This document shows, piece after piece, positions 1 through 64,000 of a stretch of DNA of 64,000 bases; the first letter of the stretch is position 1; each line of letters opens with the position of its first letter. The notes beneath the pieces were generated by a model. That model was not told the DNA's origin and did no database searches. It was given only the letters and a program-made list of their open reading frames with translations. Location of the stretch: NCBI RefSeq assembly GCF_009765995.1, contig NZ_LMUI01000046.1:62001-126000 (forward strand), read 5' to 3'. The translations under genes were made by a program, and so were the position numbers. The DNA is from Methylocapsa sp. S129 (GTDB taxonomy: Bacteria; Pseudomonadota; Alphaproteobacteria; Rhizobiales; Beijerinckiaceae).

Positions 1-510
1 CCGGTCTTCATCGTCGCGAGCCTGCCCCAAAGCCGTCAGCGTTTTTTCTGCCAGATAGTCAGGCAGGAAGCGCTCGGCGTCGACGACGGTTACCATCGAG
101 CTGATTTGTGCGAGGTCGGAAAGAGGGCGAAACGCGCTGCCGACAAACGAGAAGGTCTCCGCGACGTGGATCGGCTCGGAAATTCCGGACGATTCGATCA
201 CGAGGTGGTCGTATTTGTGCTCGCCTGCGAGATCAGCGACGGCCTCCAGCAGGTCCTCGCGCAGGGTGCAGCAAATGCAGCCGTTCGTCAGTTCGACCAG
301 TTTCTCCTGTGTTCGATGCAGGACAGCCGAACTTCTCACTTCGTGAGCGTCTATGTTTATCTCGCTCATGTCGTTGACAATGACCGCAACCCTCATCCCC
401 TGTCGATTGCGCAGGATGTGGTTCAGCAATGTGCTTTTTCCAGCACCGAGAAAGCCAGACAAGACTGTGACAGGAAGCACAGTTTCCTGTCGCGATTCGA
501 CGGGGTCCAT
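1..510 (-). CDS. CobW/P47K family GTPase, nitrile hydratase activator (partial, C-terminus outside window)
   Basis: Reading the minus strand from an ATG at 508-510 gives 170 codons open to the window edge. Visible are a Walker A motif GFLGAGKST (residues 19-27), the metal-binding CICC motif (78-81) and the ESSGISEP segment (106-113) typical of the CobW/P47K/COG0523 GTPase family. Members act as metallochaperones. Those encoded directly after iron-type nitrile hydratase subunits are the activator (P47K) needed for iron insertion and active enzyme. The gene starts 58 bases after the beta-subunit stop, on the same strand, with a GAGAG ribosome site, so it is the third gene of the operon. The role as activator is inferred from context; the family call is read from the motifs. 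Confidence 0.9.
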
Positions 511-568
511 CGTCGCAACTCTCGTTGTGGTCGAACCGGCGGTCCCTTGAACAGAGACCGCCAAGCGA

Positions 569-1192
569 TCAATTCGGCGGATCCAGATAGCTCGCGAACA
601 GATCCACGACGACGGACGACCCGTCCTTGACTTCGCTCCAGAGTTCGGAACCTTCGAACCGAACATGATAGGTATGCTCGTGAGCCGCATCAACCTTGTG
701 GGCCATTTCGCCAGGAAAATGAGCCTTCGGCGCGATCCCGACGATCTCGCCGCGTTTGCCATGGCAATATCTCGGTGCACGGCTGTGACCGGTCGGTGAC
801 TCATTCCTCACGACGACTTTGTCGCCAACTTTGAATTCCGGTCGGTGGCGACGGCTCGCCTGTCCAGGACCGATCGCGGGGGATAGCGGAAAGCTTCCCT
901 CGCCTCCGGCACGTTCTTCAAGCTCGTCGTGTCTAAGGAGCTCGTGCTCGACGTACAGGGTCGCCATTCCGATCAGTACGCGCTCGAAATAGCCGGCCCG
1001 CATGTAGTCCCTGGGCGAAATTCGTTCGATCGCGTGCCGACCGCTGTCGAAAGTCCACCAGCCCTTTTCTGCGGCCAGGAGTGCCGCAACATAGGTAAAT
1101 GGCTCCCAGTCATGATGAAAGGGGAGGTTATCGCGTTGCTCCGGCATACGGCCGAAGCCCTGCTTGCCGCCAATATCAGCGATTCCGTCCAT
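569..1192 (-). CDS. nthB: Nitrile hydratase beta subunit
   Basis: 207 residues, the usual beta-subunit size. It opens with [14 protein letters not shown], the characteristic N-terminus that wraps around the alpha subunit, and carries the HDWEP segment near residue 27. The C-terminal SH3-like barrel (about 115-205) contains FKVGDKV and the [11 protein letters not shown] stretch seen in the family. With the alpha subunit it forms the cytoplasmic enzyme that hydrates nitriles to amides. It lies 17 bases after the alpha stop, with a GGGGG ribosome site before the ATG, so alpha and beta are translated in order from one message. No amidase gene follows in this window, so the fate of the amide is not visible. 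Confidence 0.96.
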
Positions 1193-1209
1193 GCTTACCC
1201 CCGAATTTC

Positions 1210-1845
1210 TCAGTGCGCTTGGGCGCTGGCAGGCGTCAGTTCAGTGACGCTGTTGGGATCGGGATTGACGGTGCCAATGAGCGTCTCCTTTGTCACAATC
1301 CGCTCGAGTTGCTCCCGCGTCCAGTTTTCGGTGCCCTCCGGACGCACTGGAAGCACCATGTAGCGGGTCTCGGCAGTCGTGTCCCAAACCCTGATCTTGA
1401 CGCCTTCCGGAACGTCGAAGCCGAGTTCGCTCAGGACTCGCCTCGGCTCGCGAACGATGCGGGAGCGATATTCGAAGCTCTTGTACCACTCCGGCGGCAA
1501 GCCAAGGATCGGCCATGCGGTGCAGGAGCAGAGCGAGCACACGATCACGTTCTGGAGTTCCTTTGTATTCTCGAGCGCGACAATGAAGCCGCCTTCGACG
1601 CCGCCGAAACCCAGCTCGGCGCCTGCCGACGCCGCATCGCTGAGAAGACGCGCCCTATACTCTGGATCGGTCCAGGCCCGCGCCACCATCTTGGCCCCGT
1701 TCTCGGGTACCCAGCTGTCAAAGGTGTCCTTCCACTTCTCGATGTATTCCGCCGAGATCAGGCCCTTGTCCTCAAGCGCTTCTTTGAGCGCCCTGGCGCG
1801 GACCTCAACGTCAGCCAGCGGCATATTGTGATGTAGATTTCCCAT
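1210..1845 (-). CDS. nthA: Nitrile hydratase alpha subunit, iron type
   Basis: 211 residues with the full alpha-subunit architecture. The metal-binding claw is VCSLCSCT, with ligand cysteines at 103, 106 and 108. In this family a serine after the first cysteine and a threonine after the last (CSLCSCT) marks the iron (non-corrin) type, while CTLCSCY marks the cobalt type, so this enzyme should bind non-haem iron. That agrees with the CobW/P47K protein downstream rather than a cobalt-type small activator. It is the first gene of the operon; the ATG at 1845 has an AGAGG site. A second in-frame Met at residue 8 is a possible alternative start. No aldoxime dehydratase gene is present beside it. 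Confidence 0.96.
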   Translation of the reverse strand: MGNLHHNMPLADVEVRARALKEALEDKGLISAEYIEKWKDTFDSWVPENGAKMVARAWTDPEYRARLLSDAASAGAELGFGGVEGGFIVALENTKELQNVIVCSLCSCTAWPILGLPPEWYKSFEYRSRIVREPRRVLSELGFDVPEGVKIRVWDTTAETRYMVLPVRPEGTENWTREQLERIVTKETLIGTVNPDPNSVTELTPASAQAH

Positions 1846-2032
1846 GGGTAGTGGCCTCTGTAGCGGATTTGTCTATTACATATTATGTTGCGATTATCGA
1901 ATGTCAACAAAAATGAGGAGCACCTCTAACTCTGCCAGAGTGTACTCCCGGAAACGCGGGGGCGTGCTTCCAGTTTTGGATCATGGGCTCCACATTTCAA
2001 ACCGTGCCAACATTCATGCCTGCAACGCGCTA

Positions 2033-2245
2033 TCAGGCGTTCGCACCAGCGAGGTGTATCCCCGCAATATTGCCGAATGTGATCGCCGGTCCGAGCGCAA
2101 AGGCGCCACCCGGATAGTTGCCGCCCATGATGCTCGCCGCATCGTTGCCCGCGGCGCAGAGTCGTTGGATCGGCTTATCCCGTTCGTCCAACACATGAAC
2201 TTGGCCGAGGCGCCGAAGAAGGTGGTCAACGATCAGATCGAACAA
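2033..2245 (-). pseudogene. C-terminal remnant of an FAD-binding dehydrogenase
   Basis: The minus-strand frame here reads like the last 65-70 residues of the FAD-binding dehydrogenase / ketosteroid dehydrogenase-like family. It includes the segment AAGNDAASIMGGNYPGG followed by LGPAITFGNIAGIHLA, which forms part of the flavin site in full proteins of about 500 residues. Nothing of the N-terminal dinucleotide fold is found upstream; the space to the oxidoreductase at 2419 is only 170 bases. It is therefore a relic left by deletion, lying between the nitrile hydratase operon and the Old Yellow Enzyme gene. The family call rests on the conserved C-terminal motif only. Confidence 0.6.
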
Positions 2246-2418
2246 CGTTCGGCATCCGCGCCTGCCCCCTGATGGGAACGACTGGCAGGATTTGAGGGGA
2301 GTATGTCCTTTCCGGTGGAAAGGAAAACTACGATAATTCGACTCTGCGCTGGGTGGAAATAATCGGAATCCGGCTCGCTCACAGACTACGCTGCCAGCGT
2401 CGCAAAGGATGCGTGGAT

Positions 2419-3531
2419 ATGTCCAATTTGTTCGGCCCGATCCGCGTCGGTGCGTTCGATCTGTCGCATCGCGTCGTACTCGCTCCGCTCACCCGCATGC
2501 GTGCCGAGATGCCGGGCAACGTCCCCGGTCAGGCCATGGCGGGTTACTACGCGGCCCGCGCCACAGCAGGCGGCTTGTTGATCGCCGAAGCGACGTACAT
2601 CGCCCGTCAGGGCAATGGCGGTTTCGGCTCGCCCGGCATCGAGACCGACGAGCAGGCGGCCGGCTGGAAGAAGGTCGTCGACGCCGTGCATGCCAAGGGC
2701 GCGACCATCGTGCTCCAGCTCTGGCATGTCGGCCGCGCCTCGCATGTCAGCCTGCAGCCCGATGGCGGCGCGCCGGTCGCTCCGTCTGAAGGCGACGCCG
2801 GCCTGGGCGTTCTTCTCGAGGCCCGGCCCGGCCCGGCGACGCCGCCACGGGCGCTCGGAACGGAAGAGATCCCGACGATCGTCGAACAGTATCGCGCCGC
2901 CGCCGGGCGCGCGAAGCAAGCCGGGTTCGACGGCGTCGAGATCCACGGCGCCAATGGCTATCTGATCGACCAGTTCCTGCAGGACGGTTCGAACCGGCGC
3001 ACTGACATCTACGGCGGCAGCATCGAGAGCCGGGTCCGCTTCCTCTTCGAGGTAGTGGGCTCCGTGACCACAGTCTGGTCGCCTGATCGCGTCGGCGTTC
3101 GCATCGGACCGAGCAACAGCTTCAACGAGATGCACGACAGCGATCCCGGGGCTCTGTTCGCCTATGTCGCAAAAGGACTCGGGGATCGTGGCATCGCCTA
3201 TCTCCATGTCATCGAGCCGCGCGTGAAGGGCAATGCGGAGATCGACGAGTTGCCTCCTGCGGCCGCGGAGAACCTCAAGCCGATCTTCGGAGGTCCGGTC
3301 ATCGCCGCCGGCGGTTTCAACGCCACCGACGCGGCCGCAATCGTCGCAAACGGCGGCGCCGATTTGGTGGCCTTTGGCCGCCATTTCATCGCCAATCCCG
3401 ATCTCGTTCGTCGCCTGAAGGAGGAATTGCCGCTCAAAAAATATGACCGCGAGACCTTCTATTACGGCGGCGCTAAAGGCTATTCGGACTATCCGGTCTA
3501 TGACGAGACCATCGAGGAGGAAGTGGCCTAA
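2419..3531 (+). CDS. Old Yellow Enzyme family NADH:flavin oxidoreductase (NemA-like)
   Basis: 370 residues forming one TIM barrel with bound FMN. Family marks are LAPLTRMRA near the N-terminus, QLWHVGRASH around residue 95, and the active-site segment VEIHGANGYLIDQFLQ with the His and Asn that bind the substrate carbonyl or nitro group, followed by YGGSIESRVRF. The phosphate-binding end reads VAFGRHFIANPDL. Members reduce activated C=C bonds, maleimides and nitro compounds with NAD(P)H in the cytoplasm. The ATG at 2419 is preferred because AAAGGA lies about ten bases upstream and the conserved domain begins at once; an upstream in-frame ATG at 2353 would add 22 unconserved residues. It stands alone between divergent units. 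Confidence 0.93.
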   Translation: MSNLFGPIRVGAFDLSHRVVLAPLTRMRAEMPGNVPGQAMAGYYAARATAGGLLIAEATYIARQGNGGFGSPGIETDEQAAGWKKVVDAVHAKGATIVLQLWHVGRASHVSLQPDGGAPVAPSEGDAGLGVLLEARPGPATPPRALGTEEIPTIVEQYRAAAGRAKQAGFDGVEIHGANGYLIDQFLQDGSNRRTDIYGGSIESRVRFLFEVVGSVTTVWSPDRVGVRIGPSNSFNEMHDSDPGALFAYVAKGLGDRGIAYLHVIEPRVKGNAEIDELPPAAAENLKPIFGGPVIAAGGFNATDAAAIVANGGADLVAFGRHFIANPDLVRRLKEELPLKKYDRETFYYGGAKGYSDYPVYDETIEEEVA

Positions 3532-3646
3532 TCGCTGCTCTCCTCCCGGATAGGATCCGGAACCGCTGCGCGGAATGATATATGGCGCACAGACCTTTGG
3601 TTTGCGTCGTTGTCGCTTCGCGCAAGCGGCTAGGCCACAATCAGCG

Positions 3647-4612
3647 CTATAGAAGTTCGGCTCGAAGCTCACGCACCCCACGACCCAGCCGCTCGCGCAG
3701 GAGCGTTCGTAGGGTTGCTCCGTCGACGTAGCCGACTTCGGCTGCAATGGCATGAATGTCAAGGCCGCTGCCGCGCAGCAACGATTGGGCGTGCTCGACG
3801 CGCAGATCCTGAAAGTACGCCAAAGGCGACTTGCCAAGGATTTCATTGCAACGACGCTGCAACGTCCGCGAAGTCGTCGAAAGTGCGCCGGCGGCGGCCT
3901 CGAGGGAGAAACCTTCCTTAAGATGGCCTCTCGCCCAACGCTCGAAGTGCGTGATCAAAGGGTCGGCATGGGCCAGATGACTGGGTATGATGTACGCTGC
4001 CTGGGTCGAGCGAAGGTCGGCCAAGAGGTAGCGCGAGACAGTGTTCGAGAGTTCGGGGCTCGCCTGGCGAACGAGCCATAAGGCGAGATCGAGATGTCCC
4101 ATGGCCGCGCCGGCGGTCACGATGCCATCGGCCGCTATCAGCATACGGGACTCTTTGAGGCGCACTTTGGGATAGCGCTGCCGGAACAGAGGTGCGAGCG
4201 ACCAGTTGGTCGTCGCTTCCAGGTCATCAAGCAGTCCGGCCTCCGCCAATAGGAAGGTGCCGACACACGCCGCCGCGAGTTGTACCCCTGCCTGACGCCA
4301 TTGAAGCAACTGCGCCACTGCCTTGGACGTGTCCGGACGCGCCAGAGCAGCCAGGAGGACGCCAGGCATGATGGTGTTGAGGCCAGGCACAATTACCCAG
4401 TCCGGCCTCAGATCGGGCGTGATCGGCTTGACGGGAACGTCCATCCCGCGGCCAGAACGCACCGTTCGCCGGACGCCGACAACCGACACGTCAAAGCGAG
4501 GCGTTCCCCCCATCAGGCGATTGGAAAGGCCGTTTGCTGCGCCCAATGCGTCGATGGTTAATGCGAGAGCTGTATCCCAAACCCCTTCAAGGGCGAGCAC
4601 TGCGATGCGCAT
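3647..4612 (-). CDS. GlxA-type AraC-family transcriptional regulator
   Basis: 321 residues with two domains. Residues 1-180 form a DJ-1/PfpI-like sensor domain (AACVGTFLLAEAGLL holds the elbow cysteine); residues 215-315 are a double helix-turn-helix AraC DNA-binding domain ending with the ERLGRGVRELR helix. This architecture is that of GlxA-type activators, which respond to small amines or other metabolites. The start at 4612 begins exactly at the sensor fold (MRIAVLALEG) and has GAGG upstream; an in-frame start at 4666 is possible. It is divergent from the small gene at 4790, with a perfect 10-base inverted repeat (4694-4722) between them, so it probably controls that gene. Confidence 0.9.
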   Translation of the reverse strand: MRIAVLALEGVWDTALALTIDALGAANGLSNRLMGGTPRFDVSVVGVRRTVRSGRGMDVPVKPITPDLRPDWVIVPGLNTIMPGVLLAALARPDTSKAVAQLLQWRQAGVQLAAACVGTFLLAEAGLLDDLEATTNWSLAPLFRQRYPKVRLKESRMLIAADGIVTAGAAMGHLDLALWLVRQASPELSNTVSRYLLADLRSTQAAYIIPSHLAHADPLITHFERWARGHLKEGFSLEAAAGALSTTSRTLQRRCNEILGKSPLAYFQDLRVEHAQSLLRGSGLDIHAIAAEVGYVDGATLRTLLRERLGRGVRELRAELL

Positions 4613-4693
4613 GGCGTAATTGACCTCATTAAGGTCATTCAGCGCTAACGGCTCTGGCCGTGACAATCAATAGAAACCGCGTATTCGGATTGG

Positions 4694-4722
4694 CGTAAAT
4701 GACCACAAAAATGTCATTTACG
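4694..4722. promoter_or_regulatory. Perfect inverted repeat, probable operator of the GlxA-type regulator
   Basis: CGTAAATGAC, nine spacer bases, GTCATTTACG: a perfect 10-base dyad 68 bases upstream of the small gene at 4790. Nearly the same 29-base site, with one arm mismatch, lies upstream of its paralogue at 24985, while the DNA between each site and its start codon is much less conserved. Binding by the adjacent GlxA-type protein is an inference. Confidence 0.7.
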
Positions 4723-4789
4723 ACGATATTGTCCAACCCGCAGACTTTCTATTTTCCGCGATGTCGAACAAACTCATAGGAGAAAGATG

Positions 4790-5074
4790 ATGAAGTTTTT
4801 AGCCATTGCAAAGCTTCAAGTACCGCGAGAACAACTTGCCCCCCACATGCCCAAAGAGCCCGCCGCCACTCTCAAGCTTTACGTCGACGGCGTGCTCGAG
4901 CAGTTCTGGTATGTCGAGAACAAAGGTCCGGTTTTCCTGTTGAATGCTGACTCGGAAGAAGCGGCGCAAGCCGCGCTGAGGACGCTGCCCCTTACCGCGG
5001 CAAACCTGGTTCTCTACGACCTCCTGCCGCTCGGCCCCCTCGTTCCCCTGGGCCGACTGATCCCGGCGGCGTAG
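4790..5074 (+). CDS. Small muconolactone isomerase/YCII-like (ferredoxin-fold) protein, copy 1
   Basis: 94 residues, cytoplasmic, no signal or membrane segment. The pattern MKFLAIAK ... VDGVLEQFWYV ... GPVFLLNADSEEAAQAALRTLP resembles small dimeric alpha+beta barrel proteins of the muconolactone isomerase/YCII type; no catalytic assignment can be made. A protein about 82% identical by my count is encoded at 24985. Two ATGs occur in tandem; the second (4790) is chosen because AGGAG then lies seven bases away, exactly as in the paralogue. It is divergent from the GlxA-type regulator and preceded by a dyad operator; a hairpin follows the stop. The function is unknown; presence beside GlxA/DJ-1 genes in both copies suggests a regulated metabolic role. 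Confidence 0.8.
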   Translation: MKFLAIAKLQVPREQLAPHMPKEPAATLKLYVDGVLEQFWYVENKGPVFLLNADSEEAAQAALRTLPLTAANLVLYDLLPLGPLVPLGRLIPAA

Positions 5075-5092
5075 CGCGGTAGCCATCGTCAT

Positions 5093-5117
5093 ACGGGTGA
5101 GCCGCTGGTTCACCCGT
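5093..5117 (+). terminator. Hairpin after the small gene, probable terminator
   Basis: Eleven-base arms (ACGGGTGAGCC and GGTTCACCCGT, pairing with one G-T) around a three-base loop, 18 bases after the stop codon at 5074. A second short hairpin (GGCCC AA GGGCC) follows. There is no U-tract, so termination is likely but not certain. Confidence 0.5.
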
Positions 5118-5484
5118 ACAGGCCCAAGGGCCTTAGGCGCCCCGCAATCCTCCCTCGGCCGCTTCGCAACGCGAGCGCGCATCCAGTGCGCTGCGGTCCA
5201 GCTTATGTAAGGTGATACGCGGTTGTTAATCCGCTCGGCGGCAGGGATGCCGGTCAGCTTAGCGGGGGCGGCCTCTGACCTAGAACGACGTCCAACGCAA
5301 GAGGCCCCCCTGCCCGCCGCAGCTTGAGCCGAAGCGTACGGCCGATGAGGTCAGCCGTCAGGACCCGACACTGAGCAGTCTCTGCACTGGGACGCGCCTG
5401 GACGCCACAGCTGGTTCCATCCTCCCAGAACTCGACCTACCGACACAGAACCGACAAAGCAGTGCGCAAACATCTGTGACCAGC
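5118..5484. other. Intergenic stretch without recognisable gene
   Basis: About 370 bases between convergent genes. The only structure seen is a GC-rich inverted repeat (GGGGGCGGCCTCT at 5264-5276 against AGAGGCCCCCC at 5300-5310, with a two-base bulge). No frame here reads like a known protein. Confidence 0.5.
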
Positions 5485-5850
5485 TCAAAACATGCCGTTT
5501 TGATTGTTCGCGCTCTCGGGCACCGGCTGCAGCACATCCCAGTGTTCAAGAATCTTACCGTCAGCGTCGAAGCGGAAGATATCGACACCCGCAGTTTCCT
5601 TGCCGCCCCAATCCAGATACCGCACATGGATGAAAGCCAAATCGCCGTCGATGGCGATGCGCTTTACCTCGCAAGGTACCTTTTTAACCTGTTTGAGGAA
5701 GTTGACGATGAAATCGGTGCCGTCCGGGAACATCGGGTTGTGCTGGATGTACGGGCCGGCCACTAGACCGGGCAGCAAGTCACCTCGACCCTCGTTGAAG
5801 ACTTTGCCGTAAATGGTGTCGACGGCGGCTTTCATCTTGTCACGTTGCAT
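5485..5850 (-). CDS. SnoaL-like / NTF2-fold protein
   Basis: 121 residues, one NTF2-like cone fold. The segments YIQHNPMFPDG and GKILEHWDVLQPV are typical of the SnoaL-like polyketide-cyclase group, and both have counterparts (YYIQHSAHISPG, EHWDVLQ) in the C-terminal half of the fusion protein at 19384-20562. Such proteins are small cytoplasmic hydrolase, isomerase or ligand-binding domains; the reaction cannot be told from sequence. The ATG at 5850 has AAGGAG seven to eight bases upstream; the longer reading frame from 5913 lacks a site. It may be the last gene of the run 11700-5485, but the 421 bases upstream suggest its own promoter. Confidence 0.85.
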   Translation of the reverse strand: MQRDKMKAAVDTIYGKVFNEGRGDLLPGLVAGPYIQHNPMFPDGTDFIVNFLKQVKKVPCEVKRIAIDGDLAFIHVRYLDWGGKETAGVDIFRFDADGKILEHWDVLQPVPESANNQNGMF

Positions 5851-6271
5851 GAAGTTTACTCCTTCGTGTGGCGTCTCATTGGCCCGCCGAGCGAGCCAAC
5901 TCTTCGTGATCACTGAACCGCCAATCGGCTCAACGATGAATGCCGATTGATCGCTATTTCATATCTATTCGTCTCACGTCGAGGGCGACTTGCCAGCGGT
6001 ACTCATCGCGTCCGCGGAATCGGGAAATAGGGGCGCAGGTTGGGCGCCCCTGCTCGCTGAGTATTGGCAAACAACACTGGTGTTTTTCTGTCGAAGACCA
6101 CTGGCGCCAGAACGAATCCAGCACCTCCTCGTAATATCGCACTCGCTGCAGCGATCCTGCTTGACGGCTTGATGCACAGAAACGGAGGCGGATGATCGCG
6201 AGCGAATTGTATCGCCGCGACGCAAATATTGGTGTCGGGTTGGGTCACGCGGCCCCCCCTTCGGCAGGCGG
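5851..6271. other. Intergenic stretch without recognisable gene
   Basis: About 420 bases between the GST and SnoaL-like genes. Short minus-strand frames run through it but match nothing I recognise and lack convincing ribosome sites. It may hold the promoter of the SnoaL-like gene. Confidence 0.45.
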
Positions 6272-7075
6272 TCAACGCATGAGGGCAAAGCGTTCGCGGT
6301 AGGCTTCGAGATCAGGCGAGAAGGCCGGGTGCCGCACCAACGAATCGAAATGAAGCAAAGTTCTTGGGAAGACAGCCCATTGCTCACCTGCAAGGACCGG
6401 AGCAAGTCCGGAGCTTCGCAACGTTTCGGCGAATTGTTGCTCGTTCGTGAGCAGAGCAAGCTCGCAGACAAAACAGATATCGGCCAGCGTAATACCCGCG
6501 CCGACGAGGCCATGAGGGTTGCGCGTCAGCGCCCGTTCGAGTCCGGTGAGATAGTTGGCCAGCGCCAGTTGCGCCGCGCTGTGAGCACTTGCCGAAATCT
6601 CGTCAGAGCGGAGCGCAAGGAGATAGCGCTGTGTGTCGTGCCCAAACATCAGCCCGGCATCAAGAAAACTGTCGATGCGAGAAGAGTCGAAAGGCCCGTT
6701 TCCCATCAGGGAAGCCCGGTTCGCGCCCAGCCGGGCGACCAGTCGCATAATGCTATTGGACTCGAAAACACCGATCTTCCCGTCTGCACTGAAAGCAGCG
6801 GGAACGTTTCCGAAGGGCTGAGCTTCGAGAAACCGGTCAGTCTTGTAGAGGAAGCTCTCGCCGAAGCCCTTGCGGCTGCGGCGAGCGAGGCCTTTTAGAT
6901 TTTCCAGATCCATATCGGTGATCGGCCTGGCATCAAAATCCCAGAGCCAGTTTTTCAATTCGTCGGGAGATGCACCACGCACCTCCACCTCCACGTCGCA
7001 CAGCCTGCCGGCAATAGTTGCCTTCCAAAGGCGTGGATTCGGCAAGTAAGAAAAAATTCGAACTGGGCCACCCAT
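6272..7075 (-). CDS. Glutathione S-transferase family protein (EF1B-gamma-like)
   Basis: 267 residues. The N-terminal thioredoxin-like domain begins MGGPVRIFSYLPNPRLWKATI, and FESNSIMRLVARLG matches the glutathione gamma-glutamyl binding helix (ESNSI). The C-terminal helical domain (about 115-225) holds RIDSFLDAG and the LVGAGITLADICF N-capping box. The arrangement resembles the bacterial GSTs related to the N-terminal part of elongation factor 1-gamma. Expected role: cytoplasmic conjugation or reduction with glutathione. The start at 7075 places the domain at the N-terminus with GAGG upstream; the open frame extends to 7285 but that part overlaps the SDR gene. It lies 43 bases after the SDR stop, in the same operon. 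Confidence 0.85.
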   Translation of the reverse strand: MGGPVRIFSYLPNPRLWKATIAGRLCDVEVEVRGASPDELKNWLWDFDARPITDMDLENLKGLARRSRKGFGESFLYKTDRFLEAQPFGNVPAAFSADGKIGVFESNSIMRLVARLGANRASLMGNGPFDSSRIDSFLDAGLMFGHDTQRYLLALRSDEISASAHSAAQLALANYLTGLERALTRNPHGLVGAGITLADICFVCELALLTNEQQFAETLRSSGLAPVLAGEQWAVFPRTLLHFDSLVRHPAFSPDLEAYRERFALMR

Positions 7076-7118
7076 CGCGGGTACCTCATCTCCCAATGAC
7101 TGACTACCCGTCGCCGGG

Positions 7119-7862
7119 CTAGAATATCTCTTCGGATGGACGCAGATCGATTTCTTGTGTCCAAGCCGTCGCAGGTTGCCGGTGGATGAACCAGTAAGCC
7201 TCGGCGATGGCATCCAGCCCAAGCAAACCAGTCTCCCCCTTCTCGGCAACACGCGCAGGCTGCAAGACACGCAGACGATCGCCATTGATGCCGCCGTCGA
7301 TCACCACATGCGCGATATGGATTCCGAGCGGTCCGTATTCGCGCGCCATGCTCTGGCTGATCATCCGGAGACCCGCCTTCGCGGCGGCGAAGTGGGCGTA
7401 AGCCGGCTTGCCCCGGAGGCTGCCGGAAGCTCCGGTAAAGATTACTGTGCCTCGCCCCAATGGCACTAGCCGACGGGCTGCCTCTCGCCCGGTCAAGAAG
7501 CCGGCAAAGCAACCCACCCGCCAAAAATCTTCGAATAGCTCTGCGGACAGTTCGCGAAAGTCGAGGCGCTGGTTATTGCCAGCATTGAAGACGACCAGAT
7601 CGGGCAGCGCGCGGTCAGCCGACTCAACGTAAGCTCGATCGAAAAGTGCGATAATGTCTTCCTCTCGCGTCGCGTCAAGCTCGACAAACTCAGCGGTGCC
7701 GCCGGCCGCCGCAATTCTATCGACGACTTGCTTGAGCTTGGCTGCCGTTCGCCCAGCGACGAACACGTGGTATCGTTCCGCTGCGAACTTGCGACAGAGT
7801 GCGGCGCCCAACCCCTGCTCTGCGCCAACGCCGACAACGATCGCCGATGGTTTCTTGGTCAT
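7119..7862 (-). CDS. Short-chain dehydrogenase/reductase with Phe at the catalytic Tyr position
   Basis: 247 residues. The Rossmann start reads VVGVGAEQGLG and the NAG motif LVVFNAGN is present. At the active site the serine (FTGASGS) and lysine are visible, but the four-residue spacing places Phe, not Tyr, before the lysine (HFAAAKAG), so normal Tyr-based hydride transfer is doubtful. The ATG at 7862 overlaps the stop of the preceding MDR gene (ATGA), which implies translational coupling; GGA lies seven bases upstream. It is the middle gene of an MDR-SDR-GST operon. The upstream MDR gene is broken by an insertion sequence, so expression of this gene may now depend on a promoter reading out of the element. 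Confidence 0.85.
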   Translation of the reverse strand: MTKKPSAIVVGVGAEQGLGAALCRKFAAERYHVFVAGRTAAKLKQVVDRIAAAGGTAEFVELDATREEDIIALFDRAYVESADRALPDLVVFNAGNNQRLDFRELSAELFEDFWRVGCFAGFLTGREAARRLVPLGRGTVIFTGASGSLRGKPAYAHFAAAKAGLRMISQSMAREYGPLGIHIAHVVIDGGINGDRLRVLQPARVAEKGETGLLGLDAIAEAYWFIHRQPATAWTQEIDLRPSEEIF

Positions 7863-8575
7863 GCGGTTTTCCATTTATGATCGGCGCTCTCTACCTTGAC
7901 GATCAGCTTTCCGAAATTTCTACCCTCAAGCAGCCCTATGAACGCCTCGGGAGCGTTGGTGAAACCCTGGACAATATCCTCCCGGAAATGGACGCGACCC
8001 TGCGAGATCCACCCGCTCACTTTGTCCAAGAAAGTGGGGCGTTGATCCCAGAACTCACGTACAATGAAGCCGCGCAGTGTCACGCTGCGGGATAAGATTT
8101 CCATGAACGTCGCGGGAAGGTGATCCACGCCGTCATCGCTTACAGGATTATTGTACTGGGCGGTCAACCCGCACAGGGGCACCCGGGCGTGTTCGTTGAG
8201 CAGCGGCAACACCGCTTGCCAGACAACGCCTCCGACAAGCTCAAAATAGACATCAATCCCATTGGGACAAGCGGCAGCCAGGTCCTCAGCAAAGCCGGGT
8301 GATCGATGGTCAATCGCAGCGTCAAAACCGAGTTCATCTTTCACGAAAGCGCATTTGGCGGCGCCACCGGCAATCCCAATCGCCCTTGCGCCTTTGATCT
8401 TCGCGATTTGCCCAACAAGCGAGCCAACCGGACCGCTCGCCGCTGCCACTACGACCGTCTCGTCGGGTTGGGGCTTGCCTACGGTGAGCAAACCGGCATA
8501 GGCGGTGAGCCCCGGCATGCCGAGCACCCCAAGAGCTGTCGTAATCGGATTAAACCGCGCGTCTAGCCGGGTCAG
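7859..8575 (-). pseudogene. C-terminal two thirds of an NADP-dependent MDR oxidoreductase, split by the IS21 element
   Basis: This is the 3' part of one gene whose 5' part lies at 11362-11700. It encodes the nucleotide-binding and C-terminal domain of a CurA/leukotriene B4 dehydrogenase-like medium-chain reductase: MPGLTAYAGL, the AASGPVGSLVGQIAK Rossmann loop and YFELVGG. Without zinc ligands, such enzymes reduce C=C bonds of enones or quinones. Joining the two parts after removing the element and one 6-base target copy gives 1050 bases, an exact frame of 349 residues, the family length. The reading frame runs on into the insertion sequence, so a fused start is possible but function is unlikely. 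It overlaps the SDR gene by four bases. Confidence 0.9.
8570..8575. repeat. Target-site duplication (left copy) of the IS21 element
   Basis: GGTCAG immediately outside the left end; the same six bases follow the right end at 11362-11367. Removing one copy restores the reading frame of the interrupted gene. Confidence 0.9.
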
Positions 8576-8647
8576 TGCGAATTCCGATTCAATCCGGCCA
8601 GGGATTCCGATTTGATCCCGGCCACCGTTCCGAAATGAAGCCGGCCA
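8576..8647 (+). repeat. Left-end multiple terminal repeats of the IS21 element
   Basis: Three head-to-tail units of 25, 24 and 23 bases start at 8576, 8601 and 8625. Each contains TTCCG near its start and ends CCGGCCA. They mirror the units at the right end and are probable transposase-binding sites. Confidence 0.85.
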
Positions 8648-8737
8648 CCTGAGACGGTTTTCCGTCCTCTTTGTTTGCTCCCCGCAGATCAGCAACTGCG
8701 GCATGCCCGTCTCATCGATGTCGATGAGGAGAACGGG

Positions 8738-10279
8738 ATGCCGGCGAGGCGGGAACTGAGCATGCGGCAAATGCGATATCTATTGCGGCTTCACCACGAT
8801 GGAGTGAGCGCGCGCGAGATCGGGCGCCTTCTGGGGGTAGCGCGCAGCACGATCCAGGACAGCTTGAAACGGGCGACGGCGGCTGAATTGAAATGGCCGT
8901 TGCCGGACGACGCCACCGATGACGCTCTCGAGCGCCAGCTGTTTGGCAGGGCCGGAGCAGCGCCGGGCCAGAGGCGGCGCGCCGAGCCGGATTGGGCGGC
9001 ATTGGCGCGCGAGTTGAAACGTCCCGGCGTCACCATGACCATTCTCTGGGAGGAATACCGGGAAACCCATCCAGGAGGCTACGGGTACAGCCGGTTCTGC
9101 GATTTGCTGCGCGGGTTCGAAAGGCGGCTGACGCCGGTGATGCGCCAGCACCATGTCGCCGGCGACAAGGCGTTCGTGGATTATTCGGGCAAGCGGATCG
9201 GGATTGCCGACCCGACGACGGGCGAAATCCGGGAGGCGGAGATTTTTGTTGCCGTGCTCGGCGCGTCGAACCTGACCTATGCTGAAGCGACGTGGACGCA
9301 GCAACTGCCAGACTGGATCGGCGCGCACGTGCGCATGTTCCGCTTCTTTGGAGGTTCGCCGAGACTGCTGGTCCCCGACAATCTGAAGAGCGGCGTCCAG
9401 AAGGCCTCGTTCTACGACCCCGAGATCAATCGCACCTACGGCGCGATGGCGACGTATTATTCCGTCGGAATCCTCCCAGCACGCCCGGCAAAACCGCGAG
9501 ATAAAGCGAAAGTCGAATCCGGGGTGAGATTTGCCCAGAGCTACATTCTGGGTCGCTTGCGTCAGCTGACTTTCTTCTCGCTCGCCGAGTGTAATGAAGC
9601 GATCGCGCTGGTCATGCAACGCATGAACGAGCGCCCCATGCGCAAACTCGGCGTCAGTCGCCGCGAGCTGTTCGAAAAGATTGAACGTCAGACCCTCACC
9701 GCTTTGCCCGCCGACGATTGGGAGTTCGCGGAATGGCGTCGCGCAAGGGTCAATCTCGACTACCACATCGAGGTCCATGACTTCCTCTATTCGGTCCCGC
9801 ACACGCTCCTGCGCGCTGAGGTCGACGTGCGGATTACGGCCCGCACCGTCGAGATATTCCACCGCGGCCAGCGCGTCGGCGCCCACCAGCGCCGTTACCT
9901 GGGCCGAAAGCACGGGACAGACCCAGACCACATGCCCAGCTCGCATCGGCGCTACGCCGAATGGACGCCAGATCGATTCCGCCGATGGGCCAGCAAAATC
10001 GGACCGAGCACCGAGGGGTTGATCGTCGCCGTGCTCGCAAGTCGGCCGCATCCCGAACAAGGCTTCCGGACCTGCCTCGGCATCCTGCGCTCTTATCGGG
10101 GCGTCGATCCGGCTCACGTCGAGGCGGTCTCGGCCCGAGCCCTCGAACTCGGCGCGCTCAATTGCAAGAGCGTCGCCTCTCTCCTGGCCCAGAAGCGCGA
10201 CAAGGCGGCGTCGAAGGACAGCCGCCAGGCGACGCTCTTTGACCACACCAATCTGCGCGGTCCCGGCTACTACCATTAA
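8738..10279 (+). CDS. istA: IS21-family transposase IstA
   Basis: 513 residues. The N-terminal helix-turn-helix (about 8-45, DGVSAREIGRLLGVARST) binds the terminal repeats. The integrase core carries the DDE triad: Asp in KAFVDYSGKR, Asp in LVPDNLKSGV and Glu in DKAKVESGVR. The C-terminal beta-barrel part follows. IstA performs strand breakage and joining together with the ATPase IstB. The ATG at 8738 has GAGGAG nine bases upstream and puts the helix-turn-helix near the start. istB begins 14 bases after the stop. No frameshift or stop interrupts it. Confidence 0.96.
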   Translation: MPARRELSMRQMRYLLRLHHDGVSAREIGRLLGVARSTIQDSLKRATAAELKWPLPDDATDDALERQLFGRAGAAPGQRRRAEPDWAALARELKRPGVTMTILWEEYRETHPGGYGYSRFCDLLRGFERRLTPVMRQHHVAGDKAFVDYSGKRIGIADPTTGEIREAEIFVAVLGASNLTYAEATWTQQLPDWIGAHVRMFRFFGGSPRLLVPDNLKSGVQKASFYDPEINRTYGAMATYYSVGILPARPAKPRDKAKVESGVRFAQSYILGRLRQLTFFSLAECNEAIALVMQRMNERPMRKLGVSRRELFEKIERQTLTALPADDWEFAEWRRARVNLDYHIEVHDFLYSVPHTLLRAEVDVRITARTVEIFHRGQRVGAHQRRYLGRKHGTDPDHMPSSHRRYAEWTPDRFRRWASKIGPSTEGLIVAVLASRPHPEQGFRTCLGILRSYRGVDPAHVEAVSARALELGALNCKSVASLLAQKRDKAASKDSRQATLFDHTNLRGPGYYH

Positions 10280-10292
10280 AGGAAAACTCTTC

Positions 10293-11027
10293 ATGCTCGC
10301 TCATCCCACGCTCGACCAATTGCACGCCCTCGGTCTCCACGGCTTGGCCAAAGGGTTTAGGGAACTGGAACACAGAGCCGAGGCGCACGGTCTCGATCAC
10401 GCTGAATGGCTTGGCCTGCTGCTCGAATACGAAATGACGCTACGCCGGCAGAAACAGTTCGAAGCGCGCGCCAGAGCGGCGCGCCTACGTCATCCCGCCA
10501 GTGTCGAGGACGTCAATTATCAAAGTCCACGCGGGCTCGATCGCGCCCTGTTCCTCAAACTCGCCGCCTGCGATTGGATCGCCGAACGCCGCAATTTGCT
10601 GGTGACCGGGGCATCAGGCTTGGGGAAAAGTTGGCTCGCCTGTGCGCTCGGGCACAAGGCCTGTCGAGAAAACATCTCCGTTCTCTACACGCGCATTCCG
10701 AGGCTCTTCGCCGATCTGGCGATCGCGCATGGCGATCCTCGTTACGCCCGGCTGTTGCGCTCCATCGCACGCGTCAAATTACTCATTCTGGACGATTGGG
10801 GGCCGGAAGCCCTCACGCCTGAACAGGCGCGCGATCTCCTCGAAATCGTCGAGGATCGCTACGACAAAGGCTCGATCATCATCACCAGCCAGGTTCCCGT
10901 CGACCGCTGGCACGAAATGATTGGAATCCCGACCCTCGCTGATGCGATTCTCGACCGCGTCATTCACAACGCCTATCGCATCGACCTGGCCGGTGAGAGC
11001 TTGCGCAAGCGCGGATCATCGACATGA
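10293..11027 (+). CDS. istB: IS21-family ATPase helper protein IstB
   Basis: 244 residues, a DnaC/DnaA-like AAA+ ATPase. Walker A is GASGLGKSW (about residue 107) and Walker B is LLILDDWG. The sensor region reads SIIITSQVPVDRWHEMI. IstB loads on target DNA and stimulates IstA. AAAGGA lies eight bases before the ATG at 10293, and the domain starts with the usual LDQLHALGLHGLAKGF helix. An in-frame start at 10239 would overlap istA and is less likely. Intact. Confidence 0.96.
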   Translation: MLAHPTLDQLHALGLHGLAKGFRELEHRAEAHGLDHAEWLGLLLEYEMTLRRQKQFEARARAARLRHPASVEDVNYQSPRGLDRALFLKLAACDWIAERRNLLVTGASGLGKSWLACALGHKACRENISVLYTRIPRLFADLAIAHGDPRYARLLRSIARVKLLILDDWGPEALTPEQARDLLEIVEDRYDKGSIIITSQVPVDRWHEMIGIPTLADAILDRVIHNAYRIDLAGESLRKRGSST

Positions 11028-11262
11028 ATCGATGTGCGCGACCAACGCCGCCTGGCGCCACCCTCGGCGCGACAAGGCCGTGGACAACGACGGGCTACGC
11101 TACGGCGCATTGGAAAGCGCGCTCCGCCCGTCGTTGCCCACCGCCACCCGATCCGGTCCTCACGCACCGAACCTTCTCCTCATTTTATGGGCCCAAATCC
11201 ATGTCCGCTTGACCAATCCGGCCAAGCAAAACATCATCACTTCGATCCGCGGGAGCAGACGC

Positions 11263-11361
11263 CAGGTGGCCGACATCAAATCGGAACCCCGGCCGGCTTC
11301 AAATCGGAATCGGTGGCCGGCTTCCTATTGGAATGCGTGGCCGGCTTCGTCGGAATCCGCA
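11263..11361 (-). repeat. Right-end multiple terminal repeats of the IS21 element
   Basis: On the minus strand, three head-to-tail 24-base units start at 11361, 11337 and 11313, each with ATTCC near the start and CCGGCC at the end. A fourth, weaker copy lies at about 11263-11289. The 235 bases between istB and these repeats hold no convincing gene. Confidence 0.85.
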
Positions 11362-11700
11362 GGTCAGGCCGGAGCCATCCGAAATCGCATGAGTGCACCA
11401 GCCTAGTCGCGCCGCCACGTGGTCGCCGACGCGATACTCCGAATGGCGGGATTGCACGATCTGCGCGACGACCTCACCTTCCATCACACTCCCGATAGAA
11501 GTCGGCGAGGAATAGGATTTGCGATCATCCATCCTCCCACGCATATACGGGTCGAGCGAGAGAAATTCAGTCGCTAGGAGGACTTTGCCTTCGCTCGGCT
11601 CTCGCAGGTCGACCTCCTCTAGCCGGAAGTCGGTCAGCCGAGGCGCTCCTTGCGGCCGCGCCGCGAGCACAATCTGGCGTCCCTTGATCTTTGACAACAC
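11362..11700 (-). pseudogene. N-terminal third of the MDR oxidoreductase interrupted by the IS21 element
   Basis: Residues 1-113 of the gene completed at 7859-8575: the GroES-like domain with QIVLAARPQGAP, EFLSLDPYMRGRM and GSVMEGEVVAQIV, as in CurA-type NADP-dependent reductases. The reading frame enters the insertion sequence after DGSGLT and soon loses similarity. The start is a GTG at 11700 or the adjacent TTG at 11697; GGAG lies 4 or 7 bases upstream, favouring TTG by spacing. This was the first gene of the MDR-SDR-GST operon, with about 160 bases to the AraC gene upstream. The 6-base duplication (11362-11367) marks its break. Confidence 0.9.
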
Positions 11701-11859
11701 TTGTCTCCAGCCGGGTGCGCATTGTGACGGTTGCCTCTTGGAATCAGGCACCGACTTAGCGAAACACTGAAGCCGTCACCGGAAGGATATCCATACGCAA
11801 AAGGCGCGATTACATCGCAATTCGTCTCATTTTGCTGGCGCTTGGCGCTCCGTTCACAT

Positions 11860-12771
11860 TCAACCTGGATTTGATGCGGCCCGACGATGATGAATCGGCG
11901 AAACACCACGAACCGATTTGAAAGCGCGACTGAACGAAAATTCTGACTGATAGCCGACACGCGAAGCGATCTCGGCCAGCCGTAGATTAGTTTCCTCGAG
12001 CAACTGCGCGGCGATACCCATGCGCCATCGTGTTAGGTAAGTGTGTGGAGGCTCGCCTATTAAGGTACTGAAATGACGGGCAAAAGCAGCACGTGACAAG
12101 CCGGCTTCCCGTGCGAGCTCTTCCAACGTCCAAGCGTAATTGGGCGATTCATGCATGCGCGCGAGGGCTCGCGCAAGTGAAGGCGAACGCATGGCCGAGA
12201 ACCAGTCACCTGTTCTGGATGATGATGCCTCACTCCACTCGCGTACGAAGTAGACGAACAAGGACGAAATGAGGTTGCGAACCACGATCTGATTGCCGAA
12301 ATTGGGCGCCTCAACTTCGTCGCTAAGCATGCGCAGCGTGTTTCTCAATGGTGAGTGTCCAGGCTCGATACCGGCGTGGAGCGATATCGCTGGAGGCATC
12401 GCGCGCAGGGCCGGAAGTGCGAGGTGCTGATCCAGATTGTATTGACCGCAGATCAGCGTGCTTGCTTTCGCATCGCTATCAACAACGCCGTCCCACCTAG
12501 CCAAAAACGTATCCAGCGGCATCGCTTTGCCACGCGCGGAATGCGCCACTTCATGTGCGCTACCGCGCGGAAACAAGACTAGCTCACCGGAACGCAATTC
12601 CACCGTCTCGGCGCCAGGCCGGCGCACGAAGGCGTGTCCCTGCGCAACGAAATGAAACACCACGGCATTGCGTGGTGGAACTGAGAATCCCCATGGGTCC
12701 GGAACGCGCGTGCGCACCAATACCACGCCCTCGGCCCGAATTGCTCTTATCCAATCGTTCAACGGGTCCAC
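11860..12771 (-). CDS. AraC-family regulator with cupin sensor domain
   Basis: 303 residues. The N-terminal cupin-like half (about 20-180) contains VVFHFVAQGHAFVRR and GELVLFPRGSAHEV, the AraC_binding_2/cupin_6 pattern. The C-terminal half (about 205-298) has the two helix-turn-helices, LEELAREAGLSRAAFARHF and LAEIASRVGYQSEFSFSRAFK. It starts with GTG at 12771. It lies upstream of, and in the same direction as, the MDR-SDR-GST operon, and divergent from the hydrolase gene at 12924 across 150 bases, so either could be its target. Members of this subfamily usually activate a neighbouring oxidoreductase or hydrolase gene; which one is not shown by the sequence. Confidence 0.9.
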   Translation of the reverse strand: MDPLNDWIRAIRAEGVVLVRTRVPDPWGFSVPPRNAVVFHFVAQGHAFVRRPGAETVELRSGELVLFPRGSAHEVAHSARGKAMPLDTFLARWDGVVDSDAKASTLICGQYNLDQHLALPALRAMPPAISLHAGIEPGHSPLRNTLRMLSDEVEAPNFGNQIVVRNLISSLFVYFVREWSEASSSRTGDWFSAMRSPSLARALARMHESPNYAWTLEELAREAGLSRAAFARHFSTLIGEPPHTYLTRWRMGIAAQLLEETNLRLAEIASRVGYQSEFSFSRAFKSVRGVSPIHHRRAASNPG

Positions 12772-12923
12772 AGGTTACAACTCAAGTGAGACGATCCGTT
12801 ATGATATTGCCTCATATGCGTATGGTCAATCTTTCCTGGTGGTGCTCGTATCGGTTGCCGCGAAGCCTAATGAGCAAGTCAGGGCGAGAAGCGGTAACGA
12901 GCATTTTCACGCGAGAAACAGAC

Positions 12924-13760
12924 ATGAATCACGATCTTCCCGATATTGGGGCAGTAGAGTTCGCCGTGATTGACGGCCTACGCATTCGGTATGCTCGATC
13001 GGGGGTGAACCAGGGCACACCTGTATTACTCACCAGTCCATGGCCTGAAAGCATCTACGCCTTTCGTGACGTGCTTCCCGTGCTAGGGCGTGGGAATCCG
13101 TTGATCGCGCTTGATCTTCCGGGCTTCGGAGTCTCTGAAAGTCGCCGTGAGGTGTTATCCCCTGAAGGTATGGCTGATTTCATCCTCCAGACGGCCGCAT
13201 ATTTCGGCATCAGTCGTATGCATGCGATAGGCCCCGATGTTGGTACATCTTCCTTCCTACTCGCGGCGGCGCGGAAGCCTGAGCTGTTTGAGAGCCTTGT
13301 GGTTGGCGGCGGCGCCGCCAACACAGACCTCGTCGCCGGACAGTTGAAGGATTTAATCGCTTCTGAACTCGGAGCGTTCGCCGAGATAGATGGTGCCCCG
13401 ATCGGTGCTGGATTCGTCTCGCAATCGGCGCGGGTAGAACCCCCTCCAGCAGTCCTTGAGGATTACCGACAGGCATCAGCGGGACGGCGTTTCGAGGACG
13501 CCACCAATTTCGTCCGCGCCTATCGTCGCGATTTACCGCGCCTTGAGCGGGTCTTGGGTGAAATCGAAACGCCGATTCTAATCCTGGTCGGCCGAGACGA
13601 TCCAATCGTGCCGCCGGAGAACGGTCGATTCCTCGCAGCTCGTCTCCCCCGTAACCGCTATGTCGAGTTGGACGGCGGCCACCTTCTCTGGGAAGATATA
13701 CCCGAGGCCTATGCCGCAGAGATCGAACTTTGGCTTGCGCGTGATTATCGAGCCGTCTGA
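12924..13760 (+). CDS. Alpha/beta hydrolase with Asp nucleophile (epoxide hydrolase/dehalogenase-like)
   Basis: 278 residues. The nucleophile elbow reads AIGPDVGTSS, so residue 105 is Asp in a G-x-D-x-G turn, as in epoxide hydrolases and haloalkane or haloacid dehalogenases rather than the Ser of esterases. The acid is in LVGRDDPIVPP and the His in LDGGHLLWEDIP. The usual HGxP oxyanion segment is replaced by TSPWPES. It would attack epoxide or carbon-halogen carbons in the cytoplasm; the substrate is unknown. The ATG at 12924 has GAGAAA upstream; open frame further 5' (from 12555) overlaps the divergent regulator and is rejected. It is probably controlled by the AraC protein at 11860-12771. 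Confidence 0.85.
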   Translation: MNHDLPDIGAVEFAVIDGLRIRYARSGVNQGTPVLLTSPWPESIYAFRDVLPVLGRGNPLIALDLPGFGVSESRREVLSPEGMADFILQTAAYFGISRMHAIGPDVGTSSFLLAAARKPELFESLVVGGGAANTDLVAGQLKDLIASELGAFAEIDGAPIGAGFVSQSARVEPPPAVLEDYRQASAGRRFEDATNFVRAYRRDLPRLERVLGEIETPILILVGRDDPIVPPENGRFLAARLPRNRYVELDGGHLLWEDIPEAYAAEIELWLARDYRAV

Positions 13761-13914
13761 CAATTGACCGCGGACGCTACGCGATAGCGGAACGAGGTGG
13801 CAGCAGCATAAATGTCGAGGCACTGTTTTAGTTTTGCAGCGATACTCGGTCTCGGCCCCACGCGTTAGGTCCGCGGAGAACAGGACATGCGCATCTTTCG
13901 CGTCGCAATTCCGT

Positions 13915-14421
13915 TCATTTCTTTCGACGCGGTCGCCTCGGCGTCATGACCGGCCGCAAAAGGGGTTGCCCCTCCAGTGGGGGATCGGCGATCAATTTCC
14001 GGATCGCACTCAGGAACGCCTCGCGTTCGCTGCTTGAAAGCCGGCTTAGCACTTTTTCCTGGTACGCAATGGCATGAGGAGCGATCTTGCGCATCAGCTC
14101 GCGACCGCTGGGCGACAATTGCAGTTCAACAAGTCGGCCATCCTCGAGATTGACGTTTTTGATGATGTGGCCGCGCCCTTCCAACAGCGCCGCCGCGCGC
14201 GATACCTTGACCTTATCCATAGACACCCGCTCGTAGATGTCGCGCACCGAGACCCTCTCGTTGTTTGCAAGGTGCGCCAACACGCGCCACTCGGGAATGC
14301 CGATGCCGAAACGCGACTGATAGACTTTGGCGAGATCCACGCTGAGACGGCGGGCCAAAACCGTGACGAGATAGGGAAGGAATTCGTCGACATCGAGAAT
14401 CTTGGAGAGGGTATCGGACAA
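13915..14421 (-). CDS. MarR-family regulator divergent from hmgA (HmgR-like role)
   Basis: 168 residues with a winged helix-turn-helix: PEWRVLAHLANNERVSVRDIYERVSMDKVKVSRAAALLEGRGHI, then the wing with NLEDGRLVELQLSPSGREL. The frame has no ATG near the domain. The chosen start is TTG at 14421, because AAAGGAAAG lies seven bases upstream and the protein then begins at the first helix. It is divergent from the homogentisate genes with 75 bases between the start codons, and a palindrome in that gap (14440-14451) is a fitting operator, so it probably represses hmgA-fahA and itself until a tyrosine or phenylacetate breakdown product accumulates. The C-terminus is basic (RRPRRKK). Confidence 0.88.
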   Translation of the reverse strand: MSDTLSKILDVDEFLPYLVTVLARRLSVDLAKVYQSRFGIGIPEWRVLAHLANNERVSVRDIYERVSMDKVKVSRAAALLEGRGHIIKNVNLEDGRLVELQLSPSGRELMRKIAPHAIAYQEKVLSRLSSSEREAFLSAIRKLIADPPLEGQPLLRPVMTPRRPRRKK

Positions 14422-14439
14422 GGCTTGACTTTCCTTTCG

Positions 14440-14451
14440 TTTCAAATGAAA
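14440..14451. promoter_or_regulatory. Palindrome in the marR-hmgA gap, probable MarR operator
   Basis: TTTCAAATGAAA, arms TTTCA and TGAAA, 18 bases upstream of the regulator's TTG start and 45 before hmgA. The AT-rich gap (14431-14460) must hold both promoters, so a bound regulator would block both directions. Confidence 0.55.
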
Positions 14452-14496
14452 TGATATTTGCAGCCCGATGCTGCGGCGGCTCGAGGAGGAAAACCG

Positions 14497-15861
14497 ATGA
14501 CGCTCGACAGTCAGATCGCCCCGTCTTCCGCCGCAATGATTCCCGCCTCGACCCCGAAATTCGGTTATATGCCGGGCTTTGGCAATGATTTCGAGACCGA
14601 GGCGCTGCCCGGCGCTTTGCCACAGGGGCAAAATTCTCCGCAGCGCTGCGCCTACGGCCTCTATGCGGAGCAACTGTCGGGGTCGCCTTTTACAGCGCCG
14701 CGCGGCGCGAACGAACGGTCATGGCTCTACCGAATGCGCCCGTCGGTCCGCCATGTCGGCCGCTTCCGCCGCGAAGACCTGCCCTATTGGAAAACGGCGC
14801 CGCACATCGTCGATCATGGTCTCTCGCTTGGTCCCCTGCGGTGGGACCCGATCCCGGTTCCAACCGAGCCGACGACATTCTTGACGGGCCTGCGCACGCT
14901 CACGACGGCCGGCGACGTGTTCACACAGGTCGGCATGGCGTCGCACGTATTCTTCGTCAACGCATCGATGGATGACGACTACTTTTACGACGCCGACGGC
15001 GAGTTGCTGATCCTGCCCGAGATGGGACGGTTGCTGATCTTCACCGAACTCGGCCGCATCGAAGTCGGCCCTGGCGATATCGCACTTGTGCCGCGCGGCA
15101 TGAAGTTCAAGGTCGAAATGCTGGAGGGGCCGGCGCGCGGTTATGTCTGCGAGAACTACGGCGCGAAATTTGCGTTGCCCGAGCGCGGCCCGATTGGCGC
15201 CAACTGCCTCGCAAATTCGCGAGACTTCAAGACTCCCGTTGCGGCCTATGAAGAGAAAGACACGCCCTGCCGGCTCCACGTCAAATGGTGCGGGCAGTTC
15301 CATGTCGCGGAGATAGGTCATTCTCCGCTTGATGTCGTTGCGTGGCACGGCAATTACGCGCCCTACAAATACGATCTGCGAACGTTTTCACCTGTCGGAG
15401 CGACCCTCTTCGATCATCCCGACCCTTCGATTTTCACGGTGTTGACGTCGCCGTCAGGCGAGGCCGGCACGGCGAACGTGGATTTTGTGATCTTCCCAGA
15501 GCGCTGGAGCGTGGCGGAGCATTCCTTCAGACCGCCGTGGTACCACATGAACATCATGAGCGAGTTCATGGGGCTGATCTACGGCCAGTACGACGCCAAG
15601 GAGCGTGGCTTTACACCTGGCGGCTTCTCCCTGCACAACATGATGCTGCCGCACGGACCGGACAAAACCGCCTTCGACAAGGCGAGCACAACGGAACTTA
15701 AGCCAGTCAAATTCGAGAACACGCTGGCATTCATGTTCGAGACGCGATTCTCACAGCAGCTCACGCAATACGCAGCGACGCTGCCCGGCCTGCAAGATGA
15801 CTACGCCGATTGCTGGGCCGGTCTTGATAAGGCCTTCGACAGCTCGCGAGAAGGCTTGTGA
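14497..15861 (+). CDS. hmgA: Homogentisate 1,2-dioxygenase
   Basis: 454 residues, family length. It opens with [21 protein letters not shown], the conserved N-terminus. The iron site is visible in [20 protein letters not shown] (His and Glu ligands) and in [10 protein letters not shown] (His). It opens the ring of homogentisate to maleylacetoacetate with O2 and Fe(II), the central step of tyrosine and phenylalanine breakdown. The ATG at 14497 has GAGGAGG seven to eight bases before it; open frame upstream to 14458 lies within the regulator gap. Its stop overlaps the GTG of the next gene, so the two are coupled. No maleylacetoacetate isomerase gene adjoins; the GST at 6272 does not look like that enzyme. 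Confidence 0.97.
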
Positions 15862-17183
15862 GCAGCAGTTCCAAACCTGCAGTGCGGCGCGGGAGCTGGG
15901 TCGAGAGCGCAAACGAGCTGCTATCGCACTTTCCCCTCGAAAATCTCCCCTATGGCGTCTTCAGCGCCGCCGGTTCCACACCGAGATGCGCAACGGCGAT
16001 CGGCGACTTCGTACTCGATCTGCAGGCGATAGAAACGGTTGGGCTCTTGCAAATCGGAGGCGGCGCGGCGTTCAGGGAGCCCGGACTCAATACCTTTATG
16101 GCACTCGGGCCCGAGGCATGGAGTTCCGTCCGCACGCGGCTCACCGAGCTTCTCGCGAAGGACGGCGATCCCGCGCTGCGCGAGCGCGCGGATCTCCGCG
16201 CTCAGGCGCTTGTCCCGCGCGCGAGCGCGAGGATGCATCTGCCGTTCAAGGTCGCCGGCTATACGGATTTCTATGCCGGACGCCACCACGCGATGAACGT
16301 TGGGACTATGTTTCGAGGTCCGGAGAACGCGTTGCCGCCGAACTGGCTCAGCATTCCGATCGGCTACAATGGCCGCGCCTCGACCGTTGTCATTTCGGGA
16401 ACGCCGATTCGTCGGCCGCTTGGCCAGACGAAACCTCCAGGCGCAGAACTGCCGGTCTTCGGACCGAGCCGCCGTCTCGACATCGAGCTCGAGTTGGGCG
16501 CCGTGGTTGGGACGCCGTCCCACCTCGGCGAGCCGATCACCGTGTCCGAGGCCGACGCGATGATCTTCGGTTATGTCCTGCTCAACGATTGGTCCGCGCG
16601 CGACATCCAAGCCTGGGAATATCAGCCGCTGGGTCCGTTCCAAGCCAAGGCTTTCGCGACGACGATAAGCGCATGGATCGTGCCCAAAGCGGCGCTTGAG
16701 CCCTTCCGCGTCGCCGCTCCGCCGCGCGATCGCGAACTCCTACCCTATTTGCACGAGCCAGAGCCGATGCTCTATGACATCGAGCTTGAGGTGCGCATGC
16801 GTCCGGCAGGCGCCGCCGAAGCCATGACTATCTCGCGCACGAACAGCCGCGAGCTTTACTACTCGTTCGCGCAGCAGTTGGCCCACCACGCGGTCTGCGG
16901 GTGCCAAATGGAGACGGGCGATCTCCTCGGCTCCGGCACGATTTCTGGAGCGGACAAAGCGAGCCGCGGTTCGTTGCTCGAATTGACCTGGGGCGGCGCT
17001 GAGCCGCTCAACTTTCCTGATGGCGGAGCGCGCACCTTCATAGAAGATGGCGATGAACTCGTCCTGGCGGGCTGGGCGCAAGGCTCCGGCCATCGCATCG
17101 GCTTCGGCGAATGCGCAGGCGTGGTGCGGCCCGCCCCCGCCGACTTCGCAGCCTCCTTTGGAGCAAATCGCATCTGTGCCTGA
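15858..17183 (+). CDS. fahA: Fumarylacetoacetase
   Basis: 441 residues, the length of full fumarylacetoacetases. The N-terminal SH3-like domain (1-120, with PYGVFSAAG) precedes the mixed beta-roll catalytic domain: [46 protein letters not shown] and [12 protein letters not shown]. The conserved Asp, Glu and His residues that bind the metal and activate water are present. It splits fumarylacetoacetate to fumarate and acetoacetate, the last step after hmgA. The GTG start at 15858 overlaps the hmgA stop by four bases (GTGA), which favours coupled translation. The regulator is likely the divergent MarR protein. Confidence 0.96.
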
Positions 17184-17356
17184 CGCGCGACGATCCGACG
17201 ATCGGCGCCTAGGTGCTGTTGAAGTTGCGCTTCGACCCGTCGGCGCGGTGGCTTACGCCACGCGATGCGGGCCTCTTTCATATCACCTTCCTATTGAGGA
17301 CGCGCGCGGACTTGGCTCGCTGGACGGGAAGTGCAATCGAAAGGCTGACCTATGAA
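17183..17356 (+). pseudogene. Fragment of a VOC/glyoxalase-superfamily protein
   Basis: A plus-strand frame directly after fahA reads LRFDPSARWLTPRDAGLFHI followed by TFLLRTRADLARW, which resembles the middle of two-domain VOC proteins of the CatE/ring-cleavage type (usual pattern: P-R-E-A-G-L-F-H-x-A-F-L-L-P-x-R-A-D-L-A-R-W). An in-frame TAG at 17210-17212, possibly a changed CAG, lies just before this segment, and neither N- nor C-terminal domains are found. I take it as a relic, about 50 codons, of a gene that once followed fahA. Confidence 0.5.
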
Positions 17357-17483
17357 GCGTCCGCACAGGAAGTTGAACATCCCAGCAGCTGGCGTCGGCG
17401 CAGGAAAAGCAATCCAATTGATATTACTTCGCAACGCCACCGACCAATGCTCGGTGAGAGACCGACCTCAAAACGTCCACACT

Positions 17484-18359
17484 TCAAGCGCTGGGCCGGT
17501 TAACGAATGCTTCCGCCGACATAACCAGTACCGTAACATTCCCGTATTCGGGGTAGCTGTCGCGCATCCTAGAAACAATTTCTTCGGCCGTAGTTGATGA
17601 AGCGGCCGCCTGAGCAAAGTCGCGTATATACGCCTCCGTCCCGTCCAATATGGCTCCTGCCTCATCGCTGACCCCCGGCTTCTTATGCCCGGCGATCACT
17701 GTCTTTGGCTTCAGCGCTCTAAGCGTGTTCACGCTTTCGATCCAGCGCTTCCATTCCTCAGGGCCAGAGAGGCCAAGCATAAGGTGATTCGAGTTGTAGG
17801 CGACGTCACCTGAGACAACCATCTCCAGGGCGGGAACCCATACCACCGTGCTGGGCGCTATGTCTCCTTGGCTAACGTCAACAATGCGAAGTTGCTCTCC
17901 CTCGAGAGCCATCACGTCCGACGCAAGCGGTTCAGGAAGAGAACTCGGCTTGGCAATATCGACGGCCATCATGTTTTCGAACAATTCCAGCTCTTGCGCG
18001 CGATTTGCACGAATATAGTCAACCACACCTTGGGCGGCCATAACTCGGGCAGTTGGAAAACGGGACAACAAGCGATCCATACCGAAATAGTGATCAGGGT
18101 GTCCGTGTGTGATCAATATGCTCGTCAGCCGTTGACCATGTCGTGCGATACAATCAGCGAGAACGTCAACGTCTTCTATTGCGATGAGTGTATCGATTAG
18201 GATGGCTTCCGTCTTTCCGCATATAAGAGTCGCTGTCGTAGGAGAAAACGTTCCTCCTTTAGGTCCCTTTAGCGGATGCGCGGAGCTAACAAAGACATAA
18301 GCTTGCAACCGCGATAGGCCCGGTTTGCCAAGAGCTGGCTGCTGCAGCACACTGTTCAT
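17484..18359 (-). CDS. MBL-fold metallo-hydrolase
   Basis: 291 residues. The zinc motif is ITHGHPDHYFGMDRLL (H-x-H-x-D-H) at about residue 84-89; further ligands are the Asp in MVVSGDVAYN and the His in VIAGHKKPG. The long insert and the C-terminal helix (AAASSTTAEEIVSRMRDSYPEYGNV) resemble the group of cytoplasmic MBL hydrolases similar to Vmh/glyoxalase II-like proteins; the substrate is unknown. It starts at ATG 18359. A damaged second copy of its 3' half lies at 25336-26774, and similarity between copies continues past the stop codon, showing a segmental duplication. It is convergent with the fahA operon. Confidence 0.9.
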   Translation of the reverse strand: MNSVLQQPALGKPGLSRLQAYVFVSSAHPLKGPKGGTFSPTTATLICGKTEAILIDTLIAIEDVDVLADCIARHGQRLTSILITHGHPDHYFGMDRLLSRFPTARVMAAQGVVDYIRANRAQELELFENMMAVDIAKPSSLPEPLASDVMALEGEQLRIVDVSQGDIAPSTVVWVPALEMVVSGDVAYNSNHLMLGLSGPEEWKRWIESVNTLRALKPKTVIAGHKKPGVSDEAGAILDGTEAYIRDFAQAAASSTTAEEIVSRMRDSYPEYGNVTVLVMSAEAFVNRPSA

Positions 18360-18590
18360 GATCGTCCCTCTTTAAGCGAGCTATCGTCGCTGCTAGTCTG
18401 TTAGCGAAGCTAAACGCCGTGTGTCGAGAAAGCGGCGGCTAATTGCGTCCGCAACGATCGCAACGGCAAAGGCCCGTTGCGATCAATGCCTCCGAGACGT
18501 TGTCGCGGAAGGTCCCACCCATGCGTCAGCCGGTGAGAGGGAGGAGCGTGTTAGGTTGGTTGTCGATCATGTATGTGGTCGTCAGAGCCC

Positions 18591-19349
18591 TCAGCGGCCC
18601 GCAAAGCGGGCAGTGGCGAACTCATTGAATCTGTTGACGAGCGTGTGCTCGTTCGGACCGACATTGGCGCGAAAGTCCCTCGCGCCCTCGACCAGAATTT
18701 CGTCGGCATCGGCGCCGAACGCCGCCATGGTTTCCACTATGAACTGGTCGAGCGGCATCGCCTCCTGGGCCTCGCGGCTATTCATGAGGTCGGTGCGTAC
18801 CCAGGGCGGCGCCAGTTCGAGCACCCGGACGCCCGAATCCTTCAGAAGGAAGCGTTGCGAGAGCGCATAGGAATGAAGCGCGGCCTTCGCCGCCGAATAC
18901 ACTGCTGTGACCGCCATCGGCACGAAGGCGAGGACCGAACTCGTGTAGATGATGACAGCGTCTTTTTTGCCTTTTAGGTGCTCGACGAGCGCCGACGTCA
19001 TGCGGATCGGTCCAATGAAATCCGTCGTGATGACGTCGACCAGCACCTTGTCGTCGATCCGGCAGGCGGCTTGGTCTTGCAGCATGATGCCGGCATTGTT
19101 GAACAGGACATTGATATCTGGATAGTCGGCGATCAGTCGGGCCGCCACGCGATTGATGCTCTCGGAATTGGCAATGTCGAGTTCGACTGCGGACATTCCG
19201 GGATTGGCGGCGACGACCTCATCGAGATTAGCGCGGCGGCGCCCCGAGATGATCACTTTGTTGCCGAGCTTGTGAAACGATTCGGCGAGTCCGCGGCCAA
19301 TGCCCGAGCCGCCGCCGGTGATGAAGATTGTGTTGCCTTTGAGTTTCAT
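18591..19349 (-). CDS. Short-chain dehydrogenase/reductase (DltE-like)
   Basis: 252 residues with a canonical classical SDR set: TGGGSGIGRGLA at 10-21, NNAGIM, Ser in IIYTSSVLA and YSAAK as the Tyr-Lys pair. The segment LVNRFNEFATARF ends the protein. Homologues annotated DltE or oxidoreductase act on unidentified alcohols or ketones in the cytoplasm. The ATG at 19349 has GGGAG nine bases upstream and begins at the first strand (MKLKGNTIFITGG). It follows the hydrolase-SnoaL fusion gene by 34 bases on the same strand and probably shares its message, under the control of the LysR protein at 20699. Confidence 0.92.
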   Translation of the reverse strand: MKLKGNTIFITGGGSGIGRGLAESFHKLGNKVIISGRRRANLDEVVAANPGMSAVELDIANSESINRVAARLIADYPDINVLFNNAGIMLQDQAACRIDDKVLVDVITTDFIGPIRMTSALVEHLKGKKDAVIIYTSSVLAFVPMAVTAVYSAAKAALHSYALSQRFLLKDSGVRVLELAPPWVRTDLMNSREAQEAMPLDQFIVETMAAFGADADEILVEGARDFRANVGPNEHTLVNRFNEFATARFAGR

Positions 19350-19383
19350 TGCGCCACTCCCTGGCGGTGTGTTGTTATGGATG

Positions 19384-20562
19384 TCAGTCCGCGAAGCGGT
19401 CACCGAACATCGGCCGGCCGCTGAGGGATTGGGCCCTGGTCACTTCGTCCTGGAGCACATCCCAATGCTCGGCGAGCTTGCCGTCTTCGATGCGGACGAT
19501 GTCGGCGGCGACCCAGGCAACGGGCCGCCCATTGCCGGAGAACCGCCCGTGCGCAATCACGTAATCACCATCGGCAGCGATGACGTGGTTTTCGTATTTC
19601 AGCGTGCTAGGCGCCGTCCGGACGAGATTGAAAAGTCCGTCGCGGCCGGGTGAGATATGGGCGCTGTGCTGAATGTAATGATCAGACCAGTAACGTTCCG
19701 CGGCCGCGTAGTCTCGCTTGTTGAAGAGCGTGTCGAAGGCTTCGAGAACGAGCGCCTTGTTCCGTTCAGGTGTCGCCTCACTCGCCGCGCGCGCTTTGAC
19801 GAATTCGCCGATCAGCCGCGCGATCTCTTGCGGCGACTCCAGAGGCGATAGATGCCCGGTGCCAGATAGTACATGGAGGGTGGCATGCGGAATGCGCGAT
19901 AACAGCTCGGTTTTGATCAAATCGACGCTGTCGACTCGGTCGAGTTCGCCCGCAATGACAATGGTGGGCACATTGATCGCAGCCACATCGCGAGTGATAT
20001 CCTCGAGGCTGGTGGAACGGGGCCATGCCGCCTTTGCCTGCGGCGCACCGCGGAGACTGTCTTCGATCACTTGGTCCCGGTCCTTCAGACTCAGAACTCT
20101 TGCGCTCAGCATTTGATCGATCGCCGCGCCGACGCTCTCACGGGTTGAATAGGCGCCCGCCATGGTCTCCCTTGCCTCAGGAGGGATGGCCAAGGGCTGA
20201 GGTGGCGAGGGCGCGACGAGGACAAGCCCGGCCAGGCCCTTCGGGCGGCGCGACGCCATGAGTTGAGCGACCTTGCCGCCCATCGAATGGCCAACCAGGA
20301 CATACCGCTTGAGGTCCAGCGCCTCGATCACGCCCTGTGCGTCGGCCGCCAGATCTGCCAAACCATAGCCATTGGCGGGCGCATCGGATTCGCCCCAACC
20401 GCGGTGATCGGTCGCGATGCTCCGGTACGATTTCGGCAAAGCCGCGATGACTTTGTCCCACGTGCGCGACGAGCCTCCCCAATAGTGCAGGAAGACGAGG
20501 GACAAGTCGCCGCCGCCTCGCTCCTCAATGTGAATCTGGATGCCGTTTGAGGCGATCTTCAT
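19384..20562 (-). CDS. Alpha/beta hydrolase fused to a SnoaL-like domain
   Basis: 392 residues with two clear domains. Residues 1-258 are a serine alpha/beta hydrolase: oxyanion segment FLHYWGGSSRTW, nucleophile GHSMGGK (Ser93) and catalytic His237 in SGTGHLSPLESP. Residues 264-392 are an NTF2/SnoaL-like domain with YIQHSAHISPG and EHWDVLQ, homologous to the free protein at 5485-5850. The hydrolase part is also a paralogue of the free hydrolase at 21871-22656. No stop or shift separates the halves, so this is a genuine fusion. It is divergent from the LysR gene and precedes the SDR at 18591. The reaction is unknown; a hydrolysis coupled with an isomerase or cyclase step is possible. Confidence 0.9.
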   Translation of the reverse strand: MKIASNGIQIHIEERGGGDLSLVFLHYWGGSSRTWDKVIAALPKSYRSIATDHRGWGESDAPANGYGLADLAADAQGVIEALDLKRYVLVGHSMGGKVAQLMASRRPKGLAGLVLVAPSPPQPLAIPPEARETMAGAYSTRESVGAAIDQMLSARVLSLKDRDQVIEDSLRGAPQAKAAWPRSTSLEDITRDVAAINVPTIVIAGELDRVDSVDLIKTELLSRIPHATLHVLSGTGHLSPLESPQEIARLIGEFVKARAASEATPERNKALVLEAFDTLFNKRDYAAAERYWSDHYIQHSAHISPGRDGLFNLVRTAPSTLKYENHVIAADGDYVIAHGRFSGNGRPVAWVAADIVRIEDGKLAEHWDVLQDEVTRAQSLSGRPMFGDRFAD

Positions 20563-20668
20563 AACGTCTCCCGTGCCTTTGCTCGGCCGAATAGTTTCCA
20601 GGTCGGCTTGTGGTCAAAGGTAGAACGAGTAAAATTCATCGATAATCGCCATATTCTTATTAGGATAT

Positions 20669-20683
20669 GATAATAGCGTTATC
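20669..20683. promoter_or_regulatory. Inverted repeat, probable LysR-type binding box
   Basis: GATAATAGCGTTATC, five-base arms with five-base spacer, 15 bases before the LysR start codon and within the gap to the divergent fusion gene. The length and symmetry fit a LysR-type box; autoregulation is inferred. Confidence 0.5.
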
Positions 20684-20698
20684 GAATAGGGGGTTGGA

Positions 20699-21634
20699 AT
20701 GGATCGTCTTACCGGCATGGCCGTCTTTGTTGCAGCCGCTGACGACGGAAGCTTGAGCAAGGCGGCCCGGCGTTTCGGTCTCTCGGCCTCGATGGCCGGC
20801 AAGCATGTGTCCGCAATCGAAGCCGATCTGCGCATTCGCCTCATGCAGCGTAGTACACGCCGCCTCAGCCTGACCGACGCAGGCCGGGCCTATTACGCCC
20901 GCTGCAAACGCATCCTTGAGGAGGTCGACGACGCGAACCGCGAAGCCAGCGACGCGCAACAGACCGTTCGCGGCGTGCTGCGTATCGCGGTGCCTCTGAC
21001 CTTCGGCGCCATGCATTTGGGTGATGTCCTGGGTCGCTTTCTCGACGAGCACCCTGCCGTTGCCGTGGAGGTCACGCTCAGCGATCGCTATGTCGATCTT
21101 CTCAGCGAAGGAATCGACGTCGCGATCCGCATCGGCAGGCTGCTCAACTCTGATCTCGTCGCACGGCGTCTCGCGCCTTGTCGTATGGTGTTCTGCGCAT
21201 CGCCTGTTTTTCTCAGGCGGTTCGGTACGCCACGGACAATCGAGGAGTTGCGTAGCGCCCCCCGGCTCGCGTTCAGCGAGGCGGTCTCGGCCGGCGATTG
21301 GACGCTCACCGACCCAAAGGGCCAGACTCATCTGATTGATGGGCCCGCTCGCCTAGCGGCAAACAGCACGCAAATGCTTCTTGCGGCCGCGCTCGCCGGG
21401 TCGGGTGTCGCCTATGGCCCGACCTTCGTCTTTGGGGAGCGTATCACGGCCGGCGATCTGATCGCTTTGCTCCCCGACCATCGCACCTCCGACCTCGCAA
21501 TCCACGCGCTGTATCCGAGCGCGCACAACATCTCGCTGAAGGCGCGTCGCTTCATCGATCACCTGGTCGGAAGCTTCGGAGGCGAGCCGCCATGGGATCG
21601 AGCGCTCGTACGATCTGTGCGAAAGCGGGCGTGA
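20699..21634 (+). CDS. LysR-family transcriptional regulator
   Basis: 311 residues. The N-terminal winged helix-turn-helix (1-60) has SLSKAARRFGLSASMAGKHVSAIE and the LMQRSTRRLSLTDAGRAYY wing; the effector-binding domain (about 90-295) has LRIAVPLTFGAMHL and YVDLLSEGIDVAIRIG, as in the CrgA/DmlR-like branch. It is divergent from the fusion hydrolase-SDR pair, which is the usual target arrangement, with a 15-base dyad between them. It starts at ATG 20699 with a weak GGGGG site. The effector is unknown. Confidence 0.93.
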   Translation: MDRLTGMAVFVAAADDGSLSKAARRFGLSASMAGKHVSAIEADLRIRLMQRSTRRLSLTDAGRAYYARCKRILEEVDDANREASDAQQTVRGVLRIAVPLTFGAMHLGDVLGRFLDEHPAVAVEVTLSDRYVDLLSEGIDVAIRIGRLLNSDLVARRLAPCRMVFCASPVFLRRFGTPRTIEELRSAPRLAFSEAVSAGDWTLTDPKGQTHLIDGPARLAANSTQMLLAAALAGSGVAYGPTFVFGERITAGDLIALLPDHRTSDLAIHALYPSAHNISLKARRFIDHLVGSFGGEPPWDRALVRSVRKRA

Positions 21635-21870
21635 ACTTCTTAGTATCCCCCGGCAAAGCCGGCTTGCTGCTTTCAAGGCCGGTCCGCTGTGTCAGCGGCC
21701 GGTGGGAGGTTCGGCCGCCGCGCCAAACGGCGGCCGTCTACCGCTCCGGGCCACTAACGCCAAAAACAGTCACTTCGTCCAGCCCCTCAAGGCTGCGCCA
21801 TATCGACGTAACATCTCGCCCCGCCCTGCCCGCAGCCTGGACGGCGCGGCTGCCCGCCGCAGGCACGGAG

Positions 21871-22656
21871 TCAGGCGGTGAGTGTAGCCAGTATAACGCC
21901 AGCAACCTCTGCAGGTGCCTCCAACGGCGCCAGATGGCCGACGCCAGACAGGACGCCGATCTCTGTTCCCGGAAGTACCCCGCTGAAGCCGGCGCGAAGG
22001 CTGCTTTCGGTTTCGACATTGTCGGCGTCACCGACGAACACGTGTACTGGTACGAGGATCTTGGTCGCCTCGGCGCCGATGTTCCTAATCATGTCGCGTT
22101 CCGGCCAGACGCGCTTGGCCTCGGCCGTCCCCGAGAGCGAATCCTCGATCACCTGCTCGCGGTGGGCCTGGGAGAGAGGCATCGCAGCCAGTCTACCGAG
22201 CGCAGCCTCAACGCCTTCACGCGACTGGTACGCCGCCAGCATGACCTGGCGCCGCTCTTGCGGTGCGCCTGGCGACACCGGCGGGGCCGGTGCGATCAGC
22301 ACGAGGCTCGCAAGACCTTCCGGCCGGCGCGCTGCGAGAAGCAATGCGACCTTGGCGCCCATCGAGTGGCCCACGACGACGAAGGACTTCAGACCGAGGT
22401 GGTGGATGACGCCGACAACGTCGTCGGCAAGCGTCTCTAGCGCGTAGTCCGTGGCGCTCCTGTCTGACAGGCCCCAGCCGCGAAAGTCGATTGCCACACA
22501 ACGGTGCGTCTGAGACAGCCGCTCGATCGTAGGAGTCCAGGTGCGACTGGTGCCGCCCCAATAGTGGAGAAAGACGAGCGTCGGACCGCCAACGCCTGAC
22601 TCGACGACGTTGATATCGACCTCGTTCACACGGATGACGCGCCGGTGCCCAGCCAT
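21871..22656 (-). CDS. Alpha/beta hydrolase (paralogue of the fusion hydrolase domain)
   Basis: 261 residues, one serine hydrolase domain: FLHYWGGTSRTW, DFRGWGLSDR, nucleophile in VVGHSMGAKVAL and catalytic His in SGVGHLAPLEAP. These motifs match those of the N-terminal domain at 19384-20562 almost word for word, so the two are recent paralogues; this one has no SnoaL tail and ends at residue 261. The ATG at 22656 follows GGAGAG by six bases; upstream frame to 22734 is not supported. It stands alone, convergent with the LysR gene. The substrate is unknown. Confidence 0.9.
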   Translation of the reverse strand: MAGHRRVIRVNEVDINVVESGVGGPTLVFLHYWGGTSRTWTPTIERLSQTHRCVAIDFRGWGLSDRSATDYALETLADDVVGVIHHLGLKSFVVVGHSMGAKVALLLAARRPEGLASLVLIAPAPPVSPGAPQERRQVMLAAYQSREGVEAALGRLAAMPLSQAHREQVIEDSLSGTAEAKRVWPERDMIRNIGAEATKILVPVHVFVGDADNVETESSLRAGFSGVLPGTEIGVLSGVGHLAPLEAPAEVAGVILATLTA

Positions 22657-22898
22657 ATATATCTCTCCAATTTTGGCAGTGTCTTGACTGGGCGATCGCA
22701 ACCAGAAAGCGGTTCTGACTGCAGCTTGGCGCATTCAGCGCTCAGTCGATCGACTGTTTCTCCCACAGGGCGCCGATGGCCGAAACGACAAAATAGCCTC
22801 AAATTAGGTCGCGCTCCGGCGTGCGCTTGCTTGAACACAAATCGCGACGATGCCCAATCGGCGTCCTGCGACCGCTCGCCTGCAGATGAGTGGATCGG

Positions 22899-23861
22899 TC
22901 AGTGCAAGCCCTCCGCATGGGCGCGGGCCAGCCGACGAACGGTCTGCGGCGAATGTCCGAACAGCTTCACAAACGTGCGTCGCATGCGCTCGACGTCACC
23001 GAACCCAACATCCCGGGCGATGAACTCAATCGGTTCAAGTCCGTCCTCGACCCGCGGCCTCGCCGCCTCCGCGCGAAGGCGCTCGATCGCGCGCGCCGGA
23101 GTCTCCCCGGTTTCCTTCAAAAATATGCGAGCGAACTGCCGGCTGCTGACAAAAGCTGCCTCGGCCAGCCGCTCGACCGTCAGGGCCTCGTTGAGGTGGT
23201 TACGCGCATAGGCGAGCGCATCGCGAACTCGGCCGGATGCAGGCTCCAGTTCCAGAAGCGCCGAGAACTGCGACTGGCCGCCCGGGCGGCGGTGGTAGAC
23301 AACGAGTTCCCGCGCGACCGATCTTGCAAGCTCGGGTCCGAAGTCGGCCTCGATCATCGCAAGGGCCAAATCGATACCGGCGGAAATGCCCGCCGAGGTC
23401 CAGACGCTGCGATCTTTTACGAAGATCCGGTCGACCTCGACCGAGACGCTCGGGAAACGGGACTGAAGCAGCGGCGCGTAACGCCAATGGGTGGTGGCAC
23501 GGCGGCCATTCAAAATGCCAGCCTCGGCGAGATAGAAAGCGCCGGTGCAGACGCTGGCAATTCGCCGGGTTGATGAGGCGAGCCGTTGTAGCGTCGCGCT
23601 CGTCTCGGGATGATTATCGGGAACAATGGCCTGCGGTCCACCAACGGCGACCACCGTATCGCCATGACCGACGACTTCGCTGGCTGTGTCGGTGGCGACC
23701 ATTAGCCCGGCATTGCCAGTGACCATCCCGCCGGCGGCCGAGATGATGCCAACCTCGTAGGGCGCATCGTAGATGCTGCGCGCCACCGAGAAAGCGGACA
23801 TCGGCCCGGTGAGGTCGAGTGGGCCGAACCCCGGGCAAACTAGAAAGACAATCCTGCGCAT
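22899..23861 (-). CDS. GlxA-type AraC-family regulator, second copy type
   Basis: 320 residues. The DJ-1/PfpI-like domain (1-175) contains VFLVCPGFGPLDLTGPMSAF and IASVCTGAFYLAEAGIL; the AraC DNA-binding domain (about 215-315) has VERLAEAAFVSSRQFARIFL and EFIARDVGFGDVERMRRTFV. It is divergent from the DJ-1/PfpI enzyme-like gene at 24061, an arrangement found where such regulators control isonitrile- or amine-related genes. It differs clearly from the other GlxA-type protein at 3647-4612, which has AACVG at the elbow. It could act on the operator at 24890-24918. Confidence 0.92.
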   Translation of the reverse strand: MRRIVFLVCPGFGPLDLTGPMSAFSVARSIYDAPYEVGIISAAGGMVTGNAGLMVATDTASEVVGHGDTVVAVGGPQAIVPDNHPETSATLQRLASSTRRIASVCTGAFYLAEAGILNGRRATTHWRYAPLLQSRFPSVSVEVDRIFVKDRSVWTSAGISAGIDLALAMIEADFGPELARSVARELVVYHRRPGGQSQFSALLELEPASGRVRDALAYARNHLNEALTVERLAEAAFVSSRQFARIFLKETGETPARAIERLRAEAARPRVEDGLEPIEFIARDVGFGDVERMRRTFVKLFGHSPQTVRRLARAHAEGLH

Positions 23862-24060
23862 GGTCCTTTCCTGCTTGGCGGCTGCGCGCTGCAGCTTTTG
23901 CGCGAGTCGCGCGGGTGTGTCCGTATTTAAGGCATTTATGTCGTTTCTGCCAAGCGCGTTCCTATGACAAGCTGCGAAGTGGGGTGACGCCTTCGATCAA
24001 AACGGGATGGATCAAGTCGCAATTGGGTGCCGCTGGCGTCGACAGAAAGAGAGCGAAACG

Positions 24061-24810
24061 ATGACCAATAGCAACATGAGCACCGACATTCCGTCTCTCA
24101 ATAGGCTCCGCGCAGCGACCGCAAAAGCGGGCGCGCCTCCGTTTCGGGTCGGCATCGTTATCGGCCCCGGTTATTTTCCGTTGGATATGGTTGGCGTTCA
24201 GGCTGTCTTGGGGACGATGCCCGGCGCGGAAATTTACATGGTCTGGAAGACGCTTGAGCCGGTGGAAGGCTTCCGAGGCTGGTGGACAATCCCCACGGCG
24301 ACCTTTTCCGACTGCCCCAACCTCGATGTCGTCGCAGTGCCGATGATGCCTCCGGAGGTGCAGAACGATGCCGAAGTCGTTGAGTTCGTTGCGGCCCGAG
24401 GCCGAACGGCGCGCTACGTCATCGGTGTTTGCAATGGCGTCTTGACGCTCGGCGCCGCCGGCCTGCTACGCGGCAAGCGCGCGACGATCAGCTATAACTC
24501 CCACGCGATTCTACCGCATTACGGAGTGACGGAGGTCGTTAAGAGCGGTGTGGTCGCCGATGGCAATGTCTATACCGCCGGACCCAGTGTGGGCAGTTTC
24601 GAAGCTGCCCTCCTCGTGGCGGAACAGGCGTTCGGGCGACAAGCGGCGCAATTGGCCGAGTTTATCATCGAATATGATCCGCATCCGCCGTTCGGCACCG
24701 GAACCGCGGCAAGCGCCGGACCCGGGGTGGTAGCCAAGTTTGAGGGAATGATGGCTGACATGATTTCCCTCTATCGTGCCGAAGCTTTGAAGGCCGCCGC
24801 GTTGGTTTGA
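24061..24810 (+). CDS. DJ-1/PfpI family protein, isonitrile hydratase-like
   Basis: 249 residues, a single DJ-1/PfpI domain without the AraC part. The nucleophile elbow reads VIGVCNGVLTLGAAGLLRGKRAT. The Cys sits as in isonitrile hydratase (InhA-type), but the next residue is Asn instead of the usual Thr, and the THW that normally follows the RAT segment is SYN. Known relatives hydrate isonitriles to N-substituted formamides; others are chaperones or proteases, so the activity is uncertain. The ATG at 24061 is preferred over 24007 because a purine-rich site lies before it. It is divergent from a GlxA-type regulator and followed, across a dyad operator, by the small protein at 24985. Confidence 0.82.
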   Translation: MTNSNMSTDIPSLNRLRAATAKAGAPPFRVGIVIGPGYFPLDMVGVQAVLGTMPGAEIYMVWKTLEPVEGFRGWWTIPTATFSDCPNLDVVAVPMMPPEVQNDAEVVEFVAARGRTARYVIGVCNGVLTLGAAGLLRGKRATISYNSHAILPHYGVTEVVKSGVVADGNVYTAGPSVGSFEAALLVAEQAFGRQAAQLAEFIIEYDPHPPFGTGTAASAGPGVVAKFEGMMADMISLYRAEALKAAALV

Positions 24811-24889
24811 CGGCGGCATTCGGGAAGGCAGCTCTCAAGCGAACTTTAGCGCGCTTAACCTTCAGATCGCGAATCACCAGAACGATTGG

Positions 24890-24918
24890 CGTAAATGACG
24901 CCAAAACTGTCATTTCCG
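24890..24918. promoter_or_regulatory. Inverted repeat upstream of small-protein copy 2, matching the operator at 4694
   Basis: CGTAAATGAC, nine spacer bases, GTCATTTCCG. The left arm is identical to that at 4694-4703 and the right arm differs at one base. It lies 66 bases before the start codon, against 67 in the other copy, so spacing to the gene is conserved too. Confidence 0.7.
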
Positions 24919-24984
24919 ACGAAATCGCCTCCCAACAAGCCGCCTACGTTGCGCAGTGTTGAACAAACTCAAAGGAGAAGGAAA

Positions 24985-25269
24985 ATGAAGTTTTTAGCTA
25001 TTGGAAAGCGTCTGGTGCCGCAGGAGCAACTCGCCCCGCTCATGGCCAAAGAACCCGCTGCTACCCTCAAGCTCTATGTCGACGGCATCCTCGAACAGTT
25101 CTGGTACGTCGACAAGAAGGGTCCAGTTTTCCTGTTGAATGCCGAGTCAGAAGAAGCCGCGCGAGCCGCGCTCTCGACACTGCCTTTTACTGCTGCAAAC
25201 CTGGTCGCCTACGACGTCTTGCCATTAATCCCGCTCGTTCCCCTGGGTCAACTGATCCCAGCGGCCTAG
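24985..25269 (+). CDS. Small muconolactone isomerase/YCII-like protein, copy 2
   Basis: 94 residues, about 82% identical to the protein at 4790-5074 (roughly 17 differences by my count). Conserved blocks are MKFLAI, EPAATLKLYVDG, LEQFWYV, GPVFLLNA and the Pro/Leu-rich C-terminus ending LIPAA. The ferredoxin-like alpha+beta fold is a guess from these patterns; no catalytic residues are evident. AGGAG lies seven bases before the ATG. It follows the DJ-1/PfpI gene by 174 bases with its own dyad operator, so it can be transcribed separately. Convergent to it is the remnant of a metallo-hydrolase gene. Confidence 0.8.
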   Translation: MKFLAIGKRLVPQEQLAPLMAKEPAATLKLYVDGILEQFWYVDKKGPVFLLNAESEEAARAALSTLPFTAANLVAYDVLPLIPLVPLGQLIPAA

Positions 25270-25335
25270 GCGCGGTCGCCGTCGCCACGCGTCGAGGGGG
25301 CTCGGTGAGAGAACCAACCTCAAAACGCCCGCACG

Positions 25336-25423
25336 TGAAGCGCCGGGCCGGTTGACGAATGCTTCTGCCGACGTCGCCAATATCGCAGCATTCTCGTAAT
25401 TGGGATAGCTGTCGCGCATCCTA
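25336..25423 (-). pseudogene. 3' end of a duplicated MBL-fold gene, right of the IS630 insertion
   Basis: The frame reads MRDSYPNYENAAILATSAEAF and NRPGA, matching the last 28 residues of the intact protein at 17484. The stop codon of the intact gene (TGA) is changed to TCA here, so the frame reads through. The rest of this copy lies at 26558-26774 beyond the insertion sequence. Similarity to the intact locus continues for about 40 bases past the former stop. Confidence 0.85.
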
Positions 25424-26518
25424 GTGTTGTGATTCCAACGCTTGTTTCGCTTTTGCAACTTTATCGAGGATTTTACTGGTTGTTGCGGTCCAGACGAACG
25501 GCTTGGGGTCTGCGTTGTGGTTGTCCAGGTAACGATTGATACATTGTTCGAGTTCGGCGACGCTGTGGAAGACACCGCGTCGGATGGCGTCCTCGGTGAT
25601 GAGACCGAAGAAGCGCTCGACCTGATTGAGCCATGAGGCCGAGGTCGGCGTGAAATGCAGATGACAGCGCGTGTGGCGCGCGAGCCACGCTTTGACCTTG
25701 GGATGTTTGTGCGTTGCGTAATTATCGCAGACGAGATGCAGATCGAGGTTCTTCGGCGTGCCGCGGTCGATGGTGCGCAAGAAGCGCAGGAATTCCTGAT
25801 GCCTATGCCGGTTCATGCATTCGCCGATGACCTTGCCGCTCGCCACGTCAAGCGCGGCCAACAGCGTCGTGGTCCCGTGCCGTTTGTAGTCATGCGTCAT
25901 TGTCCCGGCGCGGCCTTTCTTCATCGGCAGGCCGGGTTGCGTTCGATCGAGCGCCTGGATTTGGCTTTTCTCGTCGACCGACAGAACCAGCGCTCTTTCT
26001 GGCGGGTCCAAATAGAGGCCGACGACATCGGCGACCTTCTGCTCAAACAGCGGATCGCGCGAGAGCTTGAAGGTTCGCGTCAGATGCGGCTTGAGCCCGT
26101 GCGCTTTCCAGATGCGTTGCACGGAACTGGGCGAAAGACCGGAAGCCTTCGCCATGGAGCGCACGCTCCAATGCGTCGCCGCCGGCGGCTTGGCGTGAAG
26201 CGTCAGGTCCACGACTTTGTTGATCGCCGCCGCCGAAAGCGGCTTCCTGCGCGGGGGACGCGACTCATCTTTCAGGAGCCCTTCAACCCCCATGTCGCGG
26301 TAGCGTCGTCGCCAGCGGCGAACGGTAAGAACGCTCACGCCGACTTCGCGTCCAACGTCAACCGCGCCCATCCCTTCGCCCGCCAACAACACGATGCGCG
26401 CGCGCCAAACCACTTTCTGCGGTGTGTTGCGGTCCCGCGTCAAACGGCTCAGCCGCTCCCGGTCATCTGCCGACACATCAATGCGTTCGATCTTGCCCGT
26501 GCGCCAAGATTCGCACAC
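25421..26518 (-). CDS. IS630-family transposase
   Basis: 365 residues. The N-terminal half has helix-turn-helix segments (GAVDVGREVGVSVLTVRRWRR and SMAKASGLSPSSVQRIWK). The DDE catalytic core is complete: Asp in ALVLSVDEKSQ, Asp in LVCDNYATHK and Glu in SWLNQVERFFGLI. One protein catalyses cut-and-paste transposition into TA dinucleotides. The coding frame ends CAA CAC at the last base of the element, and its TAG stop is made from the duplicated TA plus the flanking G, so termination depends on the insertion site. The start is taken at 26518. The frame is intact. Confidence 0.95.
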   Translation of the reverse strand: MCESWRTGKIERIDVSADDRERLSRLTRDRNTPQKVVWRARIVLLAGEGMGAVDVGREVGVSVLTVRRWRRRYRDMGVEGLLKDESRPPRRKPLSAAAINKVVDLTLHAKPPAATHWSVRSMAKASGLSPSSVQRIWKAHGLKPHLTRTFKLSRDPLFEQKVADVVGLYLDPPERALVLSVDEKSQIQALDRTQPGLPMKKGRAGTMTHDYKRHGTTTLLAALDVASGKVIGECMNRHRHQEFLRFLRTIDRGTPKNLDLHLVCDNYATHKHPKVKAWLARHTRCHLHFTPTSASWLNQVERFFGLITEDAIRRGVFHSVAELEQCINRYLDNHNADPKPFVWTATTSKILDKVAKAKQALESQH

Positions 26519-26557
26519 CCGACAAGATTTTGGAATCTTACGTTAGAGACACAACAC
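25424..26557 (-). mobile_element. Complete IS630-family insertion sequence (1134 bp) in a TA target
   Basis: The ends are GTGTTGTGATTCC and, on the opposite strand, GTGTTGTGTCTCT; the first eight bases are identical. TA lies at both borders (25422-25423 and 26558-26559). The intact paralogous locus shows the empty site directly: there the sequence around 17570 reads CATCCTAGAAAC, while here CATCCTA and TAGAAAC are separated by the element. It carries one intact transposase gene and interrupts the duplicated metallo-hydrolase remnant. Confidence 0.96.
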
Positions 26558-26774
26558 TAGAAACAATTTCTTCGGCCGTAGTTGATGAAGCGGCCGCGTG
26601 AGCGAAGTCGCGTAGGTACGCCTCCGTTCCGTCCACGAAGGCTCCTGCCTCAGCGCCGACGTCGAGCTTCTTATGCCCGGCGATCACTGTTTTTGGTTTC
26701 AGCACTCTAAGCGTCTTCACGCTTTCGAACCAGCGACTCCAGGGCGGGAATCCACACCACCTTACTGGGCGCAA
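26558..26774 (-). pseudogene. Internal part of the duplicated MBL-fold gene, left of the IS630 insertion
   Basis: Reads KTVIAGHKK, GTEAYLRDFA and AAASSTTAEEIVS as in the intact gene at 17484-18359. Before RWFESVKTLR an internal deletion of roughly 80 bases, compared with the intact copy, joins it to the codons for the VVWxPALE segment. The 5' half of the gene, with the zinc-binding HxHxDH, is absent, so this copy was already non-functional without the insertion. Confidence 0.85.
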
Positions 26775-26779
26775 CGGGG

Positions 26780-27016
26780 TGCCAGAAGCGGCACGAATAT
26801 GCGGAGGAGCGAGGCATCGCGGACGGAAGCATCGTCTACGACGTCCCGATCGTGCAACTCGCCGTCGGCGACCGCGCCTATGCCGTCTTTCCTGCCGTTT
26901 GGTCTTACAGAGCGAAGGGGGTTTCTACGCGCGACGCCGCGACAATCGCCTTTGCGCTGCGGCGCACGTCGGCAGGCTGGAAGATCGCTGGTTGGAGCTG
27001 GAATCCGAGCAAGTAG
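26780..27016 (+). pseudogene. C-terminal fragment of an NTF2/SnoaL-like protein
   Basis: A plus-strand frame of 78 codons to a TAG at 27014 reads ERGIADGSIVYDVPIVQLAV, then AVFPAVWSYRAKG and FALRRTSAGWKIAGWSWNPSK. The alternating strands and the GWKIxGWSW ending are typical of NTF2-like (SnoaL_3/DUF4440-type) proteins. No start codon or N-terminal helices precede it; the frame begins where the metallo-hydrolase remnant ends. It is a truncated gene created at the same junction. Confidence 0.55.
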
Positions 27017-27171
27017 CGGCGGTTCAGTCGTCATAAATCGCCCGCCAACCTCCCAATCCCGTTGATCGGAAAGCGGTCCCATCGCGAGGCGACTTAGGTT
27101 GCAGATTCCGACTAAGCCGCAGTGCGGGACGGGATAGTGAAAGACCCTCACCGCGCCGGCGGCGTCAGCCT

Positions 27172-28551
27172 TCAGCCGAGCACCTCGCGGACCGCCTTCG
27201 CGGTCGCGTCGACGACAATATCGGCTTCCTCGCGCGTCAGGCAGAGTGGCGGTGCGAAACCGAGTATGTCGCCCTGTGGCATCGCGCGACCGATGACGCC
27301 ATGGGCAACCAGGGCGGCAGCTACGCGGACGCCCACCTTCTCCGAGGCATCGAAGAAGGCACGATCATCCCGATCCCTCACAAATTCCACCGCCGCCAGC
27401 ATACCCTCTCCGCGCACCTCGCCGACATGCCTGTGACCGCCGACCGCGTCGTGCAGCTTCTGCCTGAAATAGGCGCCGACCTCGCCGGCATTGGCGACGA
27501 GGCCCATCTCGTCAACGACTTCCAGATTGGCGGCGCCGGCCGCCGCGCACAATGGGTGCGAGGAATAGGTCCAGCCATGACCGATGGCGCCGAACTCGTC
27601 GGATCCTTGCTCCAGGATGCGCCAGACCCTTTCGGACACGATCACGCCCGACAGCGGCGCATAGGCCGAGGTCAACCCCTTGGCGATCGTGATCAAGTCG
27701 GGCTTGACGCCGTAATGGACAGAGCCGAACATCGAGCCGAGGCGCCCGAAGCCGGTGATGACCTCATCGGCGATTAGCATGATGTCATATTTGGCGAGCA
27801 CCGCCTGGATCTTGGCCCAATAAGTCCGAGGTGGCGGCACGATGCCGCCGGTGCCAAGCACCGGTTCGGCGATAAAGGCCGCAACCGTCTCGGGCCCCTC
27901 GGCGAGGATCATCTCCTCAAGCTTGTCGGCGCAGAAGCCCGCGAATTGCTCCTCGCTCTGTGAGCGGTCCGGCCGGCGGAAATAGTAGGGCGCTTCCGTA
28001 TGTAGGATCGGCGCCTTGGGCAGGTCGAACAGAGTGTGGAAGGCGGCGAGACCGGTGAGGCTACCTGTCATCAAGCCCGAGCCGTGATAGCCGCGCCAGC
28101 GCGAGATGATCTTCTTCTTCTCAGGCCGCCCGAGCACATTGTTGACGTACCACACCAGCTTGATGTTGGTCTCATTGGCATCGGAGCCGCTGAGGCCGAA
28201 GAAGACCCGGCTCATGTTCGCGGGGGCGCGGTCGATGATCATCTTGGCGAGCCGGATCGAGGGCTCGGAGCCATGGCCGACATAGGCGTGGTAATAGGGC
28301 AGCGCCGCCGCCTGGGCGGCGATGGCGTCGGTGATCTTGGTGCGGCCATAGCCGACATTGACGCAATAGAGCCCGGCAAAGGCATCGAGGCTACGCCTAC
28401 CGGTGCGATCGGTGATGTAGACGCCCTCGGCTGCGGTGATGATGCGGTTGGGCGTCTCGCCGCGCGCATGCTGGGCCATATGGGTCGAGGGATGGAAGAA
28501 GTGATCGCGATCCCATGCGGTCAATTCATTGTCGGATACGGCGCGGTCCAT
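27172..28551 (-). CDS. Class III (omega-amino acid:pyruvate type) aminotransferase
   Basis: 459 residues, fold type I PLP enzyme. Marks are GYHGSGLMTGSLTG, FIAEPVLGTGG, the DEVITGFGRLGSMF motif with the PLP-binding Asp, and TIAKGLTSAYAPL with the Schiff-base lysine. The family transfers amino groups from omega-amino acids, GABA, beta-alanine, putrescine or amines to pyruvate. The start at 28551 has AGGAT upstream and matches the family N-terminus; the frame upstream overlaps the dehydrogenase gene. It follows the GabD-like gene by a slight overlap on the same message, so an amino acid and the semialdehyde made from it are handled together. Divergent control by the regulator at 30976 is likely. 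Confidence 0.93.
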   Translation of the reverse strand: MDRAVSDNELTAWDRDHFFHPSTHMAQHARGETPNRIITAAEGVYITDRTGRRSLDAFAGLYCVNVGYGRTKITDAIAAQAAALPYYHAYVGHGSEPSIRLAKMIIDRAPANMSRVFFGLSGSDANETNIKLVWYVNNVLGRPEKKKIISRWRGYHGSGLMTGSLTGLAAFHTLFDLPKAPILHTEAPYYFRRPDRSQSEEQFAGFCADKLEEMILAEGPETVAAFIAEPVLGTGGIVPPPRTYWAKIQAVLAKYDIMLIADEVITGFGRLGSMFGSVHYGVKPDLITIAKGLTSAYAPLSGVIVSERVWRILEQGSDEFGAIGHGWTYSSHPLCAAAGAANLEVVDEMGLVANAGEVGAYFRQKLHDAVGGHRHVGEVRGEGMLAAVEFVRDRDDRAFFDASEKVGVRVAAALVAHGVIGRAMPQGDILGFAPPLCLTREEADIVVDATAKAVREVLG

Positions 28552-28564
28552 AGGGCATCCTATC

Positions 28565-30058
28565 TTAAGCGAGATCGAGGCACGTGTATTTGAGGTCGGT
28601 GAAAGCTTCGAGCCCTTGGCGCGAACCCTCGCGGCCCATGCCTGATTGCTTGACACCGCCGAAGGGAATAGGCGCGCCGGTGAGCTTGACGCGGTTGACC
28701 GCGACCATCCCGTATTCGAGCGCGCGGCTCATGCGCAGCGCCCGCGCACAATTGTCGGTGATGACATAGGCGACGAGGCCGTATTCAGTGGCATTGGCCC
28801 GCGCCACCACTTCTTCCTCGCCGTCGAATGGCGTGATGCAGGCGACGGGCGCGAACGCCTCCTCTTGCATGATAGCGGCATCGTCCGGCACGTCGGCGAG
28901 CAGGGTCGGCATGACGAAGCGCGGGCCGGGTGCGGGCGCGCCGCCAGCGAGCCGCCGGGCGCCGCGGAGGAGCGCGTCCTCAATGCGCGCTTCGGTGCGG
29001 GCAACGGCATGCTCGTGCATCAGGGGACCGATCTGCACGCCGGGCTCGAGCCCGCAGCCAACCTTCAGCGCCGCGACGCGCCTGGCGAGGGCCTCGCAGA
29101 AGGCGGGATAGAGGGCGCGCTGCACATAGATGCGGTTGGCGGCCAGGCAATCCTGCCCGGAGGTGGCGAATTTGGCGTCCATGGCGATCCCGACAGCGCG
29201 GTCGAGGTCGGCATCGTCGAACACGATCAGCGGCGCATTGCCGCCAAGCTCCATGATCAGGCGCTTCACTGTCGATGAACACTGTTGTGCGATCAAGCGC
29301 CCGATCTCGGTGGAGCCTGTGAAGCTCATCACGCGCACGCGACTGTCTTCGCATAAACGCTGGGCGATCGGCTGGGCCTGGCCTGTGACGACGTTGAACA
29401 CGCCTGCTGGTATGCCCGCCCGCTCGGCGAGTTCGGCCAGAGCGAGGGCGGAAAGCGGCGTATAGGAGGAAGGGTGGATCACGACGGTGCAGCCGGCCGC
29501 CAGGGCGGCGGCGGCCTTGCGCGTCACCATAGCGGAGGGGAAGTTCCATGGCGTCAGCAATCCGGCGACGCCGAGCGGCTCGCGCGACACCAGCATCTGC
29601 GCTCCGGGAAGATGGCTGGTCACGCCCTCGGCGTTCAGACGCTTGGCCTCCTCCGCATACCACTCGATGAAGGACGCTGCGTAGTCGATCTCGCCACGGC
29701 TCTCATCGAGCGGCTTGCCCTGCTCCAGCGTCATCAGCAGAGCCAGGTCCTCACGGGCAGCGCAGACAAGATCGTACCAGGCGCGCAAGCGGGCGGCCCG
29801 CTCCTGTGGGGCCAGCGTTTGCCAGGCGCACAGGGCGCGGGCGGCGGCATCGACCGCACGCGTAGCGTCATCTGCGCCGAGGCTGGCGACATGGGCTAGA
29901 ACCTGGCCGGAGAAGGGATCGCGCACTTCAAAGCTTGCTGCATCGAGCGCTTGCGTCCAGCGCCCGTCGATATAGGCGAACTCGCGCAGAAGCCTGCCAT
30001 CCGAGAGATAGCCGAGAGCGGGGTGGATGTCGCGTTTGAGAGCAGTCATAGCGGTCAT
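28565..30058 (-). CDS. gabD: Succinate-semialdehyde dehydrogenase-like aldehyde dehydrogenase (GabD type)
   Basis: 497 residues. The NAD(P) part has PWNFPSAMVTRKAAAALAAG and FTGSTEIGRLI; the catalytic Glu is in LIMELGGNAPLIVFDDADLD and the catalytic Cys in SGQDCLAANRIYVQ. The ELGGNAPLIVFDDADLD block and overall pattern are those of GabD, which oxidises succinate semialdehyde to succinate with NADP. The start is uncertain: ATG at 30058 is used, ATG at 30049 and TTG at 30082 are alternatives. Its stop overlaps the aminotransferase start by 13 to 14 bases downstream and it follows the AA_synth gene by about 40 bases, forming one three-gene operon. Confidence 0.88.
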   Translation of the reverse strand: MTAMTALKRDIHPALGYLSDGRLLREFAYIDGRWTQALDAASFEVRDPFSGQVLAHVASLGADDATRAVDAAARALCAWQTLAPQERAARLRAWYDLVCAAREDLALLMTLEQGKPLDESRGEIDYAASFIEWYAEEAKRLNAEGVTSHLPGAQMLVSREPLGVAGLLTPWNFPSAMVTRKAAAALAAGCTVVIHPSSYTPLSALALAELAERAGIPAGVFNVVTGQAQPIAQRLCEDSRVRVMSFTGSTEIGRLIAQQCSSTVKRLIMELGGNAPLIVFDDADLDRAVGIAMDAKFATSGQDCLAANRIYVQRALYPAFCEALARRVAALKVGCGLEPGVQIGPLMHEHAVARTEARIEDALLRGARRLAGGAPAPGPRFVMPTLLADVPDDAAIMQEEAFAPVACITPFDGEEEVVARANATEYGLVAYVITDNCARALRMSRALEYGMVAVNRVKLTGAPIPFGGVKQSGMGREGSRQGLEAFTDLKYTCLDLA

Positions 30059-30099
30059 CGAGACAACTTCGGTTTTTGACAAGGTGTGTTCCGACCCGC

Positions 30100-30702
30100 T
30101 TAGACGCCAAATGGTAACCGCGCTTTTTCGGCTTCCATCTCTGCCATGTCCTGGAAGCGGTCCGCGATGCGAGCATGCGGGCGCCCACTATCAGCGGCGC
30201 CGATAGCGACTACGATTTCGTCTGGCCCCGGCGCGTCTGCGATCTGGAACGTGGCAGTGAGGAAGTGCGAACGCTTGCCGGACTCGGTCTTATGGGTCAT
30301 CGGCAAGGAGAGAAGAGCGCCGGGCGCCACCCTGGTGTTGGTAAATTCCAGATATGCTGTGCCGCCTACCGCCTCGCGGAATACATTCCCGAAGCGCAGC
30401 GTATGGATCAGCGCCGAAGCGTGCTCGATTTCGCCATTGACGCCCACTGCAGCGGCCTTGCCGAAGGCTTCGACCTTTGCGGCGGGCATATGGGCCAGGA
30501 TACGGCGCGTCATCTCCTCGCCCAGCACTGGCGCTACGCGCAGAATCTCGGGACGCAGATTGGCGACGAATCCCTGCCCGGCCCAGGGATTTCTCAGGAT
30601 CGCCGCCACCACCACCATGGTGATTGGCCGCTCCGCAGGCTTGCCGCCTTCGATGAAGATCTCCTCGATAAAAGTGGCGATCTTCCTGACGCCGATATCC
30701 AT
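30100..30702 (-). CDS. AA_synth (PF06684) family protein of unknown function
   Basis: 200 residues, cytoplasmic, no signal. The pattern IRKIATFIEEIFIEGGKP-like start, TMVVVAAILRNPWAGQG, ALIHTLRFGNVFREA and LPMTHKT is that of the amino acid synthesis family, small proteins of undefined chemistry often encoded near hydrolases and flavin enzymes in catabolic clusters. HFLTATFQIADAPGPDEIVVAIG and GRPHARIAD near the C-terminus are also family-typical. It is the first gene of the operon with the GabD-like and aminotransferase genes, and reads away from the PucR-type regulator across a 273-base gap that holds a large inverted repeat. I cannot assign a reaction. Confidence 0.85.
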   Translation of the reverse strand: MDIGVRKIATFIEEIFIEGGKPAERPITMVVVAAILRNPWAGQGFVANLRPEILRVAPVLGEEMTRRILAHMPAAKVEAFGKAAAVGVNGEIEHASALIHTLRFGNVFREAVGGTAYLEFTNTRVAPGALLSLPMTHKTESGKRSHFLTATFQIADAPGPDEIVVAIGAADSGRPHARIADRFQDMAEMEAEKARLPFGV

Positions 30703-30840
30703 AACGACGAATTCCCGAGTGGTTGAGGCCGGGAAACCTAGTGATGCCGGACCCGTGAAGTCTTCCTAAGGTTCGCAGGAATTGGTGGCTGCTCCGTGCG
30801 TCGAAACGGGGTAGGATTATCGGCGCGAGGGGATGCAGGA

Positions 30841-30945
30841 TGAGAGCGGCTTAGAATGACGGTCTCCGGCCGCCATTCTCGCAACCACCGCTACGCGGGA
30901 GGGAAGATGGCGGTGGGAGACCGTCACTCCAAGCCGCATCTCAAC
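30841..30945. promoter_or_regulatory. Large imperfect inverted repeat in the divergent promoter region
   Basis: Two arms of about 40 bases (30841-30880 and 30905-30945) separated by about 24 bases. Within them GCGGCTT, TGACGGTCTCC and CCGCCAT are exact on both sides; about 33 of 40 positions pair. It ends 31 bases before the regulator start. It may be a double operator for the PucR-type protein, or a small palindromic element that settled here. Confidence 0.65.
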
Positions 30946-30975
30946 CGCTGATTCTAATCAGGAGTAGAACGCAGC

Positions 30976-32766
30976 GTGGATCAGAAATCGCAGATTTTGG
31001 CTCTGCGCGATATCGCCAGCCAGATCAACAGCGGTGGCGACCTCGCGACTGTGCTGCGCCACTTGATCGAGGCTGCTTGCCACCACGCCCATTGGGCGCT
31101 CGGCTCGATCATGGCGATCGATGCCGCTCATGGCTATGCTCATGTCATCGTCCGTCACGACCCGACCCTGCTGCAGCGTTCGCTCCCCGACAAATGGGAG
31201 TTGGCCACCAGTCCCTCCTTGATCGCGTTGCAGCGTAACGAACCGGTTTATATCCGCGACGCCCGCGAATCCGAGGAATTTCCCGGCTACCGTCGCGAGG
31301 CCTTCGAGCGCGACTATCGCACCGTACTGGTCATGCCGATGAACTGCTCGGATGCCGAGGGCGGGCCCATGGTACTGAGCGTCATTGCCCGGCAGATTAC
31401 CGATGTCTCGGACGAGGAACTCGCCTTTCTCGGCATGATCGTACATCTGGGCGCCATCGCGGTGGAACGCGAGCACCGGCTGCAAGCCGAGAAACGCGCG
31501 GCGGAGCGGCTGCAGCGGGCCTTGAAGGCCCACACCTCACTACTGGAGCAGGTCTTGACCGATGGCTCGGTCTCCGCGCTCTCCAGCATGGTCGGCGCCC
31601 TCCTACCCAATCCCGTCGTCGTGATCGACTTCACGGCCAACCAGGTGATTGCTGGCCATTCCCCCAACCCCGACTTCTACACTGACGCCGCCTGGCTGGA
31701 GGCAGCCGCCGGGACGCTTAGTCGGTCGCTGATGAAAGCGGCGCGGGACGCCGTCGACCGTGGCAACAGCGAGAGCATGAGCCTCTTCCTCGACGACGGC
31801 GCGCGCCGCTTCAGGGTGAGCGTCCGCTTCGAACCTTTGACGGTCGACCGCCAACTCATCGGCGCGCTCATCATCTTCCCGACGGTGCGCGAATTCAGCG
31901 ATCTCGACCATCTCATGCTCGACAGCGCCAAATACGCCCTCAGCGTGCAAATGATGCGCAGCTTCATCCGCTTCCGCTTCGAGACGCGCACGCAGACAGA
32001 GCTTTTCTTCGAAATCGTCGAGCGGCGCTGGCGTAATGCCAATGACGTGCTGCAACGGGCGCAGCGCCTTGGCCTCAACTTCGGCGCGGCGCAACAGATG
32101 ATCGTCATCGATTTTCCTGAACGCACCAAGAATCTCGGCGGCGTGTCCATCGACCTTGAACACAACCTCGCCCGTATCACCCAGCAGGCGGATGTCGCCG
32201 CAAACATCATCGCCACCGAAGGCGGGCTGGTCTGCCTGGCGCCGTTCGATACGAGCAAGCGGCAGGAAAAGCTTGGCCGCCTGATGCGCCGCATCGCCGA
32301 GGAACTCGGCCGCTATTTCGACGAGGAACCTATCGTTGTCGCCGGCAATCGCTGCACCGCCCTCGCCGACTACCCCGACGCCTGGGATCGCTGCAACCGC
32401 ATGATCCGCATCGGCCGTTCCTTCGGACGCACGGGCGCGCTATCAGGCCGGGATTTTGGCCCACTGCCGATGTTGGTCGCCGCCTCGGAGGTCAGCGATG
32501 TCAGGAGCTTCGTGCAGGACAGCGTCGGCGCCATTGCCGACCATGACCGCGAGCACAACACGCCCTATCTGGAGACACTGTCGGCCTATCTGCGCGAAGG
32601 CTGCCGCAGCCAAGCCTGCGCCGACACCATGGGCCTGCACGTCACCACGTTGCGCTACCGGCTCACTCGCATTCAGGAGCTGTTCGGCGTCGACGTGGAA
32701 ACGCCGGAGAAGCGGTTTGCCGTGGAATTGGCGATCCGCTTGCACGGCGTGATCGACAGTCGGTGA
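30976..32766 (+). CDS. GAF-domain PucR/CdaR-type transcriptional regulator
   Basis: 596 residues. An N-terminal GAF-like domain (about 10-165) is followed by a linker helix and a GGDEF-like CdaR region (about 330-480). The C-terminal HTH_30 domain reads TLSAYLREGCRSQACADTMG then LHVTTLRYRLTRIQELFGVD, the PucR family DNA-binding helix-turn-helix. Regulators of this build sense metabolites of purine, amino acid or aromatic breakdown and activate the neighbouring genes. It starts with GTG at 30976. It lies between the divergent aminotransferase operon and the flavin monooxygenase operon downstream in its own direction, so it probably controls both. The large inverted repeat just upstream may be its binding site. 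Confidence 0.9.
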   Translation: MDQKSQILALRDIASQINSGGDLATVLRHLIEAACHHAHWALGSIMAIDAAHGYAHVIVRHDPTLLQRSLPDKWELATSPSLIALQRNEPVYIRDARESEEFPGYRREAFERDYRTVLVMPMNCSDAEGGPMVLSVIARQITDVSDEELAFLGMIVHLGAIAVEREHRLQAEKRAAERLQRALKAHTSLLEQVLTDGSVSALSSMVGALLPNPVVVIDFTANQVIAGHSPNPDFYTDAAWLEAAAGTLSRSLMKAARDAVDRGNSESMSLFLDDGARRFRVSVRFEPLTVDRQLIGALIIFPTVREFSDLDHLMLDSAKYALSVQMMRSFIRFRFETRTQTELFFEIVERRWRNANDVLQRAQRLGLNFGAAQQMIVIDFPERTKNLGGVSIDLEHNLARITQQADVAANIIATEGGLVCLAPFDTSKRQEKLGRLMRRIAEELGRYFDEEPIVVAGNRCTALADYPDAWDRCNRMIRIGRSFGRTGALSGRDFGPLPMLVAASEVSDVRSFVQDSVGAIADHDREHNTPYLETLSAYLREGCRSQACADTMGLHVTTLRYRLTRIQELFGVDVETPEKRFAVELAIRLHGVIDSR

Positions 32767-33101
32767 GCGGGAGCTCCTTCACATTGCGAGCAAGCGCGAA
32801 CGCACCGAATTCTTACCTGGAGAAGCCGGGCATTTCGCAGAGATGACAGAAGAGGGAAAGCCCTGTGGGGAGCTCACTTTCTGCCCAGTCGCGCCACCCT
32901 GCCCCCACCCAACCTCGCATCCGCCCGCCCCGACTCACATGGCTTGTGAGCAACCTGCCCCGAAGTCCGGCATCGATTGCTGCGCATCTCTCCGGATCGC
33001 AGCAGAACTTCCCTTACCTCTCCTGCCAACCGGAGGAAGAAGCCCCCCTATCCTCCCGCTAACCTTCTTCTAACCGAAGACGGAGAGGAGGCGGCAAGGC
33101 C
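32767..33101. other. Intergenic stretch, probable promoter of the monooxygenase operon
   Basis: 335 bases without a credible gene between the regulator and the flavin reductase. A strong ribosome site (GGAGAGGAGG) lies at its end. No clear dyad like that at 30841 was found. Confidence 0.45.
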
Positions 33102-34082
33102 ATGGTGGATACAGTGGCGCAGGCAGACGCCTCGATCGACCCCATCGCGCTGCGTCGGGCTTTCGGCACCTTCGTTACCGGCGTCACCGTGGTCACCACG
33201 CGCGACGAGGACGGCACGCCGCGTGGCATGACGGCTAATTCCTTCGCCTCGGTTTCGCTCGACCCGCCCTTGCTGCTGGTCTGTGTCGGCAAGTCGGCAT
33301 CGAGCTTCCAGGCTTTCAACGGCGCCGACAGTTTCGCGGTCAATTTCCTGCATGAAGGCCAGATCGACATCTCCGCGATTTTCGCCTCGAAGTCGCCGGA
33401 CAAGTTCCAGTCGGTCAGCCATGACCGCATCCACACCGGCGCGCCTATCCTCACCGACAGCATGACCTGGTTCGATTGCTCGGTCCACAACCGGATCGAA
33501 GCCGGCGATCACGTCATCCTGATCGGCCAGGTTCGCGCCTTCGGCGCCAGCCCCTCGGCGCCGCTCGGCTTTTGCCGCGGCCGTTATGCCAGCGTAAACG
33601 ACCCGCTGCCCGCCGGCTGGCTCGCCTCGCATGGCATAGTCATCGGCTACCTCATCGAGGCCGAGGACCGTCTGCTGTTTCGCGCCGACGGCAAGGACGG
33701 CTGGGTGCTGCCCACCGCCAGACGCCGCAAGGCCGACAAGCGGCTGATGTTGGATGGCGGCGAGCTCAGCCTCGTGCCTGAAGACACCTTCCTCTATTCG
33801 GTCTTCGACGTTGCCGACAGCGATCCCGGTTACCTGATCTACCGCGCCCGTCTCTCGGACGAAGGCTCGGCCATGGCGCTGCCGGCCGATCTCAAATTCT
33901 TTCCGGTCGATGACCTGCCCTACGACCAAATCCCCACCCACGAACTGCGCTCCATGCTGCGCCGCTATATGCGCGAGCGGCGGGAGAAACGCTTCGGCAT
34001 CTACATGGACACCGGCGATGGCGGCCGCGTCGCCATGATTGAAGGCCAAGCCCAGGCCTGGATGCAGGCCAGCCACGATTAA
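33102..34082 (+). CDS. Flavin reductase with additional C-terminal domain
   Basis: 326 residues. Residues 10-165 form an HpaC/RutF-like flavin reductase: FGTFVTGVTVVTTRD, the PRGMTANSFASVSLDPPL FMN segment and FCRGRYASV. Residues about 180-310 make an extra domain with YLIEAEDRLLFRA, GWVLPTARRR and PADLKFFPVDDLPYDQI, reminiscent of a NUDIX-like fold but without a clear NUDIX box. Single-domain reductases have about 160-190 residues, so this is a fusion. It should supply reduced FMN to the luciferase-like monooxygenase two genes on. GGAGAGGAGG lies upstream. First gene of the operon 33102-37934. Confidence 0.88.
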   Translation: MVDTVAQADASIDPIALRRAFGTFVTGVTVVTTRDEDGTPRGMTANSFASVSLDPPLLLVCVGKSASSFQAFNGADSFAVNFLHEGQIDISAIFASKSPDKFQSVSHDRIHTGAPILTDSMTWFDCSVHNRIEAGDHVILIGQVRAFGASPSAPLGFCRGRYASVNDPLPAGWLASHGIVIGYLIEAEDRLLFRADGKDGWVLPTARRRKADKRLMLDGGELSLVPEDTFLYSVFDVADSDPGYLIYRARLSDEGSAMALPADLKFFPVDDLPYDQIPTHELRSMLRRYMRERREKRFGIYMDTGDGGRVAMIEGQAQAWMQASHD

Positions 34083-34100
34083 TCCGACACCAGGACCGCG

Positions 34101-35615
34101 ATGATGAAGACGACTGTGAAATCCCTCGAACGCTCGCGCCAGAATCTCTTCATTGGCGGCCGCTTCGTCGAACCGAAGAGCGGCAATTACTCAGCCAGCT
34201 ACGATCCCACGACTGGCGAGAGTTGGTACGAATTCGCCGAGGCCGAGGCCGCCGATGTCGACGCCGCTGTTGCGGCCGCCAATAGCGCCTTCCGCAATCC
34301 GGCCTGGCGGCGCATGACGCAGACCGACCGTGGCCGCCTGGTCCGCAAGCTTGCCGATCTCGCGCTGGAGCGTGCCGACGAACTCGCAGCGATCGAGACA
34401 CGCGACAATGGTAAGCTGATCAAGGAGATGCGGGCGCAGATGCGCGCCATGCCGGACTCCTATCATTACTTTGCCGGCATGGCCGACAAGCTGCAGGGCG
34501 ACACCATCCCGGTCAACAAACTCGACATGCTGAACTTCAACGTCCGCGAGCCGCTCGGCGTCGTCGGCATGATCACGCCGTGGAACTCGCCGCTGATGCT
34601 GCTCACCGGCACGCTGGCGCCTTGCCTCGCCATCGGCAACACCGTGGTGATCAAGCCGTCCGAGCACGCCACAGCCTCGACCCTGGCCCTGGCCGAGTTG
34701 ATCACGGAAGCCGGCTTTCCCGCCGGCGTCGTCAATGTCGTCACCGGCGCCGGCCGTAGCGCCGGTGAGGCGCTGACACGCCATCCGGGCGTCGCCAAAT
34801 ATGTTTTCACCGGCAGCACCGAGACGGGCCGGCGCATCGCAGCCAATGCCGCTTCCAACCTAACGCCATGCTCGATGGAACTCGGCGGCAAGTCGCCCCA
34901 TGTCGTGTTCGCCGATGTAGATATCGAACGTGCGGTGAACGGCGTTGTCTCCGGCGTCTTCGCCGCTGCGGGACAGACTTGCGTGGCTGGTTCGCGCTGC
35001 TTTGTCGAAGCCAGTATCCATGACCGATTCGTCGAGGCGCTGGTTGCCCGCACCGGCCGCATCAAGGTTGGCCATCCGATGCTTGACGATACCGATATCG
35101 GTCCGCTCGCTCTGTCGGCGCAGCTCACCAAGGTGGAATCTTATGTTGCTTCCGGCTTGCGCGAAGGCGCCAGGATCGCGGCGGGCGGCAAGCGGCCGCA
35201 GACGGATGAACTCTCGCGCGGCTGGTATTTCGAGCCGACCGTGATGGTGGAAGCCCAGAACGACATGGCCTTCATGCGCGACGAGCTCTTCGGCCCGGTC
35301 GTCGGCATTATGCCCTTCTCCTCGGAAGAGGAGATGATTTCGCTGGCCAACGACACGCGCTACGGCCTGGCTTCCGGTATCTGGACCCAGAATATCGACC
35401 GCGCCATGCGCTTCGCAAATCAGATCGAGGCCGGCACAGTTTGGATCAACACCTACCGCTCCTCCTCCTTTATGTCGGCGAATGGCGGCTTCAAGGAAAG
35501 TGGCTACGGCCGGCGCGGCGGCTTCGAGGTGATGCGGGAATTCTCGCGACTGAAAAACATCATCCTCGATTACTCCGGCGCCATGCAGGACCCCTTTGTC
35601 ATCCGCCTGAAGTGA
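34101..35615 (+). CDS. Aldehyde dehydrogenase
   Basis: 504 residues, NAD(P)-dependent ALDH fold. ITPWNSPLMLLTGTLAPCLAIG holds the coenzyme loop, VFTGSTETGRRIA follows, the catalytic Glu is in SMELGGKSPHVVFAD and the catalytic Cys in AAGQTCVAGSRCF. The C-terminus reads NGGFKESGYGRRGGFEVMREF. It resembles 2-hydroxymuconic or betaine aldehyde dehydrogenases in general pattern; the substrate cannot be named. It starts at ATG 34101 (a second ATG follows at once), 18 bases after the reductase stop. In the operon it would oxidise the aldehyde released after monooxygenation. Confidence 0.92.
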   Translation: MMKTTVKSLERSRQNLFIGGRFVEPKSGNYSASYDPTTGESWYEFAEAEAADVDAAVAAANSAFRNPAWRRMTQTDRGRLVRKLADLALERADELAAIETRDNGKLIKEMRAQMRAMPDSYHYFAGMADKLQGDTIPVNKLDMLNFNVREPLGVVGMITPWNSPLMLLTGTLAPCLAIGNTVVIKPSEHATASTLALAELITEAGFPAGVVNVVTGAGRSAGEALTRHPGVAKYVFTGSTETGRRIAANAASNLTPCSMELGGKSPHVVFADVDIERAVNGVVSGVFAAAGQTCVAGSRCFVEASIHDRFVEALVARTGRIKVGHPMLDDTDIGPLALSAQLTKVESYVASGLREGARIAAGGKRPQTDELSRGWYFEPTVMVEAQNDMAFMRDELFGPVVGIMPFSSEEEMISLANDTRYGLASGIWTQNIDRAMRFANQIEAGTVWINTYRSSSFMSANGGFKESGYGRRGGFEVMREFSRLKNIILDYSGAMQDPFVIRLK

Positions 35616-35660
35616 TCCATTCAAAATCGAAAAACCAAGGCCCGAAAGGGAGGAAAAGCC

Positions 35661-36743
35661 ATGAAATTCGCGGTCTCGCTCACCATGGAGCGTTTCTCGG
35701 CAGATGTGCCGATGTCGCGGGCGAAGAGTAATCTGCTCGAGCTTGCCCGGCTGGCCGACGAGGGTGGGTTTGAGACCTTATGGACGGCCGAGCATCACAC
35801 TATCGAATGCACGATCTCGCCGAACCCGTTCCAGACACTGACCTGGCTCGCCCAACATACGCAGCGGATCCGCCTCGGCACTTCAACCCTGGTTGCGCCC
35901 TACTGGAGCCCTATTCGCCTCGCTGGCGAGGCGGCGCTATGCGACCATCTCACCGATGGACGTCTCGAATTCGGCATTGCGCGAGGCTCGTACCAATATG
36001 AGTTCGACCGTATGGCCGGCGGCATGCCGCAGCAGGAGGGCGTCGCCTATCTAAAGGAGCTGGCACCGGCGGTGAAGCGGCTATGGCAAGGTGACTATGC
36101 CCATGACGGCCACTACTGGAAGTTTCCCGTCGCCACGTCAGTGCCCAAGCCCCTGCAGCAGCCGCATCCGCCGATCTGGGTGGCGGCACGCGATCCCGGC
36201 ACCTTCGACTGGGCCATCGCCCTGGGCGCCAACATTCTCTCCACGCCGCTGTCGGCGCCTCCCGCCGAGATCCAGGTGCTCTCCGACAAGTTCCACAAGG
36301 CGGTGGCCGATCATCCCGAGGTGCCGCGGCCGCGTTTCATGATGCAGCGCCGCACTTGCGTCTACGATCGGCCGGAGGACTGGCAACTCGCCGTGCAGCA
36401 CAGTATCGATTATGGCCGCGCCTTCGAGAACCTGTTCCAGAACATCGGCGCCGTCAGCAACGGCTTTCCCGAGGCCGTGCCCTATGAGGCAGTTAAGGGC
36501 AAGGACAACTACAACCCCGAAAGCGTGCGCCGGAATCTGATGTTCGGCACGCCGGACGAGGTGATCGAGAAGCTGATCGCCTATGAGGCAGCCGGGGTCG
36601 ACCAATATTGCCTTGGCCTGACTTTCAACCTGCCCTTCGAATTGCAGAAGAAGACGATCCGCCTCTTCGTGGACGAGGTGATGCCCGTCTTCGCCGCTCG
36701 CGAGAAGAAAGCCGGGAGCGTCGCCGCGAGAGCGCTGGCATGA
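35661..36743 (+). CDS. LLM-class flavin-dependent monooxygenase
   Basis: 360 residues, bacterial luciferase-like TIM barrel. Marks are FETLWTAEHHTIE, QRIRLGTSTLVAPYWSPIRLAGEAA, DGRLEFGIARGSYQYEF and PHPPIWVAARDPGTFDWAI. Members use reduced FMN from a partner reductase and O2 to hydroxylate or cleave substrates, including N-heterocycles (RutA on uracil, PyrA-type on pyridine are known members of the same superfamily). The flavin reductase two genes upstream is the evident partner. GGGAGG precedes the ATG at 35661. Its stop overlaps the hydrolase start (ATGA), so the two are translated together. The substrate is not deducible. Confidence 0.93.
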   Translation: MKFAVSLTMERFSADVPMSRAKSNLLELARLADEGGFETLWTAEHHTIECTISPNPFQTLTWLAQHTQRIRLGTSTLVAPYWSPIRLAGEAALCDHLTDGRLEFGIARGSYQYEFDRMAGGMPQQEGVAYLKELAPAVKRLWQGDYAHDGHYWKFPVATSVPKPLQQPHPPIWVAARDPGTFDWAIALGANILSTPLSAPPAEIQVLSDKFHKAVADHPEVPRPRFMMQRRTCVYDRPEDWQLAVQHSIDYGRAFENLFQNIGAVSNGFPEAVPYEAVKGKDNYNPESVRRNLMFGTPDEVIEKLIAYEAAGVDQYCLGLTFNLPFELQKKTIRLFVDEVMPVFAAREKKAGSVAARALA

Positions 36744-37552
36744 CGGCGGCGCTGAGCCATACCGTCGGCGAGACGACGCTCAACTATCGCATCGATGGCA
36801 GCGGGCCCGAGCCATTGGTCTGCATCCACGGCGTCGGCTCCTATCTGGAAGCTTGGAGCGGCTTGGTCGAGCGACTTAAGGATCGCTTCACCATCCTCTC
36901 CTTCGACCTGCGCGGCCATGGCCGATCCAGCCGAATCAAGGGCCGTTACGAGATCGACGATTTCGTCAACGAGACCCTCGCGCTCGCCGATCATGTTGGC
37001 TTCGACGCCTTCAACCTCGCCGGCTTTTCGCTTGGTGGCCTAATTGCTCAGCGTCTGGCTCTGACGCATCAGCGCCGTCTACGCAGGCTGGTGCTGCTCT
37101 CGACGGTGGCCGGCCGCACGCCGGAAGAGCGCGAACAAGTCCTCGGCCGCCTCGCGGCGCTGCGCCTGGGCACGCCTGCCGCCCACCACGAGGCCTCGCT
37201 CTCGCGTTGGCTCACCGAGGCGTTCCAAAGGGCAAATCCAGAGGTGATCGCCAGGTTGCGCGCCCGCGACGCCGAAAACGACCGGGATTGCTATGCGTCT
37301 GCCTATCGGGTGCTCGCAGAGACCGATTTTGGCGGCTTCCTCGACCAAATCCGTTGCCCGACCCTAATCGCGACGGGCGCGGAAGACCTCGGCTCGAGCC
37401 CGCGCATGGCCGTCTACATGCACGAGCGAATTCCCGGCTCCAGACTAGCGATCCTGGCTGGTCTGCGGCATTCCATCCTGATCGAGGCGCCCGATGTCGT
37501 GGCGACGCTGATGCGAGATTTCCTCGCCGAAAAGGTAGAAGCCCATGGATAA
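36740..37552 (+). CDS. Alpha/beta hydrolase (RutD-like position)
   Basis: 270 residues. Oxyanion segment VCIHGVGSYLEAW, FDLRGHGRS, nucleophile Ser in NLAGFSLGGLIAQRLAL, and catalytic His in GLRHSILIEAPDVV, so the triad looks complete. Similar proteins open lactone, amide or enol-lactone intermediates; RutD holds a comparable place beside a luciferase-like monooxygenase in pyrimidine breakdown. The ATG at 36740 overlaps the monooxygenase stop and begins directly at the fold; upstream frame lies in the neighbour. It overlaps the next gene by eight bases. Confidence 0.9.
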   Translation: MTAALSHTVGETTLNYRIDGSGPEPLVCIHGVGSYLEAWSGLVERLKDRFTILSFDLRGHGRSSRIKGRYEIDDFVNETLALADHVGFDAFNLAGFSLGGLIAQRLALTHQRRLRRLVLLSTVAGRTPEEREQVLGRLAALRLGTPAAHHEASLSRWLTEAFQRANPEVIARLRARDAENDRDCYASAYRVLAETDFGGFLDQIRCPTLIATGAEDLGSSPRMAVYMHERIPGSRLAILAGLRHSILIEAPDVVATLMRDFLAEKVEAHG

Positions 37553-37934
37553 GACGCTGCAGCAGGCAGGAGAAGCAGTCCGCCGCCAGGTTCTCGGCAA
37601 CGACTATGTCGATCGCGCTTTCACCAATGCCGATGATTTCTCTCGCCCCTTCCAGGATATTCTCAACGAATATTGCTGGGGCACAGCCTGGACAGACAAG
37701 AGCCTCGACCTCAAGCAACGCAGCCTTCTCAATCTCGGCATGCTGGCGGCCCTCGATCGCATGCATGAGTTCGGCATCCATTTCCGCGGCGCCGTACGTA
37801 ACGGGCTGACGGAGGACGAACTTCGCGCGGTGCTCACCCAGATCGCCGTCTATTGCGGTATTCCCGCCGGCGTTGAGGCCCTCCGGGTGGCGCGCAACGT
37901 GCGGGACGAGATGAAACAGAAGGGCGAGATCTGA
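37545..37934 (+). CDS. Carboxymuconolactone decarboxylase family protein
   Basis: 129 residues, an all-helical AhpD-like fold. Seen are LKQRSLLNLGMLAALDRMHEF, GIHFRGAVRNGLTEDELRAVL and YCGIPAGVEALRVARNV, the PcaC/CMD pattern. The CxxC of AhpD peroxidase relatives is absent, so a decarboxylase- or isomerase-like role is more likely than redox activity. It overlaps the hydrolase gene by eight bases and ends the first transcription block; the binding protein gene starts 239 bases later. In this pathway it might decarboxylate or isomerise a ring-opened acid. Confidence 0.88.
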   Translation: MDKTLQQAGEAVRRQVLGNDYVDRAFTNADDFSRPFQDILNEYCWGTAWTDKSLDLKQRSLLNLGMLAALDRMHEFGIHFRGAVRNGLTEDELRAVLTQIAVYCGIPAGVEALRVARNVRDEMKQKGEI

Positions 37935-38173
37935 TGGGGCCAGTCGTTGGGGCCGATTTCCGGTGCTCGGCTTCCGCCGAATCGAGGAAAAGGCCTCGCA
38001 ATCCTGCGCTTTTTCGCGGGAAGACGAGAACGACCCTCTGTCTTCTAAATCATGAGCATCGGCAATGCTCCAGAAAGCACTGTCCGCACGATCCATCGAC
38101 ATCCGGATGCCGTCGCTGAATGCAATAAAAAAGGCAGCGCCAGCAGCTCAGACAACAGAGGGGGACTGATCGC

Positions 38174-39007
38174 ATGAGACATTTCTCGAAACTGACGGCC
38201 CTGGCGGCTTCGCTCGCCATGGCGCTCGCCGTGGTCCCGGCGCAGGCTGGCGCCGTGCTCGACCGCGTGACGGCGGCCGGCGCGCTCAAGGTCGCCACCG
38301 ACGCCAATTGGGCGCCGCAATCCTTCATGAACGACAAGAACGAACTTGACGGCTTCGACGTCGATGTCGCCAAGGAAATCGGCAAGCGCATGGGCGTGAA
38401 GGTCGTTTTCGTCACGCCCGGCTGGGACATCATCACCGCCGGCAATTGGGCAGGCCGCTGGGACATGCATGCGGGGTCGATGACCCCGACCAAGAAGCGC
38501 GCCGAGATCTTCGATTTCCCGGCCGTCTATTACTACACGCCCGCCGCCGTCGCCGTGCACAATGACAGCAAGGCCACCAAGCTGTCCGATCTCGACGGCA
38601 AGGTGGTTGGCGCCACCACGACCTCGACTTTTGAAGCCTATGCCAACCAGGACCTGGTGCTCGACGCCGCCGGCGCGCCGCCATTCAAATATGAGTTCAA
38701 GCCGAAGGTGGTGAAGTCCTATTCCAATTCGACCACCGCCTTCGATGATCTGCGCCTGGGGGCTGGCGTCCGCCTCGACGCGGTGGTGTCCTCCCAGCCG
38801 AGCATCAACGATGCAAAAAAGGCCGGCTATCCTATTAAGCAGCTCGGCGAGCCCGTATTCTACGAACCCCTCGCCGTCGCCGTCGAGCGTGGCGATCCGG
38901 AGTTCAAGGCCAAGATCGCCGATGCTGTACAGGGCATGAAAACGGATGGCACGCTGAGCAAGCTCTCCGTGAAATGGTACGGGACCGACTACACCGTGGT
39001 GAAATAG
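38174..39007 (+). CDS. Polar amino acid ABC transporter substrate-binding protein
   Basis: 277 residues. A Sec signal peptide is visible: basic MRHFSK, a hydrophobic stretch and a cut site near VPAQAGA (about residue 25). The mature part is a bacterial solute-binding protein family 3 fold: LKVATDANWAPQSFMND, GFDVDVAKEIGKRMGVKV, WDMHAGSMTPTKKRAEIFDF and the C-terminal PLAVAVERGDPEFKAKIADA. It would collect the amino acid or amine-like substrate in the periplasm for the permease and ATPase that follow. It is preceded by 239 bases that could hold a separate promoter. Confidence 0.94.
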   Translation: MRHFSKLTALAASLAMALAVVPAQAGAVLDRVTAAGALKVATDANWAPQSFMNDKNELDGFDVDVAKEIGKRMGVKVVFVTPGWDIITAGNWAGRWDMHAGSMTPTKKRAEIFDFPAVYYYTPAAVAVHNDSKATKLSDLDGKVVGATTTSTFEAYANQDLVLDAAGAPPFKYEFKPKVVKSYSNSTTAFDDLRLGAGVRLDAVVSSQPSINDAKKAGYPIKQLGEPVFYEPLAVAVERGDPEFKAKIADAVQGMKTDGTLSKLSVKWYGTDYTVVK

Positions 39008-39065
39008 TTCACGTCCCTGGCGGCCCTGCATGCAGGGCCGCTTTGCCGTTCGAGGGGAACCACAA

Positions 39066-40040
39066 ATGCTCTATCCCGATACGGTGGAATCTGAAGTCAT
39101 TGTCCACAAGCCGTGGTTCATCACGGCGATGTTTGCCGCGATCTTGGCGTGTTTTCTGGCTTTGAACCTGACCGGCACGACGATGGGCGAATTGATGCGC
39201 CCCGTCATCGGCGATCCCGTGCAGAGCGGGTTCTACGGTCGCTTCGCCATCGCCTTCACTATTGCGGTGATCTTCTGCCTAAATGTCGTGCTGATCGGCT
39301 TTGCCCCGCTGAAACTGCAGATCGCTATCGTCTGGCTCGAATTGCTGCTGCTGTTCCTCGCCTTCTTCGAGACCTTCCATCTCAGCCTGCCCTTCATTCG
39401 GGAAAAGCTGCCGTTCATGATCACGCAGGGCGTGGTGACCACGCTCTATGTCTCGGCGATTTCGATCGTCATCGCCTCGGCCATCGCCATTCTCGGCGCT
39501 GTGGCCAAGCTCTCGACCAACGGCTTCGCCTATGCGATCGCAACCTTCTACACCTCCTTCTTCCGCGGCCTGCCTTTGCTGATGCAGGTCTACTTGATCT
39601 ATCTCGGCCTGCCGCAACTCGGCTTCGTCATCGACGCGGTGCCTGCAGGCATCTTGGCGCTGTCGCTGTGCTACGGCGCCTACATGACCGAGATCTTCCG
39701 CTCGGGCATCCAGAGCATCGATCGCGGGCAGTGGGAGGCCTCGCGCTCGATGGGCTTCGGCTTCGGCCTCACCATGCGCAAGGTCATCCTGCCCCAAGCC
39801 CTGCCGGTGATTATCCCGCCCACCGGCAACCAGTTCATCTCGATGCTGAAGGATTCTTCGCTCGTCTCGGTGATCGGCGTGTGGGAATTGATGTTTCTTG
39901 CCCGTACGCTGGGGCAGAAAACCTTCCAGCATATGGAAATGCTGATCTCCGCCGCCATGCTCTACTGGATCATGTCGATCTGTCTCGAACTCATCCAATC
40001 CCGCATCGAACACCATTATGCCAGGAGCAAAGTGCGATGA
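39066..40040 (+). CDS. Amino acid ABC transporter permease with extended N-terminus
   Basis: 324 residues, longer than the usual 215-250. The first 100 residues hold about three hydrophobic segments ([55 protein letters not shown]) before the standard core starting at [20 protein letters not shown]. The EAA loop is in [27 protein letters not shown]. Only one permease gene is present, so a homodimer is expected. The ATG at 39066 has GAGGGGAA upstream. Its stop overlaps the ATPase start (ATGA). Confidence 0.92.
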
Positions 40041-40780
40041 GTCCTGACACGATCATCCAGGCCACGAATGTCGCCAAATGGTACGGCGCCTTCCAGGTGC
40101 TCAAGGACATCAACCTCACCGTTCGCAAGGGCGAGCGCATCGTCATATGTGGACCCTCCGGCTCGGGCAAGTCGACCCTGATCCGCTGCTTCAATCGGCT
40201 CGAAGCGCATCAGGAGGGCGACATCACCGTCACCGGCGTCGTCCTTCACGACAAGATGAGAAACGTCGCCTCCGTACGCCGCAACGTCGGCATGGTGTTC
40301 CAGCACTTCAACCTCTTTCCGCATATGACTGTATTGATGAACTGCATGGTTGGCCCGATGTGGATCAAAGGGATCAAGCCCGAGGCGGCAAAGAAGACGG
40401 CGCTGCAGTTCTTGGAGCGCGTGCGCATTCCCGATCAAGCTAACAAGTTCCCGGTGCAGCTCTCGGGCGGCCAGCAGCAGCGCGTCGCCATCGCCCGCAG
40501 CCTCTGCATGCAGCCGGCCGTGATGCTGTTCGACGAACCAACCTCGGCGCTCGATCCGGAGATGGTGTCGGAAGTTCTGGAGACGATGACGAGTCTGGCC
40601 CGCGACGGAATGACCATGGTCTGCGTCACCCACGAAATGGGTTTCGCCCGCGCGGTCGCCGACAGGGTGATCTTCATGAATTCGGGTCAGATCATCGAGG
40701 AAGGCAAGCCGCACGACTTCTTCACCAATCCACAACACGAGCGTACGAAGCTGTTCCTCAGCCAAATTCTCAAACATTGA
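40037..40780 (+). CDS. Amino acid ABC transporter ATP-binding protein
   Basis: 247 residues, GlnQ-like ATPase. Walker [10 protein letters not shown] (about 38-46), Q-loop in [11 protein letters not shown], signature [15 protein letters not shown], Walker [14 protein letters not shown] and the His switch in [11 protein letters not shown]. It powers the importer formed with the permease and binding protein encoded just upstream. It starts at 40037, overlapping the permease stop by four bases; a much longer frame that runs into it from 39113 is the shadow of the permease gene. Last gene of the locus 27172-40780. Confidence 0.95.
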
Positions 40781-41391
40781 AGCGAACGTGGGTCTGGACA
40801 CTTTTCTTGGCGAGTTTCCCGATCTTAGACTACGCTCCAGTCCCACGCTCTTCGTTCAATACGCGTTCAGGACGATGGCGGCTTACTCATGCCGATAGGT
40901 CCGGACGCACCCAATCACGCGCCGTCTCCTGCCTGCCTCTGCTTGATCGAGAGTTGTACGCCGCGAACGTGCCCACCGCGATGCATGAAAGAAGTGTGCT
41001 GCTGGCGGACGTCATTGACCGCTCAGCTTCGCGACGACGAGGAATCTCGTCCCGAGCGGCACCCTTCCACTGGAGGGTCGTGAAGGTCGAGATGAGCTCA
41101 AATACAGAGGCTGGATCGGTCACTATCCGCTTGTGCTTTCGACGTTCCATGAGCGCGTGCCTAAAGACTCGATCTCGCTGCCGCTCAGCAGCGAAAGCGA
41201 CCGACCGTCCGCCGATCCCATTCATCCGGCCGCGTTCACCGCCTCGGGGACTTGAACTAGGTCGTGGCTACGACGGCGGTCAATATCTTCTGAGCGACGG
41301 CGGAGTTTGCTCTGATAAGGCCGACTTTGCCGATATGGACGAGGGGGCCCAAGAAAATCGATACCGGGGTCTCCCAAGCAGTTGCCCAAGT
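40781..41391. other. Region without an identifiable gene, possibly decayed coding DNA
   Basis: 610 bases between the ATPase and the convergent IclR gene. One plus-strand frame at about 41020-41250 has protein-like composition (RDELKYRGWIGHYPLVLSTF ... HERVPKDSISLPLS) and ends at a TGA, but it has no good start or recognised family. Other long frames here are opposite the IclR gene. I regard it as decayed coding sequence of unknown origin. Confidence 0.4.
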
Positions 41392-42261
41392 TCACAAGAG
41401 TTGAGTTATGCCAGCGAAATCGGAAATATCAGCACGGCCGCCGTCGACTATTTGCGCCTGCCGCCCTTGAAGGGTTCCACGGCTGCCCTCAGCTTTCAGA
41501 AAGGAATCTCGATGAGCCCGGATTTCCGCGACGGTCGCGCCGATTCCTATCGCCATCGGCGTTTGTCTGTTCGACGTCTGCATTTCAATTGCGACGACGC
41601 CCGCATGGGGATTGACGGAGCCTTCCGTGACCGCGTAGCCACACGTTCGAATATGATCGAGTTCACGCAGTAATGCCGTGCTGGTGACCCGCTTACTCGG
41701 ATCGGGCTCTTCCGCATTGATTCGTCGCAGCAAATGCACGACTTCCGTGTCGCTCTTCAGGCTGAGCAAGACCTTGCCGACGGCAGAGCGGCACAGGGGA
41801 CGCAACGAGCCGTTCTTGATGTACCAGTGTGGGACTTGCGGCTTGAGAGCCTGAACAAGATGAACATATTGAACGTGGATGCCATTCTGCATGCCCAGGA
41901 TCACGGTTTGACCTGTGATCGCGTGGAGTTCGTCCACAACGCGTGACAGGCTGGCCTCGCTGTAGAGTTCGTCCTGCACCCAACCCCCGAGCAGGGCGAC
42001 CCGCATGGTAGGCATGAATTGTCGCTTGTGACGGTCGTGATCCAGGTAACCGAGCTTCACGAGGCTCGTCAGGAGAGCCGAGACGCTCGATTGAGGGTAA
42101 TTGAGCCCCCGCACGATATCGCTGACCCCGAGAGGACGACGGCGTTCGGCGAGATACTCGAGCAATTCAAGAACGCGCTTTGCCGATTTGATCGCACCGG
42201 CGACTTCCGCCCCGTACGGGTTCTTGGCGGACCCCACATCCCTCGCGCTCCGATCAAGCAT
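41392..42261 (-). CDS. IclR-family transcriptional regulator
   Basis: 289 residues. The winged helix-turn-helix (about 22-80) reads AKRVLELLEYLAERRRPLG, DIVRGLNYPQSSVSALLTSL; the IclR effector domain (about 100-270) has GQTVILGMQNGIHVQYVHLV, RPLCRSAVGKVLLS and the C-terminal GYAVTEGSVNPHAGVVAIEM. The start at 42261 is chosen for the GCGGAGA site eight or so bases upstream; Met codons further up at 42303 and 42501 are less supported. The neighbour upstream is a broken aldehyde dehydrogenase gene, so its former target may be lost. The effector is unknown. Confidence 0.9.
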   Translation of the reverse strand: MLDRSARDVGSAKNPYGAEVAGAIKSAKRVLELLEYLAERRRPLGVSDIVRGLNYPQSSVSALLTSLVKLGYLDHDRHKRQFMPTMRVALLGGWVQDELYSEASLSRVVDELHAITGQTVILGMQNGIHVQYVHLVQALKPQVPHWYIKNGSLRPLCRSAVGKVLLSLKSDTEVVHLLRRINAEEPDPSKRVTSTALLRELDHIRTCGYAVTEGSVNPHAGVVAIEMQTSNRQTPMAIGIGATVAEIRAHRDSFLKAEGSRGTLQGRQAQIVDGGRADISDFAGITQLL

Positions 42262-42424
42262 ATATAGTCTCCGCTTCTCGCCGGCCGCTCCCACTTCGTT
42301 CATCGTCGTAGGTAAGTCCGCCACTTTGATATCCTCGTTCGTTCGTTGGGGGAAGCAACTCGCTATGGCGCCCGTTCGGACTACCGAGCGCGAGTGAGCC
42401 CGGACCAGCTCTTCGAATAGATCG

Positions 42425-43475
42425 CTACCCCATGGGCGAATGCGTTGGATCGGAGTCCGGAGCGGCCATCCCGTACAAGTCACCGCGCTGAAGGATACCA
42501 TTGCGCAACAATCGAACCGTGGCCACGTCGATCATCGTTCCATCATAGGTGATCGCGCCGAGACCCTGGGCGCCCGTCAGGCAGATTTGTCCGGCGTGAA
42601 GGAGAAAGCCTTTTAGGACCCCCGGCACCGCCGCCGCCAGATCCGCATCGGCAAATACGATGTCCGGCGATTTCCCGCCGAGTTCCAAGGTCAGTGGTAA
42701 AATCCGTTCGGCGGCGATTCGGCCGATCTCTCGGCCAGCGCGTAGAGAACCGGTGAAGGTCAGCTTGCGCACGCCCCTGAACCATGCTCTCTCCAGCTTC
42801 CTTCCCAAGTCCTGTGACCACATTGAATACGCCGGCCTCCAGACCGCACTCCTCCACAGCCATCCGCGCCAATTCCAACAGGGACCCGGAGGTGGCCTCC
42901 GACGGCTTGGCCACAACCGTATTGCCTGCGGCAAGGGCCGGAGCGCAGGCCCGACCCGCCTGATTGAGCGGTGCGTTCCACGGGAGGATTGCGCCCACGA
43001 CCCCAAACGGCTCGCGGCGGGTGTACGAATGATAACCAACACCGATATCGATCGTATTTCCCTGAATCGCGTTGACCAGACCGCCATAGAACTCAAAATA
43101 CTGGGCGGTTGCCTCGATTTCGGCTTTTGCCATTGAGGCCGATTTCCCCGTTTCACGACATTCGATCACAGTGAAATCGTTGATGCGTTCCCTGATCTTC
43201 CGCGCTATCTCGTTGAGGATTCGACCCCGCGCACTCGGTCGCATATTTCGCCATGCGGTAAGCGCGAATTCGGCGGCTCTGACGGCCGCATCGACATCGG
43301 CGGCATTCCCACGCGCCACCCGAGAAATGACCCGACCGTTTTTCGGGTTGCTTCCATCGAGATAAAGCCCATTGCTGGGCAATGCGGTTCGCCCGTTGAT
43401 GAAGTGATCCAGTTGATTCTCTGCCACTGCCTTGACGTTCCCTACTGATTGTTTCCTGATCGATTGCTTTCCGAT
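42425..43475 (-). pseudogene. Degraded aldehyde dehydrogenase gene (frameshifted and truncated)
   Basis: The first 230 codons read as a normal ALDH: LDHFINGRTA, FYGGLVNAIQGNTIDIG, PFGVVGAILPWNAPLNQAG and GNTVVAKPSEATSGSLLELA. Near 42780 a one-base change of frame occurs, after which VRKLTFTGSLRAGREIGRIA, TLELGGKSPDIVFADADL and HAGQICLTGAQGL follow in the second frame with the catalytic Cys still present. After about 42550 similarity stops and the last third of the family length is missing. It is thus broken by at least one frameshift and a 3' deletion. Same strand as the IclR gene downstream. Confidence 0.88.
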
Positions 43476-44217
43476 CATTCTCGCGACGCTGCTACAGAGT
43501 ACCATTCACGCGAAGACGCCATGATGCAGGTAAATCAGAACTCAGATATCGCGATGCGAAGTGATTGCATCACACGCACCTACCGCCGACCAAGTATGAT
43601 CTGTTGTAAAAGTCGCAACTTTGGGTGTCGAGCCGGCAGCGGCAATTAGCACATATGTGATAGAGAAAACCTGGCGTATCTGCGAATGATCGCCGCACGC
43701 TGGCTTCGAGGATCGTGGGTCGTCGTCACGAGCGCTCCACCCGAGGGAGAGCGGCCTCAGCATGTTATGCTAGGTCGCAACGGACGAAAGGGTCCCGACG
43801 CGGTCAAGTTTCAGGCCGCAGGAGTGACGGATTTCCGTTTCGCCATGGCACTCAGGCGGTGAAGGTGTGTAGATGGGGCGGACCGATGGGAACGGCGCGA
43901 AACGAAATGATTGCGGACGGCGGAGAAGATTGAAACGAATCGCTGCAACTCAGGCCGGGATCGAAATCCTCGCATCATCCTCTCTCGTTTTCGGATGGGC
44001 ATGAGAATTCTGCGCCCCACTTTCGAGTCCCTGCTGGGAGCGGTGTTCGACCTCCGGCATGACCTCGCTCGGCGGCGGTATGAGAGCAGAGTTTGTCGGT
44101 TATGATCCGCTTCGGCGGACGTCCTTGCTTCCGCAAGAGCCGCATGACACGATAAATCATCGGGACGCTACGAGTGGGGACACCGGAAACGCTCGCGCAT
44201 GCTCGGAAGGAAGGAAG
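43476..44217. other. Intergenic stretch without recognisable gene
   Basis: About 740 bases between the aldehyde dehydrogenase relic and the AraC gene. Short frames exist on both strands, none with a recognised motif or convincing ribosome site. No repeats or insertion sequence ends were seen. Confidence 0.45.
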
Positions 44218-45093
44218 ATGAAGGAGGATCGGGTCGCCGCAGACTATTGCCGTCTGGTCGGCGGGGAGCTTGTCTCGTCAATCGTTGCGCAGACGATGAG
44301 CGTGCGCGTCGAAATGCTTCGTCGCCGTTCTAGCGGCCGGATAGCGTGGCGATTTCGCCAGCCGCGATTGGCGCTCTTCTGGTTTCGTCATGGCTTGGGG
44401 CGATTTCGGTTGGAGATCGACGGCTCCCCGATCCGCGCCCAAATCTCGCCAACGTCTAGCCTTGGACTGTTTCCCGCCGATGTGGGAATAACCGGCGAGT
44501 TCGAAGTCGATCGGTGCTGCGAATACGCCGTCGCTTTCTTGGACTGGGGCGTCCTCGCGGCCCGGTGCGAATTGGAATTTCAACGTCCGCTCGTTGCTTT
44601 CAGCCACGATCCTATTAAGCAGGGCTTTGCTGGATTGTGCCGCGAGGCGACCGAGCCGGACAATCTCTTCGATCTCTTCGCGGAAGGATGGGCGCTGCAG
44701 ACGCTCGCGCAATTGGCTCAGATCAGCCGGACGACCAGTCCGAAACATGCCGAGGCGCGTGGCGGATTGCCGCCGATCAGCTTGCGCCGCGTCGAGGACT
44801 ATATCCGCGCCAATCTGTCCAATACCGTCACTCTGACCGATTTGTCGGAAATCGCAGGACTCAGCCCTCGGCACTTCCTGCGCGCCTTTCAGGACAGCGT
44901 CGGCGCGACGCTGCTGGGCCACGTCCGCGCCATGAGGATCGACGAGGCCAAGCAGCGCCTGTCCGATCGCCGCTCGAGCATTACGCAAGTGGCGATCGAG
45001 TGCGGCTTCAGGCACGCACAACATTTCGCGACAAGCTTCCGGGCGGCGACCGGGGTTACGCCTTCGGCGTTCCGTCGGCTGCTGCTTTCCTGA
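44218..45093 (+). CDS. AraC-family transcriptional regulator
   Basis: 291 residues. The N-terminal part (1-180) is not a clear known sensor domain. The C-terminal domain (about 195-290) has VTLTDLSEIAGLSPRHFLRAFQ and ITQVAIECGFRHAQHFATSF, a double helix-turn-helix ending in TPSAFRRLLLS. The ATG at 44218 follows AAGGAAGG; upstream frame to 44059 has no ribosome site. It lies in tandem with the tautomerase gene 182 bases downstream, a plausible target. Confidence 0.9.
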   Translation: MKEDRVAADYCRLVGGELVSSIVAQTMSVRVEMLRRRSSGRIAWRFRQPRLALFWFRHGLGRFRLEIDGSPIRAQISPTSSLGLFPADVGITGEFEVDRCCEYAVAFLDWGVLAARCELEFQRPLVAFSHDPIKQGFAGLCREATEPDNLFDLFAEGWALQTLAQLAQISRTTSPKHAEARGGLPPISLRRVEDYIRANLSNTVTLTDLSEIAGLSPRHFLRAFQDSVGATLLGHVRAMRIDEAKQRLSDRRSSITQVAIECGFRHAQHFATSFRAATGVTPSAFRRLLLS

Positions 45094-45275
45094 TTTGATC
45101 CCTCGGCAGACCAAGCCCCCATCGGTCGCCGGCGTGCGCCCCTTTTCGGACCGCGGCGTCGCAGATTCGATTGTGGCGTTTCTCCGCATGTCTCGTCGCT
45201 TCTTTGGAAGTCGCAGGCCCGACCTACGGCCAAGATGACTGCCGATAACCACATCAGCTACAACGGGAGTGCTCC

Positions 45276-45647
45276 ATGCCGGCTTTCATTTGCGAGACCC
45301 GAGCCGGACTCAATCCGAACACCAAGGCCACGCTTGCCAGGGCGATCACCGACGTCGTTAACGACATCATACAGTCCCCCTTCGATCTCATCAGCGTCGT
45401 TTTCCACGATCTTCGAGCGGAAGACACTTATCGGGCGGGCGATCGGACGATGGACACGCTGATCTTCGGTCACATCCGCCAGGGCAGAACGGACGCTACG
45501 ATACAGAAACTCGGACTCGCCATCAGCGAGACCTGGAGCCGCATTACCGGCGTCCCCGAAAGCGAGATCGAAATCGCCATCGAGGAGTATCCTGCTAAAT
45601 TCACCTTCCGTGGGGGCGAAAGACTGCCGGAGCCTCCGTACGTCTGA
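45276..45647 (+). CDS. Tautomerase-superfamily protein
   Basis: 123 residues. After Met removal the N-terminus is Pro (MPAFICETRAGL), the catalytic base of the 4-oxalocrotonate tautomerase superfamily. The double-length chain (two beta-alpha-beta units, with GRTDATIQKLGLAISETWSR in the second) resembles the cis-CaaD/MSAD or CHMI-like group rather than the 62-residue 4-OT. It would catalyse keto-enol change or a hydratase/dehalogenase variant on an unsaturated acid in the cytoplasm. GGGAG lies about seven bases before the ATG. The AraC regulator upstream on the same strand may control it. The substrate is unknown. Confidence 0.85.
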   Translation: MPAFICETRAGLNPNTKATLARAITDVVNDIIQSPFDLISVVFHDLRAEDTYRAGDRTMDTLIFGHIRQGRTDATIQKLGLAISETWSRITGVPESEIEIAIEEYPAKFTFRGGERLPEPPYV

Positions 45648-45923
45648 ACAGGCGAATTGATGAGGATCGAGATCTCTCAGCGCGCATCCATTGTCGGCGA
45701 GTTTACGTGACCTCAGTGCGAACCAGACACATGACGTCAACGAAGATGCAAGCGACCACGTTTTCGACGACCGCATCGGTCAAGAGGCCATGCCGGATTG
45801 CGTGGTGTTGTCTCCTGAATTTTCGCCCAGGACCAGAGCCGGCGATATTCACGTCAGCACGGCGACCAACCGGAACGGGCCACGGTCACAACCACGAGTA
45901 CGACCATCCTTTTTTAGCCCATT

Positions 45924-46487
45924 TTAGACGGAGTTCTGACGCGGTCGAGCGCGCCCTGCCATGCGCGTCGCGGAAGCCGCAGGGGCAGCGTCGACGTGCG
46001 CGCGCCCCAACGCCGCTTTGATCCGGGACTGCCTCTTGCCCGCACCGGGTCCCGGCATCACGCGCACTTGTCGAGGATCGAGCTGTTCGCCGCACTCGGA
46101 ACAGGTCAACACCGGGTCAAACAAATGGCCGCAACCGAGGTGCCGATGCAGCATGGGGCGACCGGCCTTGCCCGCGCTGTAAGTGTCGCCCCAATGCACC
46201 AGACCCATCAATACGGGGTAGAGGTCGAGCCCTTTTTTGGTCAACCTGTATTCGTAGCGTGTCTGACGGACCTGATATGGCGTCTTCGCGAGCACGCCTT
46301 CATCGACCAGCTTCTTCAACCGATCCGCGAGAATGTGCCGCGTGACGCCAAGCCGTGCCTGAAATTCATCGAATCGACGGATACGAAGAAAGCAGTCTCG
46401 GAGAATCAACAGCGTCCACCGATCCCCGATCACCGAAACAGTGCGAGATATGGAGCATCGCTCACTCGCCAACTCACTCCAGCGCAT
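45924..46487 (-). CDS. HxlR-family transcriptional regulator
   Basis: 187 residues. The winged helix-turn-helix (about 10-110) has CSISRTVSVIGDRWTLLILR, FDEFQARLGVTRHILADRLK and GLDLYPVLMGLVHWGD, the HxlR (MarR-like) pattern. The C-terminal 70 residues contain four Cys around CGHLFDPVLTCSECGEQLDP, a likely zinc ribbon, then a basic tail. The ATG at 46487 has GAGG close by. It is convergent with the tautomerase gene, and reads away from the nitronate monooxygenase region. It could recognise the palindrome at 47832, but that is only a guess. Confidence 0.9.
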   Translation of the reverse strand: MRWSELASERCSISRTVSVIGDRWTLLILRDCFLRIRRFDEFQARLGVTRHILADRLKKLVDEGVLAKTPYQVRQTRYEYRLTKKGLDLYPVLMGLVHWGDTYSAGKAGRPMLHRHLGCGHLFDPVLTCSECGEQLDPRQVRVMPGPGAGKRQSRIKAALGRAHVDAAPAASATRMAGRARPRQNSV

Positions 46488-46718
46488 TGACGCCTCATTG
46501 GAAATTGCAAAAATCGCTCTGAATCATATCGAGCCGTCATAATTGGGGCTAGTCAGCAGGACGAATGGCGAACCGGCAACGCTGGAGGACCCCGTGTACG
46601 CGACCCGCGGCCGGGGCTGCCGATGGCGGGCTCTCCATCATCCGGAGGTCCGAAAGATAACGCCGCTCATCCGCGACCGGGAGAGCGCACGGTCTCCCCC
46701 CGGCGCGTCAGGCCATGC

Positions 46719-47717
46719 CTACGCCCGTGTTTCCGACGGCGCGGCGCGCGAGCTGGAAAATTGGACGGTTCGCGCACCCGCAGCGCCATATTCAGCAACC
46801 AGGCGGGCGACCAAATCGGCAGTCGGCGTGATATGCGTTACCGCACCAATGCCTTGACCAGATCCCCAAATGTCGCGCCAGGGCTTCACGTTGGCCCCTT
46901 CGCGCGGCTCTGCGAAATTCATCGCCGACGGATCGGAAGTTGGCAGATTGTCCGGATCCAATCCGGAACGTACGACAGAGGGTCTGAGATCATTACCGTG
47001 CACGCCTGTAAACAGGTTGGTGTAAACGATATCGTCCGCGTCGCTGTCCACGATCATTTTCTTATAATCGGCGTGCGCGTTGGCTTCTTCAGTCGCGATG
47101 AAGGGCGAGCCGATATAGGCGAAATCGGCGCCCATGATCTGGGCGGCGAGGACGTTGGCGCCAGTGGCGATGGCGCCGGACAGCGCGAGCGGCCCGTCCC
47201 ACCAGGTCCGCAATTGTTGGACGAAAGCGAACGGCGATAAGCCGCCAGCGTGCCCGCCCGCGGCGACGGCGATCGGTCCGTCGGCGCCTTTCTCGATCGC
47301 CTTTCGCGCGAACCGGTCGTTGATCACATCGTGCAGAACGATGCCGCCGTAGGAATGCACCGCCTGGTTCACGTCTTCACGCGCGCCAAGCGAGGTGATG
47401 ACGATCGGCGCCCGATGCTTCACGCAAAGCTCCAGGTCGCGCTCCAGTCGAGCGTTCGTTCGGTGCACGATCTGGTTGACGGCGAAAGGCGCCGCCGGAC
47501 GGTCCGGATGGGCGCGATCGTGCGCGTCGATCTCCTCACGAATGCGCGCGAGCCATTCGTCGAGCATGGTCGCCGGCCGGGCGTTGAGCGCCGGGAAACT
47601 GCCGACCACGCCCGCCTTGCATTGCGCGAGGACCAGGTCAGGATTCGAAATGATGAACAGCGGCGCCGCGATGATGGGAACCGAAAGCCGTTCTCGAAGA
47701 TTGGCGGCCAGGTTCAA
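46719..47717 (-). CDS. Nitronate monooxygenase (2-nitropropane dioxygenase-like)
   Basis: 332 residues, FMN TIM barrel. Recognisable are SVPIIAAPLFIISNPDL, IVGSFPALNARP, SLGAREDVNQAVHSYGGIVLHDV and the FMN/phosphate segment AAGGHAGGLSPFAF with GAIATGANVLAAQIMGADFAYIGSPF. It oxidises alkyl nitronates to carbonyl compounds and nitrite with O2. It starts at ATG 47717, divergent from the broken acyl-CoA ligase gene; a perfect palindrome (47832-47846) lies in the gap. The C-terminus extends further than the core. Confidence 0.92.
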   Translation of the reverse strand: MNLAANLRERLSVPIIAAPLFIISNPDLVLAQCKAGVVGSFPALNARPATMLDEWLARIREEIDAHDRAHPDRPAAPFAVNQIVHRTNARLERDLELCVKHRAPIVITSLGAREDVNQAVHSYGGIVLHDVINDRFARKAIEKGADGPIAVAAGGHAGGLSPFAFVQQLRTWWDGPLALSGAIATGANVLAAQIMGADFAYIGSPFIATEEANAHADYKKMIVDSDADDIVYTNLFTGVHGNDLRPSVVRSGLDPDNLPTSDPSAMNFAEPREGANVKPWRDIWGSGQGIGAVTHITPTADLVARLVAEYGAAGARTVQFSSSRAAPSETRA

Positions 47718-47831
47718 TTGCGACCTCCTGTGACGGAAGCATGCGACGCTCCCTTATGGGACAGTGAGTTCTGTTTTGGAATTCGTCAAGTCGACCGGGC
47801 GACGTCGATCCTCGCTCCATCAGCTTGACGA

Positions 47832-47846
47832 GTTCTATAATAGAAC
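47832..47846. promoter_or_regulatory. Perfect palindrome, probable operator
   Basis: GTTCTATAATAGAAC, seven-base arms around one A, 34 bases before the ligase ATG at 47880 and 115 before the divergent nitronate monooxygenase start. A related half-site GTTCT occurs again at 47768. HxlR- or MarR-type proteins bind such sites; the HxlR gene at 45924 is the nearest candidate. Confidence 0.6.
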
Positions 47847-47879
47847 CTATCGTGCTGACGAAGAGATTTGGGGAGGCCT

Positions 47880-48760
47880 ATGGACGCTGGAGCGATCAGG
47901 GCGGAAGCGGCGGAGATTTTCCGGCTTGCCAGAGCGCATCAGCCATGTGATCCGCGCTACAGCCCAGCGCCGACCGCAGCTTCCCGCGCTGGTCGATGCA
48001 ACGAATCTCTGGACCTACGGCGACCTCGCGGCCGTCGTCGCAGAATTGGCGGCGGCGCTACGCAGTCTCGGCGTCTGCGCGGGCGATCGCGTGATGATCG
48101 TCAGCGAGAACAGCCTCCCCCTGGCCGGGTTGGTTCTCGCGGCGAGCGAGATCGACGCCTGGGCGGTGGTGGTGAATCCCCGACTATCGGCGCGGGAAGT
48201 CGATCAAAATACGCGACCATAGCGGCGCGCGACGGGTCTTCTTCGTAACGCAGGGCTCCATGGCCGCCGCGGAGCACGCCGCCCGGCATGGCGCCGAGGC
48301 GACATCCCTCGGGCAAGTGGGAAGGCTTGCCGTCGGCCCCCTCAATGCGGCGGCTACGCCCGAACCGGCGCAGGCCGAAGGCGCGCATCAAGTCGCTGCG
48401 CTCATGTACACGTCGGGAACGACCGGCAATCCGAAGGGCGTTATGCTTACGCATCAAAACCTTCTCTACAACGCCGCCGTGTCGGGCCGGATGCGTCGAA
48501 TTTCGAGCGACGACCGTCTCTACGGCGTGCTGCCGATGTCGCATATCGTCGGGCTGTCCAATATTCTCATCGGCGCGCTGATGTTCGGCGCTTCAATCCA
48601 GGTTGCCCCGCGCTATGCGCCGGAAGACCTCGAGCGCGCCCTCGTCGAGGACGGTGTGTCCGTCCTCTATGGCGTGCCGGCGACCTATCAGCGTCTGCTG
48701 GAGCACATGAAGGCCACGGGCAAGACGAAACTGGCGCGGGGTCGGTTGCGCTACATCATG
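47880..48760 (+). pseudogene. Broken AMP-forming acyl-CoA ligase gene
   Basis: GGGGAGG precedes ATG 47880 (MDAGAIRAEAAEIF), but the fold continues in another frame after about 47917 (LPERISHVIRATAQRRPQLP ... WTYGDLAAVVAELAAALRSL). A second shift near 48207 comes from one extra A: CAAAATACGC instead of CAAATACGC; after it the frame gives MAAAEHAARHG and the AMP-binding P-loop MYTSGTTGNPKGVMLTHQN. Similarity ends at RYIM near 48760, where the convergent MDR gene begins, so more than half of the 500-residue family length is missing. Two shifts plus truncation make it a pseudogene. Confidence 0.9.
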
Positions 48761-49748
48761 GCACGGTTACGACGACTTTGCCGACTTGCTTACCAGATTC
48801 AAGAAATCGGTGGGCAGCAACAATTTCAGAGAATGTAAACGTCTTAGCGATCGTCGGCTTCAGGACGCCTGAGGCAATTCTCATCTCAATAAAGTGCGCG
48901 AGAGACTTTAGCTTGGCGTCATCTTTCGTCACCGCGTTGATCGCGAAACCGCGGATCGTCAACTGACGGGTTAACAGAGCCAAGATCGGCAGCGGCGTTA
49001 TCTCAGGGCTCATCGCTCCATAGACAACAGCGATTGCCCCAGAAGTAGCTGCCATAGCTAGTTGCTCGAAGGCAGGGCCCGCGACTGCGTCGAAAATGAC
49101 GTCAGCGCCCTTGCCTGCGGTCAACTTCATCACTTCAGAGGTGATGTTCTGCTCTTGGGTGATGATGATATGGGCCGCGCCGGCCCCGCGAAGTGAGTCG
49201 GCCTTCGCCGCGGTTCTCGTGAGCGCCACCGGCACGGCTCCGACCGCCCGGGCCGTCTGAATTGCGGCAAGGCCCACGCTGCTTGACGCAGCTGAAATGA
49301 GCACCACCTGTTCTTGAGCTATCTGAGCAATGTCGATCAGGCCACACCAAGCTGTGCCGAAGGCAGACCAGATGGCCGCGGCGTCCTCCCAACTCAGATC
49401 GTCCGCGACCTTCGCCAACGCCCGCGCCGGCGCAAGCGACACCTCGCCGTAGAGACCGTACTCAGTGATAGCAAAGGATGGGATTACGCTTACGCGGTCG
49501 CCCACGGCAAATCCTATGACACCCGGGCCGAGCTTTTCTATCTCTCCGGCCGCCTCAAAGCCCAGTTGAGTCGGAAGGGCTGGCCTGAGCGGAATGCGGC
49601 CAGATCTGAACGTTGCTTCCGTCCGGTTCAAGCCGATCGCACGTATTCGAAGACGCACTTCGCCGGGCCCAGGCTCCGGATTGGGAATGTCTTCGATTTC
49701 GAGCGCTTCCGGACCCCCGAAGGTATGGATACGAATGCTGCGGACCAT
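48756..49748 (-). CDS. MDR-family zinc-independent alcohol dehydrogenase/quinone oxidoreductase
   Basis: 330 residues. GroES-like N-terminus: MVRSIRIHTFGGPEALEIED, GLNRTEATFRSGR, LGFEAAGEIEKLGPGV. The nucleotide-binding domain has LISAASSSVGLAAIQTARAVGA in place of the usual GxGxxG zinc-ADH pattern, as in quinone oxidoreductases; no zinc ligands are seen. NADPH-dependent reduction of quinones or enones is expected. Its stop lies where the acyl-CoA ligase relic ends, which suggests the deletion that removed the ligase 3' end stopped here. The SDR at 49838 is upstream on the same strand, 89 bases away. Confidence 0.92.
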   Translation of the reverse strand: MVRSIRIHTFGGPEALEIEDIPNPEPGPGEVRLRIRAIGLNRTEATFRSGRIPLRPALPTQLGFEAAGEIEKLGPGVIGFAVGDRVSVIPSFAITEYGLYGEVSLAPARALAKVADDLSWEDAAAIWSAFGTAWCGLIDIAQIAQEQVVLISAASSSVGLAAIQTARAVGAVPVALTRTAAKADSLRGAGAAHIIITQEQNITSEVMKLTAGKGADVIFDAVAGPAFEQLAMAATSGAIAVVYGAMSPEITPLPILALLTRQLTIRGFAINAVTKDDAKLKSLAHFIEMRIASGVLKPTIAKTFTFSEIVAAHRFLESGKQVGKVVVTVP

Positions 49749-49837
49749 GTCTTACCCCAATCTTTCAGCCACTTTGTCGCGGGCCCGATCTGCTGAAAAG
49801 CTGACACTCACTCCAAAAGACAGCACGATTGCATTGA

Positions 49838-50569
49838 CTAAATGGACTGCGCCGTCGGCCGAACGATAATCTCGTTCACCGCGACCTCTTTTGGCTGGCC
49901 CAGCGCGCACGCGATCGCGCCAGCAATGACGTCGGGGGGAATCGCCAACGTGAAGAGACCTGCGGCGACGCGCTGTTTCACGTTTGGATCTGTGATGCTG
50001 TCGATCAACTCGGTCGCTACGGCGCCAGGGCAAATGATTGTGGTTCGAATCTTTCCAACCGTTTCCTGTCGCAGGCCTTCCATGATCGCGCGCACGGCGA
50101 ACTTGGTGCCGGAATAGACGGCGCCGCCGGGCGACACGACGTGTCCGGCGATGGAAGAGATCGACACGATATGACCATCGCCGCGTTGCAGCATATGAGC
50201 TAGAACCGCGTCGACGCCATAGAGGACTCCTTTGATGTTGACGTCGATCATCCGGTCCCAATCGTCGACATTGCCTGCCCTTAGGAGCGAAACCGGCATG
50301 ATTCCGGCGTTGTTGACAATGGCGTCGATCCGCCCGAACCGTGACAGGGTCTTGGCGGCGAGGGCCTGCAAATCGCCGCGCCTGCTGACATCGACGACAG
50401 CCCAATCTATGTCTCCGCCAATCTGCGACGCGAGCGCCTCAAGACGGTCGCGCCGCCGCGCTGCGAGCATGACCGACGCGCCGTCGGCGCAGAGCCTTCG
50501 GGCGGACGCTTCGCCGATGCCGCTGCTCGATCCAGTAATGATAACGACCTTGCCTTGAACATTACTCAT
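49838..50569 (-). CDS. Short-chain dehydrogenase/reductase
   Basis: 243 residues, classical SDR: TGSSSGIGEASARRL, NNAGIMPVS, Ser in VSISSIAGHV and YSGTK for Tyr and Lys. The tail ends NEIIVRPTAQSI, common in the clavulanate/serine dehydrogenase-like YdfG group. It should reduce or oxidise a small hydroxy or keto compound with NADP. The ATG at 50569 follows GGAGGGTGA; frame upstream to 50596 is not needed. It precedes the MDR gene on the same strand, probably one message. Confidence 0.92.
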   Translation of the reverse strand: MSNVQGKVVIITGSSSGIGEASARRLCADGASVMLAARRRDRLEALASQIGGDIDWAVVDVSRRGDLQALAAKTLSRFGRIDAIVNNAGIMPVSLLRAGNVDDWDRMIDVNIKGVLYGVDAVLAHMLQRGDGHIVSISSIAGHVVSPGGAVYSGTKFAVRAIMEGLRQETVGKIRTTIICPGAVATELIDSITDPNVKQRVAAGLFTLAIPPDVIAGAIACALGQPKEVAVNEIIVRPTAQSI

Positions 50570-51003
50570 CAACGTCACCCTCCGGAAGCTCGCCAAATGC
50601 CGACCCGAAACGACATGCGGCCCCGGTTTCGTCGAGACCGATATTCTGTTTGACCTGGCGACATGTCGCCGAGCGCAGGAACGATGGGACCCCCTTTGAT
50701 CGGCACACCACTCACTTCAAAACGAACTCGCCCTAAAGGCCGGAGTAGCGACCATCGCGACGGTGCAGCGCGCCGTTGCGGAACCATCCCTTTGTGCCGT
50801 TTGCGCATTCGTAGTCGAGCCATCATCGCTGCGGTTATATCGATCCCGCGCCACTGAACGCAGTCATTATTGCCTTTAGTACTCGGCGCGGGTACACGGA
50901 TGTATTGACGACCCCGAGCTCATCCCCCCGATCCTGCGCTGGTGAGCGCGACAGGATCGTCTCCGCTGTTTTCACATTAACCGTCGAGACCTGTTCCCTC
51001 TTC
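50570..51003. other. Intergenic stretch without recognisable gene
   Basis: About 430 bases between two SDR genes on the same strand. No motif-bearing frame. A 20-base motif beginning CGGATGTAT at about 50895 is roughly repeated near 52753, without further similarity around it. Confidence 0.4.
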
Positions 51004-51666
51004 TCAAGCGCTCGCCGGGCTGTAGCGCACCTCCGCGGTCCAGGCGTCCTCCAGCTGGCTGTAGAGACGCCAGAAGTGCTCGGCGACTGCTTTGGCTTCC
51101 TTCGAGTCCGGGGCAACGAGGGCCATGACAGTCACCGTCGCAATATGAATCCCCTTCGCGCGGAAGGGCTCGAAGAGGCCGAGCGCCATGGCGCGGATGC
51201 CGGCCTTGCCAATGCTGAGCGAAAGAAAGTCAGGGCTGGGAGCCAGTGCGAAACCGCCTCCTGTCAATAGGATCGCACCCGATTTCCGCTCTTCCATCCT
51301 CACAGCGGCAGCTTGGGCCGCGACGAGCGCGCCGCCGACGTTCACAGCGAGATCGCTAACGAAAGTGTCGCGTGGTTGCTCAGCAAGGGTCGCTTTTCGC
51401 AACGCGCCCGCATTGTAGTGCAGCACGTCGATAGCGCCGTACTTCCTTTCGACATTCACGACCAATCTGCCGACGCTCTCCGGGTCGCTCGCATCCGCTG
51501 TCTCAACTTCGGCCGTGTATCCCTTCGATTTGAGCCTTCCGGCCAATTCGCGGGTTTTTGTCGCGTCCCTGGAGACTAGAACAACCTGGAATCCTTCCGC
51601 GGCGAACCGTTCAGCGGTCGAGATCCCCATACCCGGGCCGGCTCCGATGCTGAGAAACGTTTTCAT
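51004..51666 (-). CDS. Atypical short-chain dehydrogenase/reductase lacking the catalytic Tyr
   Basis: 220 residues. Rossmann start LSIGAGPGMGISTAERFA and HYNAGALRKA are present. Where Y-x-x-x-K is expected, the sequence LSLSIGKAGIRAM has Lys but Leu four residues before it, and the Ser position reads LLTGGGFAL. Dehydrogenase chemistry of the normal kind is therefore doubtful; a binding or regulatory role is possible. The ATG at 51666 has GAAGGG upstream and begins directly with the first strand. It lies 193 bases from the SnoaL-like gene on the same strand. Confidence 0.85.
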   Translation of the reverse strand: MKTFLSIGAGPGMGISTAERFAAEGFQVVLVSRDATKTRELAGRLKSKGYTAEVETADASDPESVGRLVVNVERKYGAIDVLHYNAGALRKATLAEQPRDTFVSDLAVNVGGALVAAQAAAVRMEERKSGAILLTGGGFALAPSPDFLSLSIGKAGIRAMALGLFEPFRAKGIHIATVTVMALVAPDSKEAKAVAEHFWRLYSQLEDAWTAEVRYSPASA

Positions 51667-51859
51667 AGTGAGAATCCCTTCCGTGGTGTGGATGTAGAAC
51701 GTACAGAACAGTCGGCAGCGCCGCGCCAATCGAGTGCGCTGGCGGTAGGGGGCGCAGGCCTACTGGGCCTTCTGGCGGACATCGAGCCGATCGTGGAGAA
51801 CCGCCGCGACCTGACCGCAAGTTGAGGCGGCGCGCTCCCGGCCTCGCACCTCGTAGGTC

Positions 51860-52300
51860 CTATTGCCCGGCCTTCAATGTCGCTCGGTCTTCGAACACCG
51901 TTACGATGAGCTGGGTATCGTTATATTCCGTCACCTCGGCAATCTGATCACCGACAATCCGGAATACCATGCAGTACTCGTTTCGATACGGTACGCCGGC
52001 TTTGGTCACGCTATCACCACGGGCCTCCACCGCAACCAACTCACCATCCGCGATAAAACGCTGCGGGACCAACCTAATCCGCTCGGCAAGAATGGCGCGC
52101 ACCTCCCCGATCATATCCCGCAGGATCGCCTGCTTCCCCTCGTAAGTTTTCGACCAATTGGTCGTACCGATGATGCGCCAGCGCACATCATCGGTCATGC
52201 TCTCGAAAAGGAGTGCGCCATCGCCCTGCGCGAGGCCGGCGAAAATTTGCTGCATCAGCGTCCTGTTCGCGTCTGTGATCGTTTCGGTGCTCTTGGCCAT
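51860..52300 (-). CDS. SnoaL-like / NTF2-fold protein
   Basis: 146 residues, one NTF2-like domain: NRTLMQQIFAGLAQGDGALL, MTDDVRWRIIGTTNWSKTYEGK, VEARGDSVTKAGVPYRNEYCMVF-type strands (AVEARGDSVT, YRNEYCMVF) and ITEYNDTQL-like end (VTEYNDTQLIVTVF). It is of the ketosteroid isomerase-like group; the reaction is unknown. The ATG at 52300 follows GAGGGACTT. It precedes the atypical SDR on the same strand and may share its message. It is divergent from nothing nearby; the AraC regulator at 52802 lies upstream on the same strand. Confidence 0.88.
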   Translation of the reverse strand: MAKSTETITDANRTLMQQIFAGLAQGDGALLFESMTDDVRWRIIGTTNWSKTYEGKQAILRDMIGEVRAILAERIRLVPQRFIADGELVAVEARGDSVTKAGVPYRNEYCMVFRIVGDQIAEVTEYNDTQLIVTVFEDRATLKAGQ

Positions 52301-52801
52301 AAGTCCCTCTGGGGGTTCGAGAACGGCGCATAGCTTTGGCTTTCCAGCACACGGTAGCGTCGCTGAAGGCCCGCCGAAGCGAATAGTTCCGGTTCTAACG
52401 AGACTGGAAGCCCTCAACTTCGGATCATCCCATCTCCTTCCGGGGAGGCTATCGAGAGCAGCGGAACAGCGGAAGGGGCTGAAGGCCGCCTGTTCGGTGA
52501 GTTGGGGACAATCTCGAAGATCTGCGCGCCGCGATTGTCACGATCCCTCAGCCGCGTTGGATGCCGGATGGCTTTTACTGGCGCCGCGCAGGAGTCGTAT
52601 GCTGGAACCCGGCGACGGTGCTGGAATCAGTTCGAGCGCTCTCCTCGTTGGTCGTTCGGGTGCTGCGCTGATATTCAATGGCAAGCTTCATCCGCACCTC
52701 GGTAACGATTTAGCCGAACGTCATCTACGGATCCCTCCGACGCAGGGTGCGCGGATGTATCGACAACCCCGCGGCCATCCTTCCGAAGATGACTCTCGTG
52801 A
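52301..52801. other. Intergenic stretch without recognisable gene
   Basis: About 500 bases between the SnoaL-like gene and the AraC gene upstream of it. Frames present are not convincing. The promoter of the SnoaL-SDR pair is expected here; no dyad was recognised. Confidence 0.4.
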
Positions 52802-53914
52802 TTAGTGATCAGGCGGTTTCAGTGATTGTCCGCCAGGGCGCCGGGTGCGAGCGCGGCCGCGAAATTCGGTCGGACTTTTGCCGGTCCAACGCATGAACGC
52901 ATGGCGGAAATTCGCCTCATCGCTGTAGCCCAACCGACTGGCGATCTCTTTGTTCACCATTTGCGTCTTGCGCAGATACTCGATGGCGAGCCGCCTGCGC
53001 ACCTCGGCCAGAAGGGCGCTATACGACGTGCCTTCCGCCTCAAGCTTGCGGCGCAACGCGCGTGGGTACATCTCCATCTTCAAGGCGATTGCCTTGATGC
53101 CGGGAAATCGGCCCGGCCGTTCGACCAGTATCCGCCAGACGTCGGCGGCGACGCCGCCCGCACGATTGACTTCCCCTAAAAGCTGCTCGCACATCTCGCG
53201 CGCCATCGCGTGGGTCCGCGGGTCTGCGAGTTCCGCCAGATCGTCCTCTCGGACGTGCTCGTATCCGCAGCTCTGCTGTTCGAACAGGACCGGACATTCG
53301 AACAGGCTGTCGTAGACCTTCGCGTGTGGCGGTGCGGCATAGTCGACGTTCACACGCGAGAAACTGAACGTCTGGCCGGTACGGTCCCGGGCTACAGCCA
53401 GATGCGCGGAGAGCGCAAACTCAACGGCGAAACGATGGGCGTCCTCGGTTGGGTTTGGCCAATGCAGCGGTTCGAAAGTCACCGCGACCGTCGGGCCCTC
53501 GTCCACATCTACGACATCACAGAACGGTCCAACGATCCGGAGGTAACGAGCGGCGAAACTACGGGATTCGGCCTGTGTCGCGCCGCTTAGCAGCGCGTAT
53601 CCGTACATGCCATAGGAGGTAACGTGCATGCGCTGCCCGGCGCGCAGCGCGATCGCCGGATCGCTCGACAGACGTAATGCGTTGCGAATTACAATATCGA
53701 GCTGCCGGTACGATATTTTTGTCGTGTAAGCGTCTAGCTGCGATGCCGTGAGGTCGGCGCCTTCGAGCGCCGCCTGCGCGTCTATGCCTTGCTTGGCGAG
53801 TTCAGCAACGATCGCAGCGATCGAGTGCGGCCAATAGATGCGTTCCTCGAAGCCGGGTGGCGATCGAAGAACTAACTCGGCGCGCTGCCGGCCGCCATCA
53901 CCCGCCTTGGCCAT
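52802..53914 (-). CDS. AraC-family regulator with Arabinose_bd-type N-terminal domain
   Basis: 370 residues. The N-terminal domain (about 30-230) matches the pattern of the OruR/ArgR-like branch: YGYALLSGATQAESRSFAAR, LHWPNPTEDAHRF, and HAKVYDSLFECPVLFEQ. The C-terminal domain (about 270-355) has GIKAIALKMEMYPRALRRKL and NKEIASRLGYSDEANFRHAF with WTGKSPTEFR. It starts at ATG 53914. The genes downstream in the same direction are the SnoaL-like protein and the atypical SDR, likely targets. Confidence 0.92.
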   Translation of the reverse strand: MAKAGDGGRQRAELVLRSPPGFEERIYWPHSIAAIVAELAKQGIDAQAALEGADLTASQLDAYTTKISYRQLDIVIRNALRLSSDPAIALRAGQRMHVTSYGMYGYALLSGATQAESRSFAARYLRIVGPFCDVVDVDEGPTVAVTFEPLHWPNPTEDAHRFAVEFALSAHLAVARDRTGQTFSFSRVNVDYAAPPHAKVYDSLFECPVLFEQQSCGYEHVREDDLAELADPRTHAMAREMCEQLLGEVNRAGGVAADVWRILVERPGRFPGIKAIALKMEMYPRALRRKLEAEGTSYSALLAEVRRRLAIEYLRKTQMVNKEIASRLGYSDEANFRHAFMRWTGKSPTEFRGRARTRRPGGQSLKPPDH

Positions 53915-54193
53915 TGCGTCCCTCCCTTTGAGGCTTCCACCTTATTGTTTATTCTCTTCCGTTCCCAGTGTGGCGCGAGATCAACCCAATCGGACAGGCC
54001 CTCGCGAAACTGAAAACGCTCGTGCGAAAGGCTGCGCCGCGATCCCTCGACGCTGTTTCCCAAGCCATCGCAGCCGCATTGCGCGCCGTCTCGACAAAAG
54101 AATGCGCCAACTATTTCAGAAATGCCGGGTATGCGTGCGGTCAAACGCAGAACGCTCTAAGCGTTACAGCGGCAGAACCGTCGCGGTCCGCCA

Positions 54194-55357
54194 TCACGCG
54201 CGGATGTGCCCTGACGCCGCCTCGAAATCGAAGAGTTTCTGGGTGGCGAGCGCGGCGGCTCCGCGTTCCCAGGAATCCCCTTGCCAGTCCGGCATGACGG
54301 GCGGCGGCGGCGACAGGGTGTGTTGGGCGAGGGCGGCTCGCATCGGGTCCAGGAAATGGTCGCCGAACGTCACGGCCTCACCACCAACCACGACGATCTC
54401 GGGATCGACGATGTTGCAAAAGACCGCCAGATGGCGACCGATGTTTTCTCCGGCTTCGCGAAGCACAGAAACGGCATGCTCATCGCCAGCGTCTGCGGCC
54501 TGGAGCATGTCGAACCGGGTAACCGTGCGCGGTCGTCTCCCTCGCCATCGATCGACGATCGCCGGCTCGGAGTAGAAGGCTTGCAGACAGCCCCGTCGTC
54601 CGCATTCGCATTTCGGGCCGTTGGGATCGTGCGTGCAGTGTCCGAGCTTGCCGGCTCCGCCGATTGCGCCGTGGTGAACGACACCGTCAACCACCACGGC
54701 GCAACTGATGCCGACGCCGACCGCCAGCGCCCCCACGGTCCGGTGCTGACGCCCCAAGCCGAAGAGCTGCTGCGCCAGCGCGAAGGCATTCGTGTCGTCG
54801 TCGATCCAAACGGGCGCATGAACACGCTCGGCCAGCATCGCTGCGAGCGCCACGTCTCTCCAACCGAAGCGATGGCTCACCCGGCATATGCCGCCCGCGA
54901 TGTCAATCGTGCCCGGCGTCGCGACACCGATGCCTATAATGCTCCGCCGCTCCCGCTTGGCATGCCGCAGCAAATCCTCGGCCGCGAGCGCCGAAGCCTC
55001 GACATAGGCCTCGGGCGAGACGTCGCCAACCGGGACGGACAGAGTCGCCAGCGCCTTCGTCGAGAGGTCAGTCAACACAGCGCGCACTTCGCCGACCCTG
55101 TACTGCAGGCCCACGACGAGCCGGCCGGCGTAATTGATCTCGACGGGAATCGGACGGCGGCCGGTCGAACCTGTGCTCGCCAGGCCCTCCAAAAGAACAG
55201 TTTCCTCGATAAGATCTCCCACGACAAAGGTGACCGTGGCGGGACTGAGGCCTGTCGCGACCACTATCTCGGCGCGGCTCCTAGGTCCGTTTCTGCGCAG
55301 GAGGTTCAGAACGAGCCGGCGGTTCATCGCTCGCGATGTGCTCTGGTCGCCCTTCAC
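54194..55357 (-). CDS. ROK-family transcriptional regulator (NagC/XylR type)
   Basis: 387 residues. Winged helix-turn-helix at 10-75 (NRRLVLNLLRRNGPRSRAEI, TGLSPATVTFVVGDLIEE), then a ROK sugar-kinase-like domain: IGVATPGTID, VWIDDDTNAFALAQ, VGALAVGVGISCAVV and the zinc motif GKLGHCTHDPNGPKCECGRRGCLQ. Such proteins repress sugar genes and release them when bound to the sugar. The start is GTG at 55357 with GGAG six bases upstream. It is divergent from the sugar ABC importer and beta-galactosidase operon, with a TTAGT/ACTAA operator in the gap. Confidence 0.95.
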   Translation of the reverse strand: MKGDQSTSRAMNRRLVLNLLRRNGPRSRAEIVVATGLSPATVTFVVGDLIEETVLLEGLASTGSTGRRPIPVEINYAGRLVVGLQYRVGEVRAVLTDLSTKALATLSVPVGDVSPEAYVEASALAAEDLLRHAKRERRSIIGIGVATPGTIDIAGGICRVSHRFGWRDVALAAMLAERVHAPVWIDDDTNAFALAQQLFGLGRQHRTVGALAVGVGISCAVVVDGVVHHGAIGGAGKLGHCTHDPNGPKCECGRRGCLQAFYSEPAIVDRWRGRRPRTVTRFDMLQAADAGDEHAVSVLREAGENIGRHLAVFCNIVDPEIVVVGGEAVTFGDHFLDPMRAALAQHTLSPPPPVMPDWQGDSWERGAAALATQKLFDFEAASGHIRA

Positions 55358-55380
55358 CTTGTGCTCCGACGTTATTTTGT

Positions 55381-55392
55381 TTAGTAAACTAA
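55381..55392. promoter_or_regulatory. Palindrome TTAGT-AA-ACTAA, probable ROK operator
   Basis: Five-base arms with a two-base spacer, 24 bases upstream of the regulator start and 88 before the binding protein gene. TTAGT-type half sites are known for ROK repressors of the XylR/NagC group. It fits repression of both divergent units. Confidence 0.65.
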
Positions 55393-55479
55393 CTGTTGAT
55401 CTACGCCCCGTTTATGCGCTAAGTGCCAACGTCGGTCAACGCGGGAAAGCCTGATCGGTCTACGAACGGGAGGAACGAT

Positions 55480-56751
55480 ATGAAGTCAGAATCTTCGCGC
55501 GCGATTCTATCGCGCCGGACGTTGCTCAAGGCTGGGGCAGGCGGTTTGGCGGCCTCTACCCTCGGCGGGCTCGCTGCGCCGGCTATCGCCCAGCCGAAGT
55601 CGATCACCGTCATCAACGACCAGGGCAATGCGAATGCGGTCGCCGCCTTCGCCAAAATCGCGCAGGACTTTAAGGCCCAGACGGGAATTGACGTCGTAAT
55701 CAACAATGTCGCCCACGAGGCTAACAAGACCGCGATCCGCAACTATCTGGTCGCCGGCGCGCCGGATATCTGCTTCTGGTTCTCGGGCAACCGCATGAAG
55801 GCGTTCGTCAAGCGCGGTCTCTTCGACGATATTTCCGATTTGATCCAGCACGAAAACCTCAGCAGTCCGCTCGCCGTCACGATCGGCTCGGTGACGGTCG
55901 ACGGCAAGCAATATGGCCTGCCCATGGGCGGCACGCTCTGGGGTAACTTCTATCTGAAGGACGTGTTCGAAAAGAACAATCTCACGCCGCCCACGACCTG
56001 GGACGAGACGCTCGCCTATGTCGAAAAGGCCAAGTCGGCGGGCCTCACGCCGTTCGCGCTCGGCACCAAGGAACTCTGGCCGGCCGCCGGCCTATTCGAC
56101 GAATTCAACTTGCGTATCAACGGCCTCGAAAAGCACCTCGCGCTGATGGACGGGAAGATGAGCTATCTCGATCCGTCGCTGACCGCGGTCTTCGATCATT
56201 GGGAGCAACTGATCAAGGGCGGCGCCTTTCTCGACAACGCCACCTCTTATGGATGGCAGGAAGCCGGAGCCGTTCTCGGCCAGAAGAAGGCCGGTATGAT
56301 GAACCTCGGCAACTTCCTGAGCTACGCCATTCCGGACGCCTCCAAATCGTCTCTGACTTTCGCGCCTTTCCCCAAGATCGCCGACATCGGGCGTTTCGAG
56401 GATTTCTCGGTCGATTCCGTCCACATCCCCGCCAACGCCAAGAACAAGGATCTGGCCCGCCAGTTCCTCGCCTTCTTCTACAAGCCGGAGAACCTTGCGG
56501 CCTACCTGCAACCGACCGGCAACATCTCGCCGCGTAGCGACGCGCCGCCTTCTGACGATCCGCTCATCAATCAGGCGCTCGAGAGCCTGAAAAGCGTGCA
56601 GGGAACGTCTCAATACTACGATCGCGACACCGATCCGGACCTGGCGCAGGTCGGCTTGAACGGGTTCCAAGAATTCGCGGCCAAGCCTGAGCGCCGGCAA
56701 CAGATCCTCGAGAGCCTGGAAGCTGCGCGCAAACGTATTTTCAAGGCGTAA
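55480..56751 (+). CDS. Carbohydrate ABC transporter substrate-binding protein (Tat-type signal)
   Basis: 423 residues, extracellular solute-binding protein family 1. The N-terminus SRRTLLKAGAGGLAAS is a twin-arginine signal with a cut near PAIAQ (about residue 38). The mature part has ITVINDQGNANAVAAFAKIA, GLPMGGTLWGNFYLKDVFEK, TTWDETLAYVEKAK and FSVDSVHIPANAKNKDLARQ. It should bind a sugar, presumably a beta-galactoside given the enzyme in the operon. GGGAGGA precedes the ATG at 55480; upstream frame is not supported. First gene of a five-gene operon ending at 61877. Confidence 0.94.
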   Translation: MKSESSRAILSRRTLLKAGAGGLAASTLGGLAAPAIAQPKSITVINDQGNANAVAAFAKIAQDFKAQTGIDVVINNVAHEANKTAIRNYLVAGAPDICFWFSGNRMKAFVKRGLFDDISDLIQHENLSSPLAVTIGSVTVDGKQYGLPMGGTLWGNFYLKDVFEKNNLTPPTTWDETLAYVEKAKSAGLTPFALGTKELWPAAGLFDEFNLRINGLEKHLALMDGKMSYLDPSLTAVFDHWEQLIKGGAFLDNATSYGWQEAGAVLGQKKAGMMNLGNFLSYAIPDASKSSLTFAPFPKIADIGRFEDFSVDSVHIPANAKNKDLARQFLAFFYKPENLAAYLQPTGNISPRSDAPPSDDPLINQALESLKSVQGTSQYYDRDTDPDLAQVGLNGFQEFAAKPERRQQILESLEAARKRIFKA

Positions 56752-56815
56752 TCTCTCCCGAGGCGGGCGGGTGGGGAGCATGCCTGCGCTTCCCACCCTC
56801 ATTGAAGGCGCCGAT

Positions 56816-57700
56816 ATGCACGATCATTGGCGACGACATCGCGAATGGCTTTCGCCGACGCTGTTCATTCTGCCGGGCGCGGCTATCTTCGGGGTGGTGA
56901 TCATCTGGTCGGCCCTGCAGAGCGTCTGGATCAGCCTGCACGATTGGGACGGCATGGGGCCGATGACCTGGGTGGGGCTCGGCAATTTCGAAGAACTGTT
57001 CCGCGACGACAATTTCTACACCTCGCTCAAGAACAACCTCATCTGGCTTGTCGTGTTCATGCTCGCTCCGCCCATCGGGCTCGCCATCGCTCTGCTGGTC
57101 AACCAGCAGATCGCCGGCATGCGTTTCCTGAAGTCGCTATTCTTCGTGCCGCTGGTGCTGGCCTCGGTGGCGGTGGGCGTCGTCTTCACCTGGCTCTACA
57201 CGCCCGGCATCGGACTTCTCGCCATCATTTTTTCCGCCTTCGGCGCCACGGCGCCGGCGTTGCTCTCCGACGAGCGCCTCGTCACCTTCGCGGTGGTCGT
57301 GGCGGCGCTGTGGCCGCAGATCGCCTTCTGCATGGTGCTCTATCTCGCGGGGCTGAACGGCCTCAGCGAAGACCTGATCGGCGCCGGCCGCGTCGACGGC
57401 GCCCGCGGCTGGCGCATGCTGCGCCATGTGGTCCTACCGCAGCTCTCGCAGGTCACGTTCATCGCCATCGCGGTCACCGCAATCGGGGCGCTGCGGTCTT
57501 TCGACATAGTCTCGGTGATGACGCAGGGCGGGCCGTTCGGATCGTCATCGGTCCTCGCGTATATGATGTACGAGCAGTCGATCTTCTCGTACCGCTTCGG
57601 CTATGGCGCCGCGATCGCCACGGTGCTGTTCGCGATCATGGCGGTCTTCATCGCCTGGTATCTCCAGAGCATCTACAAGGCTGAGCGGGGGAACGGCTGA
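56816..57700 (+). CDS. Carbohydrate ABC transporter permease (UgpA/MalF type)
   Basis: 294 residues, six predicted membrane segments, starting with SPTLFILPGAAIFGVVIIWS. The EAA loop is EDLIGAGRVDGARGWRMLRHVVLP. ATG 56816 is chosen because GAAGG lies seven bases upstream and the first cytoplasmic segment (MHDHWRRHREW) follows; ATG 56780 and GTG 56771 are possible. Its stop and the next ATG share bases (TGATG). Confidence 0.93.
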   Translation: MHDHWRRHREWLSPTLFILPGAAIFGVVIIWSALQSVWISLHDWDGMGPMTWVGLGNFEELFRDDNFYTSLKNNLIWLVVFMLAPPIGLAIALLVNQQIAGMRFLKSLFFVPLVLASVAVGVVFTWLYTPGIGLLAIIFSAFGATAPALLSDERLVTFAVVVAALWPQIAFCMVLYLAGLNGLSEDLIGAGRVDGARGWRMLRHVVLPQLSQVTFIAIAVTAIGALRSFDIVSVMTQGGPFGSSSVLAYMMYEQSIFSYRFGYGAAIATVLFAIMAVFIAWYLQSIYKAERGNG

Positions 57701-58551
57701 TGTATCCCCGCCCCATTCCGCAGACGGCCCGCGCCGCCCGAGCGCTCTATGTCGCGCTCGTCGCCGCCATATTGGTCGTCTGGCTCGCTCCTCTGTTGGC
57801 GATCATCCTCACGTCGCTGCGCGCGACAAACGATGTCGCCAGCGGCAACCTGTGGGGCTGGCCGACCGAGTTCGGCGCCGTCGACAATTACGAGAGGGTG
57901 TTCACGCAATCGCCGATGGCGCGATTTTTTCTCAACAGCCTGATGATCACCATTCCCGCCGTGATCGGAGTGCTCGTGTTGTCGACTCTCACCGGCTTCG
58001 TTCTCGCCAAATATCGGTTCCCCGGCGGCCGCGCCGTGTTCGCGATGTTCATCGGCGGCAATTTCCTGCCGGCGCAGATCATCATGATCCCGGTGCGCAA
58101 TCTCATGCTGACACTGGGCATCTATGACACCCACTGGGCGCTCATCATCTTTCACGTCGCGTTCCAGACCGGCTTCGCCACTTTGTTCATGCGTAACTTC
58201 ATTGCCGCGCTTCCCGGCGAGCTGTTCGAGGCGGCGCGGGCGGAGGGCGCTTCGCCGTTCCAGACCCTGCGCCATGTCGTGATCCCGCTTGTGCGCCCGG
58301 CGCTCGGCGCGCTCGCCATTCTGATCTTCACCTTCATCTGGAACGATTATTTCTGGGCCGTCGTGCTGGTCGTCAATGACACGGTGAAGCCAGTGACCGC
58401 GGGACTCGCCAACCTGCGCGGAGAATTCGTGTCGCAATGGAACATCCTTTCAGCCGCGACCGTTGTCGTCGCGGTCCCGCCCGTCGTCATGTTCTTCCTG
58501 ATGCAGAGACATTTCATCTCGGGCCTCACCGCCGGCGCGGTGAAGGGATGA
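57700..58551 (+). CDS. Carbohydrate ABC transporter permease (UgpE/MalG type)
   Basis: 283 residues, six membrane segments. ALYVALVAAILVVWLAPLLA is the first; the EAA motif is ELFEAARAEGASPFQTLRHV. The conserved WNDYFWAVVLV near the C-terminus is typical of the second permease of CUT1 importers. It overlaps the first permease by one base and is followed after 40 bases by the ATPase gene. The partner for 56816-57700. Confidence 0.94.
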   Translation: MYPRPIPQTARAARALYVALVAAILVVWLAPLLAIILTSLRATNDVASGNLWGWPTEFGAVDNYERVFTQSPMARFFLNSLMITIPAVIGVLVLSTLTGFVLAKYRFPGGRAVFAMFIGGNFLPAQIIMIPVRNLMLTLGIYDTHWALIIFHVAFQTGFATLFMRNFIAALPGELFEAARAEGASPFQTLRHVVIPLVRPALGALAILIFTFIWNDYFWAVVLVVNDTVKPVTAGLANLRGEFVSQWNILSAATVVVAVPPVVMFFLMQRHFISGLTAGAVKG

Positions 58552-58591
58552 CCAGAGCCGCATTGCCATTCCATCAACGAGATCCCTCCTG

Positions 58592-59716
58592 ATGCCCAAG
58601 CTTCAACTCTCACGGGTCACCAAGAGCTACGGCGCCTTCCACGCACTGAAGGCCATCGACCTCTCCGTCGATCCAGGCGAATTCATCGTGATGGTGGGGC
58701 CCTCAGGCTGCGGCAAGTCCACTCTGCTCAAGGCGATCGCCGGACTCGAGGCGATCACCTCCGGCAGCATCGTCATAAACGGTCGCGACGTCACCAGCGC
58801 GCAGCCGTCCGATCGCGGCATCGCGATGGTGTTTCAATCCTATGCGCTCTACCCGCACATGACGGTCGCCGAAAACATGGGTTTCGGCCTGCGCATGGCG
58901 AACCGCCCCAAGGAGGAAATCCGCGTGGCGGTCGAGCGCGCGGCGGCGACGCTGCGCCTCACTGACCAGCTCGAAAAACTGCCGCGACAGCTCTCGGGCG
59001 GCCAGCGCCAACGGGTGGCCATTGGTCGCGCAATCACGCGTTCGCCCGAAGTCTTCCTGTTCGACGAGCCGCTGTCCAATCTCGACGCGGCGCTGCGAAC
59101 CCAGATGCGCGTCGAACTGGCTTCGCTACACGCGCAACTCAATGCCACCATGATCTACGTCACGCACGACCAGATCGAGGCTATGACTATGGCGAGCCGC
59201 ATCGTCGTGCTCAACGCCGGGCGCATCGAGCAGGTCGGCTCGCCGCTCGATCTCTATCGCAACCCGGACAATCAGTTCGTGGCGGGATTTCTCGGGGCGC
59301 CGCGCATGAATTTCCTGGCCGGGACGGTTGAGGCGATCGTGGGGGGCGTCGCGACCATCCAGCTTGCCGGCGCGAGCGCCTATGCCATGCCGCTCAGGCC
59401 CGGCGCCGATCTGGCCCCCGGATCGGCCGTCACCGTCGGCCTTCGACCGGAATCGCTGACGCCGACCGACGGCGCGGGAATTCCCGGGACTGTGCGGCTT
59501 GTCGAACTGCTCGGGCGGGAAACTATTCTCTATGTCGATGCCGGCCCACTGCGTTCTGTCGGCTCAGACACGGGAACGGCCAATCTCACCGTCCATGTCG
59601 CGAGCGCGGTCGCCGCCCCCCCTGGCGCCGCGGTCCGCCTGCGCTTCAATCCCGACGACGCCTATCTCTTCGGCGGAGACGGCCTGCGCACGTTGTCGGC
59701 GCCGAAATCCATCTAG
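58592..59716 (+). CDS. Carbohydrate ABC transporter ATP-binding protein (UgpC/MalK type)
   Basis: 374 residues. Walker A GPSGCGKST (37-45), VFQSYALYPHMTV Q-loop, signature LSGGQRQRVAIGRAI, Walker B VFLFDEPLSNLDA, and His in YVTHDQIEAMTM. The C-terminal 130 residues form the TOBE/OB regulatory domain (FLGAPRMNFLAG, VGLRPESL). It is the ATPase of the sugar importer made by the preceding two permeases. GATCCCTCCTG before the ATG gives a modest site. The galactosidase gene follows after 73 bases. Confidence 0.95.
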   Translation: MPKLQLSRVTKSYGAFHALKAIDLSVDPGEFIVMVGPSGCGKSTLLKAIAGLEAITSGSIVINGRDVTSAQPSDRGIAMVFQSYALYPHMTVAENMGFGLRMANRPKEEIRVAVERAAATLRLTDQLEKLPRQLSGGQRQRVAIGRAITRSPEVFLFDEPLSNLDAALRTQMRVELASLHAQLNATMIYVTHDQIEAMTMASRIVVLNAGRIEQVGSPLDLYRNPDNQFVAGFLGAPRMNFLAGTVEAIVGGVATIQLAGASAYAMPLRPGADLAPGSAVTVGLRPESLTPTDGAGIPGTVRLVELLGRETILYVDAGPLRSVGSDTGTANLTVHVASAVAAPPGAAVRLRFNPDDAYLFGGDGLRTLSAPKSI

Positions 59717-59789
59717 CCTACCTCACCGGAGTTCTCCCTTGCTTCACAAATCTCGTAGTGCGCCGATCTCGGTCTGGCGACCCATCGAC

Positions 59790-61877
59790 ATGGACCGTTT
59801 CCTGGTTGGCGCGCCGCATTACCCCGAGCATGTCGACGAAAGTTACTGGGAGCGCGACGCACAGCGCATGGCGGCTGCCGGCTTCAATGTCGTTCGCATG
59901 GGAGAATTCGCCTGGCACATCTTTGAGCCGCGCGAGGGGGTGTTCGATTTCGACCTATTCGATCGCGCGATCGATGGTCTTGCCCACCATGGCGTGCAGA
60001 CGATCCTCTGCACGCCCACGGCGACCCCGCCCCGCTGGCTCACTCGGAGGCATCCCGAAGTGCTACGAGTCGACGAGCACGGACGTCGTGCGAGCCACGG
60101 ATCGCGTCAGCACGCCGACACGACGAACCCGGTCTTCCGCGAGCACAGCAAACGCATCACGCGCGCGCTCTCCGATCACTATCGTGACAACCCGAACGTC
60201 ATCGGCTGGCAGACCGACAATGAGCTCAACACAACGGAATCGTTGTCCTTCTCGGAACCGGCCAGAATCGAGTTCCAGAAATTTCTGGAGGCGCAATACC
60301 AGACCATCGATCGGTTGAATTTCGCGTGGGGCGGAAGCTTCTGGGCCACGCACTACGATAACTTCGACGACGTGGTTTTTCCGGTCGATGGCAATCCAGG
60401 CTGGGTCAGTCCTGGTCACGCCCAGGACTATCATCGCTTCCTGGCGTTCGCGACCGCTCGTTTCCAGCACGACCAGGTGGAGATATTGAGAGCCGCTAAC
60501 TCCAAATGGTTCATCTTTCACAATCTAGGCCGGCTCGAGGACATCGATTTTCGAGGTCAGTTCTCGACCGACCTCGACTTCTTGGGCTACGACATCTATC
60601 CCCTACTCTACGACGAGATGCAGCGCATCGGCGGCCACGCGGAGATCCAGGCGCTCCACCTCGATATCTGTCGCGGCTTCAGCGGCAATTTCATCGTGCC
60701 CGAACAGCAAGCCGGCATCGGCTCGCAGCCGGGCTTCACCACACTGACCCCCGAGCCCGGCGAGATGCGCCGAATGGCCTATTCCTCCGTCGCCCGCGGC
60801 GCCGACGGGCTCCTGTTCTTCCGCTGGCGGCCGGCCCATTTTGGCGCCGAAATCTACTGGATGGGGATCCTCGATCACGACGACATCCCGCGCCGGCGCT
60901 ACGACGAGGCCAAGCAGTTCGCCGTCGAAATGGCTGAGATCAGCGGCACCCTCCTTGGCACGCATGTGCGCATGGACGTCGGCATCGCCGGCGCTGACTT
61001 CGACAATCAACAGGCGCATCGCGCTTATCCGATAGGACTTCCCAGCCCTCACGACGACGGCATGATCCTGCATCGCCACTGCTATCGCAATGGGATCGCC
61101 TGCGGCTTCATCCATCCGAAGGACGACTTGTCGAGGCTGAAGCTGCTCTACGTGCCCCATTGGGTGATCTGGAACGACGAATGGACTGCGCGTGTGGAAG
61201 CGTTCGTACGCAATGGCGGAACGGCGATCTTCAGCGCCAGGACCGGCTCGCGCGACGCCAACAATCACGTCATTCGCAGGCCCGCGCCAGGACTGAGCCT
61301 GTCGGAACTGACCGGCGTCGTCGTCGAGGAATTCGGCCGTCTTCCTGCGCCGGGCCGCGACGGGCTGTTCGACACAAGCCGCTATCGCGCCGCGAATGTG
61401 CGCGAGGCGCATCCGGCGACTTCCGCGCGCCGACGCGTCACGCTCAAATTGGGCAATCACGAGATCGTGGCGGCCCACATGTACGAGTTGCTTGAGCTCG
61501 CGCCCGGCGTGGAGGCGCTCGGCGCGTGGTCCAGCGGATTCGCTCAGGGCCGCGCCGCCATCACCGTTCGCGAAGTGGGCAAGGGCCGCGTCTTCTATCT
61601 CGGAACATACCTGACGGACGATTTGGTGAATGCGCTTAGCATCGACATGATCGCCCGCGCTGGCGTGGAGCCGCTCGTCCCGGACTTGCCCGATGGGGTC
61701 GAGGCGACTATGCGCGAAGGCGCCGGGCGGCGTCTGCTGTTCGTCCTCAACACGCGCGCCGAGCCGGTCTCGGTGAAAGGGCTCCCCAAAGGCGCGGCGC
61801 TCGTCGGTCAGATCGGCGGCGATCGCGTGGCGGATTTGCCAGGCTACGGCTGCCTTCTCCTAGCGGTTGCCGACTGA
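59790..61877 (+). CDS. Beta-galactosidase, glycoside hydrolase family 42
   Basis: 695 residues, usual GH42 size. The TIM barrel (about 10-385) starts VGAPHYPEHVDESYWERDAQ. The acid/base Glu is E145 in WQTDNELNT; the nucleophile is probably E305 in FIVPEQQAG. The trimerisation domain (GIACGFIHPKDDLSRLKLLY, EWTARVEAFVRNGGT) and the C-terminal beta domain follow. No signal peptide, so it hydrolyses imported beta-galactosides in the cytoplasm. ATG 59790 starts the domain; a TTG at 59739 with GGAG seven bases upstream would add 17 residues and is a real alternative. Last gene of the operon controlled by the ROK protein. Confidence 0.94.
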   Translation: MDRFLVGAPHYPEHVDESYWERDAQRMAAAGFNVVRMGEFAWHIFEPREGVFDFDLFDRAIDGLAHHGVQTILCTPTATPPRWLTRRHPEVLRVDEHGRRASHGSRQHADTTNPVFREHSKRITRALSDHYRDNPNVIGWQTDNELNTTESLSFSEPARIEFQKFLEAQYQTIDRLNFAWGGSFWATHYDNFDDVVFPVDGNPGWVSPGHAQDYHRFLAFATARFQHDQVEILRAANSKWFIFHNLGRLEDIDFRGQFSTDLDFLGYDIYPLLYDEMQRIGGHAEIQALHLDICRGFSGNFIVPEQQAGIGSQPGFTTLTPEPGEMRRMAYSSVARGADGLLFFRWRPAHFGAEIYWMGILDHDDIPRRRYDEAKQFAVEMAEISGTLLGTHVRMDVGIAGADFDNQQAHRAYPIGLPSPHDDGMILHRHCYRNGIACGFIHPKDDLSRLKLLYVPHWVIWNDEWTARVEAFVRNGGTAIFSARTGSRDANNHVIRRPAPGLSLSELTGVVVEEFGRLPAPGRDGLFDTSRYRAANVREAHPATSARRRVTLKLGNHEIVAAHMYELLELAPGVEALGAWSSGFAQGRAAITVREVGKGRVFYLGTYLTDDLVNALSIDMIARAGVEPLVPDLPDGVEATMREGAGRRLLFVLNTRAEPVSVKGLPKGAALVGQIGGDRVADLPGYGCLLLAVAD

Positions 61878-62129
61878 AGGGGCACCTTCTCGTCGCAAAT
61901 ACCTGGTGGCTCCGCGCCCTTGAATAGCAGGCAAGCTTGCTGAACGCTGGGACGTTCTACAGGACGAAGCAACCCGAGTGGAATCTGTCAGCGGCCTTCC
62001 GATGTTCGGCGATTGTTCCCCACCCGATCAGGCGAGCGCCTAATAGAGGAGGTGGCGCCCTGCTGTCGAGAAGGGTGTCGAGCAGTCGAGCGCGGCCATC
62101 CCGGGCAGGTGTCTTTGACTTCATAAAGG

Positions 62130-62945
62130 CTATCTGAGAATCGAGCCGATGAAATTTTTGAGTCGCTCGCTGCGAGGATTGTCGAATAGCTGCGCCGGCG
62201 GTCCGGATTCGGCGATAACGCCGTCGCAGACGAAATGTACTGTGTCGGCGAGGCGCCGCGCAAATGCCATTTCGTGCGTAACCACCACCATTGTGCTCCC
62301 CTCCTCGGCGAGAGCCTTGATCGTGTCCAGCACGCCCGAAACGAGTTCCGGATCGAGAGCCGATGTGGGTTCGTCGAAAAGGATAAGGTCCGGCTTCATG
62401 GCGACCGCTCTGGCGATCGCAACGCGCTGCTTCTGCCCGCCTGACAGTTGCCCTGGAAAGCGATCGCTCCAGTCATACAAACCAACTCGTCTCAGAATAT
62501 CCTGGGCGTGTGTTATGGCCTCGTCGCGGTTGCGACGTTGAACAAAAATCGGCCCCTCGACCACGTTCTCTAGAACGGTTCGGTGGTTAAAAAGATTGAA
62601 GTGCTGGAACACCATCGGCATGCGGGTGCGGACCCGTCGCAGCACCGACTCTGGCGCGCAGGCGAACCTCCCGGCCTCTTCGCCACACAACCGTTCACCG
62701 TCGAAAGTGATCTCGCCGCCAGATGGCTTCTCCAGGAAATTGAGACAGCGCAGAAGCGTCGACTTGCCTCCGCCGCTCGGCCCGATCAGAAAGGTGACCT
62801 TGCCTTCCTCGATTGCCAGGTCGATGGTCTTCAGAACCTCGAAATGACCGAACCGCTTTTTGAGGTCACGCACCTGCAGCAGCGTTTTGCCCGGCATCAC
62901 ATTGTCCACATGTGCCATCGGGCGCTCCAAGATTATCTGATTCAT
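62130..62945 (-). CDS. Amino acid ABC transporter ATP-binding protein
   Basis: 271 residues, GlnQ-like. Walker [23 protein letters not shown], signature LSGGQKQRVAIARAV, Walker [14 protein letters not shown] and VTHEMAFARRL. The insert GERLCGEEAGRFACAPESVL after the first half is somewhat longer than usual. It starts at ATG 62945, overlapping the permease stop by four bases. The last gene of a transport operon reading leftward. Confidence 0.94.
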   Translation of the reverse strand: MNQIILERPMAHVDNVMPGKTLLQVRDLKKRFGHFEVLKTIDLAIEEGKVTFLIGPSGGGKSTLLRCLNFLEKPSGGEITFDGERLCGEEAGRFACAPESVLRRVRTRMPMVFQHFNLFNHRTVLENVVEGPIFVQRRNRDEAITHAQDILRRVGLYDWSDRFPGQLSGGQKQRVAIARAVAMKPDLILFDEPTSALDPELVSGVLDTIKALAEEGSTMVVVTHEMAFARRLADTVHFVCDGVIAESGPPAQLFDNPRSERLKNFIGSILR

Positions 62946-63640
62946 GGATGTGCACCTGCTGGCGTGATGTGCCCAGCCCGCAAGTACGCTGGGGTCAGAC
63001 GGCGCTCAAGACGAGCAACTAGGATTGAGGCAACGAAACTCAATACGAAGTAGATGAGCGCCACCATCAAATAGATTTGCATGCTCTGGAACGTGTTCGA
63101 GATGATGATCACGCCGTTTCTCAACAACTCGCTGACGGAGATATATGACACTAACGACGTATCCTTGAGGAGGCCAATGAAATATCCGCCGATAGTGGGC
63201 ACAGCGATCCGAAGGGCCTGGGGTAGAATAATCCGGCGATAGATCATGACGCGCGACATTCCGATCGACAGGCCGCCGTCCTTCTGTCCCGAGTCGACCG
63301 ACAAAATGGCCGCCCGAAAAACCTCGGAAAGATAGGCGCCGACGTTGAGACTGAGGCCGAGCACTCCAGCAGCGAACGCTGGCAGGGAAATGCCGATCTC
63401 CGGCAAGGTGAAATAGATCACCAAGAGTTGCACTATGAGCGGAACATCGCGCCAGATCTCGACATAGGTGGTGAGCGCCCATCGAAACGGGCGGAAGGAC
63501 GAAAGCCGTCCCAACGCCACCACGAGACCGATAACAATTCCTACCGCAATGCTTAGCACTGCTAGCTGGACAGTCACCAAAGCGCCTTCAATTAGAAAGG
63601 GCATGTGGCGCGGGATCAGAATTACGAAGAACTCGTACAT
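62942..63640 (-). CDS. Amino acid ABC transporter permease
   Basis: 232 residues, the usual size for HisM/GlnP type permeases, unlike the extended one at 39066. Five membrane segments; the first is GALVTVQLAVLSIAVGIVIG. The EAA loop region reads DGGLSIGMSRVMIYRRIILP. ATG at 63640, 54 bases after the stop of the binding protein gene. Its last four bases overlap the ATPase gene. Confidence 0.93.
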   Translation of the reverse strand: MYEFFVILIPRHMPFLIEGALVTVQLAVLSIAVGIVIGLVVALGRLSSFRPFRWALTTYVEIWRDVPLIVQLLVIYFTLPEIGISLPAFAAGVLGLSLNVGAYLSEVFRAAILSVDSGQKDGGLSIGMSRVMIYRRIILPQALRIAVPTIGGYFIGLLKDTSLVSYISVSELLRNGVIIISNTFQSMQIYLMVALIYFVLSFVASILVARLERRLTPAYLRAGHITPAGAHP

Positions 63641-63694
63641 TGGCGCTCTCCCGCGGGGAAAGCGGCGCGCTACAAACGCGCCGCAACGCAGTCA

Positions 63695-64000
63695 TCACTT
63701 CATCAGCGTCGCCTGCTCTGGTCCCCACGAGCGGTACTTCTCGAGGATGCTCTTGCGAGTGCCGTCCGCCTCCATGTCGGCGAGCGCTTTGTTGACAGCT
63801 TCAGCGAGGTCTGAGCATTCGCGCCGCATGCCGACGGCGAGGCCGCCCAGGACATAGGGCGCCTTGTTCTCCGCTTCCAGCCATTCCGGCTTGGGCTGAT
63901 AAGGGAGGGCGTCTCCCACGATCTTCAGATCTCCGCTACGATCCGCTTCCGCCTTGAACGTAGTTTGATCGAAAATGATCGCGTCGACTTGTTTGTTACG
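63695..64000 (-). CDS. Amino acid ABC transporter substrate-binding protein (partial, N-terminus outside window)
   Basis: The last 101 residues of a family 3 solute-binding protein: VDAIIFDQTTFKAEADRSGD, YVLGGLAVGMRRECSDLAEA, VNKALADMEADGTRKSILEKY and a C-terminus ending GPEQATLMK. The alternation and the GTRKSILEKYRSWG tail are typical. It runs past the window end, so signal and ligand-binding lobe are not visible. First gene, on this strand, of the operon with the permease and ATPase. Confidence 0.9.
   Translation of the reverse strand, partial: RNKQVDAIIFDQTTFKAEADRSGDLKIVGDALPYQPKPEWLEAENKAPYVLGGLAVGMRRECSDLAEAVNKALADMEADGTRKSILEKYRSWGPEQATLMK

Follow-up and report, generated by a model that had tools for sequence, protein, structure and literature searches.

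The window, a 64,000-nucleotide stretch of Methylocapsa sp. S129 DNA, contains an IS630-family element of ~1.13 kb at positions 25421–26560, counted with the CTAG tetranucleotide that lies at each side. The element itself, of the IS870 type, occupies 25425–26556 on the minus strand and measures 1132 bp between the CTAGs with ends TG..CA, or 1134 bp (25424–26557) if the duplication is counted as TA only. It consists of short terminal inverted repeats (TGTTGTG..CACAACA) and one long open reading frame with transposase domains, and it is the sole copy in its own genome at E ≤ 0.001. The frame, stop included, occupies minus-strand positions 26518 to 25421, begins with GTG and encodes 365 aa carrying the Pfam domains HTH_32 and DDE_3. 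The protein scores 268 bits against NCBIfam NF033545 (cut-off 100), which supports the assignment to IS630 made in the initial annotation. Its coding part (25424–26518) has no stop of its own. The final codon within the element is CAC, the complement of 25424–25426, and the TAG stop is the complement of 25421–25423, so that the frame does, as had been noted before, reach the element's final base and end on target bases. The CTAG at the transposase 3′ end (25421–25424; TA at 25422–25423 in a 2-bp reading) appears, from its sequence and the co-variation of NTAG in other copies, to be a target duplication, and the second target copy lies at the 5′ end (26557–26560).

The element is inserted in a duplicated gene with a metallo-beta-lactamase fold, remnants of which, on the minus strand and identified by alignment, lie at the low-coordinate side (25300–25420) and at the high-coordinate side (26561–26741) of the insertion. 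An intact paralog of 291 aa (17484–18359, minus strand; Pfam PF00753) carries the empty site CATCCTAGAAAC, with an unoccupied CTAG at 17569–17572. The low-coordinate flank (25300–25423) aligns to 17449–17571 with 104 identities, 19 mismatches and a 1-base gap, and the high-coordinate flank (26558–26741) is identical to 17570–17753 at 163 of 184 positions. When the flanks are joined with TA kept once, the alignment spans 306 columns with 265 identities, 40 mismatches and one 1-base gap; it is continuous across the insertion site, and the bases immediately around the site are identical. Since similarity to the paralog ends at 26741, the interrupted gene copy is a fragment. The region thus holds a truncated second metallo-beta-lactamase copy, 8 kb from the first and ~87% identical to it, that was later hit by the insertion sequence and in which similarity stops abruptly at ~26741.

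The paralogous empty site shows that an insertion took place and that CTAG was present beforehand. The initial annotation had called it the natural empty site; the paralog does align through the site, but at ~87% identity it is not the pre-insertion DNA itself. It had also considered insertion at TA with duplication to be proved. TA is indeed repeated at both ends (25422–25423 and 26558–26559), but because the element borders read G...C, the empty site fits duplication of CTAG as well as of TA, and other copies favour CTAG/NTAG.

Protein similarity yielded relatives from genome_contigs (79 of 558 loci kept) and from viral contigs; others came from sampled genomes by DNA or protein similarity, from plasmids, and from matches to end patterns in which the base following TA was unconstrained. 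Several matches of the loose end pattern were rejected as chance, having no frame or no left end. After 47 partial transposase hits had been excluded, there were 248 complete hits; both ends were found in 228 rows, which represented 152 distinct sites when identical flanks were counted once, and 151 after removal of L031, in which the left end was not identifiable. The 20 excluded complete hits comprised 13 without recognisable ends, among them the IS110-interrupted loci L114, L115, L139, L140, L332, L335 and L027, and seven with weak ends or removed by name (L050, L293, L295, L296 and L298 by name; L257 and L150 by score). None of the 151 scored sites was drawn from a pattern search selected for TAG. 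The 151 sites do not amount to independent lineages, because 45 are near-identical BAL199-type copies (>98% to one transposase) from one genome. No weight was given to contigs terminating precisely at TAG, since one of them (L022) may be no more than a contig break at a single copy.

Across the 151 sites, the flanking tetranucleotides were CTAG/CTAG in 141, GTAG/GTAG in three, TTAG/TTAG in two and ATAG/ATAG in one, and the four discordant sites were CTAG/GTAG (two), CTAG/TTAG (one) and CTAA/CTAG (one). Without the 45 BAL199-type copies, CTAG/CTAG was found in 97 of 106 sites, and the group closest to the window element, itself included, had CTAG/CTAG in 10 of 10. The stop was the target TAG in 127 sites and internal in 24; TAC, TAT or TAA was found as the stop-site sequence at none of the 127, and at none of the 151 distinct sites did the frame read through past an intact element end. 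Earlier, transposase length had been proposed to depend on location, with read-through expected at some 3′ ends. All 127 target-stop sites contradict this by ending in TAG, and the stop does not vary between locations because the element inserts at CTAG. A stop inside other copies, named at the outset as grounds for doubt, does occur in the 24 internal-stop sites, but these are confined to other subclades and absent from the window element's own group; their flanks are CTAG/CTAG in 22, GTAG/GTAG in one and TTAG/TTAG in one. A stricter count with a higher TIR threshold (133 sites) gave the same outcome, except for one contig-end artefact (L050).

Taken together, the sequences make it very probable that this is an IS870-type IS630 element with CTAG-specific insertion, in which the TAG stop is fixed by the target. 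According to this model, the transposase would direct insertion to CTAG, which is a rare tetranucleotide, and duplicate target bases at that site. The coding frame extends to the final base of the element, where TAG is supplied by the target. Since the target specificity is CTAG, termination would be fixed rather than left to chance. Target choice and gene structure would thereby overlap, the DNA specificity of the transposase guaranteeing its own translation stop. There is also a warning for annotation, in that drawing the element borders at TA or CTAG cuts the stop codon off the gene. CTAG is strongly under-represented in the window: each strand has 41 occurrences, where base composition would predict 226 (a 5.5-fold deficit). 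In the BAL199 genome, two IS870-type copies (L071/L199) stand head to tail with one common CTAG, apparently through insertion into the CTAG junction of another copy.

The same flanks could in principle arise if insertion were loose and only copies with a working stop persisted, through selection after insertion. Six sites have a tetranucleotide other than CTAG on both sides, and each of them is NTAG rather than CTAN (two-sided sign test, 0.03), as such selection would produce. Nevertheless, C is still the left base, which is no part of the stop, in 145 of 151 sites, TAA, which would do equally well, is absent on the right, and the internal-stop subclades use CTAG too (22 of 24, both exceptions being NTAG), so that we consider this explanation unlikely. 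Less likely still is insertion at any TA with the stop present by chance and transposase length varying with location. The absence of a stop from the frame itself would accord with it, as would the behaviour of the IS630-family relative ISY100 of Synechocystis, reported in PMC2170065 to insert almost exclusively at TA, which is duplicated. Against it, besides the uniform TAG at the 127 target-stop sites, only 26% of TA dinucleotides in the window precede G and would yield TAG, and 42% would give TAA or TAG; TA lies within CTAG in 82 of 2558 cases (3.2%, both strands). Moreover, in a scan of 385 genomes of the class, NTAG followed the element end GTTRGANTCNATCCA in 33 matches from 9 genomes, and NTAA, NTAC or NTAT followed it in a single match, which was rejected as chance because no transposase frame lies before it, only 7 open codons. 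That the stop belongs to the element, whose own ends would be CTAG..CTAG with nothing duplicated, is the least credible alternative: the 141 sites with CTAG on both sides are by themselves indecisive on this point, but the empty paralogous site already has one CTAG, and each non-C base on the left recurs on the right, which is what copying of the target would produce.

This last feature bears on the length of the duplication that accompanies CTAG-specific insertion. In the six sites with a non-C left base (L020, L022, L036, L043, L240 and L258), two of which are in internal-stop elements, the right base is identical in all six, whereas among the 145 sites with C on the left, three depart from C on the right (Fisher p = 6e-9). 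The GTAG/GTAG flanks of L240 stand alone in its genome, where the 44 other scored copies, near-identical to L240 (45 in total), are CTAG/CTAG. A matching right base argues against duplication of TA only, because that would leave the element's own C before TA. The simplest reading of the flank agreement is that NTAG is duplicated and the element ends are TG..CA; in the window element TA is repeated at both ends, and judging by the other copies the repeat also takes in N and probably G. We therefore favour, with reasonable though not strong confidence, a 4-bp duplication (NTAG) in the IS870 clade of the IS630 family over the 2-bp TA that characterises the Tc1/mariner-IS630 group. Four sites run counter to it, three in which a left-hand C is paired with G or T at the right and one flanked by CTAA (left) and CTAG (right); we assume that these discordant sites (L042, L151, L182 and L248) are later mutations or recombinants. 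A 3-bp duplication (NTA) is also compatible with the data, because the G position never varied on both sides. If the duplication is 4 bp, the host would provide the entire stop codon as well as the wobble base of the sense codon before it, and the last protein residue (His or Gln) would be written by the target. The strand-transfer stagger would then differ inside a family taken as uniformly TA, with implications for the way in which target DNA is held by IS630-type and Tc1/mariner transposases.

A stop codon supplied by the target is not new. IS870 of Agrobacterium was described by Fournier, Paulus and Otten (J. Bacteriol. 1993) as having a CTAG target and a large ORF whose stop is generated by the target (cited in PMC6471742), and the window element is a new example of this arrangement. 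Going by that citation, the two share the IS630 family, the CTAG target and the stop from the target. IS870 copies annotated on Agrobacterium plasmids likewise have CTAG on both sides and a gene that ends on the host TAG. The IS870 transposase differs from that of the window, with identity at 204 of 360 aligned columns and a position on a different branch of the tree. Plasmid records also label as IS870 relatives that are 94% identical to the S. medicae element, and in the protein annotated 'IS630-like element IS870 family', to which the figure of 204 of 360 refers, the CDS ends on a host TAG. The nearest relatives found are those of Microvirga (L002–L008), which have 74–75% protein identity, the same length, CTAG/CTAG flanks and a target stop; they are multi-copy in M. 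tunisiensis, whereas the window element is single-copy, and the records examined for them bear no IS name. Within the wider family, for IS630 of Shigella sonnei, an IS630-associated composite transposon prefers TA in 5′-CTAG-3′ (Tenzen and Ohtsubo 1991, as cited in PMC2170065), a preference that the window element shares along with its family. ISY100 also resembles it in belonging to the IS630/Tc1/mariner family and in its TA target, and moves by cut and paste, but, as described in PMC2170065, uses TA without restriction to CTAG and gives a 2-bp duplication in vitro, against the apparent 4 bp in the group of the window element. Literature searches on stops made by the target turned up only the title of the IS870 paper. 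A 4-bp duplication for the IS870 clade was not found in searches of open-access papers, and the duplication length may be the only point here that is unreported.

The position of the stop appears to have changed repeatedly within the group. On an unrooted tree of 75 transposases, built by a quick method after proteins >96% alike had been merged and the C-terminal 15 residues removed, 7 changes between target and internal stops are required, and at least 6 of these changes are forced by well-supported branches. Because internal-stop subclades use CTAG too, the choice of CTAG is not a consequence of the need for a stop. The likelier direction, as far as an unrooted tree can suggest it, is that CTAG choice permits loss of the internal stop rather than the reverse; the CTAG specificity of the transposase would have come first and the internal stop would then have become dispensable.

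Longer transposase frames were found, and these are due to damage at the element end (IS110-like insertion or truncation), not to the target sequence. In L114 and L115 of Sinorhizobium and in L027 from a metagenome-assembled genome, foreign sequence lies between the terminal CAC and TAG and adds tails of 10 residues (L114/L115) and 6 residues (L027). Both L114 and L115 (the same copies as L332 and L335) contain an element of ~1.5 kb, which we take to be IS110-like from the look of its encoded protein, with different host sequence beyond. A diverged start of the insert is seen at the same CAC/CTAG junction in the unrelated genome of L027. Possibly the IS110-like element targets the end of IS870-type elements. 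When viral_contigs was scanned with a pattern for this IS110-like junction, 10 contig stretches matched, and the transposase was present in only the two from Sinorhizobium. In the plasmid loci L293, L295, L296 and L298 of S. fredii/S. sojae, the last 9 bp of the element are lost and the frame continues for ~83 codons; these loci represent two distinct sites, with two left flanks and the same right junction.
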